DNA from: Candidatus Dojkabacteria bacterium
GTDB taxonomy: Bacteria > Patescibacteria > Dojkabacteria > SC72
DNA: 64,000 bases
Assembly: GCA_023229785.1 (NCBI GenBank)
Contig: JALNYV010000001.1
Span: 682,001-746,000, forward strand
Direction: 5' to 3'
Below the pieces are notes generated by a model. The model did not search any database. It was not told the DNA's origin and worked only from the letters and a program-made list of their open reading frames with translations. This document shows positions 1-64,000 of the stretch, one piece after another. Position 1 is the first letter of the stretch. Every line of letters begins with the position of its first letter. A program made the position numbers and the translations under genes.

Positions 1-1197
1 GTTTTATCTGGCGCTGGCTGTTGCTTTATCGATCCCCACGGTGAGACTGTAGAGGAGATTCTTGAGTTTATCCCGGAAAGTAGGAAGAATGATGTCGTGT
101 ACTTTAATCCTGCAGATACTCTTCACCCTATTGGATTTAACCTTCTAGAATTAAAAGATGCTTCCCAGAGAGATTTAGTTGTAGACGGAGTAGTGGAAGT
201 GTTTAAAAAGCAGTTTGAGTACTCATGGGGCCCAAGACTTCAGTATCTTCTTGCAAACGCCATAGCAACATGTTTAGAGGCCCAAGGAACAACAATACTA
301 TCTGTTATGAGGATACTAAATGATAAGAACTATAGAAAGTTCATTTTAAAACAAGTTAAAGATCCAATACTCTATAAATTCTGGGAAGAAGAGTACCAGC
401 AGATGTCTACAAACTCGAGGTTGGTCACAGAGGCAATTGCGCCAATTCAAAACAAGGTTGGTAGATTTATCTCTTCCTCAGTAATTAGAAATATAGTAGG
501 ACAGGTCAAATCAACAATTGATTTAAGAGATATAATGGATAACAAAAAAATTCTTCTTGTTAATCTCGCACAAGGGAAGTTAGGAGAAGAAAGCAGTGCC
601 CTGCTAGGAGGAATGATAATTACCCGACTTCAATCAACTGCAATGGAGAGAGTAGATATACCAGCCGACCAGCGAGCAGACTTCTTCCTCTATGTTGATG
701 AGTTTCAAAACTTTGCAACTGAAGCGTTTGCTAAAATACTTTCTGAGGCGAGAAAGTTCAGACTTAATCTTACAATGACAAACCAGTATATAGATCAAAT
801 TCCTCTAGCTGTCAGGCAGGCTATATTTGGAAATGTCGGAACAATAGGATCGTTTGTTGTATCTCAAAGCGATGCAGCAATACTTGCAAATGAGTTTGCG
901 CCAATCTTTTCTCAGGAAGATTTAGTTTCTCTTGAAGCGCATGCTATGTATGTAAAACTTTGTATAAATGGAATGACATCAAAGCCATTCTCTGCAAAAT
1001 CTCTCGATATTAGATATAACAAGTTTAATCTTAAGAATGAAATAATTGAGCAATCAAGGGAGAAGTACGGAATGAATAAAGAAATAATTGAGGATAAGGT
1101 TAACAGGTGGAGCCAACAAACATATAGTGACGGGGGAAACAGGTCGGTGATGAAGAATGCAAAATCACCTATAATTTTAGGCGTGGAGAAAGTGTAA
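1..1197 (+). CDS. VirD4/TraG-like type IV secretion coupling ATPase, 3' part
   Basis: The reading frame is open from base 1, so the start and the Walker A loop lie outside the window; 398 codons remain. The visible part starts with FIDPHGETVEEIL, the segment just after the P-loop in VirD4/TraG/TraD ATPases, and carries a clear Walker B, FFLYVDEFQNFAT, followed by an ARKFRLNLTMTNQY segment typical of the family. Such proteins are hexameric ATPases that feed DNA or proteins into a type IV secretion channel at the membrane. No other secretion gene is visible here; partners may lie upstream. The family assignment is firm; the substrate is unknown. Confidence 0.88.
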   Translation, partial: VLSGAGCCFIDPHGETVEEILEFIPESRKNDVVYFNPADTLHPIGFNLLELKDASQRDLVVDGVVEVFKKQFEYSWGPRLQYLLANAIATCLEAQGTTILSVMRILNDKNYRKFILKQVKDPILYKFWEEEYQQMSTNSRLVTEAIAPIQNKVGRFISSSVIRNIVGQVKSTIDLRDIMDNKKILLVNLAQGKLGEESSALLGGMIITRLQSTAMERVDIPADQRADFFLYVDEFQNFATEAFAKILSEARKFRLNLTMTNQYIDQIPLAVRQAIFGNVGTIGSFVVSQSDAAILANEFAPIFSQEDLVSLEAHAMYVKLCINGMTSKPFSAKSLDIRYNKFNLKNEIIEQSREKYGMNKEIIEDKVNRWSQQTYSDGGNRSVMKNAKSPIILGVEKV

Positions 1198-1252
1198 TTG
1201 ACAGAATAGCGGTCGTTTTTATATAATAAAAAACAATTGGGGTTTCCCACGA

Positions 1253-1280
1253 CTCACTCTGATTGAAAGATTAGAGTGAG
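1253..1280. terminator. Hairpin between the convergent virD4-like and mazF-like genes
   Basis: CTCACTCT (1253-1260) pairs perfectly with AGAGTGAG (1273-1280) around a 12-nt loop. It overlaps the stop of the minus-strand gene at 1271. There is no good U-run on either side, so termination is an inference from position. Confidence 0.45.
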
Positions 1281-1672
1281 GGAAAATATTTTCTCACTTT
1301 GTTTGTAATGTCTCTAAAGTCTTTTTTTTCCATTTCACTAAGTTTATTTAACAACCTCTTACTGCTATATGATCTAATCTGTGAAATTATTACCGACACT
1401 TTTTTATCTTTGATTTTTATGGGGCGGTAATATTGAATGTTTTTGAGTTTGGTAGACATAGATATTCCTATGAAAAGGAACGGATTAAATTTCTTAACTA
1501 CTAATACTGGTCTTAAAAATAAAGGCTTCTTACCATCTTCTTCAAATCCTATGTTTATTCCAACATAGGTCCACCACACATCTCCTTCGTTAAAATACGG
1601 AGGTTTATGGTCAGTGCTATCTATTTTCTTTTTTAACTCATTCCAATTTTCAAAATCTTTGAAATACTCCAT
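1271..1672 (-). CDS. MazF/PemK-like protein, copy 1 (no antitoxin beside it)
   Basis: 133 aa. After an N-terminal helix (MEYFKDFENWNELKKKI) comes a PemK/MazF-like core: FNEGDVWWTYVGIN, RPVLVVKKFN, FIGISMSTK. In this family the fold is an mRNA endoribonuclease, with the Arg of RPVLVV and a Ser/Thr of the STK strand at the active site. A clear paralogue lies at 21627-22019 with the same N-terminal extension. No small antitoxin gene is adjacent to either copy. The start at 1672 is supported by a -10-like TAAAAT exactly 6 nt before the ATG, as in the paralogue. Toxin activity is inferred only from similarity. Confidence 0.75.
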   Translation of the reverse strand: MEYFKDFENWNELKKKIDSTDHKPPYFNEGDVWWTYVGINIGFEEDGKKPLFLRPVLVVKKFNPFLFIGISMSTKLKNIQYYRPIKIKDKKVSVIISQIRSYSSKRLLNKLSEMEKKDFRDITNKVRKYFPSL

Positions 1673-1678
1673 AGATAT

Positions 1679-1684
1679 ATTTTA
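1679..1684 (-). promoter_or_regulatory. -10 element, leaderless start of mazF-like copy 1
   Basis: TAAAAT on the minus strand ends 6 nt before the ATG at 1672, putting the expected first transcribed base at or near the start codon. There is no Shine-Dalgarno and no clear -35. Confidence 0.5.
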
Positions 1685-1753
1685 AAGAATAGAAATGAAT
1701 AAAGAATTAAATATTATGTTTTTTGCTCAGTTGTCCAAAGCCAGAAAGAGGTA

Positions 1754-1759
1754 TAAAAT
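1754..1759 (+). promoter_or_regulatory. -10 element upstream of yebC
   Basis: TAAAAT (also readable as TATAAA from 1752) lies 6 nt before the yebC ATG at 1766, fitting the leaderless pattern seen at many genes here. Confidence 0.45.
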
Positions 1760-1765
1760 GAGGCT

Positions 1766-2536
1766 ATGTCAGGACATAGCAAGTGGGAGACAATCAAAAG
1801 AAAGAAAGCAGTTAATGACGCAAAAAAGGGAAAGGCATTTTCACGATTATCAGTTCAAATAACACTGGCCGCAAGGCAGGGAGGAGTTGATCCAGATATG
1901 AATCCAGCTTTACGACTTCTAGTTGATGAAGCTAAAAGAGAAGGATTTCCAGCAGATAATGTTAAAAAAGCCATTGAAAAAGGTGGAGGTGGAGAAAAGG
2001 GAGAGGCCTATGAGCAGGCAAGTTATGAGGGCTTTGGACCTAGTGGAATACAGATAATTGTTGATGTGCTTTCCTCAAATACAAACAGATCTGTTGCAGA
2101 ACTTCGCTCATTAATGGCTGATGTCGGAGGAAGTATGGCTGAACATGGTGCTATATCTTGGAATTTTGATGTAGTTGGTTGGGTAAATATTATGCCAGGG
2201 AAGATGGTTAAGTCAGAAAAATTTGGAGCCGAAGATATATATACTCCTGAAAACAAAGATGAGGTGGAATTAAACGTGATGGGAATAGAGGGAGTTGTTG
2301 ATATGGGAGATAGTGAAGATGGGTCTATTGATGTATATACCGACTTCAAAGACTTAGGGAAGGTAAGGGATGCTATTCTAGCAACTGGATATGTTGTAAA
2401 TAAGGCACAAATTGCTAAAATTGCCAAAACAAAAAAGAAATTAGCTGGAGAAGAGTTAGAAAAGGCACTTACTGCCTTAGACAGGATAGAGGAGTATGAA
2501 GATGTTCAAAATATTTGGACCGATCTAGTGGCGTAG
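1766..2536 (+). CDS. yebC: YebC/PmpR family protein
   Basis: 256 aa, near the usual length of about 240-250. It begins with the family signature MSGHSKWETIKRKK and continues AKKGKAFSRLSVQITLAARQGG, then NVKKAIEKGGG and the YEGFGPSGIQIIVDVL segment. YebC-family proteins are cytoplasmic and described both as transcriptional regulators and, more recently, as factors easing ribosome stalling. It lies directly upstream of ruvC-ruvA-ruvB on the same strand, a linkage seen in many bacteria. The acidic stretch VMGIEGVVDMGDSEDGSIDVYTDF matches the C-terminal domain. Confidence 0.95.
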   Translation: MSGHSKWETIKRKKAVNDAKKGKAFSRLSVQITLAARQGGVDPDMNPALRLLVDEAKREGFPADNVKKAIEKGGGGEKGEAYEQASYEGFGPSGIQIIVDVLSSNTNRSVAELRSLMADVGGSMAEHGAISWNFDVVGWVNIMPGKMVKSEKFGAEDIYTPENKDEVELNVMGIEGVVDMGDSEDGSIDVYTDFKDLGKVRDAILATGYVVNKAQIAKIAKTKKKLAGEELEKALTALDRIEEYEDVQNIWTDLVA

Positions 2537-2569
2537 TAACAAGAGAATAATATTTGTATACATTTTTTA

Positions 2570-3070
2570 ATGAGAATTCTAGGAATTGATCCAGGCGTTG
2601 CAACTACAGGGTGGGCGATTGTTGATTTTGATAAAGAGATAAAAGTGGTTGATTTTGGTGTAATAACAACATCAAAAGAGAATACCCAACAGATAAGACT
2701 TTCAGAAATATATAAAGATTTGAGTGAGATTATCAATAAGTTTAAGCCAACTTTAGCTGGAATAGAGCTGCTTATCTTTAATAATAATGCGAAAACAGCA
2801 ATGAATGTTGGTGAAGCAAGAGGAGTAGTACTTTTGTTGCTTTCACAAATGAGTATTGAAACATTTCAGTTTACCCCTCCACAAATTAAAAGGTCTATTG
2901 CAGGTAGTGGTAGGGCGGATAAAAGACAAGTGCAGGAGAATGTTAAAAGAATGTGTAATCTATCAACACTTCCTAAACCCGATGATGCTGCAGATGCTAT
3001 AGCAATTGCTATATGCTGTAATGATTGTTACAAAATTAGTAGAATGAGTAATAATATAAACAAGAAATAA
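2570..3070 (+). CDS. ruvC: Holliday junction resolvase RuvC
   Basis: 166 aa, the normal RuvC length. RuvC is the endonuclease that cuts four-way DNA junctions within the RuvABC complex. Visible motifs are RILGIDPGVATTGWAI (first catalytic Asp), LAGIELLIF (catalytic Glu), and PDDAADAIAIAI at the C terminus (last catalytic Asps). It lies 33 nt after yebC and 1 nt before ruvA. A TATACA hexamer about 7 nt before the ATG may give it an extra promoter. The last 10 or so residues (NNINKK) are unconserved. Confidence 0.96.
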   Translation: MRILGIDPGVATTGWAIVDFDKEIKVVDFGVITTSKENTQQIRLSEIYKDLSEIINKFKPTLAGIELLIFNNNAKTAMNVGEARGVVLLLLSQMSIETFQFTPPQIKRSIAGSGRADKRQVQENVKRMCNLSTLPKPDDAADAIAIAICCNDCYKISRMSNNINKK

Positions 3071-3071
3071 T

Positions 3072-3665
3072 ATGATTAGTATTGTAAGTGGAAAAGTTGC
3101 AAAAGTTTCTGGAAGCGAGAAGTATTCTTTTGTTGACGTTTTAACCAGCCTTGGAATTGGATATAGGATATTTGTTAGCAAAAGAAGCTCGTTTAATGAG
3201 GGTGCAAACGTTGTTCTATACACAAGTTTCCAAGTTCGAGAGGACAATCAATCTCTTTATGGATTTCCTGATATGGAAGAGAGAGACTTCTTTGAACTAC
3301 TCATTACCGTCTCAGGAATAGGGCCTAAGATTGGTTTAGCGGTACTTTCAATGTATAGTCCAAGCGAGATTGTAGGATTCATTCTCTCTGGAGATGCAAC
3401 TAACCTATCTAAGGTTTCTGGTTTGGGAAAGAAGGGGGCGGGAAAGATTGTATTAGAGCTTGAAAACAGAATAAGTGGATTGGACATTAAGATATCTGAT
3501 ACAAAGGTCGCAAACAAACTCATAATTAGGGAGTTAAAAGAGGCTTTACAATCCTTAGGTTTTAAAGGTGAAGCTCTTAAAAGCTACTTAGAAAAAGGAG
3601 AAAAGTTATCAAAAGATGTTACAGAACTGGATCAATTACTTAAGTTAGTGTTAAAACACGATTGA
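3072..3665 (+). CDS. ruvA: Holliday junction DNA helicase subunit RuvA
   Basis: 197 aa. RuvA forms tetramers that bind the four-way junction and load RuvB. The OB-fold domain is at the N terminus (MISIVSGKVAKVSG). The helix-hairpin-helix motifs follow: LLITVSGIGPKIGLAVLS and LSKVSGLGKKGAGKIVLEL. A short domain III (IRELKEALQSLGFKGEAL) binds RuvB. Its TGA stop overlaps the TTG start of ruvB (TTGA at 3662-3665), suggesting translational coupling. Confidence 0.96.
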   Translation: MISIVSGKVAKVSGSEKYSFVDVLTSLGIGYRIFVSKRSSFNEGANVVLYTSFQVREDNQSLYGFPDMEERDFFELLITVSGIGPKIGLAVLSMYSPSEIVGFILSGDATNLSKVSGLGKKGAGKIVLELENRISGLDIKISDTKVANKLIIRELKEALQSLGFKGEALKSYLEKGEKLSKDVTELDQLLKLVLKHD

Positions 3666-4696
3666 TAGAATCAAGCTTAGAAGAGAAAAAGGGGAAGAGA
3701 AGGGTGAAAAAAGCTCCGCTTGAGAGTGTCACTGATACATTCGTTGAGCAAAAGATTAGGCCTAACAAATTCTCAGATATTATTGGTAGGGAAAATGAGA
3801 AAAACACTATATTAACAATGATAAGTGGGGCAAAGGGTAGGGGAGAAGTAATTGATCATATCCTTTTTTACGGCCCTCCTGGACTTGGGAAAACAACCTT
3901 TGCAATATCAATTGCTAATGAGATAGGAACAAACATTAAAATAACAAGTGGACCTGCAATAGAGAGAGCAGGAGATTTAGCTGCGGTGCTAACCAATTTA
4001 GCTCCAGGAGATATTCTTTTCATTGATGAAATACATAGGCTTCCAAAGGTTGTCGAAGAAGTATTATATCCTGCGATGGAAGATAGGGTTATTGATATTG
4101 TAATGGGAAAAGGCCCTTCTGCTAAAACAGTTAGGCTTCAACTTGAACCATTCACTTTAGTTGGGGCAACAACACAAATTGGTAAAATTGGTTCCCCAAT
4201 GAGAGATAGATTTGGCCTAATACAGAGGTTGGACTACTTCAAAGAAGATGACCTGTTAAATATACTTAAAAGAGCGGCAAAACTTTGGTCAATAAAGTAT
4301 GAAAAAGGTGCGTTAGAGGAGATTGCAAAGAGGTCAAGAGGAACAGCAAGAGTTGCCCTTAGACTTCTTCGAAGGGTGAGAGATTTTGCGGAGAATAAAT
4401 CAATTGATTTAAAATGCTCAACAAAATCTCTTGATCAACTGGGAATTGATGAGCAAGGTTTAGAACAGATAGATAGGAAAATAGTCAGCATTATCTATGC
4501 AGATTTCAATGGAGGACCTGTTGGGCTATCGACACTTGCTGCTACAATAAGTGAGGATGTGGATACACTTAGTGAGGTGTACGAGCCATATTTAATGAAA
4601 TGTGGTTTAATAAAAAGAACATTTCGTGGTAGAGTTTTGACAGAAAATGGAATTAGAAAAGCAATTGAAATACTAGGTTTAACATCAATAATATAG
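3662..4696 (+). CDS. ruvB: Holliday junction branch migration ATPase RuvB
   Basis: 344 aa, usual length. RuvB is the hexameric AAA+ motor of branch migration. Motifs: RPNKFSDIIGRENEK, Walker A YGPPGLGKTTFA, Walker B ILFIDEIHRL, sensor 1 VGATTQIG, arginine finger region PMRDRFGLIQRL, and a C-terminal winged helix with GPVGLSTLAATISED. The start is TTG at 3662, overlapping the ruvA stop; no ATG fits better because the conserved region begins about 30 residues in. A charged N-terminal extension (KKGKRRVKK) is unconserved. Confidence 0.97.
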   Translation: MIESSLEEKKGKRRVKKAPLESVTDTFVEQKIRPNKFSDIIGRENEKNTILTMISGAKGRGEVIDHILFYGPPGLGKTTFAISIANEIGTNIKITSGPAIERAGDLAAVLTNLAPGDILFIDEIHRLPKVVEEVLYPAMEDRVIDIVMGKGPSAKTVRLQLEPFTLVGATTQIGKIGSPMRDRFGLIQRLDYFKEDDLLNILKRAAKLWSIKYEKGALEEIAKRSRGTARVALRLLRRVRDFAENKSIDLKCSTKSLDQLGIDEQGLEQIDRKIVSIIYADFNGGPVGLSTLAATISEDVDTLSEVYEPYLMKCGLIKRTFRGRVLTENGIRKAIEILGLTSII

Positions 4697-4698
4697 TT

Positions 4699-5502
4699 AT
4701 GGTTAAAACAGATAATATCGATGAGTTTAAAAAGGGTAGAATGGTTGCCCTTGCTGTTGTTATTAGTATTCTGATTCTTGCATTAAAGCTTCTGCAGGCT
4801 GAAGAGACTGCTGCACTTCCATTTGTATATCTAAGGGCAGCTATAGCCGCTGTAGTGACCTATGTAGGACTTCTTTGGGCATTTCAACTTCAGGTAGCAC
4901 CAAGAACATTAACTTATGTATTAACACAAGCCGCTCTTTTGGTTTTTAATCAAACACTGTTTATTGAACTGTTTATTTTTAGGAGGGTAGGGAGGATTTA
5001 TGAAGCTCTACTGCTTCTTTTGGTCCTTGGGGTCATTACGGTAATGACATATATCTCTTTTGCAACTGCAAATATATTTAATGTAGCTTATTTTAAAAGG
5101 ATTCCTTTAATTGCAGTAGGGAAGACAATGTCTTTTCTTCTGACATTAATCTCAATTTACTTTATTTCGTTTTCAGTCTTAGAAAGCGGGTTTTTCCCTC
5201 TGTTTACAGTATTAATTCTTGCAGTATCATATCTCCTTCTCATAATTTTCCATCTAAGGCACTTGGAAATACGCAGGGATATCTTGTGGAAGGTAGTTTT
5301 TCTAACGCTGGGAATATTGATGATAAGTATTGGACTACTAATAGTTATTGGCGCAAACTCTGCTATTATGGCCTTTACCCCAGTGGTTCTCTTTTACTGT
5401 TTGGTCGGATTACAGACAAATGAAAAAATATCAAAAGCTCAGTTAATTGAGTATTTCTTCTTTACAATTATTGCTTTAGGTATCAATTTTATTGGCAGGT
5501 AG
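4699..5502 (+). CDS. Multi-pass membrane protein, unknown function
   Basis: 267 aa with about seven or eight hydrophobic segments, starting near residue 16 (VALAVVISILILALKLL) and continuing to the end (IIALGINFIGR). Only the first 14 residues and a short loop (RHLEIRRD) are clearly hydrophilic. It begins 2 nt after the ruvB stop, so it is probably co-transcribed with the ruv genes. No catalytic motif or known family is recognised. Confidence 0.75.
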   Translation: MVKTDNIDEFKKGRMVALAVVISILILALKLLQAEETAALPFVYLRAAIAAVVTYVGLLWAFQLQVAPRTLTYVLTQAALLVFNQTLFIELFIFRRVGRIYEALLLLLVLGVITVMTYISFATANIFNVAYFKRIPLIAVGKTMSFLLTLISIYFISFSVLESGFFPLFTVLILAVSYLLLIIFHLRHLEIRRDILWKVVFLTLGILMISIGLLIVIGANSAIMAFTPVVLFYCLVGLQTNEKISKAQLIEYFFFTIIALGINFIGR

Positions 5503-5929
5503 TTAGCAGAGGAGGGGGGAGAGTGAAACCTTACCTTGTCCCATAGTGGACAGAAGCTTATAGTAAGTTTGTGGATAACATTATCTACTCCTAGCACCAT
5601 ATATCATAAATAACTGTTATTTTAATAAATAATTCAGATTAGTTTCAGTATAGATTTTCATATATCCATAGTGGAGAAGAGGATACTTCCCACTGCTTGA
5701 CATATGCCTTAAAATCTACGATAATATATCGAGTATAATCGTCCTTATATGCGGTTGACACTAAGTCTACTTATTACTACACTATAATTATGATAAATCT
5801 ATATATTCCAAAAGTTGAATTATTTATATTTATTTCCTCCCTTTCTTCTTTCTCTGCTTTGTTTTATTATTATTTTATGGGAATATTTTATAACTTACGA
5901 CACTTTAATTTTTACCTCCCCCTACTCTG
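5503..5929. other. AT-rich intergenic region, 427 bp
   Basis: No ORF of note. It holds one DnaA-box-like TGTGGATAA (5570-5578), a direct repeat CCATAGTGGA (5541-5550 and 5666-5675), a sigma70-like promoter (5755-5783) and a long pyrimidine-rich stretch just before the recombinase gene. One box and no dnaA/dnaN nearby do not make an origin. Confidence 0.5.
5755..5783 (+). promoter_or_regulatory. Sigma70-like promoter upstream of the tyrosine recombinase
   Basis: TTGACA (5755-5760) is followed after exactly 17 nt by TACACT (5778-5783); TATAAT overlaps at 5783-5788. Transcription would start near 5790, leaving a leader of about 140 nt before the ATG at 5930, unlike the leaderless genes around. 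Confidence 0.5.
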
Positions 5930-7210
5930 ATGAAAGATATTATTAAGCTGCCCCAACAAGATAAATACCTACTTGGTCTCCAGAATGATAACTATAGTAT
6001 GCTCACAGTATTTAACTATGCGCGTGACCTCTGCATTTTTGCAGTTTTCCTTGATGCAAATAATATTAAATTTAAGGATTTGAGCAAAGATCACATCACC
6101 TTATACAAGGGATATCTTCGAAATGGAGATCATTTGAAAGATTTAGACAAAATAAGGGGTGAAAGTATGAAAAAGATAGATACAGCGCAGATAAATGCCA
6201 CAACGGGCTACAAGGGGTCTAAAACAAATGACAAGGTGGTTAGTACTGGTACAACACCTGGAAAAGACAGTCTAAATACGGGAAAGTTCCTTTCTAACGT
6301 GTATAAGAAGGTGTATGGAAGTTTAGGAGTTTTGAGCAAACCAAGTAACTCAAAATCACGAGCAAATTCTGGTTTGGATGCCCGAAGTGTTAATCGAATG
6401 TTATCTGCACTTAGAAGCTATTTAAAATATAGAATTGAATTTGATTTAGATATTCCAATTGCACCTGACGCGATAAAACTAATTAAGGCTGAGAAAAAGA
6501 AATCCCAGGTTGCGGAACTTTCTGAGCTTGTAAAACTAATAGAATGCCCAATTGAATTTGAGACCAAGAAAGATGTCGGAATTCGAAATAGAACAATGCT
6601 AGAGCTGCTTTTTTCGACTGGAATGAGAATTTCTGAGCTTGTTAATCTGAATCTTGATCAAATAAACCTAGAGGGTAAATTATTCATTCTAGGAAAGGGT
6701 AAAAAGCAAAGATTTGTGTATTTAACGCCAAGGGCTTTGGGTTGGCTTGATAAATATTTAGAGGTTAGATTTAAACATGCATTTGTAGAAGACCGTGAAA
6801 CGTCTAATGCAAATAGAACGTCTGATAATATGGAATTGAAATTTGATAAGTATAAGTATATTGAAATGCTGGAACAGTATAGAAAGAGTGGATATATTAC
6901 AAAGTTCAGTTCCCCTGCTCTCTTTATCCCTTTTAATGGTAGAAGAAGCGGAAAAGAAAATACAAGGATATCCACTAACTATTTTCAAGAAAGGATTGCT
7001 ATATATAGGAAAAGAATTGGGATATTAGTACCTACCTCTGCACACAGTTTAAGACATGGTTTTGCAACATATTTGGCTGAAAATGGAGCAAATCCCGCAG
7101 CAATACAGATACTTTTGGGTCATGAAAGCTTAAACACGACTACTAGGTATGTACATGCATCAGATAAATACGCACAAGACACTGTGAAGGATAAACACCC
7201 GTTAAAATAG
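5930..7210 (+). CDS. XerC/XerD-type tyrosine recombinase with an internal insertion
   Basis: 426 aa, about 120 longer than XerC/XerD. The catalytic set is complete: R233 (STGMRISELVNL), K256 (LGKGKKQRFVYL), H372 and R375 (HSLRHGFATYL), H398 (LLGHESL) and nucleophile Y407 (TTRYVHAS). The N-terminal SAM-like DNA-binding domain is split by a polar, low-complexity insertion at about residues 66-145, and a second insertion lies in the catalytic domain around 280-325. It would cut and rejoin DNA at paired sites, for example in dimer resolution. No dif-like site was recognised. It is the only tyrosine recombinase seen here, so a Xer role is plausible but not shown. Confidence 0.9.
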   Translation: MKDIIKLPQQDKYLLGLQNDNYSMLTVFNYARDLCIFAVFLDANNIKFKDLSKDHITLYKGYLRNGDHLKDLDKIRGESMKKIDTAQINATTGYKGSKTNDKVVSTGTTPGKDSLNTGKFLSNVYKKVYGSLGVLSKPSNSKSRANSGLDARSVNRMLSALRSYLKYRIEFDLDIPIAPDAIKLIKAEKKKSQVAELSELVKLIECPIEFETKKDVGIRNRTMLELLFSTGMRISELVNLNLDQINLEGKLFILGKGKKQRFVYLTPRALGWLDKYLEVRFKHAFVEDRETSNANRTSDNMELKFDKYKYIEMLEQYRKSGYITKFSSPALFIPFNGRRSGKENTRISTNYFQERIAIYRKRIGILVPTSAHSLRHGFATYLAENGANPAAIQILLGHESLNTTTRYVHASDKYAQDTVKDKHPLK

Positions 7211-7213
7211 TTT

Positions 7214-7639
7214 CTATTTATTCTCTTGTATATCTTTTACCGTTTGCGTGAACTCATCGGTCTTCATTGCGGCTTGAACCTTATTCACAGCATCAGGGTC
7301 TCCAGCTTGATATTTGTTATATAACTCCTTTACCTCTTTACCTTTTTCAAATAAGCCTTCCAATATCTTTACAACAATTAGTGCTCTTTTCTCATCTGCT
7401 TGGTCTCCATATGTTAATTTTGCTATTTCATCCACAATAGCACTCTTTCCTTCAACTGTAGCTTCGGATTCTAATTTTGTTTTTAATTCATTAAGTTTTT
7501 CTTCTGATAAAACATCAATAGCATCAGAAATAATGTCAGTTGTAATATCCATAGCACTTGCGTCAAGCATCTGGTCAATTTGATCTTGCGTATACCCAAA
7601 ATCAATCATTTTCTGTATTAATTCTTTTAATTTGTCCAT
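7214..7639 (-). CDS. Small helical protein, unknown function
   Basis: 141 aa, acidic, predicted almost wholly helical (MDKLKELIQKMIDFGYTQDQ at the start). No signal peptide or membrane segment. It is the last gene of a minus-strand set with the 635-aa protein (30-nt gap) and the 115-aa protein, and converges with the recombinase 3 nt away. No family recognised. Confidence 0.65.
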   Translation of the reverse strand: MDKLKELIQKMIDFGYTQDQIDQMLDASAMDITTDIISDAIDVLSEEKLNELKTKLESEATVEGKSAIVDEIAKLTYGDQADEKRALIVVKILEGLFEKGKEVKELYNKYQAGDPDAVNKVQAAMKTDEFTQTVKDIQENK

Positions 7640-7669
7640 TTTATATTTGGCAGTAAATTTAAATTATTT

Positions 7670-9577
7670 CTAATGTACAACACCTGTTTTGAAATCATTT
7701 ATTAATTGAACAACCTCAGGAACTCTACTTAAATCTCCACCTTGATTTGATGTCAAAAGTGGATTGTTCCATCCCATTCCATTCCTTACTGCACCATCAA
7801 TTCCTCTCCTCATGAACTCTCCATCAACTCTTGCAGGGTCTAAACCTTGTTGCTGTGCAAGCCTCATGATTATGGAATCTGTAGAGTCTCCAGGCCTAAT
7901 GTCAACATTCCATCCTGAAGTTCCACCAGGACCTTTTGGTATTCCAGTTCCTCCAGAGTTACTTGTCAAACCACCTTTTCCAACTTTCCCACCGGCATTT
8001 GTTACTGCACTATGGGCATGTATTAATCCATGTAAAGCGTTACCTAAACCAAATCCTGCACCAAGTCCTATTAATGCTGGTGCTCCATAAATTGCTGCAG
8101 TTACCAATGGTTTCAACCATTTTTTCTTCTTTTCTAGTTTAGCTTTCTTTTCTGCTTGTGTTGCTACATGTGATTCTAATAATGTTGTCAATGTTGGACT
8201 ATTTTGAATACCTTCGGCTTGTGCATCTCTTTGAATCCTTGCAATTTCTGTGTCAATATCTGCCATTTCTTGATCTAGTTTGCTAAGGTATTTTTCGCCT
8301 TTTTTACCTGCCAAATTAAGACCTATTGATCCACCAGCTGTCCCAACACCAATTGCTATTGCTGCTGCCACTCCGACAGGGGGAACAAGCAGTCCAACTC
8401 CAAGACCTATTGCTCCTCCAACCAATCCACAAATTAGCTTTATTTTATTTCTCTTTTTTGTTTTTTCCATAGCCTCTTCTTTTGCTTTTTGCTCCGCCTC
8501 CATAGTTTGCCTTGCTCTCATCTCTTGTTCTAATTTTAATGTAAGTTCTTCAACACTTCTTTTAAGTGCTGAGATATCCTCATCTCTTTTTTTATTTGCT
8601 GCCAATTCTTCTTCTGATAGTCTGTTTTCGGAAATAACAAGGATTCCTGTTTGATTGGCAATCTCAAGTAATATTTGTAGCTCAATTTCTAGTCTAGTTT
8701 TTTGTTCGGCAGTTACATTCTTCCCAGTTCTCAACTCATTTTGAATTCTTGTAATCTCTATATTGAGTGCTACAGAAGAATCTTTTTCTGAGCTTGATAC
8801 TGTGAGTAATATAGCAATCTCATTTCTAATCTTTGTTTTCTCTTCTTCTGGCGTTGAATTATCATGTAATTTTTCTCTTAATATTTCTATTTTAGTTTTT
8901 ATTGCTATAGAAACCTTGTCTGTATTTTTATCGTTTAATTCAACCTTTATTGTTCCTTCTGCTTCACGCAATGCTTGGCTTGTGACTGAGATTTTCAGAC
9001 CTATCTCTAATATGAGGGATTCGTTTTTGTCCTCGACCGCCCTCTTAAATTCTACCCTTAATTTTTCTAATTCTATCGTAAGTGTTTCCTTGGTTGTTTT
9101 TTCCACTTCTTTTGGAGGAGTATTAACTTCTCCTTCATCTTTTTTATCTGGCGATACTTGAGTCCCGTTAATTGTAATCTCAATGCTAGTTTTTTGTATT
9201 TGAGAAATAATACTTACTAACTTAGCAAATTCATCTGTATTTAATGTTCCTGAGGCTTGTTTGGCCTCTAAATCTTTAAGCTCATTTTCTAATATTGCCA
9301 ACTCTTGCTTTTGACCTTCAAAATTGTCAATTGCAATATTTGCAATATTCTTCCAGTCATGTTCCCTCTTTGTCACTTTTCCAAGCTCTTCTGAATGTTT
9401 TTTATTTAATGAGTCTCTTAATTTATTCATATCCTGCTCATTCTGTTTTGCTATCCCAGCGATAGCATCCTGTCCAATAAATACATCTCTGGATTTTGAA
9501 TTAATATCTGTAGGCATTGATGCAGAAAATCCAGAATTCAATTTATCATTGTAATCCATCTTTTCCTTCCCCGTCAT
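7670..9577 (-). CDS. Large coiled-coil protein with two glycine-rich hydrophobic segments
   Basis: 635 aa, no recognised family. Residues 70-330 hold several helical repeat units of similar pattern: for example KTKIEILREKL...TPEEEKTKIRNEIAILL and NIEITRIQNELR...TAEQKTRLEIELQILL. Residues 330-375 form a charged coiled coil. About 380-425 (LICGLVGGAIGLGVGLLVPP and on) and 495-525 are glycine-rich hydrophobic stretches that could insert in a membrane. The C-terminal 110 residues are Gly/Pro-rich, then a compact helical end. The frame is open for 31 codons upstream of this ATG up to a TAA that ends the 115-aa gene in the same frame. A later ATG (9559) has a better Shine-Dalgarno (AAGGA), so the true start is uncertain. 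Confidence 0.65.
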   Translation of the reverse strand: MTGKEKMDYNDKLNSGFSASMPTDINSKSRDVFIGQDAIAGIAKQNEQDMNKLRDSLNKKHSEELGKVTKREHDWKNIANIAIDNFEGQKQELAILENELKDLEAKQASGTLNTDEFAKLVSIISQIQKTSIEITINGTQVSPDKKDEGEVNTPPKEVEKTTKETLTIELEKLRVEFKRAVEDKNESLILEIGLKISVTSQALREAEGTIKVELNDKNTDKVSIAIKTKIEILREKLHDNSTPEEEKTKIRNEIAILLTVSSSEKDSSVALNIEITRIQNELRTGKNVTAEQKTRLEIELQILLEIANQTGILVISENRLSEEELAANKKRDEDISALKRSVEELTLKLEQEMRARQTMEAEQKAKEEAMEKTKKRNKIKLICGLVGGAIGLGVGLLVPPVGVAAAIAIGVGTAGGSIGLNLAGKKGEKYLSKLDQEMADIDTEIARIQRDAQAEGIQNSPTLTTLLESHVATQAEKKAKLEKKKKWLKPLVTAAIYGAPALIGLGAGFGLGNALHGLIHAHSAVTNAGGKVGKGGLTSNSGGTGIPKGPGGTSGWNVDIRPGDSTDSIIMRLAQQQGLDPARVDGEFMRRGIDGAVRNGMGWNNPLLTSNQGGDLSRVPEVVQLINDFKTGVVH

Positions 9578-9670
9578 TTCAGGTCTTGTTGTACCAATTA
9601 TTTGTCCTTTGTCATCAAACTTTGAATTTTGGTTTGTTTTCAGTTCTTCACTTTTTGCATCAACTTCCCG

Positions 9671-10018
9671 TTAAGAATCAGTCATTTTATCAGATGTCTT
9701 GCCCCAAGTAGCTGCTGTTTGTGTATTAGAATTGAATCTATTATTTACATCTGTTTGCTTTTGTATTGCTTTGTCCTCCTCTTGATATCCCTTTATCCCT
9801 GAATCTACAACTCCACGTAAAGCTTGTGCTGTTCCAAATGTTGCTGCATGCTCATTGATTTGATTTTTTGCGTGTCTTTGAGCTACAGTACCTGGTTTAG
9901 TAGTTCCGTACATATTACTGGCTTTATCAAATTCCTTTTCTTCTTGGTTCATTATTTGTCCAAATTTTTGTGATGCATTAAGCATTGTTCCAATAGTTGA
10001 TTCACTTGGATTTGCCAT
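9671..10018 (-). CDS. Small polar protein, in frame with the downstream 635-aa ORF
   Basis: 115 aa, hydrophilic, rich in Gln, Asn and Thr, no membrane segment (MANPSESTIGTMLNASQKFG at the start). No family recognised. It ends in TAA at 9671-9673. The following 31 codons stay open in the same frame and have the same polar composition before the first ATG of the 635-aa ORF. This is either one ancestral gene broken by a nonsense change or two adjacent genes. A TATAAA sits about 5 nt before its ATG. Confidence 0.6.
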   Translation of the reverse strand: MANPSESTIGTMLNASQKFGQIMNQEEKEFDKASNMYGTTKPGTVAQRHAKNQINEHAATFGTAQALRGVVDSGIKGYQEEDKAIQKQTDVNNRFNSNTQTAATWGKTSDKMTDS

Positions 10019-10140
10019 TTTATTTTATAATTTAATTTAATAGTTTCTACTTATCAGATTAATATAAGCCATAGACTACGTCAATAGAGAAATATCGATA
10101 TTACAATGTTAATTATATAGGACATTATCGTGTTTAAGAT

Positions 10141-11706
10141 TTATTTTGCTTCAACCAGATTAAGTTTTTGTAATAGGTTATTTATATTTAACTGCGGTCT
10201 GAAGTTAAACCAGGATAATTTAACAATATCCAGGTAAACCTCAATCATGAATATACTCCAAAATATTGATGCAATATCAAGTGGTACTTTGTAACTAATA
10301 CTGTTAAAAATCCCCAAGGTTATTGCACAAGCGAGAAATATAATTAAAAAAAGTTGAGGAGATACAAGATGGATATATAAGCCATTATCAATTGTTTTCT
10401 TCGTAACAACATATTTTGGTTTTTTGCTTCTACCATATCTTAAAACATTAAATAAGGCATTTAAATATACAGGTCCTAGTCCAAAAGATATCCTCATGCT
10501 TTTGACAACGTTTCTTTCTTTAATCTGCTCATCTCTTTTGATTGACCAAATGAATAGGTATGTACTTAGAAGATATGTAAGTAGGTGTAGAAAATAAATA
10601 ATGGGGTTGGCAATTATCGTGCCTTTTCCAGTAATAAGTACTATCCCGGGAACGAATGCTTGAAAAAACATCATTGCAGAAAAGAGATAAAATATTCCAG
10701 CCTCAGAAAATTGGATTTTTTGTAAAAATGTTAATCCTTCTTTTTTACCCCAAAATAGCGATCTAATTGAATCCATTGCCCAAACACCCCTTTGTTTGTA
10801 CATATTAGGAATATTTTCGTTTCCTACTTGAGCAATTGCCCCTACAATTGGTAAGTAGATTCCCTTCCATCCTTTTCTTAGTGCGGTAATTCCAGATTCA
10901 ACATCTTCAACAATGTTCCAAACAGGAAATCCTCCAATATCCATTAATGCTTTCTTTCTCCAAACAAGTCCTGAACCACATGGGAAAACAGAATTTGTTT
11001 TGTTTTTGTTTATCATTAAGCTTCTATAAAAAACCTTTTCTCTATTTGAAAAGGGGTCTCCAGGAGATATCATTGAATCCTTTATTGTTTGTACATAGGC
11101 AAGTTTTTCGTCATTTACTAATTTCCCAATTGTTTGCATTAGAAAGTCAGGGTCCCCTACAATATCGTCTGCATCTCTTGTTTCGATAAATTGGATAGAT
11201 GGTTCATTTTTAATCAAATCAAAAGCATAATTTAAGTTTCCTGCCTTCCCCTCTCCCCTTCTTTTCTTTGCATCTTTAAGTGGAGGATTTACATATATGA
11301 GATTTATTGAGTATTTATTTGCTAAAAAGTGGCAAAGGACTTTAACCTCACTGTTATAATCGTCATCTGAGACAATAATTAGCATTTTAGATATAGGATA
11401 GTTTTGGCTTATTATTGATCTAATAGTTGTGTCTAGAATATATAAAGGCTCTTTCCATGTTGGGATTAGTATTGCAATTGAAGGAAGATTGTTTTGTTTA
11501 GATAAAGGTTGGAATTTAGGTTTTGAATATGTCCAGTTATTTATCACATGGATAATTGTTGGGATAACTCCGAGGATTGTTGTAACGGTAAAAAAGAGTG
11601 ACAACTCCCAAGCATTTTGGTTAAATGATGTTAAAACAAAAATAGCATAAAGAATTGCACTTCCTATTGCTATTATCCCAATTGTTCTTGATAATGCTTG
11701 TTTCAT
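10141..11706 (-). CDS. Membrane glycosyltransferase family 2, cellulose-synthase-like
   Basis: 521 aa. Two N-terminal membrane helices, a cytoplasmic GT-A domain (about 75-330), then about four or five helices. GT2 processive synthase motifs are visible: SIAILIPTWKEP, VSDDDYN, the DxD-like ETRDADDIVGD, the acceptor-site NIVEDVESG (TED-like) and KQRGVWAMDS (the QxxRW region, here Q-R-G-V-W). It probably polymerises or extrudes a polysaccharide at the cytoplasmic membrane. No PilZ domain is present. It is divergent from a GH26-like hydrolase 55 bp away, a pairing that suggests a polysaccharide synthesis/trimming unit. The sugar cannot be told from the sequence. Confidence 0.87.
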   Translation of the reverse strand: MKQALSRTIGIIAIGSAILYAIFVLTSFNQNAWELSLFFTVTTILGVIPTIIHVINNWTYSKPKFQPLSKQNNLPSIAILIPTWKEPLYILDTTIRSIISQNYPISKMLIIVSDDDYNSEVKVLCHFLANKYSINLIYVNPPLKDAKKRRGEGKAGNLNYAFDLIKNEPSIQFIETRDADDIVGDPDFLMQTIGKLVNDEKLAYVQTIKDSMISPGDPFSNREKVFYRSLMINKNKTNSVFPCGSGLVWRKKALMDIGGFPVWNIVEDVESGITALRKGWKGIYLPIVGAIAQVGNENIPNMYKQRGVWAMDSIRSLFWGKKEGLTFLQKIQFSEAGIFYLFSAMMFFQAFVPGIVLITGKGTIIANPIIYFLHLLTYLLSTYLFIWSIKRDEQIKERNVVKSMRISFGLGPVYLNALFNVLRYGRSKKPKYVVTKKTIDNGLYIHLVSPQLFLIIFLACAITLGIFNSISYKVPLDIASIFWSIFMIEVYLDIVKLSWFNFRPQLNINNLLQKLNLVEAK

Positions 11707-11761
11707 AAAGTAACATTGATATTATACATTTTGACAATTTAAATAACAACCCATAGTAATT

Positions 11762-12841
11762 ATGAAGAACAAGCTTAAATTCATCCTCCTTCTCCTACTT
11801 TTAGTTGGTTTGTTCTCATTTTTAATTGTTTTTAGATTAAATAAAGAAACTGCAATTAAAAATTGGTTTTCAAACAGTATTCTTCCTAAAATTGAAACTG
11901 TTTTTGAAAAGTATATTTCTTTTAAAACATATGTATCTAAATACAAAATTGATGATACAAAAAGAATCGGTGTTGGAGCAGCTATTGAAAATGATGATCC
12001 AACAAGTTTTAAAAAACTACTCTCCTATGAAGATTTAATACAACATAAACTTACATATCAATTAATATTCATTGCTTGGGGAGATCCTTATCCTCAATTT
12101 CCTAAAGAGTTTGTGAAAGGATGGAAGGATTTAGAGATCACCCCTATCATTACTTGGGAGCCGTGGAAAAGAGACTTCGTACATTCTACAGTAATACAGA
12201 AAGAATATACCCTACAATCTATCACTGATGGAAAACATGATGATTACATTAGGCAATGGGCAAAAGATGTCAAAGAGGCAGAAATCCCAATTATTTTGCG
12301 ATTTGCACAAGAGCAATCTACTCCAGTTGGTTCGTTAATATGGTATCCATGGCAAGGAGATCCTTCCAGATATATTGCCGCATTCAGACATATTCATGAC
12401 ATCTTCAAACAAGAAAGTGCAACAAATCTCAAATATATGTGGAGCCCATATGCCAACTGGGATGAAGCTGTTATGAAGTACTATCCAGGAAACGCCTACG
12501 TTGATTATGTTGGATACACAGTAATTAATCATGGAACGGATACAAAGAAGGATCCTACATGGAAAAGTTGTCAGATACAATTTGTACCCCAATATGAAAG
12601 TATAGATTTACCGAATAAAGATGTGATTATTGTTGAATTTGGATCAAGTGAAAACGGAGGAGATAAATCGCAATGGATTTCTGACTGTTTATATCTATTT
12701 CAGAAAACCCCAAACATTGTAGGAGTTGTCTCACTTGAGCATGCACAAGATGCTAGTACTATTACTCAGTGGAGGGTTAACACAACACAAAAGAGCTTGA
12801 ATACGTTTATATACAATATAAAAAACGGAAACTTCAGATAG
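11762..12841 (+). CDS. GH26-like glycoside hydrolase, membrane-anchored or secreted
   Basis: 359 aa. An N-terminal hydrophobic segment (FILLLLLLVGLFSFLIVF) acts as signal or anchor. The rest resembles GH26 beta-mannanase/lichenase barrels: WEPW near 131-134, IPIILRFAQEQ with E183 as the likely acid/base, WYPWQGDPSRYIAAFRHIHD, KYMWSPYANWD, and VIIVEFGSS with E291 as the likely nucleophile. In typical GH26 the acid/base lies in RPxHEMN; here that is RFAQEQS, a divergent form. It shares a short divergent spacer with the GT2 synthase, so it may process that polymer outside the cell. Confidence 0.8.
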   Translation: MKNKLKFILLLLLLVGLFSFLIVFRLNKETAIKNWFSNSILPKIETVFEKYISFKTYVSKYKIDDTKRIGVGAAIENDDPTSFKKLLSYEDLIQHKLTYQLIFIAWGDPYPQFPKEFVKGWKDLEITPIITWEPWKRDFVHSTVIQKEYTLQSITDGKHDDYIRQWAKDVKEAEIPIILRFAQEQSTPVGSLIWYPWQGDPSRYIAAFRHIHDIFKQESATNLKYMWSPYANWDEAVMKYYPGNAYVDYVGYTVINHGTDTKKDPTWKSCQIQFVPQYESIDLPNKDVIIVEFGSSENGGDKSQWISDCLYLFQKTPNIVGVVSLEHAQDASTITQWRVNTTQKSLNTFIYNIKNGNFR

Positions 12842-12913
12842 CCCTATAGTATTTACTTCTTTTATCCCCCATTATATAATTATGCATATTCTCTTATGAG
12901 AATGTTCTTTAAA

Positions 12914-12950
12914 AAGGTTAAGAAGTATATCTTATGATATTCTTAACTTT
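12914..12950 (+). terminator. Hairpin downstream of the GH26-like gene
   Basis: GTTAAGAA (12917-12924) pairs with TTCTTAAC (12940-12947), extended by A/T pairs at the base, loop 15 nt, ending in TTT. It lies just outside the left 14-bp inverted repeat of the lipoprotein cassette. Confidence 0.4.
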
Positions 12951-12967
12951 ATCAGTGAAGGTGGAAA

Positions 12968-13020
12968 CACTACGTACATATAAGCATTTGAATATTTTGA
13001 ATATTTATATGTACGTAGTG
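12968..13020. repeat. 16-bp perfect inverted repeat upstream of the lipoprotein gene
   Basis: CACTACGTACATATAA (12968-12983) and TTATATGTACGTAGTG (13005-13020) are perfect complements around a 21-nt AT-rich loop. It ends 46 nt before the lipoprotein ATG. It could be an operator, a recombination site or an RNA hairpin in the leader. Confidence 0.7.
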
Positions 13021-13066
13021 ATGTTTACTACGATAAAATGTTCAATTTTCCCAATAGGAGAGGCAA

Positions 13067-13546
13067 ATGAAAACTCGTATCCTGTATGTTGTACTAGCCA
13101 TCGTTTTGGCAGCCATGTTATTGATTTCGTGTGGCAGCAAGTCCACCCCAATCCCAGAAGCCAACAATGGTCAATGGGTTCCGACCCTCCAGTCTGGGAA
13201 CGTCGTCAATTTTGACGCGTCCACACCTGCTCTTTCCGAGTGGGTTCAAAGGCAGACTGGTTACGTTTCCGAGTTAGATGCGGCCGCTGGCACGCACATT
13301 AATACCATCCTGGTCGAAGGTAAATCCTACTCCATTCACATGGGACATAACCAGCAGGCATGGCAAGCTCGTCTTGCAGATACTGTCTGTTGGGGAACGC
13401 TGTTCGTTTATCAGGATTCCTTGCATGGAGATTTAATCCTCCCAGCTGACTCTACTATTGTAGAATGGAATAACCTTGATAACGCGACAAGCGCCAGCAC
13501 CAAATGGATTACTCTTCGATCGGAGGCAGGTGACTGCATACCATAA
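13067..13546 (+). CDS. Small lipoprotein, foreign base composition
   Basis: 159 aa. A typical lipoprotein signal: positively charged start (MKTR), hydrophobic core, lipobox-like LISC with Cys at residue 22 (MLLISCGSKS). The mature part is polar, with two further Cys (about 108 and 157). No family recognised. Lines 13141-13200 and 13201-13260 contain 34 and 33 G/C of 60, against 19 of 60 in 12601-12660 of the GH26 gene. It has a classical Shine-Dalgarno (AGGAG, 6 nt before ATG), which native genes here mostly lack. Both facts point to recent acquisition. An overlapping ORF from 12934 in another frame is a shadow. Confidence 0.78.
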   Translation: MKTRILYVVLAIVLAAMLLISCGSKSTPIPEANNGQWVPTLQSGNVVNFDASTPALSEWVQRQTGYVSELDAAAGTHINTILVEGKSYSIHMGHNQQAWQARLADTVCWGTLFVYQDSLHGDLILPADSTIVEWNNLDNATSASTKWITLRSEAGDCIP

Positions 13547-13551
13547 AGCGT

Positions 13552-13598
13552 TTTTCGGGCCTCCGAGGAAATAAAAAATCCTCGGGGGCTTCCGAAAA
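13552..13598. terminator. Long hairpin after the lipoprotein gene
   Basis: CTCCGAGGA (13561-13569) pairs with TCCTCGGGG (13579-13587). An outer TTTTCGG (13552-13558) pairs with CCGAAAA (13592-13598), giving an extended imperfect stem. There is no U-run downstream on either strand, so termination is probable rather than certain. Confidence 0.55.
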
Positions 13599-13655
13599 CT
13601 CTTGCGTATGCATATCCACCTTCACTGAATCAAAACTTGAAAATCTTTTTAAATA

Positions 13656-14531
13656 TTATTTTAGAAATAATTCTAAAATTACCCCTTCATTATGCATATT
13701 TAATGCATTAACCACTCCTATATATCTATAATGCCAACTCTCATAACTATATCCAGTTATAGTTTCTTTATTTTTAGGGTATGAAATAACAAAACCATAT
13801 TTATATGCATTACTTTTTAACCAAAGCTCTGCTTTTGTATTAGTAAAGCTACTTCCAACGGCATCATGTATTGAACTTGTACTAAAATCAATTGCGGTAC
13901 CTAGTTGATGTTGGCTATGCCCTGCTCTTGCAGATATCTTGTCAGCACAAGAAACACATCCATCATTATAACTAACCCAGTAATTATATGTACTTTTTTG
14001 TGTTGAATATGACCTGTAAGCAGATGCAACGCTTAGATCTACTCCTTCTGCAATTGCAGCCTTATTCATCTTTTTTAAATCACTAATTATTATGTTTCTA
14101 ACTAAATATGTTCCATTATTTTTTGTTCTAATTTTACTTCCTTTGACATCCACTAAATCACTTGGAGAATATGAGCTTGGAAGTTTATATGTTTTATTTA
14201 CTAGTACCAATAAGTCATTTCCGCTTTTAGTAACTGGTAATATCGTTTTTGGATATTCCCACCAGTTTGCAGAAGTGGTTGTTGTCGTTTTAGAAGTTGA
14301 TGTATCTGTTTTAGTCTCCGTTTTTGTCGTTGTATCTTCATCTTCTATTAATGGCTTATCTGGAGTATCGATATCTACATCATCTAGCTCAATATCGTCT
14401 GTAACACCAGGTTCAATATATTTTGTATCAGTACCTTTTTTTGAAAAATAGTCATAGGTTTCTATCCCTATTATGACTAAACCAGAAATTAATATTAACC
14501 AAAGATATATTTTAAAATATGGGATTTTCAT
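13656..14531 (-). CDS. VanY-like D-alanyl-D-alanine carboxypeptidase (M15B), membrane-anchored
   Basis: 291 aa. One N-terminal membrane helix (YLWLILISGLVIIGI), an Asp/Thr-rich linker (about 35-90), then a peptidase M15 domain. Zinc ligands are H208 (GHSQHQLGTAIDF), D215 and H267 (ESWHYRYIG); E264 is the catalytic base; SAYRSYSTQ is the substrate-binding motif. It would trim the terminal D-Ala of peptidoglycan stems outside the membrane. Two Cys (192, 195) may form a disulfide. The start is fixed by TATACT exactly 6 nt upstream. Not linked to resistance genes, so a wall-maintenance role is more likely. Confidence 0.9.
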   Translation of the reverse strand: MKIPYFKIYLWLILISGLVIIGIETYDYFSKKGTDTKYIEPGVTDDIELDDVDIDTPDKPLIEDEDTTTKTETKTDTSTSKTTTTTSANWWEYPKTILPVTKSGNDLLVLVNKTYKLPSSYSPSDLVDVKGSKIRTKNNGTYLVRNIIISDLKKMNKAAIAEGVDLSVASAYRSYSTQKSTYNYWVSYNDGCVSCADKISARAGHSQHQLGTAIDFSTSSIHDAVGSSFTNTKAELWLKSNAYKYGFVISYPKNKETITGYSYESWHYRYIGVVNALNMHNEGVILELFLK

Positions 14532-14537
14532 AAATTG

Positions 14538-14543
14538 AGTATA
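14538..14543 (-). promoter_or_regulatory. Extended -10 for the VanY-like gene
   Basis: TGATATACT on the minus strand, with the hexamer ending 6 nt before the ATG at 14531: a leaderless arrangement with an extended -10 (TGn). Confidence 0.6.
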
Positions 14544-14554
14544 TCATTTTACGA

Positions 14555-15163
14555 CTATTTGAGCTTTTTAACGCTCTTGAATGCCATAAGTGGAAATATT
14601 GTTGCAATAACAGATAGAATTCCTCCAATCAAAACAACGTATTGAAGACCGACCTTATCTCCAATTAATCCTCCAAGAAATGCTGCAATACCAAGTCCGA
14701 TTGATGTTACTGAATCATACACTCCCCATTGAACCCCAGCATGGTCTGGGTTTAGAGATTTGCTAAAAAGTACTCTCCAAGAATTTAGATTCATGGATTT
14801 TGCCATTCCTGTAACTATCTGTACAGCATATAACTGCCAAAGTTCATGACTGAATGCAAGATATATTAGGGCTGCTCCACGGATAAAGTTGCTTGCTGCG
14901 AGGATAACCATCTCATCAATATATCCTTTCTTTGCATCCATGAATCTTCCAATTGGAACAGTAACAAGTGCCCCTATTGCTGTATATATCATTGCTGAAA
15001 CTCCATAGTCTGTTAGGGTTGCCCCTTTAATTTGTGATAGAACAAAAAGTGGAGCAATTACTGTAATTAATGCTGAACCACTCCATACACTTAAATCAGA
15101 AAGAGTTAATGCCCTTACTATATTGCTCTTCTTGAGCATTTTATTTACATATATCCCTCGCAT
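14555..15163 (-). CDS. Half-size MFS-like membrane protein
   Basis: 202 aa with six predicted helices, half the usual 12-helix MFS. The loop between helices 2 and 3 has the MFS-like VPIGRFMDAKKGY, comparable to the G-x3-D-R/K motif A. It begins 1 nt after the gyrA stop, so it is the last gene of the gyrB-gyrA transcript. It may work as a homodimer or be a remnant of a full transporter: the downstream bases hold no second half. No substrate can be inferred. Confidence 0.72.
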   Translation of the reverse strand: MRGIYVNKMLKKSNIVRALTLSDLSVWSGSALITVIAPLFVLSQIKGATLTDYGVSAMIYTAIGALVTVPIGRFMDAKKGYIDEMVILAASNFIRGAALIYLAFSHELWQLYAVQIVTGMAKSMNLNSWRVLFSKSLNPDHAGVQWGVYDSVTSIGLGIAAFLGGLIGDKVGLQYVVLIGGILSVIATIFPLMAFKSVKKLK

Positions 15164-15164
15164 A

Positions 15165-18005
15165 CTATATTAGAGCTAAAGCTGTAACATTATCTCCATC
15201 GTGCATACTCATGACACGAACTCCACTTGTTTGTCTTTGAATTAATACTGGTATGTTTTTTATCTCAGTTTTAATTACTTGACCACCTTCAGATATTACA
15301 ACAATTTCTGCTTCTAAGTTTGTTATTACTCTGTTCACAACAAGAGTTCCGGTTTTATCTGTTGCCCTAAATGTAAATACCCCTTGTCCTCCCCTTCCTT
15401 GTTGGGCATACTGATCGAGCTTTGTCATTTTTCCATATCCGTGTTGGCTTAGTGAAAATACAAACGCCTCGTTAGTTGAAATGACATCCATTGAGATTAA
15501 CTCGTCTCCTTCCTTACTTAGCTTTATTCCTCTTACCCCCATTGTATTTCTGCCAGTTGCTCTGACATCCTTTTCACCAAACCTTATACATTTTCCAGTT
15601 CTACTTGCGAGCAAGATATCATCTTCTCCTGAAGATGGCTTTACCCACATAAGTTGATCACCCTCATCTAGTTTTGCGGCAATTAACCCAGTGCTTCTAA
15701 TTTTGTCAAATTCTGCAATATCAGTCTTTTTAACAGTTCCTTTTCTGGTGGCCATAAAGAGATATTTAAATTCCCTTGTTGTATCTATATCATCAATCTC
15801 CCTATTTCCAACCTTTCCCTCTTTTGACATTGTAAGTAGGCTTGTTATTAACTCGTTGTCAGTTAGTTGAATTAAGTTTACAAGAGGTATGCCTTTTGCT
15901 GTTCTTCCAAACTCAGGAACTTCAAATACCCTTATTCTAAATACTCTTCCTTGGTTACTAAATAGCATAAGATCATCATGAGTATTACAAAGAAGCATAT
16001 GCTCTACCCAATCCTCTTCCTTTGTTGTTGCACCAATTACTCCCTTGCCTCCCCTGTTTTGTAGCTTATACACATTTGGATTAATTCTCTTGATATATCC
16101 TCCATGACTAATAGTTACCAAGGTATCCTCACTTGCTACCATATCTTCTTCGGAAATCTCATCTACTTTTCCTTTTACAACTTTTGTTCTTCTTGCATCA
16201 TTATGCTTTTGTGAGATTTCTTCTAATTCCGCATCAATTACCTTTAAAATCTTCCCTTGGTCTGCAAGCGTCAAAATATAGCTTTCTATCTGCTCTTTCG
16301 TGAGCTTGTAATCATCTTGTAACTTCTCTCGTTCTAAGGCGGCTAGTTTTCGAAGTTGCATATCTAAGATTGCTTGAGCTTGAACCTCAGTGAAATCATA
16401 TTTTTTAATCAAATTTGTCTTTGCATCTTCTTGGGTTTTAGAGCCTCTAATTGTTTTAATTATCTCGTCTAGTATATCTAGTGCTTTAAGTAGCCCTTCA
16501 AGGATATGTGCGTGATACCTGGCTTGTGCAAGGTCAAATTCAAATCTTCTAATTACAACCGAAATTCTAAAGCTCAAAAAGTACTCTAACATCTGTTTTA
16601 GAGTTAGTGTTTTTGGTTCTTGGTTAACAAGAGCTATCATGTTTGCACTAAATGTCATCTGCATTTGGGTGTATTTGTATAGCTTGTTGAGTACTGCCTT
16701 AGGTTGGATATCTTTTTTAAGCACTATTACAATTCTCATTCCCTCGATGTTTGATTCATCTCTAATGTCCGAAATACCCTCAATCTTCTTCTCTTTGACT
16801 AAATCTGCAATTTTTTCTATTAGGTATGATTTAACAACTTGATATGGGATTTCTGTAACGACAATTTCAAATTTCCCTTTCTTATTTTCTTCAATACTTG
16901 CTTTTGCTCTTTGTAATATTCTTCCTCTTCCAGTTGAGTATGCATTCAATACTTCTTTTCTATCATAGATTATTCCCCCTAGAGGAAAATCAGGACCTTG
17001 TATATATTCAACTAGGTCTTCTGGAGTTAAATTGGATTTAAACTCAGGGTACAAACACTCCCCTTTTGTTAACCTCTCCTTGAGAGCTTCAATCTTCTCA
17101 TCAAATTTTAAATCTGTTAGGTTTACATAATTGGTTAGATAGTCTAGAGGCTTACTTTCAAGGGTCATTGGAATTCTCTCTTTCTTCTCCCTTATTAGTC
17201 TTAGTTCATCGTATATAGCCTTTCCTTCCCATGCGTTTCCATCTTTGATCATTGCTCGAAGAGCTGCAACTAATTCGCCGAGATTATGTGGCGGTATTTT
17301 TGTTGCCATTCCAACTGCAATACCATTACATCCATTTAATAGAAGCTGAGGGATAGCGGCAGGAAGAACAGTTGGTTCAAGCCTTGTTCCATCATAGTTT
17401 GTAACATAGGCTACTGTTCCTTTTTCTAAATCTTTCAGAAGTTCAAGAGTAATCTTACTCATTTTCGCCTCGGTGTATCTCATTGCTGCTGGTGGGTCAT
17501 TGTCTATCGATCCAAAATTTCCTTGGCCATCAACTAGTGGGTATCTAAATGAGAAGTCTTGTGCCATATTTACCATTGTTGGATAGATGACTACCTCACC
17601 GTGTGGGTGGTAGTTTCCAGAGGTATCACCTGCTATCTTTGCACTTTTTCTATAGTGAGCAGATGGTGTTAAGCCTAAATCATTCATTGCAACAAGAATT
17701 CTTCTTTGAGATGGTTTCAATCCATCTTTTACTTCGGGAAGTGCTCTTGAAACAATGACTGACATTGAGTAGTCAATGAAATCGCTTTTCATCTCGTCAA
17801 TAATTGAGCGAACGTTAACAGTACCTGGCTTGTACTCTGTTTGAAATGTTTTAGATATGTCATCATCTCCATCATCACTTCCAACTGCAGTTGGTGTTTT
17901 AGTTTCTTCTTCTTCCATAACTACCTCTCCTTTTATTTTAATTTCTTCGTTCTTCTCTTCTTTTTTTTCTTCTGGCTCAGGAGTTAGTTTTAGTTGTTCG
18001 TCCAT
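15165..18005 (-). CDS. gyrA: DNA gyrase subunit A, with insertion
   Basis: 946 aa, longer than the usual 800-880. It is the DNA-cleaving subunit of gyrase. Catalytic Y177 is in [12 protein letters not shown]; the breakage-reunion domain starts at about 60 ([20 protein letters not shown]). The C-terminal beta-propeller has the gyrase-specific box QQGRGGQG near the end, which separates it from ParC. Two additions are visible: a Glu/Lys-rich N-terminal tail (residues 1-55) and an insertion of about 75 residues (about 253-328) between [13 protein letters not shown] and [13 protein letters not shown], where standard GyrA has a short link. It follows a DUF4013-like gene and gyrB on the same strand. 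Confidence 0.96.
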
Positions 18006-18028
18006 AATGGTTTAATTATTTTTAAATA

Positions 18029-18874
18029 TTACTCTTTCTCTTTAATCTTTTTAAAATACACGCCGATTGTATATGCAATGGCAAAGTAGTAGCTTGTGGT
18101 AATAACAGGAACTCCTAGAAAGGCAGTGAATATTGAAATGAAAAATGCAGGAATGGTAAGGAAACCAAATAACAGAAAGTATCCGTAAATATTTGCAAAT
18201 TCTTTCCAGTATTTTGTAATTAATTCAAATATCTTCTTTATATTTAAGGCTTTTCCAAAATCAGAGGTTGAGATGAATATGTACGCACTGCTTAATTTAA
18301 TCAGAATTGAAGCAATTGCTATGGCAATAAATACAGCAAAGAGAATAACAATGACTAAAACCAGAAGCGCAATATACATTGGGCTGTTACTAATTAATCG
18401 GGCAAGAACAAATATCCCAACCCCACCTGCTCCCATTACTATCATCGCAACAATACCGATTGGAAAAGAGATAATTATTTGGAGAAGGTAAAGTAGTGCT
18501 CCTTGAGAAATCTTTTGAAAGATATCTTTATGAGCAGGAATAAAATCCTTCTCTTCATTGATCATTCCTTTTATCAACTTTGTGAAGTACCCTAGGAAAT
18601 AGAAGATCATAGGAAGAGTTATTATTGAAACAAACATAGATGAAAAAGAGGAAGTTATTGATGATATAGTACTTCCTGTACTTGAGGCATTCTGTGCCGA
18701 GGATGAAACAAAATCTGCAATAGCTGAAAACATTTGTAGTGGAAGTGTAACCACAAAACTAACTACTGTAGAGATAATCAATGACGCAAAAACAATAGCT
18801 ACAATTATTAAATACTTTTCACTCCATTTTTTATCCTTAAATGGATACACAATTGCCTTTGTTATTATGTCCAT
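18029..18874 (-). CDS. DUF4013-like integral membrane protein
   Basis: 281 aa. It begins IITKAIVYPFKDKKWSEK, typical of DUF4013 (ahead of the first helix), then a helix, a Ser/Thr-rich loop, the GYFTKLIKGMINEEKDFIPA segment that is also characteristic, and four more helices. Function unknown. It sits between gyrB and gyrA with gaps of 17 and 23 nt, so it is probably co-transcribed with them. Confidence 0.75.
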   Translation of the reverse strand: MDIITKAIVYPFKDKKWSEKYLIIVAIVFASLIISTVVSFVVTLPLQMFSAIADFVSSSAQNASSTGSTISSITSSFSSMFVSIITLPMIFYFLGYFTKLIKGMINEEKDFIPAHKDIFQKISQGALLYLLQIIISFPIGIVAMIVMGAGGVGIFVLARLISNSPMYIALLVLVIVILFAVFIAIAIASILIKLSSAYIFISTSDFGKALNIKKIFELITKYWKEFANIYGYFLLFGFLTIPAFFISIFTAFLGVPVITTSYYFAIAYTIGVYFKKIKEKE

Positions 18875-18891
18875 TTTTTTTATTTTAAAAA

Positions 18892-20816
<1,925 letters not shown>

Positions 20817-20892
20817 TCAGTTATATGTCGATGCGGAAATCAGTATATCAGATAATTATTCAATTTGTGAAATGTTATAATTTCGCTTTAAT

Positions 20893-21564
20893 CTATATAT
20901 TTAACATCAAATTTTCCAAAACCAGTCTTTTATTCCCATTCCCCCTTATTCTTGTTATTGCTGTCTCAACCTTTTCAATCTTTTTAAAATACTCATTTGA
21001 TTTCTTCTCGTTTTCAATATTCTCTCTTAGAGACTTTCTAAAATATTTTTGAATTTCAGTTAGATATATGACAACATCATTTGTACTTCCCTTTGATACT
21101 TTTTCTATCTCTTTAAATTTCTCAATTAGATTTAGCTCTAATATTTTAGGCTTTATTGTTTCTTCTTCTTCACCTTTCTCTTTCACATAGTGCTTCACCC
21201 CCCTACTTAAAATTGTTGGGAGAATATTTCTCTCATTATCTAACATCAGAATATATATAGTGGTATTTGATTGCTCCTCTAAAGTTTTAAGAAGAGAGTT
21301 TTGTGCTTCCTCAGTTAATTTGAAGCAGTCGGAGATAATTGCAATCTGATATTCCTCTTCAAATGGTTGATAGACCATCTCTTTTTGTAACTTCTTTACA
21401 TCATCAATTCCAATGCTATTTTCATCTGTTTTAAGTAAATGAATATCTGGAATCTTAAATAGCTGAGCTTGGGTTAAGCCTTCTCTTTTAAGAATGAATG
21501 AAAGAAGTTTTACAAGGTATTTCTCTCTAACATCTTTATTTGTATGAATAACAATATGTGTCAT
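20893..21564 (-). CDS. holB: DNA polymerase III delta'-like clamp-loader subunit
   Basis: 223 aa. It resembles the delta' subunit of the clamp loader in the segment IAIISDCFKLTEEAQNSLLKTLEEQSNTTIYILM with LPTILSRG (sensor/SRC-like). There is no Walker A: the N terminus (MTHIVIHTNKDVREKY) lacks the P-loop, as in inactive delta' subunits. It is shorter than usual (about 300 aa) and lacks most of the C-terminal collar. Upstream of gyrB on the same strand, with its own TATACT 7 nt before the ATG. Confidence 0.78.
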   Translation of the reverse strand: MTHIVIHTNKDVREKYLVKLLSFILKREGLTQAQLFKIPDIHLLKTDENSIGIDDVKKLQKEMVYQPFEEEYQIAIISDCFKLTEEAQNSLLKTLEEQSNTTIYILMLDNERNILPTILSRGVKHYVKEKGEEEETIKPKILELNLIEKFKEIEKVSKGSTNDVVIYLTEIQKYFRKSLRENIENEKKSNEYFKKIEKVETAITRIRGNGNKRLVLENLMLNI

Positions 21565-21571
21565 ATATGTA

Positions 21572-21577
21572 AGTATA
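21572..21577 (-). promoter_or_regulatory. Extended -10 for holB
   Basis: TGATATACT on minus, the hexamer ending 7 nt before the ATG at 21564. Confidence 0.5.
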
Positions 21578-21614
21578 TCATGCTTTATTTAATTTTTTAT
21601 TCACTTTCATACTC

Positions 21615-21620
21615 TAAAAT
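21615..21620 (+). promoter_or_regulatory. -10 element for mazF-like copy 2
   Basis: TAAAAT ends 6 nt before the ATG at 21627, the same arrangement as copy 1. Confidence 0.5.
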
Positions 21621-21626
21621 ATAGGT

Positions 21627-22019
21627 ATGGAATATTTTAAAGATTTTAAAAATTGGGGGAAAGTAAAGATAAAGCTTGAAAAAGATAGTCATATTCCGGC
21701 ACTTTTTAACGAAGGTGACATATGGTGGACGAGCATTGGAGTAAATTTAGGAACTGAAATCTGTGGTAAAGGGAGGAATTTTACAAGGCCAGTCTTAGTT
21801 ATAAAGAAATATAACAAATATAGTTTTTTAGGAATTCCATTAAGTACAAAATTGTATTCACAAAATTATTATATTCCTATTTTAGTTAATAGAGAAAGAC
21901 AATCATGTGTGTTATCTCAGGCAAAGGTTTTTAGCTCACTTAGAATTGAAAACAGAATTACAGAAATTTCTAAAGAGGACTTAAAGCGAATCATTAGAAA
22001 ATTTAAGAAGACATTTTAA
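21627..22019 (+). CDS. MazF/PemK-like protein, copy 2
   Basis: 130 aa, paralogue of 1271-1672: shared MEYFKDF-NW start, FNEGDIWWTSIGVNLG, RPVLVIKKYN, FLGIPLSTK. The two diverge in the C-terminal third. No antitoxin gene is adjacent; the divergent neighbour is holB. The very short distance between the -10 and ATG and the conserved N-terminal helix support the start. Likely an RNase-type toxin fold, either tamed, chromosomally fixed, or controlled by an antitoxin elsewhere. Confidence 0.75.
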   Translation: MEYFKDFKNWGKVKIKLEKDSHIPALFNEGDIWWTSIGVNLGTEICGKGRNFTRPVLVIKKYNKYSFLGIPLSTKLYSQNYYIPILVNRERQSCVLSQAKVFSSLRIENRITEISKEDLKRIIRKFKKTF

Positions 22020-22187
22020 TTGCCCCTCCCGATTTTCATCAAGAGGGTCGCGGACAATGCCGATAATGAGAAATTATATATTGAGCGCAACTTTCTGTCA
22101 ACCAAAATTTTAATGAAAAGTGATACTTCTTGACTATATTTTAGTATTTAAGTAACCTTAATATATATTATTTGTAAAACTGCCAAG

Positions 22188-24005
22188 TTGAATAAGTCTA
22201 TCCTTGAATATCTACTATCAAAAGGAGTTCTCACTGCCGAACAGGCTGCTGCAGTACAAGTGGAAAGAACTAAGAATGCCAAAACTGAAGAGCAAGCAAT
22301 TATTGGTTTAGGATTTTTAGATAACGAGTCTTTGATCAAGGCCCGAAGTGAGCTTTTCAATATTCCATTCATAGATCTTCGAAAGGTTGAAATTCCTGAG
22401 GCTACCCTTGCCGAGCTTAACACCGATGTGATGAAGCAATTTTCAGTCATTCCGTTTGAGCATACTGGGCATATCGTTAAGCTTGCGATGCTTGATCCAT
22501 TTGATGTTCAAGCAATACAAGCAATTGAACTTAAATATCCAGCTAGCGAAACAATACAGGTTCATATAACCTCCCCTGATTCACTGAAATATATCCTTGA
22601 ACGAAAAATCTCCGAAGGATTAGGAAGTGAGGTGTCAGATGCTTTGGAAGACTACGAGACACCTCTTAATGATCTTGACGCTGTTGGGGACGCCTATGTC
22701 GGAGATGATGATTTAGCAAAAATGGACTTTAAAAACGCCCCTGTAGCTAGAATTGTTAACTCGATGTTTAGGTTTGCTGTTACAAGTGGAGCAAGCGATA
22801 TCCATATTGAGCCGATGGAAACTAAGCTTAGAATTAGGTTTAGAATCCACGGTATTTTAATGGAGAAATTATCGCTTCCACGAACTACTGCAAGTGCCGT
22901 TGTTTCAAGAGTTAAAATTCTTTCCAGACTTAAAATTGATGAAAAAAGAGTACCTCAAGATGGAAGGTTGCAGCTAAAGGTCACAGATAAAAAGGTAGAT
23001 GTTCGTGTTTCAATTATTCCTGATATTTATGGTGAGAAGGTGGTTATGAGGTTACTTGAGACAGATGTCAGTGGAATTAGGTTGGAAGATACTGGGCTTC
23101 GTGGCATGGCGTATCAGCGGTTTACCGATGCAACAAAACTAACAAATGGAATCATACTAGTTACTGGACCAACTGGATCTGGAAAGACTAGAACTCTTGC
23201 TGCAACCCTTATGAGACTTAACGATCCAAAGGTAAATATAATTACTCTTGAGGACCCTGTTGAAATTAGAGTTCCTGGTGTTAACCAAGTGCAGGTTAGA
23301 AGTGATGTCGGTCTATCGTTTGCAAATGGTTTAAGGTCAATTTTGCGACAGGACCCGAATATAATAATGGTTGGAGAAATCCGAGATCAGGAGACTGCTC
23401 AACTTGCTGTTCAAGCTTCTCTTACAGGTCACATAGTCCTCTCTACTCTCCACACAAATAGTGCATCAGCGGCTATCCCAAGACTACTAGATATGGGTGT
23501 TGAGCCTTACCTTCTTGCTTCAACTCTTAGGTGTGTGGCTGCTCAAAGACTTCCAAGAAGAATATGTCCAAATTGTAAAGAAGCCTATGTTGCGAATCCA
23601 GAGGTATTGGAAAATATTAAAAAAACATTAGGTAATATAAAAGGGTTTGATCCAGTTGACTATTTAACAAAGATACTCTCTTCAAATACAACAAAACCTG
23701 AGGAGGAGAAGATACAAATAGTTGCCCCTAAAAAAGAGCCAAATGGTGCAGAAACAATCTACCTTTATAGGGGGAAAGGATGTCAAAGATGTGGTGATAC
23801 CGGATATAAAGGAAGGATTGGCATATTTGAAGTTTTAACGGTTGGTGACAAAATAGGAAGGATGATGATGGAGAATGTTCCTGATTCAGAAGTGGCAAAA
23901 GTTGCAGTTGATGAGGGAATGATAACAATTATTCAAGACGGGTATCTAAAAGCCCTTGAAGGCATAACTACTATTGAAGAAGTACTAAGGGTATCTAAAG
24001 AATAG
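22188..24005 (+). CDS. pilB: Type IV pilus assembly ATPase PilB
   Basis: 605 aa GspE/PilB-type hexameric ATPase that drives pilus extension from the cytoplasmic face. N-terminal domain (LTAEQAAAVQVER, FNIPFIDLRKVEIP) and catalytic domain with Walker A GPTGSGKTRT, Asp box IITLEDPVE, Walker B and His box (IIMVGEIRDQETAQLAVQAS, TGHIVLSTLHTN). The tetracysteine zinc site is visible: CPNCKEAY and CQRCGDTGYKGRIGIFEVL, with a linker insertion between. The start is TTG at 22188: the conserved LTxEQ segment follows about 15 residues later and no ATG is near. First gene of pilB-pilT-pilC-pilin. Confidence 0.95.
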   Translation: MNKSILEYLLSKGVLTAEQAAAVQVERTKNAKTEEQAIIGLGFLDNESLIKARSELFNIPFIDLRKVEIPEATLAELNTDVMKQFSVIPFEHTGHIVKLAMLDPFDVQAIQAIELKYPASETIQVHITSPDSLKYILERKISEGLGSEVSDALEDYETPLNDLDAVGDAYVGDDDLAKMDFKNAPVARIVNSMFRFAVTSGASDIHIEPMETKLRIRFRIHGILMEKLSLPRTTASAVVSRVKILSRLKIDEKRVPQDGRLQLKVTDKKVDVRVSIIPDIYGEKVVMRLLETDVSGIRLEDTGLRGMAYQRFTDATKLTNGIILVTGPTGSGKTRTLAATLMRLNDPKVNIITLEDPVEIRVPGVNQVQVRSDVGLSFANGLRSILRQDPNIIMVGEIRDQETAQLAVQASLTGHIVLSTLHTNSASAAIPRLLDMGVEPYLLASTLRCVAAQRLPRRICPNCKEAYVANPEVLENIKKTLGNIKGFDPVDYLTKILSSNTTKPEEEKIQIVAPKKEPNGAETIYLYRGKGCQRCGDTGYKGRIGIFEVLTVGDKIGRMMMENVPDSEVAKVAVDEGMITIIQDGYLKALEGITTIEEVLRVSKE

Positions 24006-24063
24006 TTTGTATCTATAGGTCTAGCTTTTTCTTTTGAAATAATGTAATTTTCTACTAATAATA

Positions 24064-25770
24064 TTGCCCAAATTATTTATGACTGCCCAACCAAGTCAAG
24101 ATCAAGTAGGTGTAAACAGTGTTCAAGGTCCAGTGTCTGCAACTCCTGCTGTAAGTGCAGTTTCAAATGAACCTATTGACGAGGAGAAAAGAGGGACAGA
24201 GGTTTCTGGCCCCGAGGTACCATTAAAAGGAGATTCAAAGAATAAAGAGGAAGAAGAAAGCCCTCTAAAGGCCTTAGCAAAAAAATTAGAACTACTAAAA
24301 GAGGAGTTGGTTGAAGAGAAACCAGAAGTTAAGCGTCCTGAAGAGATGCCAATCCCACAAGAGCAAGCAGTTCCAGTTGTCGAAAATAAGTTTCCAGAAG
24401 CTCCCGTTGAGGAGAAAAAGGAAGAGATAAATAATATAAATATTGTTCCTGAATCCCCTCTTCCAAAAGAGGAAAAGAAAGAAGAAGTTCTTCCAATTCC
24501 TGAGGTTCCTAAAGATATCCCGATTGTTGATGCACCTGCTACTCCTGTTTCAACAACACCTCTTTCAACACTAGATCAGCTATATCCAGAGATTAACTCT
24601 ACCCCTACTCCTCCCGTTGCAAGTGAAGAGGTAAAGGTAATAGATGAAGGAGATAATAGTCAGGTTAAAAGTGACGAGGTTGAAGTTAAGTCAGTTGGAA
24701 GTAAGTATGAAGTTAATATAAACAAGATATTAGATATTGCTACAGAGAGAAATGCGTCGGATGTTCAAATATCTGTTGGATATCCAGTCATGATTAAAAT
24801 TGATGGCTCACTAATTGCTGTAAATGACCATCTTGTGTCTGAAGAGAATGCACAAGAATTGATTATGCCAGTTCTTTCTGAGCAGAAAAAAGAATTATTA
24901 GAGGTAAACAGAGAGGTAGACTTGGCATACTCATCAGCTCAGAATGATCAAGCTAGATTTAGAATTAATGCGTACTATGCAAAGGGAAATCTGGCGGCTT
25001 CTTTTAGGCTCATTCCAACGAAGATTCGAACGATTGAAGAGCTTCAATTGCCACCAATTTTCACACAGTTAACTAGGCTCGCTCAAGGTCTTATTCTTGT
25101 AACTGGACCAACTGGGCATGGAAAGAGCACTACACTGGCCGCTATGCTTCAAAATATAAATCTGACAAGAGCAGCACATCTAATTACGATAGAAGATCCA
25201 ATAGAGTATATATTTCCTCGTGCAAAGGCCGTAGTTGATCAAAGAGAAATGCATGACGATACTCACTCTTGGACTGTTGCACTTAAAAGTGCACTAAGAC
25301 AGGCTCCAGATGTTCTCCTTGTTGGAGAAATGAGAGATTATGAAACAATTGCTGCAACAATAACACTTGCTGAAACTGGCCATTTGGTATTTGCCACACT
25401 CCACACAAATAGTGCTTCTCAGACAATAGATAGAATTATTGATGTGTTCCCAGAAAATCAACAATCACAAATTCGTTCTCAATTATCAAATATTATTGAG
25501 GCAGTCATTGCTCAAAGATTAATACCTCTTGATGGTGGTGGAAGAAAAGCAGTATGCGAATTAATGCTTGGAACTCCAGCAGTAAGGAGCATGATTAGAG
25601 AAGGTAAAACACATCAACTGGATAATGTGATACGAACTAGTGCGGACATTGGGATGATTCCACTCGAACAATCACTGGTGAAGTTGGTGCGAGATGGCCT
25701 TATTACAATGGACACTGCTCAAAGTTATGCTGTTCACCCAGAAGAAGTTGTAAGATTATTAAAGAGTTAA
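24064..25770 (+). CDS. pilT: Pilus retraction ATPase PilT with a long disordered N-terminal extension
   Basis: 568 aa against about 350 for typical PilT. The catalytic part (about 220-565) has Walker A GPTGHGKSTT, Asp box LITIEDPIEY, Walker B LLVGEMRDYETI, His box TGHLVFATLHTNSA and a C-terminal AVIAQRLIPL segment. PilT depolymerises the pilus. Residues 1-215 are Pro/Glu/Lys-rich and low in complexity, likely disordered and poorly conserved. The start is TTG at 24064 or, as likely, ATG at 24079. It ends 1 nt before pilC. Confidence 0.93.
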   Translation: MPKLFMTAQPSQDQVGVNSVQGPVSATPAVSAVSNEPIDEEKRGTEVSGPEVPLKGDSKNKEEEESPLKALAKKLELLKEELVEEKPEVKRPEEMPIPQEQAVPVVENKFPEAPVEEKKEEINNINIVPESPLPKEEKKEEVLPIPEVPKDIPIVDAPATPVSTTPLSTLDQLYPEINSTPTPPVASEEVKVIDEGDNSQVKSDEVEVKSVGSKYEVNINKILDIATERNASDVQISVGYPVMIKIDGSLIAVNDHLVSEENAQELIMPVLSEQKKELLEVNREVDLAYSSAQNDQARFRINAYYAKGNLAASFRLIPTKIRTIEELQLPPIFTQLTRLAQGLILVTGPTGHGKSTTLAAMLQNINLTRAAHLITIEDPIEYIFPRAKAVVDQREMHDDTHSWTVALKSALRQAPDVLLVGEMRDYETIAATITLAETGHLVFATLHTNSASQTIDRIIDVFPENQQSQIRSQLSNIIEAVIAQRLIPLDGGGRKAVCELMLGTPAVRSMIREGKTHQLDNVIRTSADIGMIPLEQSLVKLVRDGLITMDTAQSYAVHPEEVVRLLKS

Positions 25771-25771
25771 T

Positions 25772-26983
25772 ATGCAAATATTCAAATACTTCGCAAGAGA
25801 TAATAAAGGAAAGGTAGTTACTGGAAAAATGGAGGCAAGAAGCTCTCAGGTTGTTATTGAAACACTTCAAGGAAAAGGCTTAGTTGTCACAAGGGTTGAA
25901 GAAGAGATTGGATTTTCATTAGAAAAGATTAAAGAGATAAACATTGGTGGAGTTCCTCTAAAAGAAAAAGTTGTGTTCATGAGGCAGCTTGCAACAATGA
26001 TTGGGGCTGGACTCCCATTAACTCAGGCACTTGAGATACTTGAAACACAGGCAGTTAACCCAAAATTCAAAAAAACTCTTGGAAATGTTCTTGGTGATAT
26101 ACAAGGAGGAAAGTCTCTTGCAACTTCATTTAGGAGCAATAGTGAGGTGTTTGATGATATTACAATTAATCTTCTTTCAGCTGGTGAAGAGAGTGGAAAC
26201 CTAGAGGGAATATTAGAAAGGTTAGCAATTGAGCTTGAGAACCAGAATAGATTAAAAGGAAAGATTGGTGGGGCTATGATATACCCAGCTGTAATATTGT
26301 CAGTTGTTATTGGAGTAATTGTACTTATGATCTTTGTTCTAATTCCTGCTATGACACAGATATATGGAGAGTTTGGTGCACAGCTTCCAGGACTTACACT
26401 GTTTTTGATCGCTGTAAGTAATTTTGCAATTAAATTTTGGTGGTTGATACTCCTAGTTATTGCATCTGCTGCAATTGCCATTAAAACATATCTAGATAGT
26501 GAAAATGGAAAGAAAACATTTCATAAGGTTCTTCTCAAGGTGCCAATAATTGGCCCTGTCATTATAAAGATGCAAATAGCTCAATTTACAAGAATACTTG
26601 CACTTCTTTTAGGAAGCGGCCTTTCAATTGCAAAATCTCTCGAGCTTACAGCAGGCTCTCTTACAAACATCGTTTTCAAAGATGCAGTAATGAATGCTAA
26701 GGTCGAAATAGAAAAAGGAGTACCACTCGCTCTGCCAATTGCTAGAGCTAAGGTGTTTCCAATGATAGTAAGTCAGATGATTGCGGTTGGTGAAGAGAGC
26801 GGTCAAATGGACAAGGTTCTTGCTAAGGTGTCGCAGTACTACAATGAGGAGGTTGAAGTAACTACCAACAACCTTTCTACTCTTATGGAACCAGTAATGC
26901 TACTTCTAATGGGTGGGGTGGTTGCCTTTATAGCTCTCGCTGTATATATGCCAATGCTTAACCTTTCTGGTCTTATGAGCTAG
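25772..26983 (+). CDS. pilC: Type IV pilus inner membrane platform protein PilC
   Basis: 403 aa, standard length. Two T2SSF domains: FMRQLATMIGAGLPLTQALEILE...LGDIQGGKSLATSF and FTRILALLLGSGLSIAKSLELTAGSL, each followed by membrane helices (AVILSVVIGVIVLMIFVLIPA; LLLMGGVVAFIALAVYMPM). The GEESGNLEGIL and GEESGQMDKVL motifs occur in each half. PilC couples PilB/PilT rotation to pilin insertion. It starts 1 nt after pilT. Confidence 0.95.
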   Translation: MQIFKYFARDNKGKVVTGKMEARSSQVVIETLQGKGLVVTRVEEEIGFSLEKIKEINIGGVPLKEKVVFMRQLATMIGAGLPLTQALEILETQAVNPKFKKTLGNVLGDIQGGKSLATSFRSNSEVFDDITINLLSAGEESGNLEGILERLAIELENQNRLKGKIGGAMIYPAVILSVVIGVIVLMIFVLIPAMTQIYGEFGAQLPGLTLFLIAVSNFAIKFWWLILLVIASAAIAIKTYLDSENGKKTFHKVLLKVPIIGPVIIKMQIAQFTRILALLLGSGLSIAKSLELTAGSLTNIVFKDAVMNAKVEIEKGVPLALPIARAKVFPMIVSQMIAVGEESGQMDKVLAKVSQYYNEEVEVTTNNLSTLMEPVMLLLMGGVVAFIALAVYMPMLNLSGLMS

Positions 26984-26985
26984 TG

Positions 26986-27020
26986 TTGACATGGAAATAT
27001 TACTAATGTAAATTAGTAAT
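26986..27020 (+). promoter_or_regulatory. Major pilin promoter with an overlapping palindrome
   Basis: TTGACA (26986-26991), 17-nt spacer, TAAATT (27009-27014). A perfect 9-bp inverted repeat ATTACTAAT (26999-27007) / ATTAGTAAT (27012-27020), spacer 4 nt, overlaps the -10. This could be an operator. The leader to the pilin ATG is about 35 nt, AU-rich, without Shine-Dalgarno. Confidence 0.6.
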
Positions 27021-27056
27021 TGTATATAAACTTAATTATGTAAAAATTTAAAATAT

Positions 27057-27605
27057 ATGAAAACGCTAAAAGGATTCACACTTGTTGAAATGCTTGTAGT
27101 AATGGGTATTTTGATTATTCTTATGACACTGGGTATTGCTGCTGGAAGGTTTGCAATTCAAAGAGCAAACAAGATTCAGCACCAAGATGCAGTTAACCAA
27201 CTACATCAAGGATTCGCTGCATACTATGCAGATAAGAGAGAATTTCCAAAAGCAGCAACATTTATTAGTTTCTCTGCAGCACTTGGGGAGGCTGGTGCTT
27301 TGAGTGAGTACATTGATCAAAAGGCATTTGATGGAGGAAGTGATGCAACATACTATTTTGCGGCTGATACAACTGGTCAGAGCATGTTAGCATGTGTTTC
27401 ATACGGAGGATTCGCAGATGAAAAAGAGATGGGTGGATATTGTCAAGGAAATGGATTTGGAGTTCTTCCAACAACAGGGACAAAGGTTGCATCAAAGGAT
27501 CTAACTGCGGATGAATTTAACACAGAGGTTGTGGCAAATGTAGGTAGTACTGACGGTCAATTCATTGCTACAGACTGGAGTGCAACAGCTAAGAACTGGG
27601 AATAA
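27057..27605 (+). CDS. Type IV prepilin, probably the major pilin
   Basis: 182 aa. Class III signal: short leader MKTLKG, cleavage before F of FTLVEMLVVMGILIILMT, with Glu at +5. The hydrophobic helix is followed by a globular domain with Cys at about 119 and 131. It has its own strong promoter and a good terminator, unlike the minor pilins, which fits a highly expressed major subunit. It belongs with pilB-pilT-pilC upstream. The pilus is assembled from this protein after PilD processing. Confidence 0.9.
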   Translation: MKTLKGFTLVEMLVVMGILIILMTLGIAAGRFAIQRANKIQHQDAVNQLHQGFAAYYADKREFPKAATFISFSAALGEAGALSEYIDQKAFDGGSDATYYFAADTTGQSMLACVSYGGFADEKEMGGYCQGNGFGVLPTTGTKVASKDLTADEFNTEVVANVGSTDGQFIATDWSATAKNWE

Positions 27606-27631
27606 GGGGTAGTTGAAATTGAATTTGAACT

Positions 27632-27656
27632 GGGGTGCAACAGCACCCCTTTTTTG
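27632..27656 (+). terminator. Intrinsic terminator of the major pilin gene
   Basis: GGGGTGC (27632-27638), loop AACA, GCACCCC (27643-27649), then seven T (27650-27656). A textbook rho-independent terminator. Confidence 0.92.
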
Positions 27657-27659
27657 TAG

Positions 27660-27665
27660 TACAAT
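27660..27665 (+). promoter_or_regulatory. -10 element for the GT2 gene at 27672
   Basis: TACAAT ends 6 nt before the ATG at 27672, directly after the pilin terminator. The block TTTTGTAGTACAAT recurs upstream of pilD (32941-32954) with the same spacing. Confidence 0.6.
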
Positions 27666-27671
27666 GATTTC

Positions 27672-28820
27672 ATGGAGATTGAGCAGATATATAAGATTGC
27701 TGATAGCAAAGATTCATATTCAAGAGAGGAAATAATTAGTCAAATAGAAAGAATATCAGAGAAAAAAAATCTTCCCAAATTTGTTGATAAATACTCAATA
27801 AATATAGAACCTAAATTTGGGATTACTATCCTCTTCCCTATTTTCAATGAAGAACCTATTCTTAAATTCTCAATAAATTCCTTTTTGAATTCCTATTTTA
27901 ATCCAGATATAAGCTATCAGATTATTTTCTTTTTAAATGCTTGCACAGACGATAGTCTCACTGTCCTGCTAAGTGCATTTAAAACTGTTGGAGAAATAGA
28001 GACAAGATCTTTCAGTACTAGGGAATACAAAACACTTGGTGATTCTGGAATAAAATTAAAATATTTTGAGATTAAAAATGGAAGGAATATTTTCAAAATA
28101 ATTGAAACTTCAACTAGGGGTCGGGTAAATGCGATAAAAGTTGTATGTAAGATAGGAAAACTTTGTGAACATGATATCGTTATGTCCTTCGATACCGATT
28201 TTATTTTGGAGCCCCAAACAATATATGCATTATCCAACGCTGGTATAACTAATATCATTAAGACAAAATCTACCGTTGCACTTAGTGGCTATGCAATAAT
28301 GGTGAATAAAAAGAAACAAAGCAAATTTGAAATGTGGCTAAGGGATCATGAAGTATGGTCTGATCAAAAATACAAGTCTTTGTCTGGCTGTAGTTTGGTA
28401 TTGAATATTGATTGGGCCTTGAGAAATATCGTAGACGTTTCAGTTGAAGACTATGCAATGGGAGCAATCGCAAGACTACAAAACAAAGTTCCCATTAAAA
28501 TAGCTGATGCACGATTATGGGGATTTAAAACGAATATGAGAGACGATATTAAACAATTAAGTAGATCTATACGTGGTCGTTATCAACTATTGAAAGTTCG
28601 CCCAGAGCTTACTAATTTAATTATTTCAGATCATTTCTTTATGCAATCTTCAATAAACAGATTTAGATTCATTTGTAACAAGGTATTTATAAATCCTTCA
28701 AAACTTCTAAAATGTATATGGTTATATGTCTTTACTGAACTATCAATTAGAGAGGCAAAGAAAGAATTTAAAACGAATTCATTAAATTCAGAATGGGAAC
28801 CACTGAAGTCTGGGCGTTAA
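27672..28820 (+). CDS. Glycosyltransferase family 2-like protein
   Basis: 382 aa, no membrane helix. GT-A features: FGITILFPIFNEEPIL at about 50, FLNACTDDS, and the DxD-like VMSFDTDFILEP. Residues 1-45 form a charged helical lead. GT2 enzymes transfer a sugar from a nucleotide donor; substrate unknown. It opens a block of sugar-related genes lying between the pilin and pilD genes, so pilin or surface glycosylation is possible but not shown. It converges with the HAD gene 4 nt away. Confidence 0.8.
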   Translation: MEIEQIYKIADSKDSYSREEIISQIERISEKKNLPKFVDKYSINIEPKFGITILFPIFNEEPILKFSINSFLNSYFNPDISYQIIFFLNACTDDSLTVLLSAFKTVGEIETRSFSTREYKTLGDSGIKLKYFEIKNGRNIFKIIETSTRGRVNAIKVVCKIGKLCEHDIVMSFDTDFILEPQTIYALSNAGITNIIKTKSTVALSGYAIMVNKKKQSKFEMWLRDHEVWSDQKYKSLSGCSLVLNIDWALRNIVDVSVEDYAMGAIARLQNKVPIKIADARLWGFKTNMRDDIKQLSRSIRGRYQLLKVRPELTNLIISDHFFMQSSINRFRFICNKVFINPSKLLKCIWLYVFTELSIREAKKEFKTNSLNSEWEPLKSGR

Positions 28821-28824
28821 TTTA

Positions 28825-29481
28825 TCATAGATAGGAATTTAAAATCTTCGGTATTTCGCTACTATTATTTATCTTTATATATGTAATCCCTAGTCTAGAA
28901 ATAAATTCTTCTTTATCATTGCTGTCATCAATGAATATACAATCCTTAGTGTTAACATTATTCTTTTTAAAAAAATTTTTGAAAAAGATACTTTCCCCAT
29001 TTTCATCCCTATCATGTTTTAATCCTTTCTGATAATAAGAATTAATTATCTCATCAAAAAGCAAATTAAGCTTCATGTGCGGAACTGTCCATCTTGAGAA
29101 GCAATCCATATTATTGGTTGCTATGACAAGTTTCACTTTTTTGATTTTTAGATTTTTTAAAATTTTTGGTAAATCATTTGAGCTTAAACTCATAGACTTA
29201 CATCCCTTTATAAACTCTTTCAAGATAACTTTATATTCAGTATTTGTTTGGTCTGAAACATATTTCATCACTTCTTCAGTTGTTTGATTTCCTCTCATCC
29301 AATTATTAATCATCTCTTTAGTTTCAGAAAACATTGCCTTGTCCCATTTATTATATAGGGTATTTATATCTTCTTCTTTTGAACTTCTCATGTGTTCCCA
29401 AAAAAAAGAATCAGAAAGAGTTCCATTCCAGTCAAAAAAGATTACTTTAGGCCTGTTCATGTCGAAATTTATAAATAACAT
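28825..29481 (-). CDS. HAD-superfamily hydrolase
   Basis: 218 aa. HAD motif I is VIFFDWNGTLSDS (the D-x-D/N-G-T form; here D-W-N, so the second acid is Asn). Motif II region KLVIATNNMD, motif IV IFIDDSNDKEEFISRLG. A helical cap lies between. Probably a phosphatase on a small or sugar phosphate. Its 5' end overlaps the upstream glycosyltransferase by 35 nt; a later ATG (MNRPKVIFF, 29460) would shorten the overlap. The Asn at the general acid/base position could weaken phosphatase activity. Confidence 0.8.
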   Translation of the reverse strand: MLFINFDMNRPKVIFFDWNGTLSDSFFWEHMRSSKEEDINTLYNKWDKAMFSETKEMINNWMRGNQTTEEVMKYVSDQTNTEYKVILKEFIKGCKSMSLSSNDLPKILKNLKIKKVKLVIATNNMDCFSRWTVPHMKLNLLFDEIINSYYQKGLKHDRDENGESIFFKNFFKKNNVNTKDCIFIDDSNDKEEFISRLGITYIKINNSSEIPKILNSYL

Positions 29482-30667
29482 TATTGTAATATCTAACCAG
29501 TATTTCTAATCTGTCTTCACTCAAAATATCCATATAGTAGTCCTTTACATCTGATTTCATTTTACTATATTTATTTTTATCCATACTTAGCATTTTGTCA
29601 ATTTTATCGTAAATATCGGTTGGTGAAGAATTTTCAGTAATAAAACCTGTGATTTTATCTCTTATTAATTCTTCCACACTGGATCTGTTTGATCCTATTA
29701 TCGGGATACCTCGGGAGATTGTTTCTAGGCAAGTGTTTGGAAGATTATCTACCCTTGATGGAACTAATACACAGACAGAAGAATCAATAATTGGAATTAA
29801 AAGCTCTCTTCTTACGTGAGGATAAAACAATATACTATTTTTTACTTTGTTACATTTTGTTAGAACAAATTTCTTCATAGAGCTTTTTCCTGGAATTCCA
29901 AAGTCTTTTCCTAGAAATATAAAACCGACATTATTAAATTTATTCACTATTTTTGGAATCACTTCAACTAATAAATCAACTCCCTTTACTTTACTTAGAC
30001 TCCCAAAATATAAAATATACTTTTTCGGTTTAAATGTTCTCTTTATTTTTTTCAATAATGAATCTTCTAATTTAATATTGCTCATGTCCTCAACAATTGT
30101 TGGAATTACCTCTGCCTCAAGGTTCTCAAAATCTTCATATATTCGTTTCATAAATACACTTGGGGAGAATAAACCGTTGGCATCTTTTGCGGTTTTTAAT
30201 TCAAAATAATCTTCAATACTCTTTATAAAAGTTTTCTTCGCACCAAACATTGCCCTAAGTGAAGGCGCATAACTCGACGTTCTACAGACAACCGGAAATT
30301 TTTTGTTCTTTAGCAAGAGCAGACCTGGAAAAAGATAATTTGACGTTTGTACTATGTCAATTTTATGTTTAGCATTTATTTGAAAAACATATCTATTAAA
30401 TTTTACACATGTAGAAACCAGTCTAGAAAATCTTTTTAGTTGATGTAGAGTATCTCCGTCTATTCCTTCAAATAGATTTGGAGCTTTGAATTCTATAATA
30501 GATACCCCTTTATCTTTTATCAATTTGTTTTTGGAACCAGATAAAATAACTGAGACGTTATGACCGCTTTTATATAGTTGCTGAGCTGTTTTCTTTGTGT
30601 ATTGTGCTATACCCCCATATTCAGTACCTTTTAAAGGATATTCTGTTGTTAAAAAAACGATATGCAT
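29447..30667 (-). CDS. Glycosyltransferase family 4
   Basis: 406 aa, GT-B fold. N-terminal MHIVFLTTEYPLKGTEYGGIAQYTKKTAQ is the usual GT4 opening (glycine-rich GGIAQY loop). The C-terminal half has KKYILYFGSLSKVKGVDLLVE, FIFLGKDFG, VLVPSRVDNLPNTCLETISRGIPIIGS (the E-x7-E type donor-binding motif). It transfers a sugar from a nucleotide donor, likely at the inner face of the membrane. Part of a minus-strand set GT2-kinase-GT4-HAD. Confidence 0.9.
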   Translation of the reverse strand: MHIVFLTTEYPLKGTEYGGIAQYTKKTAQQLYKSGHNVSVILSGSKNKLIKDKGVSIIEFKAPNLFEGIDGDTLHQLKRFSRLVSTCVKFNRYVFQINAKHKIDIVQTSNYLFPGLLLLKNKKFPVVCRTSSYAPSLRAMFGAKKTFIKSIEDYFELKTAKDANGLFSPSVFMKRIYEDFENLEAEVIPTIVEDMSNIKLEDSLLKKIKRTFKPKKYILYFGSLSKVKGVDLLVEVIPKIVNKFNNVGFIFLGKDFGIPGKSSMKKFVLTKCNKVKNSILFYPHVRRELLIPIIDSSVCVLVPSRVDNLPNTCLETISRGIPIIGSNRSSVEELIRDKITGFITENSSPTDIYDKIDKMLSMDKNKYSKMKSDVKDYYMDILSEDRLEILVRYYNNVIYKFRHEQA

Positions 30668-30675
30668 ATTTGTAA

Positions 30676-31338
30676 TTATTCTAATGTTCTTAGTGTATCA
30701 AAAGCGAGATTTAAATTAAAAATTGCATCATTGGGTGAATTATCAATAAATTCTTTCGCTTGTAGCGCAAGTATATCGATAGTTTTGTCATTAATTATCA
30801 TGACCCCGTTCCTTGCACCATACACTCCGATTAACTTAATTAGAAGTGAATCTACAATAGTTGTTGTCTCCCATTCGTTTAAAAATGCTATTCCAGCAGG
30901 CCTTCTTTGTGCAATTCTGTTTTCGAAAGTTTGTTTTGTTCCTGGGGTTAAAGCGATTAAAACCGGAGGAATTATTATGTCCCCTTTTATAGCTAATTTT
31001 TGAAGCGCATCAAGAGCATAATAGTATGCGTTAGGGATTTCAGGATGTTTTTTTAACAGAGTATATTCATAATGAATATATGTCCAGATTGTTCTATCCA
31101 TTACTACGTCCCCTCCATTTTTTATCAGTAGCGCATTTGCATCTGCACTTCGTCTTTGCTCCACTTCAGTAAAGAAATTTAAGTTCTTTTTGGCGTCATC
31201 AATATCTTTCGGCTGATGTGGAAAACTGGCTACATAATAACTTGGCTCATTAACAATCTGAAATCCATATTCTAACTCAAGCTTACAAGCTAGGCTGGAT
31301 TTTCCACTAAATGAATTTCCTTCGATTCCCGTTATCAT
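30676..31338 (-). CDS. P-loop nucleoside/nucleotide kinase-like protein
   Basis: 220 aa. Walker A GIEGNSFSGKSSLACKLE (GxxxSGKS), then GFQIVNEPSYY, VVMDRTIWTYIHYEY (DR-type motif), and FENRIAQRRPAGIAF resembling a lid. The layout is like thymidylate or deoxynucleoside kinases, but I cannot assign the substrate. Its ATG touches the stop of the membrane GT2 gene (31338), and it ends 8 nt before the GT4 start, so it belongs to that operon. Confidence 0.68.
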   Translation of the reverse strand: MITGIEGNSFSGKSSLACKLELEYGFQIVNEPSYYVASFPHQPKDIDDAKKNLNFFTEVEQRRSADANALLIKNGGDVVMDRTIWTYIHYEYTLLKKHPEIPNAYYYALDALQKLAIKGDIIIPPVLIALTPGTKQTFENRIAQRRPAGIAFLNEWETTTIVDSLLIKLIGVYGARNGVMIINDKTIDILALQAKEFIDNSPNDAIFNLNLAFDTLRTLE

Positions 31339-32861
31339 TATCTTTCTGTTTTAAGTTTATTTATTTCTTTTTTAGTAATAATTGATTTTATTGAGTCGAG
31401 AATAGCTAATACTGGACCTAAGCTATGTGTTAAATAGACTGGCAATGTCATGAGGATATCCAATAGATTTAATCTAATAGGCTTATATCCCGAAATCAAA
31501 TTTTTATTCTTATTGATAAGAAAAACAGTAATTATCCAACTAAAGATCGAATAATTGATGAAGGAGAGTATTGAACATAATAATAATTCATATTGTTTCG
31601 AGGCTATAGGAAAAATAAATAAAAAGAGCCATGTAAATGAGATACTTAACCAAATCATACTTCGATAAAAGGACTGCAGACTCCAGTAGAATCCCAATAT
31701 CAAATTTTTAAAATTACTCTTGCTGTTTTTTATGAAAAATTTAAAATACAGGGGAGAGTGAAATGCCCCATAAAACCAAGTTCTATATTGTTTAAACACT
31801 GATGAAATACTTGAGGGAGTATCTGCAGATTCCAGTTTAGGCAGAATTTGAAAGTTATATCCTTGCAATCTAAGTAAGTACCCAAGTGGAAGATCTTCAT
31901 TTGTGAATTGTGTTGGGAAATATTTAACCTTTTCTAGTGCTCTATTACTAATAAGTAGGCCATGTCCAACTACGTGAGCTACTTCAAGAAAAGAAAATTT
32001 ATTCTCTTTCCTTTGGGTATATAATTGTGGTATTTCATGAGCAAAAGTCCATCTTGTTTGAAGCAGTCCATTTCCTTTTAAAAAGGCATCATGCCAAGTA
32101 TTGCTTGGGTTTTTAAAATTGTTCAAAAATATGGCCGACTGTTGAATTATTGATTCTTGAGAAGAAAGTGATGATGCCAAATTAATATAATCTTTGTCTA
32201 CCACAGAGTCTGCGTTGAATACGGAAATAAATAGTTCTGATTTAGGATACCTTTCTTTTAATTTGAGACACGCAAAGTTCAATTGATTGGACATAATACC
32301 CTTAGACTTTGGATAATGTAATATTTCAAATATTTCTTTATTATTTTGGAGGTTTAGAGCTTTCTCAAGTACCTTTTTTGTCGTTTTGATATTGTTGTAA
32401 CTTTTAATGTAAATATCCTTTTTTTGAATATTTGGGAGATTTTTAGTTTTATAATAAATGTTCTTTGCAGAATTATTTGAAAAATATCCAGGGGAATATT
32501 CTTTAAAAGAATTAAAATTCTTTGCATTTGTGAGCTTTGGAATAATTTTGGAAATGAAAGCTTTTAATTTGACCTTATATTCGTAAGTTTCTCTTTCTGT
32601 CGTAATAAATATAACTTTATATTCTCCTTTTAATGAGGAAAATACTTTCAAAAGTTGCGGAACTAAATCTTGTTCACGCAATAATGGAATTAGTATGAAA
32701 ATTCTTTTTTCATCTAAAATTTTAGAAGACGCAAGATATTTTGAATAGATTTTATTCAAAATCTTAAATGAAAAAAGAATTTTAAGGTTGGCAACAATTC
32801 CTCTGTAATATGAGAAGATAAGAACTACAATAAATATTGTGTATATGTAATCACTCATCAA
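31338..32861 (-). CDS. Membrane glycosyltransferase family 2
   Basis: 507 aa. N-terminal helix (YIYTIFIVVLIFSYYRGIV), then a cytoplasmic GT-A domain and about four C-terminal helices. Motifs: RIFILIPLLREQDLV, SVFNADSVVD (DxD-like, here N-A-D), NEDLPLGYLLRL (the ED acceptor motif), KQYRTWFYGAFHSP (Q-x-x-x-W). Compared with GT2 synthases it has a long insertion of about 80 residues (130-195) between the first strand and the DxD region. It probably builds a lipid-linked or surface glycan. First gene of the minus-strand sugar set. Confidence 0.82.
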   Translation of the reverse strand: MMSDYIYTIFIVVLIFSYYRGIVANLKILFSFKILNKIYSKYLASSKILDEKRIFILIPLLREQDLVPQLLKVFSSLKGEYKVIFITTERETYEYKVKLKAFISKIIPKLTNAKNFNSFKEYSPGYFSNNSAKNIYYKTKNLPNIQKKDIYIKSYNNIKTTKKVLEKALNLQNNKEIFEILHYPKSKGIMSNQLNFACLKLKERYPKSELFISVFNADSVVDKDYINLASSLSSQESIIQQSAIFLNNFKNPSNTWHDAFLKGNGLLQTRWTFAHEIPQLYTQRKENKFSFLEVAHVVGHGLLISNRALEKVKYFPTQFTNEDLPLGYLLRLQGYNFQILPKLESADTPSSISSVFKQYRTWFYGAFHSPLYFKFFIKNSKSNFKNLILGFYWSLQSFYRSMIWLSISFTWLFLFIFPIASKQYELLLCSILSFINYSIFSWIITVFLINKNKNLISGYKPIRLNLLDILMTLPVYLTHSLGPVLAILDSIKSIITKKEINKLKTER

Positions 32862-32948
32862 ATAGATATTATAACAGAAAAAGGCTGGGACGACCTATAG
32901 TCCGTGTTGTTTAAATTTAATATACATTTCAGCATAGGTCTTTTGTAG

Positions 32949-32954
32949 TACAAT
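32949..32954 (+). promoter_or_regulatory. -10 element for pilD
   Basis: TACAAT ends 6 nt before the pilD ATG at 32961, inside the repeated block TTTTGTAGTACAAT (32941-32954) also found before 27672. Confidence 0.6.
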
Positions 32955-32960
32955 ACTTTC

Positions 32961-33710
32961 ATGGCATACTTGATATATGTATTTCTTTTTCTTTTAGGAA
33001 CAATATTTGCAAGTTTTTTAATTGCAACATCGTATAGATTGAATAAGGAGATGAAATGGAAAGAGCTTTTCTTGGGAAGATCAATGTGTGATAGTTGCAA
33101 TAAAACATTACACTGGTACGAGCTCATCCCCATATTTTCATATATATTTTTAAAAGGTAAATGTCCAAAGTGTAAAAAGTATATTCCATTTGTATATACA
33201 TTATCTGAAATATTCCTTGGAATAGCATTTGTATTGATTTACATATCTTGGGGAATAAATATCTGGGTTTATGTCATTATTTGCATACTGTTCTCTCTGT
33301 CATACTTTGACTATATATCTAAAACCATTCCTGCATTTTTAACAAATACATTACTTGTAATTGGAGTTGTATATTTTACATTCCACTTTTCATCAGCTCA
33401 ACTAATTACAATTGGAATTGGAGCAGGAGTGTGTGTATTTCTTTTGATACTAAATAGGATAAAGGAATCGTTTGGATTTGGAGATATAATAGTATTTCTT
33501 GCTTTTTCATTTATCCTCCCTACTCCCCTTTTCATTACATTTCTCCTTTTATCTATATATATTAGTGCCATATTTGCAATCGGGCTGGTTATTAAAAACA
33601 GAAAGAATTTAAAAACATATATCCCCCTGCTACCTTTCATTACATTAGCTTTTCTTCTCACTCCTTTTGTTTCAAAATATTTTGTTGAATACATATTTTC
33701 GCTGTGGTAA
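32961..33710 (+). CDS. pilD: Prepilin peptidase PilD (A24 family)
   Basis: 249 aa membrane protease that cuts the prepilin leader. Zinc-like cytoplasmic loop CDSC...CPKC (MCDSCNKTLHWYELIPIFSY, LKGKCPKCKKYIP). The catalytic Asps are in LSYFDYISKTIP and the second, conserved FGFGDII motif. About seven or eight helices. The promoter puts its start codon at the transcript start. It heads the run of minor pilin genes. Confidence 0.93.
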   Translation: MAYLIYVFLFLLGTIFASFLIATSYRLNKEMKWKELFLGRSMCDSCNKTLHWYELIPIFSYIFLKGKCPKCKKYIPFVYTLSEIFLGIAFVLIYISWGINIWVYVIICILFSLSYFDYISKTIPAFLTNTLLVIGVVYFTFHFSSAQLITIGIGAGVCVFLLILNRIKESFGFGDIIVFLAFSFILPTPLFITFLLLSIYISAIFAIGLVIKNRKNLKTYIPLLPFITLAFLLTPFVSKYFVEYIFSLW

Positions 33711-33721
33711 AGTTGAATTAT

Positions 33722-34459
33722 ATGACTGCCTTAAAAAAATACAAAGCATATACCCTTGTTGAAATGTTGGTGGTGATGGGGATTTTCGGAATCATCGCTG
33801 GAATGGGGTTTGCAACTTTCTACGGTTTAAGGGATACAATGGCATTAAATCAGGAATTAATAACATTTTCACAGGATGTTCGAAATGCCCAAAGATCAGC
33901 ACTTTTTTTAGATAGGACTGTTGGAGAGAGGTGGATATATGGTGTAGGAGTAGACTTTTCTCAAATGAATTCGGACGAGAGATATAATACTTTCAAATGG
34001 TGTTCTCAATTTAATGATTTTGGGGATACTAAAACAAAAGGAACAATTCCAAATTTTGATAAAACAATTCCTGTTGGAAGCCAGAACGGAAATCTACCGA
34101 CTGCAAATTATCTTTACAAGGAATGCTCCCTTGGAATTAGTGTAAGTGAACTAGTGAAACTAACAGGAACAGTCGATAAGTATTTTGAGAGTAATTTCAA
34201 TATCTCGTTTCCAAGCTCAAATAATGCAACTGGAGATGTTGGTGGTGTACCAGTATATTTAGTTTTTGAATCTGTTTCAGGAAGAGCATTTTTCTATGAC
34301 TCCTCTGGTAATATTGTCAATTACACCTCGGCAGGACTACCAGTTGATGCTCCTGTTGACTTGGTAATTGAAGTAAGAAGCCCTAGAACAAGAGTATTAA
34401 AAGTAATGACAGTATCTAATATTTCAGGAAAAGTAACAGTTGAAAATAGTACATACTAA
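33722..34459 (+). CDS. Prepilin-like protein (minor pilin 1)
   Basis: 245 aa from the ATG at 33722; a GTG at 33704 overlapping the pilD stop is a longer alternative. Class III signal: leader ending KKYKA, then YTLVEMLVVMGIFGIIAGM with Glu at +5. The residue before the cut is Ala rather than Gly. A globular domain with two Cys follows. Likely a minor pilin that primes or tips the pilus. Confidence 0.85.
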   Translation: MTALKKYKAYTLVEMLVVMGIFGIIAGMGFATFYGLRDTMALNQELITFSQDVRNAQRSALFLDRTVGERWIYGVGVDFSQMNSDERYNTFKWCSQFNDFGDTKTKGTIPNFDKTIPVGSQNGNLPTANYLYKECSLGISVSELVKLTGTVDKYFESNFNISFPSSNNATGDVGGVPVYLVFESVSGRAFFYDSSGNIVNYTSAGLPVDAPVDLVIEVRSPRTRVLKVMTVSNISGKVTVENSTY

Positions 34460-34985
34460 ATATAAAGCAATTGGTTTTGTTGAAACACTCATAGCAATTA
34501 TGGTTGCAGGAGTTGCTTGTATTGCGTTAATGGGACTTGCTGCAAATACTATCTCCATTGTTGCTACAAATGAGAGGGAGGATCAAATGACCCAGATTGC
34601 AATTGAGGGAGCATCAGCAGTTTCTGCAATTGCTTTGCAAAATAATACATCAGAGCTTCCAGTATTTCCTAAGATTTCCAATAACGTTGGAAATTGTTTT
34701 CAATTGAGTACTAATAGTAGCAGTCCCTCTTTTGAAACAAATGAAAGTGGAGGCTTCAAAATTGCGTGCAATTACGATAACGGTGGAAGGGACGATTGTA
34801 AGGGTTCTCTTGCATCAGGTTCAACTGACATATTTGAAGTTTTTTGTATAACAAGTGCTTCAGATATAACTAGTGGAATAGTTGTTGGAAAGGTTGTAGT
34901 TGGGAAAACAGTATGTGTTAGCTCAGGAGCTTGTGATATCTCAGATTATCAATACTATTCTTTAAACAAAACATTACAAAGATGA
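34440..34985 (+). CDS. Prepilin-like protein (minor pilin 2)
   Basis: 181 aa, TTG start at 34440 overlapping the previous gene by 20 nt. Leader ends KYKAIG, then FVETLIAIMVAGVACIALMGL with Glu. Four or more Cys in the globular part (NCFQL, IACNYD, DDCKG, VFCIT, TVCVS, GACD) suggest disulfides. Its TGA stop overlaps the next ATG (ATGA 34982-34985). Confidence 0.82.
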   Translation: MKIVHTKYKAIGFVETLIAIMVAGVACIALMGLAANTISIVATNEREDQMTQIAIEGASAVSAIALQNNTSELPVFPKISNNVGNCFQLSTNSSSPSFETNESGGFKIACNYDNGGRDDCKGSLASGSTDIFEVFCITSASDITSGIVVGKVVVGKTVCVSSGACDISDYQYYSLNKTLQR

Positions 34986-35665
34986 AAAGGCAAATGAGAA
35001 AATATAAAGGAGTAAGTCTTGTTGAAATGTTAATTACAATTGTGATTCTTTCTGTAATTATGATTTTAACAACAACTACTTTAACAACATTAATAAAGGT
35101 GTCAGCCGCAGCTAATGGTAGAAGTATGAGCCGAGATGATAGTGAGTTTGTAATTGAGCTAATTCGAAGAAGTGTCAGAAACTCATATGCTGATGATGTG
35201 TATATATATAATGTGAGTGGGCGAACGTATGATACCACTACTAAAAAGATAGTAAGTGAAAATGTCTCTGGATACACTACTCCAGTTGCACAAGGAGCTG
35301 TTGGAAATGAGATACACTTCAGACCAACTGGGTATAGTAGATGGATATGCATTGCCTATTTCCCCACTGAAACTGATGCTTCTATTGGATATATAGTGAA
35401 ATCTTCAACAGTTGATAATGCAACCCCTAGCTCCTGCTTTGATAGTACAAATCCACAGTATCTTCAGTATGCTATGGTACTTAACTCCGATGATGTGTAT
35501 GCAGAGTTTCTAAATTTTCAGATGTATAAAACAGCTGAGAACAATTTAAGAGTGATTTCAAGTATTAAAATGAAGCCAGCATTAATGCCAAAAAAGATGG
35601 GAAATATAACTCCAGAGTATTTTAAGCAAGCCTTGATTACTTCTGAGAAATTGACCTGGGAATAA
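34982..35665 (+). CDS. Prepilin-like protein (minor pilin 3)
   Basis: 227 aa. Leader ends RKYKG, then VSLVEMLITIVILSVIMILTTT with Glu at +5. The ATGA overlap supports the start at 34982. An internal ATG at 34994 begins an 18-nt block, ATGAGAAAATATAAAGGA, repeated exactly at the start of the next gene (35687-35704), and has an AAAGG ahead of it, so it is an alternative start. Resembles PilW-type minor pilins in size and place. Confidence 0.83.
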   Translation: MKRQMRKYKGVSLVEMLITIVILSVIMILTTTTLTTLIKVSAAANGRSMSRDDSEFVIELIRRSVRNSYADDVYIYNVSGRTYDTTTKKIVSENVSGYTTPVAQGAVGNEIHFRPTGYSRWICIAYFPTETDASIGYIVKSSTVDNATPSSCFDSTNPQYLQYAMVLNSDDVYAEFLNFQMYKTAENNLRVISSIKMKPALMPKKMGNITPEYFKQALITSEKLTWE

Positions 35666-35686
35666 TAATTTGTTAGCTTTAAGCAT

Positions 35687-36625
35687 ATGAGAAAATATAA
35701 AGGACAAGCATTAGCAATAGTTATGGTAGTTCTTGTTATTGCCTCCGTTATTGGTTTGGCCATGTTTTCAAGAGTAATGAAGGATAATGCAAGAATAATT
35801 AATGAAAAGTCTTCAGCTGAAGCATTTGAAGTAACAAATTCAGCATTGGATGCTATTAAAGGAACAACTGTTGCAAGTATTAAAAATGTTTGTAACAATA
35901 CACAATTTGGTGAAGGATTAACTTCAACAAATGGGTGTAAAGCAAGTGGCAGTGCTGATGTTCAGACATTTTTTACTGATTTAGGAGTTACAACTAACCC
36001 GAGTGCGACACTCAATAACTGTAGCTCAGAATCATCAACAATTGATGTTAGTGCAAAACTGGCTGGTCCTGAAGATGATTTAGAGATTAGGCCAGATTCC
36101 GTTAGGTCTTTTGTTATTCGTGGACAAACTCCAGATCCCTTGGGCTGTACTGTTAATCTAACAGCTGAGGCAAGAGGCTCGGCTGTAGTTGGAATGTTGG
36201 TTACAAAATACTACGGGAAAACATATGTCAATGGAGTTGCAACGGAGTATAAGGCCTATGAGTATAATGATACCGTTTCATATTGTGTTCATAGCGATGG
36301 TAGTGATTGCTCCGCTGATAGCAGGTTTGGTAGTAGCTGGACCCCCCTACTCTCTGGCTCACAAATATCAATTCCTCTTTCAGGTAGCGGCACATATTCA
36401 CTAGATGAGATAAGGGTAAGAAGTGTTGGTGGGGTTGTTTCAATTAAGACCTCTCTATCCAACGCTAACTGTATCCAGAACTGGGAAATGATAAAAATGG
36501 TCGTAGGAGCAAACTGTACTGGTTCATATAGGGCAAAAGAGATACAACTACCTCAACAAGAGTGGGCTCTACCTATATTTGACTATGCAGTTTACAATGC
36601 AAACGGAACTTTAGATACAGAATAG
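35687..36625 (+). CDS. PilX-like minor pilin without Glu5
   Basis: 312 aa. Leader MRKYKG then QALAIVMVVLVIASVIGLAMF: a pilin-like helix lacking the +5 Glu, as in PilX/GspK-type proteins at the pilus tip. The large C-terminal domain has several Cys. It ends 1 nt before the receiver-domain gene. Confidence 0.75.
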   Translation: MRKYKGQALAIVMVVLVIASVIGLAMFSRVMKDNARIINEKSSAEAFEVTNSALDAIKGTTVASIKNVCNNTQFGEGLTSTNGCKASGSADVQTFFTDLGVTTNPSATLNNCSSESSTIDVSAKLAGPEDDLEIRPDSVRSFVIRGQTPDPLGCTVNLTAEARGSAVVGMLVTKYYGKTYVNGVATEYKAYEYNDTVSYCVHSDGSDCSADSRFGSSWTPLLSGSQISIPLSGSGTYSLDEIRVRSVGGVVSIKTSLSNANCIQNWEMIKMVVGANCTGSYRAKEIQLPQQEWALPIFDYAVYNANGTLDTE

Positions 36626-36626
36626 C

Positions 36627-37004
36627 ATGAGAACGATATTAATCATTGAGGATGAAAAAGCACTTCTAGATTCATATGAGAATGCTTTAAAAAGCGATTT
36701 TAGTGTATTAAAAGCAGAAAGTGGATATACAGGCTTAGAAATACTTTCCAAAAATGTAGGCAAGATTGACTGTGTTACTTTAGACCTTCTAATGCCAGGA
36801 ATTGACGGTTTAGAAGTGTTAAAACATATAAAGGAAGATAAAGAAAAGTATGGAAATATGCCAATAATAGTGCTTTCTAATATGAACAGTGAAAAAGTGA
36901 TCAAAGAAGCATTTGATTTAAATGCTGCGAGTTATTTGTTAAAAAGTGAAATAGAATATAAAGATTTAATAGATGAGATTAAGAAAGTATTAGGAGATAT
37001 GTAA
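36627..37004 (+). CDS. Stand-alone response regulator receiver domain
   Basis: 125 aa, CheY-like, no output domain. Acidic pair E8/D9 (ILIIEDEKALLDS), phospho-acceptor D53 (VTLDLLMPGIDGLEVL), Ser at the Thr position (IVLSNMNS), Lys in SYLLKSEI. It is 1 nt downstream of the PilX-like gene, so it may control pilus function like PilG/PilH. No histidine kinase is in the window. Confidence 0.9.
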   Translation: MRTILIIEDEKALLDSYENALKSDFSVLKAESGYTGLEILSKNVGKIDCVTLDLLMPGIDGLEVLKHIKEDKEKYGNMPIIVLSNMNSEKVIKEAFDLNAASYLLKSEIEYKDLIDEIKKVLGDM

Positions 37005-37028
37005 TCTTATAGTATTAACAATAAGATT
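37003..37028. repeat. 8-bp inverted repeat before the 744-aa gene
   Basis: AATCTTAT (37003-37010) and ATAAGATT (37021-37028), loop 10 nt, overlapping the stop of the receiver gene and just ahead of the -10 at 37037. Operator or weak terminator. Confidence 0.4.
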
Positions 37029-37036
37029 TATGATGA

Positions 37037-37042
37037 TATAAT
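37037..37042 (+). promoter_or_regulatory. Extended -10 for the 744-aa gene
   Basis: TGATATAAT, with the hexamer ending 6 nt before the ATG at 37049. Confidence 0.6.
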
Positions 37043-37048
37043 CGACTT

Positions 37049-39283
37049 ATGATGAATACAGGTGAAAGTACGTTGAAATTTACTTCAAAGGAAGTAGAAA
37101 TGGCCAATGGTGCCTCATTTGTGCAAAACAAACCAATCTCTCCTAGTTTTGACAGAGTTGACAGTGGGATTGACCATCTCATAGGGACTGAGCATCTTGA
37201 TGTTGAGAAAAATAAAGATGTTATGTCTCTTTCTGAGTGTATGTGGAAAGTAACAGATAGCTTCATTGAGGCAGGAGGTTGGGAGGAAACTAAAAAAGAT
37301 ATACATGAACATGAATCTGCATATTTGCAATGGGGTAATTTCATAGGTGAACTTGCTAGAAGAGCTGAAAATGGAGATGAACAAACCAAAAATATCCTAA
37401 ATGAGATATTATTAAGGGTTTCTGATAGGGTTGCACATAAATGTAATAGTGATAAAGAAAAGGATAGAGAATTTGCACAAAGAGTTTTAAATCCAGAAGG
37501 AAGAATAGTTACTCCCCTATTTATTATTGAAAAAGGAAAGATAGCTTTTGTTAGATTTAAAGAAAAATCTGAAAGATCAAATCCTGAAGGAAAATATAGG
37601 GCAGAAGCAGTATCTTCACCCATTGAGATTCAAAAGGCAGTTGTTGGTTCAGAAGTTGAGCTGTTTCCAAAAGATCCTAAGAAAATTGAGAATAGAAAGG
37701 GAAGGAATCATCAAAGAAAGGTTGCTAAAGCGTGGAAAACTGTTATGTGGACAACAATTGGCCTTGGTGGTGCTATGAGCCTTTCAGCAATAGCTTTATA
37801 CTTGGCAGGTTGTATTGGTGTCCCAGTAGTTGTTCCCCCAGTTGTAGAACCAATTGGAAATGGAACCCCAGTACCAGGGGAGACACCTTTTGCTACTCCT
37901 TCACCAACAGTTGAGATGTCAGGTTTACTTACCATTGCGGAAAAAGCTCGCTTTAAGTCAATTTTAGATAGTATTGGAGCATCTAATCCCGAGCTTAGAG
38001 CGAGGGAGTGTCAAATTGTTCCTGATAGTAATAACTTAGAAGATAAAGATAAAAATTTTGATTATCCAGGTCAAAGTTTGCAATATTTTGTTGTTTATAA
38101 ATTAGACGGAAAATTCCAAGTTAGTGTTTCTCCGATTAATTGGAAAGAATATGTAAATAATGGTGCTTTCATGGTTTGTTTAGATTTTAATCCGGCTTTT
38201 ACTCCCCAGGATCGAATGGGGACGGCTTTAACAAAGTTTCTTAAAGGATTGGATGATGCAAGAATTGATTATGATATTATTATTCCCGAGCCAAATTCAA
38301 ATCCTGACTTTGTGTCTGATCAGTGGAATTATGGAGAAATTTTTAATCTTTCTCTTCTAAATATTTCTCAATTGGAGAGCGGTTACAAGTTGATGGATGA
38401 ATGTGGTGATACCTGCTTTATTGTAGATTCTCAAGGAAAAGTTATTTATACATCAATTCATGAAGCTCAAGAAGCACAAACGGCTGGAAGTGTTTACCCT
38501 ATGCTTAAGTTTTATATTAATTCAAGTACAAGGGATGCAGCTCTGGCTAAAATTAAAGCATCTCAACCTACTCAGGTTGTTACTCAAGGTGCTCCCCTGT
38601 CTCCAGCTGAGGGCGAAAATATATCTGAGAAGAGTCAAACGATTGCAACTCAGATAAGTCAGTATATTTTGCCAGATACGGGGGCCGATCGAAATGCGGG
38701 TCCTAAAATTATTGAAAGTCTATTCTCAGAAATTAATTCTGGTAAACTTGTTACTCTTGCTTCAGTAAGTAATTTAGCGGATACACTTGGTCATCCAATT
38801 ATGTTGGATGCAAATTACGTACCAAATGGAACAGTTGAACTACCTACAGTATGTATGACCAAAGCACAAAATGATTTATGGGAACATGAGAGAATAATGG
38901 CTTATTTCTATACTGAGGATACTATAGTTTTTCAGTATTTAGACGGTCTTCCAACAGAACAAAAAACAGTTCAATTTTCAACTTTTTTTGCAGGATACTA
39001 TAACATTATTCCGAGAACACAAAATAGTGTGTTTAGCCTTATAGGAACTTTCACTCCAGAATCAATTCAAGCAGCTTTTACTCGTCCAGGATGTCAAAAC
39101 CAAGCTTTGACAAAAATCTCTGATTTTGGTTTGATAGCAGTTCCTCAAGGATATACCTGGGAACAACTTATTGCTTACGCCTCTGAACGAGCTCCTTTAG
39201 TTCATAGTACAAACGATTATTACACATTCTTAACTTATTTTGAGAGGGCTTCTAGCGCAGATATTTATCCTATAAATCGTTAA
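37049..39283 (+). CDS. Large single-pass membrane protein of the pilus region, unknown function
   Basis: 744 aa, no family recognised. Residues 1-225 are cytoplasmic in character. A basic stretch (KKIENRKGRNHQRKVAKAWK) precedes one membrane helix at about 232-256. Then a Pro/Thr/Val-rich linker (to about 290) leads to a large extracytoplasmic part with a few Cys pairs (for example DECGDTCF). This layout suits a protein linking inside and outside. It starts a new transcript after the pilin/receiver operon and is followed by two other secreted proteins. Confidence 0.72.
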   Translation: MMNTGESTLKFTSKEVEMANGASFVQNKPISPSFDRVDSGIDHLIGTEHLDVEKNKDVMSLSECMWKVTDSFIEAGGWEETKKDIHEHESAYLQWGNFIGELARRAENGDEQTKNILNEILLRVSDRVAHKCNSDKEKDREFAQRVLNPEGRIVTPLFIIEKGKIAFVRFKEKSERSNPEGKYRAEAVSSPIEIQKAVVGSEVELFPKDPKKIENRKGRNHQRKVAKAWKTVMWTTIGLGGAMSLSAIALYLAGCIGVPVVVPPVVEPIGNGTPVPGETPFATPSPTVEMSGLLTIAEKARFKSILDSIGASNPELRARECQIVPDSNNLEDKDKNFDYPGQSLQYFVVYKLDGKFQVSVSPINWKEYVNNGAFMVCLDFNPAFTPQDRMGTALTKFLKGLDDARIDYDIIIPEPNSNPDFVSDQWNYGEIFNLSLLNISQLESGYKLMDECGDTCFIVDSQGKVIYTSIHEAQEAQTAGSVYPMLKFYINSSTRDAALAKIKASQPTQVVTQGAPLSPAEGENISEKSQTIATQISQYILPDTGADRNAGPKIIESLFSEINSGKLVTLASVSNLADTLGHPIMLDANYVPNGTVELPTVCMTKAQNDLWEHERIMAYFYTEDTIVFQYLDGLPTEQKTVQFSTFFAGYYNIIPRTQNSVFSLIGTFTPESIQAAFTRPGCQNQALTKISDFGLIAVPQGYTWEQLIAYASERAPLVHSTNDYYTFLTYFERASSADIYPINR

Positions 39284-39316
39284 TTATCACTATTGATTTT
39301 AGATAGCACAAGAATG

Positions 39317-39322
39317 TATTAT
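39317..39322 (+). promoter_or_regulatory. -10-like element before the 237-aa gene
   Basis: TATTAT ends 5 nt before the ATG at 39328. Confidence 0.4.
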
Positions 39323-39327
39323 GAAAT

Positions 39328-40041
39328 ATGAAGAAGAAATTAACAATTGTTGCACTTGTTTTTATTTTAGTAGCTTCATTGGGGGTAGTGGCATATGTTT
39401 TTAGGGGTAGTCTTATTTCAAGGTTTAATGGCTTAATAAAAAAAGAAATTGATGTGACAAATATGCAAGCATTCCCGGTTGGTGAAAGTATAGTTACAAA
39501 AAGTTCAGATATTGTTGATTCTGAATATCTTCCTTTACAAGGGACTATTGCTGAATATGGAGTGACTGACTCTGGGGTAAGTTTTATGAGGGTTATGTAT
39601 ATTATTGAAGGCAAAGAACATTTTGTAAATATTTTAATGAATATCCCTGAAACCGAAATTCCAGCAGATTTAAATGTAAATGGAACGGCATCTGACTATG
39701 TAAAAAGCCAATTTAGGAAGAGATATGTTGATTCTGTTAAAATAGTTTTGCTTAGTAGCCCAGACTCTCTTAAGGGTCATGCTATATATATGAAAGTAGA
39801 TGAATTTAAGAGTATATACAAAATCGGAGCTTTACTTTATATCCCATTGTTAAAAACTTATCCGAATTCCTCTCTAATGAAAGATGATTTTTGTAAGAAT
39901 CATGGATATATTGTTTGTGGAGTTGCAATTCTTGCTAATCGATACAGCGGCGATATGTCAAAATTTTGGGAAGATCACTCAGATGATTATTCTGGTATTC
40001 TGATTCCATATGAGTTTAATTTTAATATAAAGAGTAATTAA
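39328..40041 (+). CDS. Secreted or membrane-anchored protein, unknown function
   Basis: 237 aa. N-terminal signal/anchor: MKKKLTIVALVFILVASLGV. The rest is polar, with two Cys near the end (DDFCKNHGYIVCGV). No family recognised. It is 5 nt upstream of the 876-aa Cys-rich gene, so the two are likely made together. Confidence 0.7.
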   Translation: MKKKLTIVALVFILVASLGVVAYVFRGSLISRFNGLIKKEIDVTNMQAFPVGESIVTKSSDIVDSEYLPLQGTIAEYGVTDSGVSFMRVMYIIEGKEHFVNILMNIPETEIPADLNVNGTASDYVKSQFRKRYVDSVKIVLLSSPDSLKGHAIYMKVDEFKSIYKIGALLYIPLLKTYPNSSLMKDDFCKNHGYIVCGVAILANRYSGDMSKFWEDHSDDYSGILIPYEFNFNIKSN

Positions 40042-40046
40042 TAAAT

Positions 40047-42677
40047 ATGTTTGTTAATTCAATTAAAAAAACAAGTTTTATTCTTTTTGGAATCTTTCTT
40101 GTGTTGTTTATTTATTTTAATGTAAATTATACTTATGCGGCAGATAGATGTAATGTAAACGGACAACAATACGCATGTTCAACGTATGCAGAAAATGACC
40201 AAGCTTGTGGAAACCCTCAAAATGGTGGTTGCCCTAACGCGCATTATACTACTTTTTGTGGCTGGGAATGTAGTGACGATTGTTCGGTAGGATACGTCAC
40301 TGGAAATTGTTATTTTCAGAGTGGAACTAATGAGCACTGTTGGTGTGTTGGTGGTGATGTTATGGTTAGAAATGGGTGTCGCTATTGGGGAAGGGAGTGT
40401 ACTCTAATATCAAGAAATCCTTTGACTTATACTTGCACAGCATACTATTGGCATTATTATGACTGTGAAGTTTGGGATGATTGTGCTAGTGAAGACTGTG
40501 ATTCTGGATATTGGGAAGCATGTGTAGAGGAACATTGGGATGCCTATGGTTTGTGTGAAGGAACTGTAGTTCCTCCATCATGCTCCTGCTCTCCTTCCTC
40601 CTGTTCCCCTTCTTGTCCTCCAGGTCAGACTGATCATGATACTGGATATGGTGTAGCTGGTTCTGATTCTTGTTCATATAACACTGGAAGTTGTAATGGT
40701 GATGGGAGTTGTGAGACTGATACAGATTCAACCACCTGTTGGTACACTGGCGGTCCTCCTGTTCCTTGTACAAACTGTACAACAGTTACTTCAATGGATG
40801 GAACAGCAACTCCTTTAGGTTGTACAATAGCAAGTGGAAATATCGCAGGAAAAGAAACAAATAACCTACTCCAAATATATACTTCATTTTCTGATACAAA
40901 TGGAATAGCTGATATAAAAGCAGTACAATCATGGCTTTCTAAAACATCAGCTCCTGTTATTTCTAAAATATATGATACTGGTGCTCCAAAGCTTTTGTCT
41001 AATGATTCCTTTGGAATATTAGTTAAAGAAGTAGGAGGTGTTTGGACTGATTTGTATGTCCCTGGAGTAGACGATAATTCAAGTACAATTGTTTGGAGAA
41101 AAGCTGGAACAGTTGGGACAGGTCAAAGGGCATGGATGAGAGGGACTGGAGACCAATATATAATTGGAATAAGTGATGTGTATGTAACAGAAGTTGGTTC
41201 AAATGTTGAACTTTCATATAAGATACAGTTTTTTAATGAAACATCAGGGCTTGAATTGTACGAAAAAGCAATAGATGGAACATATAATCTATTTATTGCA
41301 GCAAATGATACAAATGGATTTTTGCCTTCAGGTGGAACAACCATTGCTGTTCCAACTGCATGGACTGATTCAACAAAAGATGTAATTATAGACTTAACTG
41401 ACCCAGTTGCTGATACACTTACATATTCTGTTCTAACTGCAACAACATTTTCTCTCTCTTGGAGGTTTACTGATTCAAATTCTTCAATTATTAGAAGTAT
41501 AGGAGATGCATCAATTGCAACTGCAGGAAAGGTAAATGGCACAATTGACGATACAACAAGTGGTGTTACAAACTATGTCCTTGGAAGCGGTGCAACAGGC
41601 GTTAACCTATATTCTGGTTCCCCTCACCTTTGGAGTGTAAATAACCTGGGAAATAGGGCCGATACTATAGATTTAAAGAGTAATGAGGGTGGAAGTCTAA
41701 ACTTTGAAGCATATGGCTTTGATGCCTCGTGTAACAGCACACATGCCACATTAAACGTGGGTTTAGGTGAAACTTGGGTTGCAACTAAGGGTGGGCTTGT
41801 AAACACAGGAAGTGGCTCTACAATAATCATTCCTAATTTAACAGGGCATACTACTTTTTCAGCAGATTCCTATTGGAATTCACCGTTTGGATTTCTAAAA
41901 GATGAGGCAGATTTCTCGAGCATTCTACTTTCAGGTAGTACATCAACCCTTTCTACCCTACTACATTCTTCAGTAACCCATTCAGTTTCCATTACTCAAA
42001 GTAGTGATGGAAATAACCGAACAAATTATTGGTATGGAGAGCTTTTAAAGAGGGTAAAGGAGAAAATAGCACTATCCCCTGCTACATTTATTGAAATGTC
42101 TTCAAGTGGAAACAAAACTGTAAGTGGTAATGCATCAGATATTGTTGGTAGTGGAAAACAGTGTGCAAGCAATAAAAACTGTGTATTAGAAATAAGTGGG
42201 AATTTGAGTGTACTAAGTGGGTTCAATTGTGATGTTAGAGTAGCATTCTTAGTTGGTGGTACAACAACAATTAATCCTGATATTACAGCTTCTGCTCCAA
42301 ACTATGGTTGTTTGTTTATCTCTAAAGGAGATGTAACAATTGCTGCTGGAACATATAAATCATCAAGCAGTGCATATCCAAAATATGACATTATTGAAGG
42401 ATATATTTTAACTGATGGAATAATAAATATACCGCTAACTGATTCTTCTCAAGAAATTAGGGATGGATTGAAAGTAAACGGTAGTTTAGTTGCATTTGGA
42501 ACAGATGCCTCAACAGGTAGGTCTATTAATATGTTGAGATCCCTAAAACTTCTATTTAATAACTCATATCCAGCTTTAGCAGTACATTTTGATAATAGAT
42601 ATGTTGAATTTGCACCAATATTCTTTGGTGGTCAAAAAGAAGGGTTTGAAAGAGAAGTTGGGTTTAAAGCTTTTTAG
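40047..42677 (+). CDS. Large secreted Cys-rich surface protein of the pilus region
   Basis: 876 aa. Signal peptide (SFILFGIFLVLFIYFNVNYTYA) followed by a region of about 220 residues with dozens of Cys, rich in Trp, Tyr, Gly and Ser, including a CSCSPSSCSPSCPPG stretch. The middle part is Thr/Ser/Gly-rich and beta-like, with phrases such as DLTDPVADTLTYSV that resemble Ig-like repeats. The C-terminal 200 residues (CLFISKGDVTIAAGTYKSSS, REVGFKAF at the end) look like a separate beta domain. Possible adhesin or pilus-tip protein; the function is inferred from position only. Confidence 0.7.
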   Translation: MFVNSIKKTSFILFGIFLVLFIYFNVNYTYAADRCNVNGQQYACSTYAENDQACGNPQNGGCPNAHYTTFCGWECSDDCSVGYVTGNCYFQSGTNEHCWCVGGDVMVRNGCRYWGRECTLISRNPLTYTCTAYYWHYYDCEVWDDCASEDCDSGYWEACVEEHWDAYGLCEGTVVPPSCSCSPSSCSPSCPPGQTDHDTGYGVAGSDSCSYNTGSCNGDGSCETDTDSTTCWYTGGPPVPCTNCTTVTSMDGTATPLGCTIASGNIAGKETNNLLQIYTSFSDTNGIADIKAVQSWLSKTSAPVISKIYDTGAPKLLSNDSFGILVKEVGGVWTDLYVPGVDDNSSTIVWRKAGTVGTGQRAWMRGTGDQYIIGISDVYVTEVGSNVELSYKIQFFNETSGLELYEKAIDGTYNLFIAANDTNGFLPSGGTTIAVPTAWTDSTKDVIIDLTDPVADTLTYSVLTATTFSLSWRFTDSNSSIIRSIGDASIATAGKVNGTIDDTTSGVTNYVLGSGATGVNLYSGSPHLWSVNNLGNRADTIDLKSNEGGSLNFEAYGFDASCNSTHATLNVGLGETWVATKGGLVNTGSGSTIIIPNLTGHTTFSADSYWNSPFGFLKDEADFSSILLSGSTSTLSTLLHSSVTHSVSITQSSDGNNRTNYWYGELLKRVKEKIALSPATFIEMSSSGNKTVSGNASDIVGSGKQCASNKNCVLEISGNLSVLSGFNCDVRVAFLVGGTTTINPDITASAPNYGCLFISKGDVTIAAGTYKSSSSAYPKYDIIEGYILTDGIINIPLTDSSQEIRDGLKVNGSLVAFGTDASTGRSINMLRSLKLLFNNSYPALAVHFDNRYVEFAPIFFGGQKEGFEREVGFKAF

Positions 42678-42703
42678 CCTAAACATAAAAGATTTCCATG
42701 TGG

Positions 42704-42709
42704 TATAAT
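42704..42709 (+). promoter_or_regulatory. Extended -10 for the S41-like gene and its short leader ORF
   Basis: TGGTATAAT; the hexamer ends 9 nt before an ATG at 42719 that opens a 7-codon ORF (42719-42742). That ORF ends in TGA within ATGA at the start of the peptidase gene (42739). Confidence 0.5.
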
Positions 42710-42738
42710 TTTCTCGTTATGATGAGTTTATTATTAAC

Positions 42739-43881
42739 ATGATTTCTATTAATGAGCAACAATTGAATGAAGATTTAGCTATATTTGTTCTACAATTAAT
42801 TAAATATCATCCTAATCCATACAAATATATTTCAAAAGATTCATTTGATGCTGAAATTTCAAAGATTAGAAAAGGTAATGAAAAAGAATCAATTAAAGAT
42901 TATGGAATCTCTTTAATGAAATTACTTAGTAAACTAAAAGATGGGCATACTGAATTATGTCCTTCTGATGATGTTTTAGGTACTCTAAACTATCCCATAA
43001 AACTCAGATATTTTATTGACGGATATTATTTAACGAATGTTAGTGAGAAATATGTAAAACTATTAGGAGGTAAGCTAACAAAGATAGACAACAGGAATAT
43101 TGAAGAGATTGAGAGGATTTTGAAAGATTTGATTTCAATTGAGAATAAAACCTCCATTAAGTATTACTTTCCAAAATACTTATACGAACCAGTGATTCTG
43201 AACTATTTTGGAATTACTCAAGAAGATTCAACTACATTCACTTTTGAGAAAGATGCAAGGGAAGAATCTGTCGTAATTACACCAATTAGTTATAATGAGC
43301 AACTTGTCGGAATAACTGATGGACTGAAGAATATTGAGGAAACATTAGCTGAAAAGAGTCTATATTGGGGAAAGAAAATAGGAGAAATCAATTCATACTA
43401 TTTTCAATACAATTCATGTGAGATTCTTAAGGACTATCCAATTTCAAAAGTAATTGAAGAAATAAAGGAAAGTAAGTGTATCAGAGTAATTGTAGATTTA
43501 CGAAATAATACTGGAGGAGATTCAGATGTTTTGGAACCTTTAATTGATTTCTTAAATTTAGAATGTGAGAAAATTAAAACTGTTGTTTTAACAGGATCTA
43601 AAACATATTCTTCAGCAATTATAAACCTAGTATTTCTTTCAAGAATAAAAAATAGTATTTCAATCGGAGAAATCCCTCATGCTAATCCAACACATTTTGG
43701 AACAACAACAAAGTTTGAACTCCCAAATTCAAAATTATCAATTCAAGTTTCAACTGATTTCTTAAGATATAGAGGTTATAAATTAGGAGAAGTCTTCACT
43801 CCCACTTATGAAGTTAACACGACAATAGGAGATTATGAAAAAGGTGTTGATACTCAAATGAAATTTTTAAAAAATTTGTAA
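42739..43881 (+). CDS. S41-like peptidase, no signal peptide
   Basis: 380 aa. S41/tricorn-type motifs: SKLKDGHTELC (conserved D-G-H-T), VIVDLRNNTGGDSDVLEPL (the LRxNxGG motif) and VLTGSKTYSSAIINL (the nucleophile Ser region). No signal peptide or PDZ domain is obvious, so it is probably cytoplasmic. The C-terminal processing peptidases keep a Lys; here a tricorn-like triad with the His is more likely. It converges with the RiPP-like peptide gene; its base composition is native. A role in peptide processing is an open possibility. Confidence 0.78.
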   Translation: MISINEQQLNEDLAIFVLQLIKYHPNPYKYISKDSFDAEISKIRKGNEKESIKDYGISLMKLLSKLKDGHTELCPSDDVLGTLNYPIKLRYFIDGYYLTNVSEKYVKLLGGKLTKIDNRNIEEIERILKDLISIENKTSIKYYFPKYLYEPVILNYFGITQEDSTTFTFEKDAREESVVITPISYNEQLVGITDGLKNIEETLAEKSLYWGKKIGEINSYYFQYNSCEILKDYPISKVIEEIKESKCIRVIVDLRNNTGGDSDVLEPLIDFLNLECEKIKTVVLTGSKTYSSAIINLVFLSRIKNSISIGEIPHANPTHFGTTTKFELPNSKLSIQVSTDFLRYRGYKLGEVFTPTYEVNTTIGDYEKGVDTQMKFLKNL

Positions 43882-43899
43882 TCCATCTCAGAATTACTG

Positions 43900-43945
43900 C
43901 CCGAGATCGTTGTTTTTTTGTTGTTGCCAACGATCTCGGGTTTTT
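43900..43945 (+). terminator. Strong terminator between the S41-like gene and the peptide gene
   Basis: CCCGAGATCGTTG (43900-43912) and CAACGATCTCGGG (43928-43940) form a perfect 13-bp stem around a T-rich loop, followed by TTTTT on the plus strand. It ends the plus transcript; the same stem stands after the minus-strand peptide gene, without a U-run on that side. Confidence 0.88.
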
Positions 43946-43972
43946 GTGATCACAAAAGCGAATCAGGCTCTT

Positions 43973-44071
43973 TTACTTGCTTCCGCGGCATGAGCACTGT
44001 TTATCGGTTTTGCAACCATGGGCGTTGGTCGTGACAATCACGGTCTTGACCACACCAAAGCAGGTCTTCAT
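43973..44071 (-). CDS. 32-aa Cys-containing peptide, candidate RiPP precursor
   Basis: Too short for ordinary gene calling. ATG at 44071 follows AAAGGAGG with a 5-nt spacer, the best Shine-Dalgarno in the window. The peptide starts MKTCFGVVKTVIVTTNAHG and ends CKTDKQCSCRGSK; Cys at 4, 20, 26 and 28; net positive. It lies 60 nt downstream of the radical SAM/SPASM gene on the same strand and ends ahead of a 13-bp stem. Bases 43981-44040 contain 31 G/C of 60, unlike native genes. The layout (rSAM/SPASM enzyme plus tiny Cys peptide) fits a ribosomally made, post-translationally modified peptide. A precursor after the enzyme gene is less usual. No family recognised. Confidence 0.7.
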   Translation of the reverse strand: MKTCFGVVKTVIVTTNAHGCKTDKQCSCRGSK

Positions 44072-44131
44072 TTGTGCCTCCTTTCTTTAGAATAGTTAAT
44101 TATAGGTTTGTTACAACCTGAAGTCAAAATT

Positions 44132-45430
44132 TCATTGTCCTAAAGCAGCTTCTTTTAATGTGTTCCAGAGCACACCTTGCATAATTTCACAGTAGTTTTG
44201 GGGCTGTCTATTTCCGCTAATTAAGCGAGTGTGATGGCATCCCCCAGCGCAGGTGAATTTTGCAAAGCAATTTGTACACTCTGAAAAATTGTATAGATTG
44301 AGAAGCTTTAGATAAGCTAGTCTTACTTCATTAACAGATACTCCTGCTTGGGTAACTTCGCCGATAAAGAAAATATCAGCAAGTGAATCGTCACTTCGAG
44401 TTACTCTCGTACAGCAGGAAATCTGACCATCAGGCATTATTGCAAACGATTCTCCGTCGGCATTGCAATATCTTGCACTTGCATTATCAAGGTAATCCGA
44501 AGGCATTGAGAATATTACACCGAGCTCTTTTGCTCTTCTCTTTGTCTCTATATAGCACTTGATAAACCGAGGAGCATCTATATCGGGAACACCGTTTTCG
44601 CCTCTGCCTGTTAGAGAGAAAGGTGCAACGCTTATTTCTTTACATCCGATTGAGGCACAAAGCTCCAGGAAGTCGAGCATATCATCTTGATTGATTCCTG
44701 TGATTGTTGACCTCATTGCAAAGTAGACGTTATGTCTTACTAGTGCTTTTGCGCCGTTTATAGCTTCAGTGAACGAACCCGTTCCATCAGCTTTTGGCCG
44801 CAATTGATTTTGCACTTTTTCCATACCGTCTATTGAAAGTACTACGGAGAAGTTATGTTTAGCTAGAAACATTGCTTTTTCGTCATCTATTAATGTCCCG
44901 TTTGTTACGAGTGTGAATTTAATATTCCACCCATTGGGCAAGATGCTCAAAGCATAGTTCACAGCCTTTACCATAACATCCCATCTTACGGTCGTTTCAC
45001 CAGTTCCGTGAAAACTTAGTTCTACTTCCTTGTCCTTTCTTTTTCTTGCATATTCGTACATCTGTTGAATTGAGATTTCTATTATCTGCCAAGGTAAATC
45101 GGTAAAAACGTTACACGTGAGAGCATAGCAGTATATACAGCGAAGATTGCATGCTGATGTAACTGACATTGTTAACTCACGAGGTGCGTAACTTCCGATT
45201 TCAGATTTCCTTGGTAATTCGACTTCTTGAAAGAATCCTCTTTCCGCAAGAAAGGCATGAAACTCATGATCAGGGGGCATTCCTGCCTTGATAAACTGAT
45301 CGATAAGCTCAAGTCCTTCTAGATTTACGGAAAAGAATTTTCCAAGAAGAGGTGAATAAATAACGCCCAATTCTGCGTCACGAACAAGAAACATGTTTGG
45401 ATATAACATCTGCCAACTTATGGTATTCAT
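44132..45430 (-). CDS. Radical SAM/SPASM peptide-modifying enzyme
   Basis: 432 aa. Radical SAM cluster C94-x3-C98-x2-C101 (SACNLRCIYCYA) binds the SAM-reactive 4Fe-4S centre; VELSFHGTGETTVRWD and LSIDGMEK follow the family plan. The C terminus has a full SPASM set: C-x12-G-x4-C (YCNADGESFAIMPDGQISCC), then C385-x2-C388-x5-C394-x3-C398 (CTNCFAKFTCAGGC) and C414, able to hold two auxiliary clusters. Residues 1-75 (GVIYSPLLGKFFSVNLEG...FLAERGFF) resemble a PqqD-like peptide-binding domain. Such enzymes crosslink or epimerise peptides. Shine-Dalgarno AAAAGGAG, 7 nt before ATG. Base composition is higher in GC (27 of 60 in 44641-44700) than in neighbours, suggesting transfer. Confidence 0.9.
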   Translation of the reverse strand: MNTISWQMLYPNMFLVRDAELGVIYSPLLGKFFSVNLEGLELIDQFIKAGMPPDHEFHAFLAERGFFQEVELPRKSEIGSYAPRELTMSVTSACNLRCIYCYALTCNVFTDLPWQIIEISIQQMYEYARKRKDKEVELSFHGTGETTVRWDVMVKAVNYALSILPNGWNIKFTLVTNGTLIDDEKAMFLAKHNFSVVLSIDGMEKVQNQLRPKADGTGSFTEAINGAKALVRHNVYFAMRSTITGINQDDMLDFLELCASIGCKEISVAPFSLTGRGENGVPDIDAPRFIKCYIETKRRAKELGVIFSMPSDYLDNASARYCNADGESFAIMPDGQISCCTRVTRSDDSLADIFFIGEVTQAGVSVNEVRLAYLKLLNLYNFSECTNCFAKFTCAGGCHHTRLISGNRQPQNYCEIMQGVLWNTLKEAALGQ

Positions 45431-45485
45431 TTCTCAGTCTCCTTTTCTGAGGGATAGATTTTGAAAGAGCCATTATGACACAATC

Positions 45486-45491
45486 ATTATA
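45486..45491 (-). promoter_or_regulatory. -10 element for the radical SAM/peptide operon
   Basis: TATAAT on minus, about 55 nt before the ATG at 45430. It leaves a leader of roughly 48 nt with a Shine-Dalgarno, unlike the leaderless native genes. Confidence 0.5.
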
Positions 45492-45536
45492 TTACTTTGT
45501 AATTAAGTATACTATAGGGTGTTGTTTTAAGTATGG

Positions 45537-45542
45537 TATACT
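45537..45542 (+). promoter_or_regulatory. Extended -10 for the 102-aa gene
   Basis: TGGTATACT, with the hexamer ending 6 nt before the ATG at 45549. Confidence 0.55.
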
Positions 45543-45548
45543 CTAAAT

Positions 45549-45857
45549 ATGAAAGATATATATCTTACAAAAGATATCGCTGTAAAAGTAAATATATATA
45601 TAGCAGATGGTTTTTTAGCAGAAGATGTAGCTGTTATTGAACTTGGAACTAGAGAAGGAGATAAAAGAAAACGGAAATATAGTGAAGAGGAATTTAAAAA
45701 AGAAATAAAGGATGGAAATGTCGTAGTTGCAATGATAAGAGAAGATCCGATTGGATATGCTGTTGTCCAAGATGGGAAAATTATGGATTATTATATTGAG
45801 TGGATATTTGAAGATTCAGGATTAAAAGAGATTTTGTTAAAAGAAGCTATAAAATAG
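45549..45857 (+). CDS. Small protein, possibly a shortened GNAT-like domain
   Basis: 102 aa. The segment NVVVAMIREDPIGYAVVQDGKIMDYYIEWIFEDSG resembles the central strands of GNAT acetyltransferases, but the acetyl-CoA loop (R/Q-x2-G-x-G/A) is absent. It may be a truncated or regulatory relative, or another fold. It is monocistronic, ahead of pilM by 73 nt. Confidence 0.5.
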   Translation: MKDIYLTKDIAVKVNIYIADGFLAEDVAVIELGTREGDKRKRKYSEEEFKKEIKDGNVVVAMIREDPIGYAVVQDGKIMDYYIEWIFEDSGLKEILLKEAIK

Positions 45858-45930
45858 TAAGTTTGACTTTCTACTCCTTAATGTTTAATATTTATTTATA
45901 TAATCTGCCTAATTTAATACATTTTAGTAT

Positions 45931-46962
45931 ATGTCTAAACTGCCAGACCATGTAGGAATAGATTTCGGAAATCATTCCGTAAAAGCTGTTGAAATAAAGG
46001 GAATTGCGACCCCTACTCCCACTCTTGAAAACTTTGGAAGCCAGAGAACTCCTCATGGAGTTATCGGTTCTGAAGATGAATTACATCAGAGACAACTTGC
46101 TGACGCTGTTAAAACACTGTTTTCAACTTCAAAAATACGAAATAACAAGGTGGTTATTGCTCTTCCTGAAGCAAGTGTATTCACAAGATTTTTAGAATTC
46201 CCAGGAATAAAGGAAGATGAACTAGAAAATGCAGTATATTATCAAGCAAAAGAGTTCATCCCTATGCCAATTGATGAGGTACAAATGAGTTATGCTCAAA
46301 TTGGCTTCAATGTAGAGAAAAGTGCGCCAAGAGTTCTTCTTGTAGCAGCTCCTAAAAAGATTATTAATACATTCCTAACTGTTGTTGAAAAAGCAGGTTT
46401 AGAAACAATTAACATGGAAACAGAATCTGTTTCTCTCGGAAGGGCTATGTATAGGGCTACTAAAATGGCACACATGGTAATGCTTGATTTTGGATCAAGC
46501 AGTACAGATATGAGTATCCTTTTAGATGAACAATTAGTATTCTCTCAAAGCATTGCCATTGGAAGTGATTCTTTAACTCAATCAATTGTAAACAAGTTTA
46601 ATTTCGAGTATCAACAGGCTGAGGAGTATAAAAGAAATTATGGTGTTGTAGAGGGAGTACTAGAGGGGAAGATATTCCAAACACTAAAGCCGGTAGTTGA
46701 TGCAATAATAAACGAGGTAAATAGAGGAATAGAGTTCTATAAAAATAAGACACTTGCCCCTGCCCCAAAGAATATATTTTTAAATGGAGATGGTGCCCTT
46801 CTTCCTGGATTAGCTGAATATATTTCAAAATCAATGGGAGTTGAAGCAATGCTTGCAAACCCATGGCAGAATATAATAATTCCTGATAAATATAAAAATA
46901 TTGTATCTAAAAGCCCTGCATCATACTCTGTTGCAATTGGGCTAGCATTAAAAGATGAGTGA
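45931..46962 (+). CDS. pilM: Type IV pilus assembly protein PilM
   Basis: 343 aa actin-like cytoplasmic ATPase that binds the PilN tail. Motifs: VGIDFGNHSVKAVEIKG (phosphate 1), LDFGSSSTDMSILLDEQLVFSQ (phosphate 2), IFLNGDGALLPGLAEYIS (adenosine). TACATT lies 7 nt before the ATG, fitting a leaderless start. It overlaps pilN by 8 nt. Confidence 0.94.
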   Translation: MSKLPDHVGIDFGNHSVKAVEIKGIATPTPTLENFGSQRTPHGVIGSEDELHQRQLADAVKTLFSTSKIRNNKVVIALPEASVFTRFLEFPGIKEDELENAVYYQAKEFIPMPIDEVQMSYAQIGFNVEKSAPRVLLVAAPKKIINTFLTVVEKAGLETINMETESVSLGRAMYRATKMAHMVMLDFGSSSTDMSILLDEQLVFSQSIAIGSDSLTQSIVNKFNFEYQQAEEYKRNYGVVEGVLEGKIFQTLKPVVDAIINEVNRGIEFYKNKTLAPAPKNIFLNGDGALLPGLAEYISKSMGVEAMLANPWQNIIIPDKYKNIVSKSPASYSVAIGLALKDE

Positions 46963-47572
46963 GCCAATTACACCAATTAAAACAGAAGAAAAAAAGAAAT
47001 TTGAAAACCTAAGTGGTGGTGGGAAGACTATTAACCTCATCCCTAACCTTACTCATGCAGAAGTAAAGATTGAGAAGAAGAAAATTCAATTAAACACAAC
47101 AAGTGCTGTTGCTTTGGTTCTTTTTGCTCTTTTGACATTGATAATAGTCGGAGTAAACATATTTACAAAGCTAGATTTGAATACTCAAAAGAAAAAGCTA
47201 TACGCATTAGAGAGTACCCTTGGTAGTAAAAGTGAGTTAATTCTTGGAAATGATGAGATCCTAAGAAGGGTTGATCTATATAATAAAATAGCAGCTACAA
47301 CAGTATCCTCTAAGGATGTAGTCTTGTACTTTCAAACAATTTCAAGTGGTTTTGGAACATTTGAGGTAATAAAGCTAACTGGAGGTACAGCCTTTACCCT
47401 TAGTGGCTCAGCAAGGAATTTAACAAACGTCTCTAAGCTGTGGTATCTACTTGGAAATGATGTACATATTGAGAGTGTTAATCTTAAAAGTGTAGTTAAG
47501 GACAGTAGTAATGCAAGATTTACATTCGAAGGGGTGATATTACCCGAATCATTTAAAACAAGCGCACAATAA
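46955..47572 (+). CDS. pilN: PilN-like inner membrane protein
   Basis: 205 aa. A cytoplasmic N terminus with the INLIPNLT motif (as in PilN, which docks on PilM), a basic stretch, one membrane helix (AVALVLFALLTLIIVGVNIF), a short coiled coil and a small extracytoplasmic domain. The order pilM-pilN-pilO is as expected. Confidence 0.85.
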   Translation: MSEPITPIKTEEKKKFENLSGGGKTINLIPNLTHAEVKIEKKKIQLNTTSAVALVLFALLTLIIVGVNIFTKLDLNTQKKKLYALESTLGSKSELILGNDEILRRVDLYNKIAATTVSSKDVVLYFQTISSGFGTFEVIKLTGGTAFTLSGSARNLTNVSKLWYLLGNDVHIESVNLKSVVKDSSNARFTFEGVILPESFKTSAQ

Positions 47573-47573
47573 T

Positions 47574-48296
47574 ATGAATGATGGAAAGAAAAATATAAGG
47601 GAAGGAAGTAAAACATTTGATGAGTTGCGTGCTCTTCAAAATACTGTTAAAAAGTTCAAATTTGAGGACCTTATCGTGCCTATTTTAAGTGTAATAGCTC
47701 TAACACTTTTAACTATCTTTGTTTATGTCCCAATGATCACTACTGCAATTAGCAATAGAGCGGAAAGCAAAGCAACGTTGGCAAAGATAACTCAATTAAA
47801 TAAATTGACAACGGATTTAAATAGCATTGATTTAAATAATTTTAATGCCACCCTTACAAGCTCTAGGAAGGTAATACCGTTTTCATTACAGGTATCTGAT
47901 TTCCTCTCGTATGTAGATGATAGTGCAAAAAAGAATGGTTTGGTGTTTAAAGAGATATTAACTGGAGATATTACAATAATTAATCCAGGGCAGAAGAAAG
48001 GTGATGATTCCATTACCAAAGGTGTTTCTGGGCCTCTTAAATACCAAGGAAATATTAATCAAATAACAAACTTTTTAGATGAGTTACAGGCAACCTCTCC
48101 ATATATTATTTCTGCTGACCAGATATCTTTAAAGAAGAGCAATTCAAGTACTTGGGAAGTAGCTTTGACAGTTACAGGATATTATATAGATAGAAGTGCT
48201 CTACCCGCTTTAAATGTATACGCACCATTCACTCTGTATTCACAAAATGCAAATGTAATTGAGATATTTAATACTAAGGCAAGCAAGAGTAATTAG
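47574..48296 (+). CDS. pilO: PilO-like inner membrane protein
   Basis: 240 aa. One membrane helix near 38-60 (VPILSVIALTLLTIFVYVPM), a coiled coil and a ferredoxin-like extracytoplasmic domain, as in PilO. It follows pilN by 1 nt. No pilP or pilQ follows: the last 4 nt overlap the opposite-strand KH gene. This absence suits a cell without an outer membrane. Confidence 0.82.
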   Translation: MNDGKKNIREGSKTFDELRALQNTVKKFKFEDLIVPILSVIALTLLTIFVYVPMITTAISNRAESKATLAKITQLNKLTTDLNSIDLNNFNATLTSSRKVIPFSLQVSDFLSYVDDSAKKNGLVFKEILTGDITIINPGQKKGDDSITKGVSGPLKYQGNINQITNFLDELQATSPYIISADQISLKKSNSSTWEVALTVTGYYIDRSALPALNVYAPFTLYSQNANVIEIFNTKASKSN

Positions 48297-48634
48297 ACTA
48301 ACCCTTCAATATCGGAATCATCAGCAAGCATATCTTCACCCTTCTGCTCTATTTGATCATCTGGCTTATCACTTGCTGGTCTTTCTCTTCTCTCACCCTC
48401 TTCTACAAGTACCTTAACTCTCTTTTGCAATCTAATTGCTGCAATTGTAACAAGGTCTCTAATTGCATTAATTGTTCTTCCCCCTCTTCCAATAACAACA
48501 CCCTTATCTGTTTCAGCAACCTTAATTGAGTAGATTATCAATCCTGGGAAATCTACACTCTCTTTTTCTGAAACAACTACCTCGTCGGGTGTGTTTACGA
48601 TTGACTTAACTATGTGCTCTATTAACTCTTTCAT
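48293..48634 (-). CDS. KH-domain RNA-binding protein, KhpA-like
   Basis: 113 aa. One KH domain with the GxxG loop VIGRGGRTINAIRDLV. KhpA is usually about 75-80 aa; here an acidic C-terminal tail (DDQIEQKGEDMLADDSDIEG) is added. KhpA-type genes commonly follow rpsP, as here (22-nt gap). It binds RNA, likely with a role in ribosome or sRNA biology. Confidence 0.88.
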   Translation of the reverse strand: MKELIEHIVKSIVNTPDEVVVSEKESVDFPGLIIYSIKVAETDKGVVIGRGGRTINAIRDLVTIAAIRLQKRVKVLVEEGERRERPASDKPDDQIEQKGEDMLADDSDIEGLV

Positions 48635-48656
48635 TTCAAGTATTAACCAAATTTAA

Positions 48657-48962
48657 TTATTCTTTCTTTGCTTCTTTTTTCTTTGTTGCACCCTTTGACT
48701 GTACTGATCCTTTCCTAGGTGCTTTTAATAATCCTGCTTTTACAAAGTATTGAGTAACTGTATCACTTGTTTGTGCTCCCTTACTCATCCAATACTTTGC
48801 TTTTTCTTCATCTATTGAAAAGGTTACAGGTTTTGTATGAGGATTATATGAACCCAAATCAGCAACTGAGTTACTGCTTCTTGCTTTGGTACTTTCCATT
48901 ACTACAACTCTGTAGAATGCTTGTCCTTTTTTTCCTATTCTTTTTAGTCTTATCTTTAACAT
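48657..48962 (-). CDS. rpsP: Ribosomal protein bS16
   Basis: 101 aa from the ATG at 48962: MLKIRLKRIGKKGQAFYRVVVM is the usual S16 start, followed by DLGSYNPHTKP. A TTG at 48971 would add three residues but is unneeded. A TAGAAT hexamer lies 8 nt before this ATG. The Lys/Ala-rich C terminus is typical. Confidence 0.96.
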   Translation of the reverse strand: MLKIRLKRIGKKGQAFYRVVVMESTKARSSNSVADLGSYNPHTKPVTFSIDEEKAKYWMSKGAQTSDTVTQYFVKAGLLKAPRKGSVQSKGATKKKEAKKE

Positions 48963-48970
48963 AATGTGCA

Positions 48971-48976
48971 ATTCTA
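48971..48976 (-). promoter_or_regulatory. Extended -10 for rpsP
   Basis: TGTTAGAAT on minus; the hexamer ends 8 nt before the rpsP ATG at 48962. Confidence 0.45.
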
Positions 48977-49028
48977 ACAGATGATATGGGGTAATTCAAG
49001 CAATATGGCTAAATATATATTAAATCGA

Positions 49029-49745
49029 CTAATAATCGACTAGTTTTTCTAATGCGTTCTTGGCAGCGTCTTCTTCCGCTTTCTGTTTGCTAGCACCAGT
49101 TCCTCTTCCTAGTTCTTTCTTTCCGATAAATACTCCCATTGTAAATACCTTATCATGGTCAGGACCAACAGCCTCAAGTACCTCATATGTTGGTGTGACT
49201 TTAAACTTGTTCTGAGCTATTTCTTGAAATCTTGTTTTGCAATCTATATCTAACCTACTTTCAACAATTCCAGATAGTTTAGGAAAGAGATATTTTGAAA
49301 CAAGTTTTTCACACTGCTCATAACCTAAGTCTTTATAAACTGCTCCTAGTAGACTTTCAAATGTATTTGCAAGTAAGTAGTCTTTATCTCTTCCTCCCGT
49401 TGCTTCCTCTCCTTTTGACATTCTAAGAGCGTCTCCATATTTCAGTTGTCTTGCAAGGGTTGCTAGGGATTCTGTTTTAACTAGTGCTGCTCTAAAGCTT
49501 GTTAGGTCGCCCTCTGGTCTATCTTTGTATTGCTCAAATAGAAAGTGGGAAGTAATTAACTCAAGTACAGCGTCTCCTAGAAATTCTAATCTTTCATTAT
49601 TATTTATCTTTTCTCTTTTGTTCTCATTTAGAAATGAACGATGAGTAAAGGCCTCTAAATATAGATTAATGTTCTTGTAAGGTATTTCTAAATTTTTTAA
49701 TAATTTTTTAATCTGTTCCATTTTCTTCTTTTGTTTTTGTTTCAT
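49029..49745 (-). CDS. rnc: Ribonuclease III
   Basis: 238 aa, standard length. Signature NNERLEFLGDAVLELI (catalytic acids), LLANTFESLLGAVYKDLG (second catalytic segment), and a C-terminal dsRNA-binding domain (KTRFQEIAQNKFKVTPTYEV, GRGTGASKQKAEEDAAKNAL). It cuts double-stranded RNA in rRNA maturation. The start overlaps nusB by 38 nt; the later ATG (49721) is an alternative. Part of rpmF-nusB-rnc. Confidence 0.96.
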   Translation of the reverse strand: MKQKQKKKMEQIKKLLKNLEIPYKNINLYLEAFTHRSFLNENKREKINNNERLEFLGDAVLELITSHFLFEQYKDRPEGDLTSFRAALVKTESLATLARQLKYGDALRMSKGEEATGGRDKDYLLANTFESLLGAVYKDLGYEQCEKLVSKYLFPKLSGIVESRLDIDCKTRFQEIAQNKFKVTPTYEVLEAVGPDHDKVFTMGVFIGKKELGRGTGASKQKAEEDAAKNALEKLVDY

Positions 49746-50148
49746 ATATTGAGCCTAGTACTCCGTTTACAAACTTGTCACTAGTATTGCCTCCAAACGA
49801 CTTAGCAAGCTCTATTGCTTCATCAATTGCTACCTTTGGAGGAGTTAATTTCGCAATGAAGCTTTCAAATATCGCAATTCTAAGTACTTCTAAATCCACT
49901 TTCTTTATTTGGTCTATTGGCCATTGAGGTGCATATGCTCTAATCATTTTATCTATTTCCTCTTTTTTCTCCTTAACACCTGCAAGTAGTTGTCCAAACA
50001 ACACCTTATCATATTTTTTTATCTCGTTTATTTCTGAGAGAGTGTCAGGGGTAAATGATTCACGCTTTAAATTATCGAAATCATCACTAAACATCAATTG
50101 AAGTACTAATACTCTTGCTAAGTGTCTTGGGTCGTTTCCTGTTTTCAT
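49708..50148 (-). CDS. nusB: Transcription antitermination factor NusB
   Basis: 146 aa all-helical RNA-binding protein of rRNA antitermination. Recognisable: RHLARVLVLQLMFSDDF at the start, IKKVDLEVLRIAIFE and PPKVAIDEAIELAKSFGGNTSDKFVNGVLG at the end, the NusB C-terminal signature. It starts directly at the rpmF stop (no gap). Confidence 0.95.
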   Translation of the reverse strand: MKTGNDPRHLARVLVLQLMFSDDFDNLKRESFTPDTLSEINEIKKYDKVLFGQLLAGVKEKKEEIDKMIRAYAPQWPIDQIKKVDLEVLRIAIFESFIAKLTPPKVAIDEAIELAKSFGGNTSDKFVNGVLGSIYETKTKEENGTD

Positions 50149-50340
50149 TTATGCTTTTGCTTTTTTTGTTTCTTTTTTCTCTATTTTTCCATAAAAACCA
50201 CAATATCCACATACAAAATGTGGTCTTTTAGCTTTATTGCATTTTGGACATACAGAAAGTGCTGGAGAGTTTAAAGTTTGTTGACTTCTTCTTCTATCTC
50301 TTCTACCACTACTACATTTTCTTTTTGGAAGGGCTGCCAT
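50149..50340 (-). CDS. rpmF: Ribosomal protein bL32
   Basis: 63 aa. N-terminal MAALPKRKCSSGRRDRRRSQ and the zinc-ribbon pairs CPKCNKAKRPHFVCGYCGFY are standard for zinc-binding L32. First gene of rpmF-nusB-rnc. Confidence 0.95.
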   Translation of the reverse strand: MAALPKRKCSSGRRDRRRSQQTLNSPALSVCPKCNKAKRPHFVCGYCGFYGKIEKKETKKAKA

Positions 50341-50401
50341 AATATTATTTTTCTAATTTACAATCTGTGATTATATTTTAAATATACAGGAATGACAATA
50401 C

Positions 50402-53038
50402 TTAAACAATCCAGCTTTCTTTTATATTTATCACTCCTCCCTTTTTAATTTCCCCATTTATTATCTCTTGAGTTATATTTCCCTCTATCTTTTCTTGTAT
50501 ATACTTTTTTACAATAGTTGCTCCAAGACTTATATCTTCTATCTTACTTACAATTAACATAGGTATTGTTGCATTCCAATCAAGCTTAATATCTTTTTGT
50601 TCTAAACTAACTCGTATATCTTCAAGAAGCATATCTGCTATTTTAGCTAAATTATCTTTTGTATAAGGCTTAAATATTATAGTAGCATTAATATTTTCAA
50701 AAATATCATTTGCTATTACTTGTTTTAACTTCATCATTACTAAGTTCTTTGTATCTTCCCACATGCTTTCTTTAATATTTTCAGAAATTTCAACACTTCC
50801 CACTTCTGTTGTTGCAAAAAATATTACATTTGAAAAATCTATTACTTTCCCTTTTTTACTCAAATACTCTCCTGTTTTAAGTATATTTACTAATACTTCC
50901 TGTGTTTGTACTCTAATTAGTTCAATATTTTTTAAATATATTGATGAGTATGGTGAAATTCCAATATTTTCTAATGTTTCTAATAATTCATCTTCAACAT
51001 ATTCTTCTTTAAATTCAAAAGTTAGGAATTCTCCGTTTTGTAACTGGCTATATATTGTTTTAGCAATATACTCCTTCCCTACCCCCTTTGTTCCAGCAAA
51101 AAGAAATGCTGTTGGAAGTTTTCTCTCTTCTTCTGTCTTCTTTCGAAGTGATTCAAAGATTATTTGAATACCCTCATCTTGCCCTATTACTTGTTTTTTT
51201 ACATTTTCTTCTTGTTGAAAAAATGTTTCAGATTGTGCATTTGAAATATCGCTAACAACAACATTTGAATTAAGCGAAATTACTTTTGCAATATGCTCTT
51301 GTGTTAATACCTTTATTTCGTTATTGTTTGCCCACTCACAAGAATCCTCCAAAAGATTTACTGCACTACTGGGTAACATACTCTCAGATATATGTTTTTG
51401 AGCGTACTCAACTGAGGCAAAAATGGCTGGAAATGTAATATATAGTTTGTAGTTTTTTTCTAAATCAAATATCTTGCTTTTTAAAATTTCAATTGTGTCT
51501 TTAGCACTAAGTGGTAATACTTCAATATTAGTAAAGCTTTGTCTAAAGTCTTCCTGAGTATAGAAATACTTTTTGTAATCAGAATAGTTTGTTGTACCAA
51601 CAATTGAAACTGAATCGTTTTGTATATACGGCATAAAGATATCTAAAAGTGCTTCTCCTTCTAAGCCAGTTTTAGAAGGAATGAATTGTGAGAGGTCATC
51701 GATGAAAAGAATTGTTTTTCCTTCATTAACAAGGGTATCCATATCTTTTCGGATACTTTCTTTTAGAGATTTCTTCCCTTTTAAATATGAAATTAACTCT
51801 GAGACATTTAAATGGATTACCTTATTATCAACTAAACTCTCAGGAACTTCTATGCTATTAATAGAAACTGCTACGCCTTTGATTAAGCTACTTTTTCCTA
51901 CTCCACTTTCACCGATTAGTAGGGCATTCTTTTTCGTGCTTTTCGAGAGGACTGATATTAGCTCGTCCATCTCCTTCTCGTGGCCTATCCCATATCTTTC
52001 TTCCTTTCTACTGACTATTTCGTTGATGTCTTTGCTAAATCTATCAAGTATGTACTCACTTCCATACACCCAACTTTTCCCTATACCTCCCTCTTTTACA
52101 TATGTACTTAGGGGATTAAATATTCCGAAGCTAAATCTTCCCGTTTCTTCAATTAAGTATGTAGTTACTTCTCGAAGAATATTTAAACTAATATTGCTTT
52201 TGTTAAATATTTTTTCTAAACCTTGGTTTACTTTGACCAGTGTTAGAAAGAGGTGTATTGGAAGAATTTCTGAGCAATTTGTTAGAAGAGCTTCTTCAAG
52301 AGAGTATATTAATAACTGAGAGATAGATGAGCTTGAGAGTTTTTCAAATATCTCCTTCTTTTCATTTATATTTTTTATCAATTCAATATTGATATCCGCT
52401 CTTTTAAATAGTTCTTGTATCTCGCTTCTACTTAAAAGTGTGTCAAACATCTTTTCTGAATCTACTTGCCCATTTTTGGTGGCAAGAAGAAATATATCTA
52501 CAAGGTCACTAGCGATATGTTTTGTCAAATCGATTTGTCCGTATCTTCCAAATTTAAATCCTACAGATTCAATCTCATTTACCTCATTTACAGGGATGTA
52601 TGGGGCATTAGGTAGCTTTCTAAAAGGAGATTTAGAAAAGGCGTGATCATGCCAAAGAATTAGTACTCCGAGTAGCGAAACCCAGAAAAATGAGTTGATA
52701 ATATTTGTATTCCAGAATGTTTCAAGTAGAGCAACATGAGTAAATATCCCGAAGTATTTAAATAGATATAGCAGAGCAACTAGAAGCCCTGGGATTATTA
52801 GTATGTTAGCAAGAGTATTTTTAACTGTGTTAAAGGCTTTTTCGTTTAAGAAGTTCCCCAAAAAAATCTTTAATCTGTTTGCATCTATTTCAAAATATGC
52901 ATCTCTTGTAACAAGGAATGGTGTCAGATTTTCTTTCAATACCAATGGGTATTTATCAGAGATATTAGTTACTTTGTTTTTCTCTTTATCAAGAGCTCCT
53001 AATATTGTTCTGTTTTCAGATTGCTGATGAATTGTCAT
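50402..53038 (-). CDS. Membrane-anchored Clp-like double AAA+ ATPase
   Basis: 878 aa. Two membrane helices at about 76-97 and 116-131, then a helical region (160-320) resembling a Clp N-domain, then two AAA+ modules. D1 has Walker A G376-S383 (GESGVGKSS), Walker B ILFIDDLSQF (443-452) and sensor VGTTNYSDY. D2 is degenerate: its P-loop is GTKGVGKE (Glu instead of Thr/Ser) and the Walker B position reads SIYLKNIEL without Asp-Glu. It differs from ClpB/ClpC by the membrane anchor. It may unfold membrane or secreted substrates; no ClpP-docking loop is obvious. Its ATGA overlaps the stop of the upstream 137-aa gene. Confidence 0.8.
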   Translation of the reverse strand: MTIHQQSENRTILGALDKEKNKVTNISDKYPLVLKENLTPFLVTRDAYFEIDANRLKIFLGNFLNEKAFNTVKNTLANILIIPGLLVALLYLFKYFGIFTHVALLETFWNTNIINSFFWVSLLGVLILWHDHAFSKSPFRKLPNAPYIPVNEVNEIESVGFKFGRYGQIDLTKHIASDLVDIFLLATKNGQVDSEKMFDTLLSRSEIQELFKRADINIELIKNINEKKEIFEKLSSSSISQLLIYSLEEALLTNCSEILPIHLFLTLVKVNQGLEKIFNKSNISLNILREVTTYLIEETGRFSFGIFNPLSTYVKEGGIGKSWVYGSEYILDRFSKDINEIVSRKEERYGIGHEKEMDELISVLSKSTKKNALLIGESGVGKSSLIKGVAVSINSIEVPESLVDNKVIHLNVSELISYLKGKKSLKESIRKDMDTLVNEGKTILFIDDLSQFIPSKTGLEGEALLDIFMPYIQNDSVSIVGTTNYSDYKKYFYTQEDFRQSFTNIEVLPLSAKDTIEILKSKIFDLEKNYKLYITFPAIFASVEYAQKHISESMLPSSAVNLLEDSCEWANNNEIKVLTQEHIAKVISLNSNVVVSDISNAQSETFFQQEENVKKQVIGQDEGIQIIFESLRKKTEEERKLPTAFLFAGTKGVGKEYIAKTIYSQLQNGEFLTFEFKEEYVEDELLETLENIGISPYSSIYLKNIELIRVQTQEVLVNILKTGEYLSKKGKVIDFSNVIFFATTEVGSVEISENIKESMWEDTKNLVMMKLKQVIANDIFENINATIIFKPYTKDNLAKIADMLLEDIRVSLEQKDIKLDWNATIPMLIVSKIEDISLGATIVKKYIQEKIEGNITQEIINGEIKKGGVINIKESWIV

Positions 53039-53448
53039 ATTATTTTTACAAATGGTGAAATGAAAATACCAAGTATGGTGATTGGCGGAAGAAGCAACCA
53101 GAAGATTATGTAAGTTGTGTAGATAACTGACGTGAAAAAAAGGAGCGAGGTTCCGATTGGAAGGAATATTATTTTCATAAATACTCCTAAGATATATCCA
53201 AGAATATCTCTCTTTTTATGCCAGGGGAGAAAGAAGTTCTTAAATAACAGGGTAACTGAGAACCTATCATCAAGTATTATCAATATTTTCTTTAATGAAA
53301 GAATGTACCAAACTGGCATTGACACATACCACCAGAGAAAGAAACTCTTCACCCAAGCTAAAAAAGAATTCAATATTGAAAACTTAACATCATCTTCATA
53401 AAAAAGTGAATTCGTATCAATATTTTTCTTTTGAATTTGGGCAGTCAT
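53035..53448 (-). CDS. Small membrane protein coupled to the Clp-like ATPase
   Basis: 137 aa. About three hydrophobic segments (FFLWWYVSMPVWYIL, ILGYILGVFMKIIFLPIGTS, YIIFWLLLPPITILGIFISP). No family recognised. Its last codons overlap the ATPase start by 4 nt, so the two are co-translated and probably interact. Confidence 0.7.
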   Translation of the reverse strand: MTAQIQKKNIDTNSLFYEDDVKFSILNSFLAWVKSFFLWWYVSMPVWYILSLKKILIILDDRFSVTLLFKNFFLPWHKKRDILGYILGVFMKIIFLPIGTSLLFFTSVIYTTYIIFWLLLPPITILGIFISPFVKII

Positions 53449-53504
53449 TATTAGAAAAGTTTATATTAAAAAGGTTAGTGTAGCAATATTTGATACTTAT
53501 GGGA

Positions 53505-53510
53505 TATAAT
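53505..53510 (+). promoter_or_regulatory. -10 element for the 236-aa gene
   Basis: TATAAT ends 7 nt before the ATG at 53518. The other ATG at 53512 would be only 1 nt away, so 53518 is the likelier start. Confidence 0.5.
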
Positions 53511-53517
53511 AATGTTT

Positions 53518-54228
53518 ATGAATTTAAATGCAACACAACCTCCCCTTTTTGAGCTAGGCTCGCTTACTGTTTCAGGCACTCCTACCGTTTTTCCTGAAGA
53601 AATATCGACTAGTTACGTGAATCAAGATGAAACCGAAAGTGAAAAAAACGTTATGGAATATCGAGCAAACCTTTTGCATGTTCTTGGAGAATCAGGGATA
53701 GTATTTGTAACCACCAATGGAAATTACAAGATAATACAAAGAATTGAAACAGGGCCGAAGAAAAGACCACTTGATGAGCTTTCTTTTCATGTCCCTAATC
53801 AAGAGGTTGGTAAAGAATTTAGGATTCGTTCTAGTTCAATGCCTAAGATAATTATTGATGAACTGCCAGGAAGATCAAAACATAAAGAGATTAATGGAGA
53901 TAAGGAATATTGTTTTAACACTTTATTTTATGGCTTTATTTTAGCCACCCAAATGATGGGATGTAAAAAATTTGTTATTCCCAAAAAGACAATCGATAAG
54001 GCAATGAAATCTGATGAAACTTGGCCAATGCATGAATCCCTGCTTTCAAGATTTCATTTTGTAAAAACCAAAAGAGGGGGTTACGAATTAAGTGATAATT
54101 TAATTTCTGATATTTATAAACTCTATACAGAGATTGAAAAATTAAAGAAAACAAAAGACACTTCTATAAAGGCAAGTAGAAGACGAATTTATGCCTCAAT
54201 CAAACCCAGCCAAGGTCTGTTACCTTAA
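53518..54228 (+). CDS. Protein of unknown function
   Basis: 236 aa from the ATG at 53518 (an ATG two codons earlier is possible). No signal or membrane segment. N-terminal 60 residues polar; then short strands (IVFVTTNGNYKIIQRIE), a central FNTLFYGFILATQMMGCKK helix and a basic C terminus (KASRRRIYASIKPSQG). No family recognised. Its 3' end overlaps the convergent UDG-like gene by 29 nt. Confidence 0.65.
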   Translation: MNLNATQPPLFELGSLTVSGTPTVFPEEISTSYVNQDETESEKNVMEYRANLLHVLGESGIVFVTTNGNYKIIQRIETGPKKRPLDELSFHVPNQEVGKEFRIRSSSMPKIIIDELPGRSKHKEINGDKEYCFNTLFYGFILATQMMGCKKFVIPKKTIDKAMKSDETWPMHESLLSRFHFVKTKRGGYELSDNLISDIYKLYTEIEKLKKTKDTSIKASRRRIYASIKPSQGLLP

Positions 54229-54847
54229 ATTGGCTTAGCATTTGGCTAAATCTTGGATTGGCCCCGCTTGGGTGCTGTATCGGGAGTATTTGTATTTCTT
54301 TGAATTTGTCCAATTTCTTTGTTTTTAGTATATCCAAAACTTTAGATGATAGATTTTGGATTTTCTTTTGTTTTAAGAAATATTCACAGAATGTCTTATA
54401 TGATGTTGAACCCATTAGAATAATTAATCGGGGATTTAATAATGATATCTCCTTTTCCAAAATCCTTGTCTTAAGTGATTCAGTGATTTCTTTTTTTGTT
54501 GGTTTTCTAATAATTCTCTTCCCATTCTTTTCAATATAGCCTGGAAAGCTGTTTACTATCTCTGTATGGTATACGGTATTAGATCTTTGTGGATACACAG
54601 TGTATCCAAGAGGATTTAAAAACTTTTCAAGATTTTTTCCAGTATTTCCAATTGTTCCATCTTTGTGAAAATAGTTAATGCCTGAAACTCTTGCACTATT
54701 TGGAGCTAAGGCCTCCCCTATTATCATTACCTTAGAATGAATATTTGTATATCCAATATTTCTTTTTACTTTTAACAAATCTTTGCTACAAACATTTGTT
54801 TTATATATCTCATCAAAAAGATTTATGAATTTCTGTTTTTTAGTCAT
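54200..54847 (-). CDS. Uracil-DNA glycosylase superfamily protein
   Basis: 215 aa from ATG 54847; a longer reading would run into the tRNA gene. Superfamily motifs: HSKVMIIGEALAPNSARVSG (motif 1 region), PRLIILMGSTSYKTF and LPIQHPSGANPRFSQML (the H-P-S motif 2). It likely removes damaged or uracil bases, but motif 1 (GEALAPN) differs from the GEAPG-type of family 4, and no 4Fe-4S Cys set is seen. So substrate and family within the fold are open. Confidence 0.75.
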   Translation of the reverse strand: MTKKQKFINLFDEIYKTNVCSKDLLKVKRNIGYTNIHSKVMIIGEALAPNSARVSGINYFHKDGTIGNTGKNLEKFLNPLGYTVYPQRSNTVYHTEIVNSFPGYIEKNGKRIIRKPTKKEITESLKTRILEKEISLLNPRLIILMGSTSYKTFCEYFLKQKKIQNLSSKVLDILKTKKLDKFKEIQILPIQHPSGANPRFSQMLSQFKVTDLGWV

Positions 54848-54867
54848 GATGTTTTCAAAGAAGAATT

Positions 54868-54941
54868 TGGGCGATATAGGAATTGAACCTACGACCCCCA
54901 CAGTGTCATTGTGGTGCTCTAACCAGCTGAGCTAACCGCCC
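54868..54941 (-). tRNA. tRNA-Val (anticodon GAC)
   Basis: 74 nt. Acceptor GGGCGGT/ATCGCCC, D arm GCTC...GAGC, anticodon stem CCACA/TGTGG with loop ATGACAC, so U33 and anticodon GAC, T arm GTAGG/CCTAT with TTCAATT loop. CCA is not encoded. The only tRNA seen in the window. Confidence 0.95.
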
Positions 54942-54987
54942 GTTACGTTGTAATTATACTAGTAATTATTTTTATCAACAAATATAA

Positions 54988-55503
54988 TTATTCTCTAATT
55001 TTTCTTTTTTCAGCTATTAGGTATTGTTTCCAAATCTCTTCTCGCATTGCTGTTTTGCAGTCTTGCGCGGGTGCATACATGAAATCCCTTGTATAAGGGA
55101 GAATAATTATTGATAGAATTGCTTCAGCCATAATATCTGGTGCTAATTGCTCCTCTTTTAAAATACCGATGGCTTCTGAAATCATACTTGGAAAATGGTT
55201 TATATGAGTATGGTATACAATGTTCCTCAAATAATTCGGTACTACGTCCTCTAGTTTCTGTTCATCAAATTCTGGAGAATTCCTAAGCACTATTTCTTTA
55301 ACCAGGTCGATAACATTGAAATCCCTAAAATTTTTGTTCTCCTCTTCTTGGTCTATTTGTAATAGTGTTAATTCATATGGGTAAACAAATAGGTTTGTAA
55401 AACTTCTTGGATTTTCCGCAATTTCATAAAAGATTTCAGAAATAAATAAATCTGTAGCATCGTCCCTTTCATTTGGGGTAATATTGAGATTCTCGCCATT
55501 CAT
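54988..55503 (-). CDS. Protein of unknown function
   Basis: 171 aa, acidic, mostly helical, no signal peptide (begins MNGENLNITPNERDDATDLF). No family recognised. Downstream of clpP in the opposite sense of flow: clpP lies upstream on the same strand 41 nt away, the tRNA gene follows. Similar in character to the 158-aa protein at 57230. Confidence 0.62.
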   Translation of the reverse strand: MNGENLNITPNERDDATDLFISEIFYEIAENPRSFTNLFVYPYELTLLQIDQEEENKNFRDFNVIDLVKEIVLRNSPEFDEQKLEDVVPNYLRNIVYHTHINHFPSMISEAIGILKEEQLAPDIMAEAILSIIILPYTRDFMYAPAQDCKTAMREEIWKQYLIAEKRKIRE

Positions 55504-55544
55504 AAAATAATTATTAATAATTTATATAGTATGGATGGCAGTAA

Positions 55545-56123
55545 TTACTTTATTATTTTATCTATTAATCCGTATTCTAGTGCTTCTTTTGCAGTAAAGT
55601 ATTTGTCTCTATCTGCGTCTTTTTCAATCTCTTTTATTGCTTTCCCAGTAAATTTAGAAAGTAATCCAAAAAGGAGCTCTCTTTGTTTTAGTATCTCTGT
55701 TGCTTCTATCTTTATATCGCTTGCCTGTCCAGTTACTCCACCAAGAGGTTGGTGAATATGAATCTTACTATTTGGAAGAGATAATCTTTTTCCTTTTTTT
55801 CCTCCTGCCAAAAGCAGACTTCCCATTGATGCTGCAAGCCCTACTGCTATTGTGCTCACATCTGGTTTTATATAGTTCATTGTATCTAGAATTGCTAATC
55901 CATCGGAGATAACTCCTCCTGGAGTATTAATGAACATTTGGATATCGGCCTTTGGATCTTCCTTTTCTAAAAAAAGAAGTTGTGCAATTATTGTGTTTGC
56001 CATATGACTTTCTACCTCATCAGTAACAAAGATAATTCTATCTTTAAGTAGCCTTGAGTATATATCGTAGGCTCTCTCCCCATCTCTTTCTTTTTCAATT
56101 ACTGTTGGTATTAGTACTGACAT
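55545..56123 (-). CDS. clpP: ATP-dependent Clp protease proteolytic subunit
   Basis: 192 aa from ATG 56123 (a TTG at 56129 is not needed). Catalytic Ser in [14 protein letters not shown], His in [10 protein letters not shown], and Asp in the [16 protein letters not shown] helix; the loop RIIFVTDEV is at the start. Tetradecameric protease core fed by Clp ATPases. It follows tig by 18 nt but has its own TATAAT 5 nt before the ATG. Confidence 0.96.
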
Positions 56124-56128
56124 GCTCA

Positions 56129-56134
56129 ATTATA
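56129..56134 (-). promoter_or_regulatory. -10 element for clpP
   Basis: TATAAT on minus; it ends 5 nt before the clpP ATG at 56123, inside the tig-clpP spacer. Confidence 0.55.
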
Positions 56135-56141
56135 TATTAAA

Positions 56142-57170
56142 TTACTTCTTTTTTGGAGATAACTCTGACATAAACTGTTCAAAAGCCTTCTGCTTTACCA
56201 CGACCCTTCTAATATATTCAACCCACTGAGGATTCTCATAAACAGAAGCATCTCCTTTAGGATTGCTCTTTTTAATTTTCTCAATCTCTTCATTTAGTTG
56301 TTCATTGGTAATAGTTATTTTTCTCTCTTTAGCAAAAAGTTTTAGAAAAACATCTGTCTCTAGTGCCTTTTGTGCATCTCTGTGCCACATCTCTCTCATA
56401 TGCTCAATTGTCTCATTTGCAGCTTTAACATACTGCTCGATGGTCATTTTCATCCCTTCAAGATTATGCATAAAAGAGTGTTCTCGCTCGTGTGCTTCTT
56501 CATGAATAGCAGCATCAGGAACTGTTATCTTACATAGTTCTATTGCCTTATTCATAGCATACTCATTTGTTTGTTGCTCTACAATTCTATTTTTTTCAAG
56601 TTGTAATATTTCTTTAATCTTTATCTTTAGAGTTTCTATGTCTTTTACTTCAGGAATTTGTAGAAACTTAGCAGCTTCAATGGCCCATTTGGCTGTTTTC
56701 TTTTTCTCTTTTAATTTCTCATTACTTTCTAATTTTGTAACTATCTCTTCAATTTCTTTTTCTGTTACCTTCTCATCTTTTTTCTCAAGCTTAATCTTTT
56801 TTAAGTCTCCTAATTTAAATTCAGGCATTACTGTTAATACAATTGTAAACTCGATATCTTTTTCTAATTCTAATTTAGGCATTTCCTTAAATATTGGGGT
56901 TGCAACAATTTCAAGTTTTTCCTCGCTTACTGCCTTTTGTACATACATAGGAGCTAATCTGTTGAAAGCCTCAAACATTATTTCAGGTTTAAGTTTGTTT
57001 TCAATTAATTCTTTGGGTGTTTTTCCTTTTCTAAACCCTTTAATATTATTCTTTTTAGATTCAGCTTCTAACATATTCTCATATGATTTTTTGAAAAGAT
57101 CTTTTGGGATTGTAATAGTTGCCTCAAGGGAACTGTTATCAATTTTTTTGATTGTGTATGTTTTATCCAT
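56142..57170 (-). CDS. tig: Trigger factor lacking the PPIase domain
   Basis: 342 aa, about 90 shorter than typical. The ribosome-binding domain carries the signature GFRKGKTP (NIKGFRKGKTPKELIENKLK). After about residue 150 the sequence passes straight to the helical C-terminal chaperone domain (KIKIKEILQLEKNRIVEQQT...); the FKBP-like domain is missing. It still should bind nascent chains at the ribosome exit. Upstream of clpP, the usual tig-clpP order. Confidence 0.9.
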   Translation of the reverse strand: MDKTYTIKKIDNSSLEATITIPKDLFKKSYENMLEAESKKNNIKGFRKGKTPKELIENKLKPEIMFEAFNRLAPMYVQKAVSEEKLEIVATPIFKEMPKLELEKDIEFTIVLTVMPEFKLGDLKKIKLEKKDEKVTEKEIEEIVTKLESNEKLKEKKKTAKWAIEAAKFLQIPEVKDIETLKIKIKEILQLEKNRIVEQQTNEYAMNKAIELCKITVPDAAIHEEAHEREHSFMHNLEGMKMTIEQYVKAANETIEHMREMWHRDAQKALETDVFLKLFAKERKITITNEQLNEEIEKIKKSNPKGDASVYENPQWVEYIRRVVVKQKAFEQFMSELSPKKK

Positions 57171-57229
57171 ATGAATATTATTAATTTATGTGTAGTAGTT
57201 TAATATTTTTTATATCTTTAAGCAATATT

Positions 57230-57706
57230 TTAATCCTCGCCTCTCATAAGGGCTTGCCTATATTCTATTTCGTTTTCTATTGCACTTGATAGTTCTTTCT
57301 CTTTATCAGAATTTAATATCTCAGGTAATTGGTTAGTTTCTAACGAATAAATAAATTGTGTTAATTCAGGACTTAATTCAGATTTATTTAAATTTTGTAT
57401 TATAACTTCTTTCTCCCTCATTACCGCATTAAAAAACATTTCCTCTATCTGTTGTTCCTTTCGTTCACGAATATAATTCAATAACTGATATACGAAAACG
57501 ATATCGTATATTCTAGAAGATCTATCTTCATTCATTTCTGATATCTCATCAATATCAGTAAAAAATTCTGTAAAACCCTCAACTTCTCCTTTGAAACTTA
57601 ATTTGCTATCTCTAGGAGATAGTATATCCCAAAACATCATTGCATCAGATCTTGGCATGTCTGTTTCCCGTCCGTATTTATCAATATATGAAAGAGGGTT
57701 AATCAT
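57230..57706 (-). CDS. Protein of unknown function
   Basis: 158 aa, acidic and helical (DIVFVYQLLNYIRERKEQQI), no membrane segment, no family recognised. It is 16 nt downstream of the sortase gene on the same strand. Confidence 0.6.
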   Translation of the reverse strand: MINPLSYIDKYGRETDMPRSDAMMFWDILSPRDSKLSFKGEVEGFTEFFTDIDEISEMNEDRSSRIYDIVFVYQLLNYIRERKEQQIEEMFFNAVMREKEVIIQNLNKSELSPELTQFIYSLETNQLPEILNSDKEKELSSAIENEIEYRQALMRGED

Positions 57707-57722
57707 ATTGTATTAAATAAAT

Positions 57723-58427
57723 TTAAGTATTTCCGTATATCTTATCTAATTTTGCTATTACCACTAATCGTTTCTCACTTGTCCAAAGAGGTGTACAGGT
57801 AACTAGAGTTAGTCTGTAGTCTCCTGTTTGAAGCAGAATGTTTCTATCATTGCTTTCAACGATTTTCTTTTCCGTTACAGTGTATTTATATACACCATTT
57901 TTTTGGTTTAGTATTACCTTATCCCCTACTTTTACCTTATCTAAATTAAAAAACGTGTCTGTTAATGGTGGCATATGTAGAAATCTGTGTGAGATTATCA
58001 CAGTGTTTCCTTTAACTCCTGGTTGCCCACTAAGTGGGAAATGCCAAAAGCCTCTGTTTAAGGCTGTTGAATTCTCTCCATCAACAACACTTCCAAGTAT
58101 GTTTACACTCTGGATATATAGAGTTGTATTCTGTTTCTCCATATTAAATTGTATCTTGCCCTCATTTTTGTATCTTGCAAGCTCATCTGGAGAGATATGC
58201 TCAAGAGAGCTTGGTAGTGCAATCTGTTGGTCAACACTCTCTTGGTTTGGAGGAGAAATCTTTGTAAAAAGTGAAAGTGAGCTATCAAAAGCAATATCAC
58301 TTGTATTAAATTGGTTTGCATATATTTTTAAATCTGGATATTTAGGAAAAACAAGGAAAAACAAAATTGAAGCTATAACCAATAGAATGAGGGCAACGGA
58401 TGTTATTTTTGCTAATATTTTGATCAT
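57723..58427 (-). CDS. Sortase
   Basis: 234 aa, N-terminal membrane anchor (ITSVALILLVIASILFFLVF). The catalytic triad is H147 (NTVIISHRFL), C211 (LTLVTCTPLWTSEKR) and R220. The STALNRGFWHFPLSGQPGVKGN segment is typical of class D/E-like sortases. It attaches proteins with LPxTG-type tails to the wall. It is divergent, 110 bp apart, from a surface protein with an LPNSAG motif (58538-59434), its likely substrate. Confidence 0.9.
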   Translation of the reverse strand: MIKILAKITSVALILLVIASILFFLVFPKYPDLKIYANQFNTSDIAFDSSLSLFTKISPPNQESVDQQIALPSSLEHISPDELARYKNEGKIQFNMEKQNTTLYIQSVNILGSVVDGENSTALNRGFWHFPLSGQPGVKGNTVIISHRFLHMPPLTDTFFNLDKVKVGDKVILNQKNGVYKYTVTEKKIVESNDRNILLQTGDYRLTLVTCTPLWTSEKRLVVIAKLDKIYGNT

Positions 58428-58537
58428 AAGTATTTAATATTCCTTTAGTGGCGATATTTTATCAAAAACACTCAAATATTGCACTAATTAGCAATTTGTA
58501 ATAAACTTATGATAATAAGATATTATATAGGACGCAT

Positions 58538-59434
58538 ATGTCTAGAGGTAAAACAAAATCTAAAACTCCCATGACTAAGAAATTAGAGGTTAAGTCCTCA
58601 AAAGAAGAAGGAATGTTTTCAATGGTAATGGGAACAGTAATTGTTGCCCTTGGAATATTGCTTTTTGTTTCAGGAGTTGTAATGCTTGTTTTGTACAACC
58701 TCCCTCCAAGAGAAGATGCAGCCCTTGTTACCCCTATTGTTACCCAACTTCCAAAAGAGAGTAATTTAAAAGAGATTGTTGTTAAAGGAACCTCCGAGTA
58801 TTCCAAAGTAATGATTTGGGTAAATGATTCAGTAGTAAATAAGAATGTTGAAGTAAAGGATGGAAGTTTTGAGTATGCAATTCCTCAGACAGCTGAGGGT
58901 GGATATAAGGTTGAAGTTGCTGCGATAAATGGATTTCCACTCCGACACAGAAGCTTGAAGTCAAGTACACAAGTTATTACATTAGATTGGACAGCACCAA
59001 AATCAGATATCTTATTTTCATATACTAAGAATACAGATTTAAAGAAGATCTCTGTATCAGGAGTTGCTGAGCCAGATGTAACCGTGGTTTTGCAAAAGAA
59101 TGGGAAAGAGTATTTTGCACAATCAGATTCAAATGGAAAGTTTAAAGTTAAAAATGTCCCATTGGTAGAAGGTAAGAATAATTTCACAGTTGTTCTAAGA
59201 GACGCTGCTGGGAACACAACAAGAGCCGATCAGAAAGTTTCAGTTATTTATGCAAGTGGAAATATTGATGGAGATGGTGTTTCAACACTACCTAATTCTG
59301 CAGGAAGTTTGGAAGATGCAGCAGTCTTTTTAATGCAAAACAAATTAATGAGTATATTTGGACTAATGGCATTAGCAGGTCTAGTTGGAAGTAGTGCTTT
59401 TGTTATTAGAAAGGTGAGACACGAAGAGTTTTAA
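58538..59434 (+). CDS. Surface protein with Ig-like repeats and a sortase-like tail
   Basis: 298 aa. An N-terminal helix (about 29-53), two Ig-like/bacterial beta domains (about 75-150 and 155-237: LKEIVVKGTSEYSKVMIWVN, KKISVSGVAEPDVTVVLQKN, LRDAAGNTTRADQKV), then LPNSAG at 251-256, a C-terminal helix (272-290) and the tail RKVRHEEF. That order is the plan of a cell-wall sorting signal, although LPNSAG is not the consensus LPxTG. Its coding end overlaps the convergent JAMM-like gene by 54 nt. Confidence 0.72.
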   Translation: MSRGKTKSKTPMTKKLEVKSSKEEGMFSMVMGTVIVALGILLFVSGVVMLVLYNLPPREDAALVTPIVTQLPKESNLKEIVVKGTSEYSKVMIWVNDSVVNKNVEVKDGSFEYAIPQTAEGGYKVEVAAINGFPLRHRSLKSSTQVITLDWTAPKSDILFSYTKNTDLKKISVSGVAEPDVTVVLQKNGKEYFAQSDSNGKFKVKNVPLVEGKNNFTVVLRDAAGNTTRADQKVSVIYASGNIDGDGVSTLPNSAGSLEDAAVFLMQNKLMSIFGLMALAGLVGSSAFVIRKVRHEEF

Positions 59435-60109
59435 ATTGTCTTGAAACTCCCCTTCGTAAACGCCGAAATGGCACTTGTTAGTCAGTGATTCTTTAGATAT
59501 CTCGCTTTCTTCATAGTTTAAAAGTGCTCTTGGGCTTTTATTACTCTTCATTAGAAGATTAAACTTTTCCCCTATCATTCCTGTAACAAGTGCTTTTGAA
59601 TTCACAAATGAATTAATATCAACAAGTGAGAAGTATCCATATGTTTTTGTTTCTTTAAATTCTGGGTGGGTGTGGATATTGAATAGGTATGATACAGAAA
59701 TTTGTTTTGGTACGTTCTTGTAATATACCTCATTGCTTGAGTATAAAGAGCTATCTACATATATCTCTCTTGTTAAGCATCCTTCTTTTTTTCCATGAAT
59801 ATATCTTACAGATACTGTATTATTCGAGCTAACTGATTTTGTTGTTCCCTTTACATTTTCAGTTAAAATGAGCTCGTTATCTGCCATAAACACACTGAAA
59901 GCTCTTTCGTGATTGTCATTTTTAGTTTCAACCCTTATTTGATTTACTCTTTTCCAAAATGAAGGTTCGAAAGATATCTCATGGGGTAGCTCACTTTCGT
60001 ACGGAATATGTCCACTCTTTTGCCAAGTAGATAGATTGCTATATAGTCTAAAAAATGAGTATTTTTCTTGTGTATCATCTAAAAAGAATTTTAGAATCTG
60101 TTTTAACAT
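59381..60109 (-). CDS. JAMM/MPN-like putative metallopeptidase
   Basis: 242 aa. A JAMM-like zinc motif is visible: FNIHTHPEF (H146, H148) with S161 and D164 in YGYFSLVDINSF, and possible Glu at 68 (NHERAF). The spacing between HxH and SxxD is longer (12) than in classical JAMM (7). No signal peptide. Convergent and overlapping with the surface protein gene. Activity is inferred from the motif only. Confidence 0.6.
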   Translation of the reverse strand: MLKQILKFFLDDTQEKYSFFRLYSNLSTWQKSGHIPYESELPHEISFEPSFWKRVNQIRVETKNDNHERAFSVFMADNELILTENVKGTTKSVSSNNTVSVRYIHGKKEGCLTREIYVDSSLYSSNEVYYKNVPKQISVSYLFNIHTHPEFKETKTYGYFSLVDINSFVNSKALVTGMIGEKFNLLMKSNKSPRALLNYEESEISKESLTNKCHFGVYEGEFQDNLKLFVSHLSNNKSTTSN

Positions 60110-60172
60110 AAATAAATGGTATCATATATAATAATGTTTGACTAAATTAACAATAAATTAGACAATACAATT

Positions 60173-61354
60173 ATGGCAAAAGAATATAAAGTATATGAGA
60201 ACAAAAGAGGGATGGATTTGCTCATGCAAGAAGAAAATAAATCCTCAAGGGCGAGTTCTTCAGCATCGTCAACTGCTATCCCTAGAAAAAGTATAAAGGT
60301 AGATATCTCTCTTAGGACAATTTTAATGATTCTAGCAGTTATTGCTGCCATATATTTTGCTCCAAAACTTCTTACAATTGTTGTACTACTCTTTTTCGCC
60401 TTCATTATCTCGAGTGCAGTTCTGCCTCTTGTTAGAAAGTTAGTTAATAAGGGAATGTCTAAGAACCTTTCCATCTTTTTGGTATATTTCGTTGGTATTC
60501 TCTTTTTTATTGGTATATTAACCCTAATTATCGCCCCTGTTATCAAAGAATCCCAAGGATTGATAAGTAATTTACAGACAACTGTGGATAACTTTGTTAA
60601 GGGGTTAAACTCTCTAACTATCTTTGGAAGGACAATTGAAGTTGAAAGTCTTAAAGGATATTTAAATGATATTGTAACGTGGATTACAAAATCTTCTGTA
60701 GCAACTTCTGGAACGGATGGGATAAAGTCAGCTGTTGGAGCTTTGACTTCTGTTGCTGGAGGAGTGATTTCTGTCGTTACCATACTCCTAATTTCTGTAT
60801 ATATTGTTGTTGACCATGACAACTTTGTTGATATAGTACTACTACGAATAATTGATGAGGGAAAGAGAAAGAGAGTTAAACAACTTTTCTTTGATGTTGA
60901 AGAGAAACTAGGAAATTGGCTGATAGGGCAATTCACCCTCTCCTTTATCATTGGCTTTTTGTGTTGGTTAATTCTAATAATTGCCAAGGTACCATTTGCA
61001 CTCCCGCTGGCAGTTTTGGCTGCACTACTTGAAAGCATTCCTAGCTTTGGACCAGTTGTCGCATCAATACCTGCAATATTGACAGCGTTAATTGCTAGAG
61101 GACCTTGGGTTGGGCTTGGTGTACTAGTTGGTTATGCAGTAATTTCTCAACTTGAAAACATCTTCATTGTTCCAAGACTTATGTCTAATGCCGTTGGAAT
61201 TAAAAAGATTGTTGTGGTGATTGCTGTTGTAACAGGGTTTACCCTTGGAGGACCGATTGGTGCCCTACTCTCAGTTCCTGTTGCAGTACTGCTTGAAATC
61301 TTCTATCAGTTCTATGTTGACTTGCAAAAAATAGATGCTAAAGGTAATGTTTAA
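60173..61354 (+). CDS. AI-2E family membrane protein (PerM/UPF0118)
   Basis: 393 aa with about eight helices. The family's SLRTILMILAVIAAIYFAPKLL start, FFAFIISSAVLPLVRKLVNKGMS, the long loop with KESQGLISNLQTTV, and the C-terminal PLAVLAALLESIPSFGPVVASIPA and GGPIGALLSVPVAVLLEI motifs are present. The name comes from one member; the substrate here is unknown. It is followed 26 nt later by the PEP-synthase-like gene. Confidence 0.88.
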   Translation: MAKEYKVYENKRGMDLLMQEENKSSRASSSASSTAIPRKSIKVDISLRTILMILAVIAAIYFAPKLLTIVVLLFFAFIISSAVLPLVRKLVNKGMSKNLSIFLVYFVGILFFIGILTLIIAPVIKESQGLISNLQTTVDNFVKGLNSLTIFGRTIEVESLKGYLNDIVTWITKSSVATSGTDGIKSAVGALTSVAGGVISVVTILLISVYIVVDHDNFVDIVLLRIIDEGKRKRVKQLFFDVEEKLGNWLIGQFTLSFIIGFLCWLILIIAKVPFALPLAVLAALLESIPSFGPVVASIPAILTALIARGPWVGLGVLVGYAVISQLENIFIVPRLMSNAVGIKKIVVVIAVVTGFTLGGPIGALLSVPVAVLLEIFYQFYVDLQKIDAKGNV

Positions 61355-61380
61355 TATAGTTTTTAAGAAATAACTGCTGT

Positions 61381-63870
61381 ATGGAAGCTGCCCAAAAACA
61401 AAATATATTCCATTTTGAAGATGTTGATTTAAAAGACATTAATGAATCAGTTGTGGGTAGAAAAGGGTTGAGTTTGTTTGAACTTCATAATTTTGATGCT
61501 CCAGTTTCAGAATTCTTTGTTATCTCGACAACTGTATATGAGGAATTTGTAAAAAAAGTATTTACAGAGAAAGGAAAAGAGTTCTTAGAAAATGGAAATC
61601 CTGAATATAAAGAGGTATTACACCTTTTTTCTAAATTTGATTTTGAAAATGAACTAAAAAAAGAGCTCCTTACTTGCTATACTCGCCTTTCAGGCTTTAG
61701 TGATGCGTGGGTTGCTGTTAGAAGCTCTGTAGCCTTCCCACAAGGGGCAGAAGTATCTTTTAGTGGTGTATTTAATACAAAGCTGAATGTGAGAGGGTTT
61801 ACCAATTTAATAACTGCAATTAAGGAAATATATGCATCTCTTTTTACCGATTCTGCAGTAATGTATGCAACACGTGAGGGCATAGAGTTAGCCGATGTTA
61901 AGATAGCAGTTGTTGTTCAAAAGATGGTTCATGCAGAAGTAAGTGGTGTTGCCTTTACTCTTGACCCAGTTACTCTTGATATGACAAAGATGAGTATTGA
62001 AGCAGTATACGGTTTGGGGGAGGTGATTAGTAATGGTGAGGTAACGCCAGATACATACCATTTAGAAAAGAAAGATCTAACTATTTATGAAAAGCATATT
62101 GCTCCACAAGAGTGGATGAAGATTAGAAATTTATCAGATTCAAAAAATGGCATTGAGAAAATTACAATATCCCCTTCTTGGAGCCATAGGCAGAAGTTAG
62201 ATGATAGGCATATTTATGAGGTTGCTAAGATTTCACTTCTCATTGAGGAAAAGTACGGCTTGCCTGTCGATATTGAATGGGTAATTGGTGGGGGAAAGGT
62301 CTCTGTTCTTCAGGCCAAAAAAGCCATGCAGAATCAGAATGTTCTGCCTCACCATATTCAGTATGGTGGCTATGGATACGTTGCAAATAGCGTAAAAGGA
62401 GTAATAGAAGATATTCTTGGAAAACATGAGATTAGGGAGAAGGTTATGACTGATGCTACTAATCATGTATTGAAGGAAGCTGAACCTTCGAAACTTCCTC
62501 CAGTATTTGAGAAACCAAGACAGAAAGAAATGATTGCTCATGAGCAGGTTGGAGTTGATGCAATATTAACTGGAATTGGTGCAAGTTTCGGTCAGATAAA
62601 AGGAGTAGCTATTGTTGCCAAATCCCCCATTGTTGATATTGGCAAAGACAATATCTTGGTTATTTCTGAATTTGAAAGATCGCTTTCTGATTTGATATTT
62701 AAATCTGGTGGAGTTATTTGCGAAAAAGGTGGAGCTACGAGTGATATCGCTATCTTGTGTCGTGAACTTGGCATACCTGCAGTTGTTGGAATTCCAACAG
62801 CTCTTGAAGTTCTTCATACAGGAGACACACTTGCCATTGACGGAAATACTGGTGCAGTATTTAGACTAGATGAGGCAAAGCAAGAACAAGTTAAAATTGT
62901 AAAAGAGATTGTTGAAAAATTAGAAAAACAGGAAGAAGAGGTAAAGGCGAAACAGTCCCCTGCCCCAACAGCTAGCGATATTTCCATAATAGCTCTTCCT
63001 AAAACAGCAACTAAGGTTTATGTTTCTAAGAAAAAAGGCATAGATATAACCTCTGAGGCTGTTTCTTCTGATGGTATTGGAATATTAGATTTAGATAAGG
63101 TGATGATTGAAAACGGAAGGCACCCTGTTGCATTTTTAAGTGAAGGGAAGTACAAGGAGTACTCAGAAAAACTTCTCGTTGATGTATTAGAACTTGTTAA
63201 GAGGATGGATAACAAGGAGGTCATTGTTACCATAGGAATGCAAAAAGTAAGAAAGTTTACAGAATTAACTAAAGGTGGAGAATTCGAAAACAAAGATTTA
63301 GGAGCTGATGTTTGGGGAGCAACTAGATACCTTGAAAATAGGAAGTGTTTGGAGGTTGCCCTTAGGTTAATTAAGAGAATGAGAAATATCCATCATCTGC
63401 GAAATGTATCTCTTGGAATTTACGGACCTGGAAGTGGTGAGGTAATGAAGAATATAAAAAAAGAGATATCGGGAAAAGGCTTAAGAAGAACTACATCGTT
63501 TAATATATATGCAATACTGGAAAATCCAAGCGAGATTATTCTTGCTGATGATATTCTAAGTGCTGATATAGATGGAATAATTTTAGATTCTGGAATGATT
63601 GCTAGGTATATATTTAATCTTCCTAAAGCAACAAGTGCTGTTTCCTATGATTTAGGTAGTGGAAGCATATTAAAGATAATAGATACTATTGTAGGTAGTA
63701 CAAAGTTAGCAAAAAGGAGATTAATTGTAGATTGTGAAAATAATAAAGATATTTTAAGGCATTGTATAAATAAGGGAGTTTATGCAGTTATTACTAATGA
63801 AGATTTTGTTGTTGAAGCAAAAAGAATTGTAAGTGATACTGAAGCGAAGTTAATACTTTCTATTGGATAA
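61381..63870 (+). CDS. PEP synthase-like protein with His-to-Asp change in the swivel domain
   Basis: 829 aa. N-terminal ATP/pyruvate-binding domain (WVAVRSSVAFPQGAEVSFSGVF, TREGIELADVKIAVVVQKMVHAEVSGVAFTLDPVT). Swivel domain GGVICEKGGATSDIAILCRELGIPAVVG: in PEP synthase and PPDK the carrier His sits in the SH/CH of this motif, but here it is D455. The C-terminal barrel is recognisable (DLGADVWGATRYLENRKCLEVALR) but diverged and lacks clear catalytic motifs. Without the His, normal phosphate transfer should not work. It may be a regulatory or new activity. Confidence 0.82.
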   Translation: MEAAQKQNIFHFEDVDLKDINESVVGRKGLSLFELHNFDAPVSEFFVISTTVYEEFVKKVFTEKGKEFLENGNPEYKEVLHLFSKFDFENELKKELLTCYTRLSGFSDAWVAVRSSVAFPQGAEVSFSGVFNTKLNVRGFTNLITAIKEIYASLFTDSAVMYATREGIELADVKIAVVVQKMVHAEVSGVAFTLDPVTLDMTKMSIEAVYGLGEVISNGEVTPDTYHLEKKDLTIYEKHIAPQEWMKIRNLSDSKNGIEKITISPSWSHRQKLDDRHIYEVAKISLLIEEKYGLPVDIEWVIGGGKVSVLQAKKAMQNQNVLPHHIQYGGYGYVANSVKGVIEDILGKHEIREKVMTDATNHVLKEAEPSKLPPVFEKPRQKEMIAHEQVGVDAILTGIGASFGQIKGVAIVAKSPIVDIGKDNILVISEFERSLSDLIFKSGGVICEKGGATSDIAILCRELGIPAVVGIPTALEVLHTGDTLAIDGNTGAVFRLDEAKQEQVKIVKEIVEKLEKQEEEVKAKQSPAPTASDISIIALPKTATKVYVSKKKGIDITSEAVSSDGIGILDLDKVMIENGRHPVAFLSEGKYKEYSEKLLVDVLELVKRMDNKEVIVTIGMQKVRKFTELTKGGEFENKDLGADVWGATRYLENRKCLEVALRLIKRMRNIHHLRNVSLGIYGPGSGEVMKNIKKEISGKGLRRTTSFNIYAILENPSEIILADDILSADIDGIILDSGMIARYIFNLPKATSAVSYDLGSGSILKIIDTIVGSTKLAKRRLIVDCENNKDILRHCINKGVYAVITNEDFVVEAKRIVSDTEAKLILSIG

Positions 63871-63871
63871 A

Positions 63872-64000
63872 TTAGGAATTATTCTCTAAATACCATTTAT
63901 ACATTTTCTCTAAGCCCTTATTAAGAGTTGTTTCTGCCTTCCATCCTAGATTGTTCATTTTAGTCGTATCTAGGTATCGTCTTGGAGTTCCATCTGGTTT
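63872..64000 (-). CDS. GDP-L-fucose synthase, C-terminal end
   Basis: 42 codons, running off the window. The reading is KPDGTPRRYLDTTKMNNLGW followed by KAETTLNKGLEKMYKWYLEN, the typical end of GDP-fucose synthase (WcaG/Fcl) with its KPDGTPRK-LD motif. It reduces GDP-4-keto-6-deoxymannose in GDP-fucose supply. Convergent with the PEP-synthase-like gene, 1 nt apart. Confidence 0.85.
   Translation of the reverse strand, partial: KPDGTPRRYLDTTKMNNLGWKAETTLNKGLEKMYKWYLENNS

What the first reader, a model, noticed from the sequence alone, without database searches (positions are those of the whole stretch)
43973..45491. Compact candidate RiPP system: radical SAM/SPASM enzyme plus 32-codon Cys peptide
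Seen: a complete radical SAM (C94/C98/C101) and SPASM (C-x2-C-x5-C-x3-C) enzyme with a PqqD-like N terminus is followed 60 nt later on the same strand by a 32-codon gene with AAAGGAGG 5 nt before its ATG. The peptide has four Cys (4, 20, 26, 28). Both genes have higher GC and Shine-Dalgarno sites unlike their neighbours. Known: SPASM enzymes commonly install crosslinks in ribosomal peptides. Inference: the peptide is the substrate and the pair was acquired. No exporter or dedicated protease is seen; the S41-like peptidase next door is a possible partner. I recognise no known precursor family.
Basis: partly seen in the sequence, partly recalled or inferred. Interest (0 to 1): 0.85.

Follow-up and report, generated by a model that had tools for sequence, protein, structure and literature searches.

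The report
Candidate peptide-crosslinking cassette in Dojkabacteria
A very small uncultured bacterium carries an inserted three-gene unit that looks built to make, chemically crosslink and trim one tiny sulfur-rich peptide, and the same unit recurs in related bacteria.

Summary
In detail: a 432-aa radical SAM/SPASM enzyme and a 32-codon Cys peptide 60 nt behind it. In a class of 85 genomes the window peptide alone hits exactly the 5 that have an orthologous enzyme (60-70% identity) and no other up to E 0.1, each time 59-63 nt downstream. It is under purifying selection (pS 0.82, pN 0.22).

New here: (1) a sigma70-type promoter sequence in the gap, exact 17-nt spacing, in 6 of 6 loci. (2) A convergent S41 peptidase closes the unit in 6 of 6 loci, in at least three genomic surroundings. 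(3) Three close relatives show the empty site in the type IV pilus cluster before pilM. (4) Related enzymes have Cys-rich precursors with C-x2-D/E enriched; two tested score best against PapB, the Cys-Asp ranthipeptide maturase.

Best reading: a ranthipeptide-like RiPP with a C20-D23 thioether, leader probably removed by S41. Bond type and S41 role are inferred; S41 relatives also occur without the pair. New variant of a known kind.

The parts
44132..45430 (-). radical SAM/SPASM maturase, 432 aa, predicted RRE-like N terminus (about residues 1-80), AdoMet-cluster Cys 94/98/101, further invariant Cys 322, 340, 385, 388, 394, 398, 414
43973..44071 (-). precursor peptide, 32 aa, leader with FG, core CKxDKQC[SA]Cx[GS]S
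44099..44127 (-). sigma70-type promoter sequence before the precursor: TTGACT-17-TATAAT, 11 of 12 consensus; TTGNNN-17-T[AT]TAAT in 6 of 6 loci
44077..44084 (-). Shine-Dalgarno AAAGGAGG of the precursor; GAAAGGAG invariant in 6 of 6 loci
43900..43940 (.). 13-bp hairpin between precursor and S41 gene; z -5.04 here, -4.35 to -5.34 over 6 of 6 loci; probable terminator between convergent genes
43942..43957 (.). palindrome TTTTGTGATCACAAAA, exact copy in the cassettes L180 and L184 (3 of 6 loci)
42739..43881 (+). convergent S41-family peptidase, 380 aa, no hydrophobic N terminus in the sequence; Ser291 and His70 invariant in 13 of 13 aligned, Glu311 in at least 90%
42678..45930 (.). region present here and absent between the same two genes in three close relatives (empty site); includes the 102-aa ORF 45549-45857, which is not part of the other cassettes

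Best explanation
This is a compact, mobile RiPP cassette. The precursor is transcribed from its own promoter in the 60-nt gap (inferred from a conserved sequence). Its leader (FG..V.V....N) binds the RRE-like N-terminal domain of the maturase (inferred from fold). The radical SAM/SPASM enzyme then most likely installs a ranthionine thioether from Cys20 to the beta carbon of Asp23 (C-x2-D), possibly with further links from Cys26/Cys28 (inferred). The cytosolic S41 peptidase probably removes the leader after the small residue before Cys20, giving a product of about 13 residues, CKTDKQCSCRGSK here (inferred). Conservation of the trio in six loci, the promoter sequence, the empty site in relatives and purifying selection on the peptide are shown by sequence.
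Against: The window enzyme is far below the curated cut-offs of PapB (128.5 of 340 bits) and SCIFF maturase (132.6 of 425). Only Cys20 has an acidic residue at +3; Cys26 and Cys28, equally invariant, have none. In the three mid-group peptides alone C-x2-[DE] is not significant (8 against 5.7, P 0.13). Two genomes (G422, G290) have the S41 gene (41-43%) without enzyme or peptide, and the cassettes L180 and L184 lie among genes that also flank S41 genes lacking the pair (L209, L214, L215), so S41 may be the older resident there. In the artificial fused model only leader residues V8-A17 are placed with some confidence (pLDDT 83; other peptide blocks 42-67), and the tool reports no contacts. No exporter in the cassette.
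Confidence: 0.56

Rival explanations
1. Sactipeptide-like product: the enzyme links Cys20/26/28 to alpha carbons, not to the Asp side chain.
For: Sactipeptide maturases (RumMC, SkfB) are among the matches. Three invariant Cys and an invariant Ser31 leave other acceptors open.
Against: D23 is invariant and C-x2-[DE] is enriched across related systems. The relatives L185 and L188 rank PapB first.
Confidence: 0.17
2. Cofactor or signal logic: the nearly invariant core is trimmed to a small redox cofactor or a conserved signal, as PQQ and mycofactocin arise from short peptides (recalled); crosslinking is only one step.
For: The 13-residue core varies little (pN 0.17 against pS 0.99), unlike the diversification expected of an antimicrobial (recalled). 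One peptidase and no exporter beside it.
Against: No Tyr or Glu in the core as in PQQ, no C-terminal Val-Tyr as in mycofactocin (recalled). No further gene is shared by the flanks of the different cassettes.
Confidence: 0.12
3. The S41 gene is only a neighbour: enzyme and peptide act alone, and S41 stayed beside them by linkage or was the older resident of the place they entered.
For: S41 occurs without the pair in G422 and G290, and more distant S41 relatives occur in 5 further genomes of 85. Genes flanking the cassettes L180 and L184 also flank such S41 loci: clpP 97% and the next ORF 68% identical between L180 and L214, an SDR gene 81% between L184 and L209. S41 diverges faster, 42-46% identity against 60-70% for the enzyme, and is lower in GC.
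Against: 6 of 6 loci keep it convergent at 61-91 nt, also where the surroundings differ: pilus cluster in the window, a third setting in L001/L183. The window's close relatives G213, G248, G173 have neither pair nor S41. A distant S41 relative (about 25%) stands at the end of a same-strand row with another rSAM/SPASM enzyme and a Cys-rich peptide in G073.
Confidence: 0.33
4. The 32-codon ORF is not a gene, only a chance ORF beside the enzyme.
For: It is short, and NCBIfam and Pfam have no family for it.
Against: Conserved ORF, promoter sequence and SD in 6 of 6 loci, purifying selection, hits in the same 5 of 85 genomes as the enzyme.
Confidence: 0.02

Closest known systems
PapB/PapA (ranthipeptide maturase and precursor; NCBIfam NF047865)
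   Same: SPASM maturase with a short precursor and a Cys-to-Asp spacing motif. The two tested enzymes of the wider family, L185 and L188, score best against PapB.
   Different: Window enzyme 128.5 bits, cut-off 340. Core with one C-x2-D instead of six C-x3-D/E (PMC9413430, abstract and passages); precursor 32 aa.
CteB/CteA SCIFF maturase (TIGR03974; PDB 5WGG, 5WHY)
   Different: 132.6 bits against cut-off 425. Three conserved Cys in the precursor, not six in 45 residues as stated in a passage of PMC8692599.
Leader peptidases of RiPP pathways
   Same: A peptidase gene in a fixed position beside the precursor.
   Different: In the review PMC10885120 five S41 phrases (S41 peptidase, S41 family, family S41, S41 protease, peptidase S41) occur 0 times; the serine proteases in the passages seen include S8 and S9 (passages only). 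A search for S41 peptidase + RiPP + leader peptide gave 0 papers in the held library.
Graspetides of CPR bacteria
   Same: RiPP clusters reported in CPR bacteria (PMC8939145, abstract and passages).
   Different: ATP-grasp chemistry; the enzyme here is a radical SAM protein.

Membership tests
RiPP biosynthetic pair (maturase plus precursor) | Conserved precursor ORF linked to the maturase across genomes | tested here: met
   5 of 5 orthologous loci besides the window; window peptide alone hits 5 of 85 genomes, the same as the orthologous enzyme
RiPP biosynthetic pair (maturase plus precursor) | Codon-level purifying selection on the precursor | tested here: met
   pS 0.82, pN 0.22 over 15 pairs of six sequences
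RiPP biosynthetic pair (maturase plus precursor) | Leader-binding RRE domain in the maturase | tested here: inconclusive
   Model residues 10-431 align with CteB chain residues 1-450, and the N terminus is four strands then two helices; binding not shown, fused model only moderate
SCIFF maturase (TIGR03974) | Score above the curated cut-off | tested here: not met
   132.6 of 425 bits
SCIFF peptide | Six Cys in about 45 residues | tested here: not met
   Three invariant Cys; 29-32 residues in all
PapB family ranthipeptide maturase (NF047865) | Score above the curated cut-off | tested here: not met
   128.5 of 340 bits; relative L185 179.8
PapA-type precursor | Repeated C-x3-D motifs | tested here: not met
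   One C-x2-D in the core; +3 and not +4 enriched across the wider set
Ranthipeptide (chemical class) | Thioether from Cys to a non-alpha carbon | not testable with these tools
   Needs MS/NMR; only the motif and enzyme kinship are known
Sactipeptide (chemical class) | Thioether from Cys to an alpha carbon | not testable with these tools
   Needs MS/NMR
Peptidase family S41 (PF03572) | Score above the gathering cut-off | tested here: met
   29.1 of 24 bits, over a 34-residue stretch
Peptidase family S41 (PF03572) | Catalytic Ser and His/Glu kept (residues recalled from tricorn-type S41) | tested here: met
   S291 and H70 invariant in 13 of 13, E311 at least 90%

The most novel reading that the evidence does not exclude
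Dojkabacteria with genomes of about 0.6-0.9 Mb as held exchange a self-contained RiPP cassette: own-promoter precursor, PapB-like C-x2-D thioether maturase, S41-family leader peptidase. It would be a new ranthipeptide subfamily with a leader-peptidase family not found for RiPPs in the papers searched here, making a near-invariant 13-residue crosslinked peptide used in contact with host or neighbour cells or as a signal.
Probability: 0.3. Interest if true: 0.77.

Novelty: new variant of a known kind. Interest (0 to 1): 0.61.

Why it matters
Patescibacteria have tiny genomes and are thought to lack many biosynthetic pathways (recalled; two surveys whose passages I saw report no biosynthetic clusters in their Patescibacteria). 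A gene unit that is kept, selected and inserted at different places there to make one modified peptide points to a function worth its cost, perhaps in dealing with host cells. With three genes it is testable by co-expression. A C-x2-D maturase with its own S41 protease would add a new crosslinking enzyme and possibly a new kind of leader peptidase.

Tried and rejected
GC content as proof of transfer was rejected: enzyme and peptide are richer in GC than S41 in all six loci.

S41 as strictly dedicated partner was rejected: 12 of 85 class genomes have an S41 relative at E 1e-5; 7 at 41-46% identity, of which 5 sit beside the enzyme and 2 (G422, G290) do not and show no precursor nearby.

Four separate surroundings for the trio was my first count, (ORFs of 80 aa or more). 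One search, which added S41 loci without the pair, showed that L180 and L184 lie among genes that flank such loci (L209, L214, L215), with clpP as a landmark for L180; the two may be one neighbourhood. The count is now at least three: pilus cluster (window), L180/L184, L001/L183. L181 is too short to tell. The odds for the best explanation (0.58 to 0.56), the S41-neighbour rival (0.30 to 0.33) and the novel case (0.32 to 0.30) were changed for this reason.

The 102-aa ORF 45549-45857 as a cassette part was rejected: absent beside the other cassettes; relatives in 2 of 85 genomes (G100, G057), neither with an orthologous enzyme; G057 has a 37% enzyme on another contig.

Enzyme relatives were checked for Cys-rich small ORFs downstream. 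Searches gave 19 distinct places. The 5 places of 60-70% identity and the 4 of 35-38% all have one. Of the other 10, 4 have a clear one (L188, L189, L193, L195), 2 are doubtful (L192, L194), 3 have none by these scans (two places in L190, one in L191), and L187 could not be judged because the contig ends 20 nt past the stop. Among the 75 best-scoring of 186 loci given, 34 had some small Cys ORF near the enzyme, many of them probably chance frames. One search looked at loci without turning those on the minus strand, so its rows for them are void; one search replaced it. The viral-contig scan gave only distant relatives, at most 35% identity over part of the enzyme among the 80 kept.

The profile search (5 of 85 at E 8.5e-19 to 1.1e-20, next 0.03) is partly circular, since the five hits were members of the profile; with the window peptide alone is the independent test.

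No repeat pair of 8-12 bases was found between the two ends of the inserted region, so the mode of insertion is unknown. The promoter scan found 5 sites against 5.2 expected at its lax threshold; the promoter claim rests on 6 of 6 loci with exact spacing, noting that the six loci are related sequences. A search of plasmids with the peptide gave nothing. Mapping PapB Arg372 onto the enzyme failed: no clear PapB sequence was at hand.

Motif statistics: one search used 12 peptides, leaving out three near-duplicates (L183, L182, L193) and L192 and L194; one search used 13, adding L192 and L194 and leaving out the L212 peptide. The peptides were collected after the motif had been seen in some of them, so the P values are descriptive.

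Full report
What is there. The window holds a radical SAM/SPASM ORF (44132-45430, minus, 432 aa) and, 60 nt downstream, a 32-codon ORF (43973-44071, minus) with a strong Shine-Dalgarno site. The enzyme matches Pfam Radical_SAM (64.5 bits). None of the 25 NCBIfam families shown (of 73 matched) reaches its curated cut-off: the best are the SCIFF maturase TIGR03974 (132.6 of 425 bits) and PapB NF047865 (128.5 of 340). The peptide matches no family in NCBIfam or Pfam. No whole genome is held for the window.

Relatives of the enzyme. Among about 5.8 billion proteins, 83 were reported at E below 1e-3. Besides the window's own entry (P0001), 24 proteins have 41-70% identity over 63-100% of the query (P0002-P0024 and P0026). 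In a class of 85 genomes around L001, 7 have a match at E below 1e-25; in a phylum sample of 379, overlapping with it, 13. The class contains a genome titled Candidatus Dojkabacteria (G002, locus L002). The window's PilM protein has its 14 best relatives (59-84% identity), in a phylum sample of 286, all in genomes of that class. The window is therefore probably from a Dojkabacteria-like genome (inference).

The peptide is a real, conserved gene. All five other loci with a 60-70% identical enzyme (L180, L181, L001, L183, L184) carry a related ORF 59-63 nt downstream. Counted from the shared FG they align without gaps over 28 residues; invariant are F, G, T, V, N and then C-K-x-D-K-Q-C-x-C and S. 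Pooled over 15 pairs, pS is 0.82 and pN 0.22; for the core alone 0.99 and 0.17; the pair L001/L183 differs by 8 synonymous changes and 1 non-synonymous. The window peptide alone, searched in six frames of 85 genomes, hits five (E 4.8e-10 to 1.5e-5), exactly those with the orthologous enzyme, and no other up to E 0.1. A profile of all six agrees, but its five hits were members of the profile. These genomes share ancestry, so the co-occurrence is not five independent events. The Cys at position 4 is found in the window alone of the six, so the Cys that matter are probably 20, 26 and 28.

A promoter sequence and a hairpin. In each of the six gaps TTGNNN, 17 bases, T(A/T)TAAT occurs 27-32 bases before the start codon; in the window it is TTGACT-17-TATAAT, 11 of 12 consensus positions. 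Shuffled gaps gave such a site in 0.02-0.18% of cases. Between precursor and S41 gene every locus has a strong hairpin (z -4.35 to -5.34 in 6 of 6). The palindrome TTTTGTGATCACAAAA is shared exactly by the window, L180 and L184. The precursor thus looks transcribed on its own, as expected for a substrate needed in excess (inference).

The third gene. The neighbouring S41-family peptidase (29.1 bits, cut-off 24) is present and convergent in all six loci, 42-46% identical to the window's, 61-91 nt from the precursor. Outside the trio, no flanking ORF of 80 aa or more is shared between the window, L180, L184 and the pair L001/L183, which share flanks with each other (L184 shows three flanking ORFs on one side only, L181 none). 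A wider comparison qualifies this: L180 shares clpP (97%) and the next ORF (68%) with L214 and other ORFs with L209 and L215, and L184 shares an SDR gene (81%) with L209 and an ORF (65%) with L215; these are loci with an S41 gene but no such pair. So L180 and L184 may lie in one old S41 neighbourhood, and the trio stands in at least three surroundings. Ser291 and His70 are invariant and Glu311 nearly so in 13 sequences, so the peptidase is probably active; that these are the catalytic residues is recalled. Against a strictly dedicated role, G422 and G290 have a 41-43% relative with no enzyme or precursor. For a role, the window and L001/L183 keep the trio together elsewhere, and a distant relative in G073 (L212, about 25%) stands at the end of a same-strand row of genes: a different rSAM/SPASM enzyme, a Cys-rich peptide ending in TCNPDCGPFGNCRPDCEPHD, an ORF with an HEFAH motif, a flippase/MatE-like transporter, then S41.

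Insertion. In the three genomes with the most similar PilM (G213, G248, G173; 84, 77 and 75%) the type IV pilus cluster runs from the homologue of the gene at 40047-42677 straight to pilM with a gap of 86-104 bases. In the window S41, precursor, enzyme and a 102-aa ORF lie between these two genes. None of these three genomes has the enzyme, an S41 relative or the precursor at the limits used. The pilM-side flank of the window resembles the empty gap in all three. Acquisition by insertion is the simplest reading; loss in all three is less simple but not excluded.

The wider family. Enzymes of 35-38% identity (L002, L182, L185, L186) have, in 4 of 4 cases, a small Cys-rich ORF starting about 2-21 nt after the enzyme stop, with a leader resembling the window's: (L/M)FGxVV. 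Two of these genomes (G331, G424) carry both kinds of enzyme. Of 10 more distant places, 4 have clear Cys-rich ORFs, 2 doubtful ones, 3 none and 1 could not be judged. Across 13 peptides, an acidic residue stands at +3 after 42 of 78 Cys (expected 20.7; 0 of 4000 shuffles reach it); without the most repetitive peptide it is 25 of 60 against 14.4. Offsets +1, +2, +4 and +5 are not enriched. In the three mid-group peptides alone it is not significant (P 0.13) (with 12 peptides is similar). Two of these enzymes, L185 and L188, were scored against NCBIfam and match PapB best (179.8 and 127 bits, cut-off 340). PapB forms Cys-Asp thioethers in C-x3-D motifs and tolerates C-Xn-D with n from 0 to 6 (PMC9413430, abstract and passages).

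Mechanism, step by step. Shown by sequence: linked, selected precursor; maturase with all cluster Cys; promoter-like site; conserved S41; empty site in relatives. Inferred: RRE reads the leader; the enzyme links Cys20 to Asp23; S41 removes the leader, perhaps at the Gly/Ala before Cys20 present in all six; the product is about 13 residues. Unknown: the fate of Cys26 and Cys28, export, and biological role. The near-invariance of the core speaks for a constant partner or task, such as a signal or a host-directed function, more than for an arms race (inference).

Known and new. RiPP clusters of the graspetide type were reported in CPR bacteria (PMC8939145; abstract and passages). Searches of the held open-access library for Patescibacteria + RiPP + radical SAM, candidate phyla radiation + RiPP + peptide + radical SAM, Dojkabacteria + biosynthetic gene cluster, and ranthipeptide + Patescibacteria gave 4, 2, 1 and 6 papers, nine different ones. 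I saw passages of all nine, none read whole; none of the passages described this system. Two say that their Patescibacteria held no BGCs (PMC11613949; PMC12282132), one counts 9 Patescibacteria BGCs (PMC8692599), and one reports 16 RiPP-related BGCs in CPR, mainly encoding YcaO proteins (PMC12153355). Subscription papers are not in the library. The unit is best called a new variant of a known kind: a ranthipeptide-like RiPP system outside the curated families tested, with C-x2-D in place of C-x3-D and an S41 peptidase as likely partner.

Noticed in passing
L212 (G073:C1), 2731-7842: Same-strand row of genes: rSAM/SPASM enzyme, Cys-rich C-x2-D peptide (about 4020-4229), HEFAH-motif protein, flippase/MatE-like transporter, S41 peptidase; looks like a fuller RiPP operon with protease and exporter in the same class.
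   Followed up: partly
L188 4708-4998 (+) and L193 7730-8020 (-): Long precursor-like proteins (96 aa) with Cys every three or four residues (CxxDCxxD; 18 Cys in L188), directly after an enzyme of 28-29% identity.
   Followed up: partly
L182 and L185 (G331, G424): Genomes with two different maturase-precursor systems, one of the window's type and one with an LFGxVV leader and a longer acidic Cys-rich core.
   Followed up: partly
L180, L184, L209, L214, L215; window 55545-56129 (clpP): S41 genes of the class recur near clpP and a few other shared genes with or without the enzyme-precursor pair; possible hotspot. The window's own clpP lies about 10 kb from its cassette.
   Followed up: partly
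window 45549-45857: 102-aa ORF inside the inserted region; relatives (37-40%) in 2 of 85 class genomes, not beside such a cassette; function unknown.
   Followed up: partly
window 40047-42677: 876-aa Cys-rich, probably surface protein beside the pilus genes, no Pfam match at E 0.001, homologue beside pilM in G213, G248, G173.
   Followed up: no
window 43942-43957: Palindrome TTTTGTGATCACAAAA kept exactly in three of six cassettes; could be part of the terminator or an operator.
   Followed up: partly
L190 (G350:C7:88000-104000): Five tblastn matches to the enzyme (E 6e-36 to 5e-7) within 16 kb of one Patescibacteria genome, none with a small Cys ORF within 350 nt downstream.
   Followed up: partly
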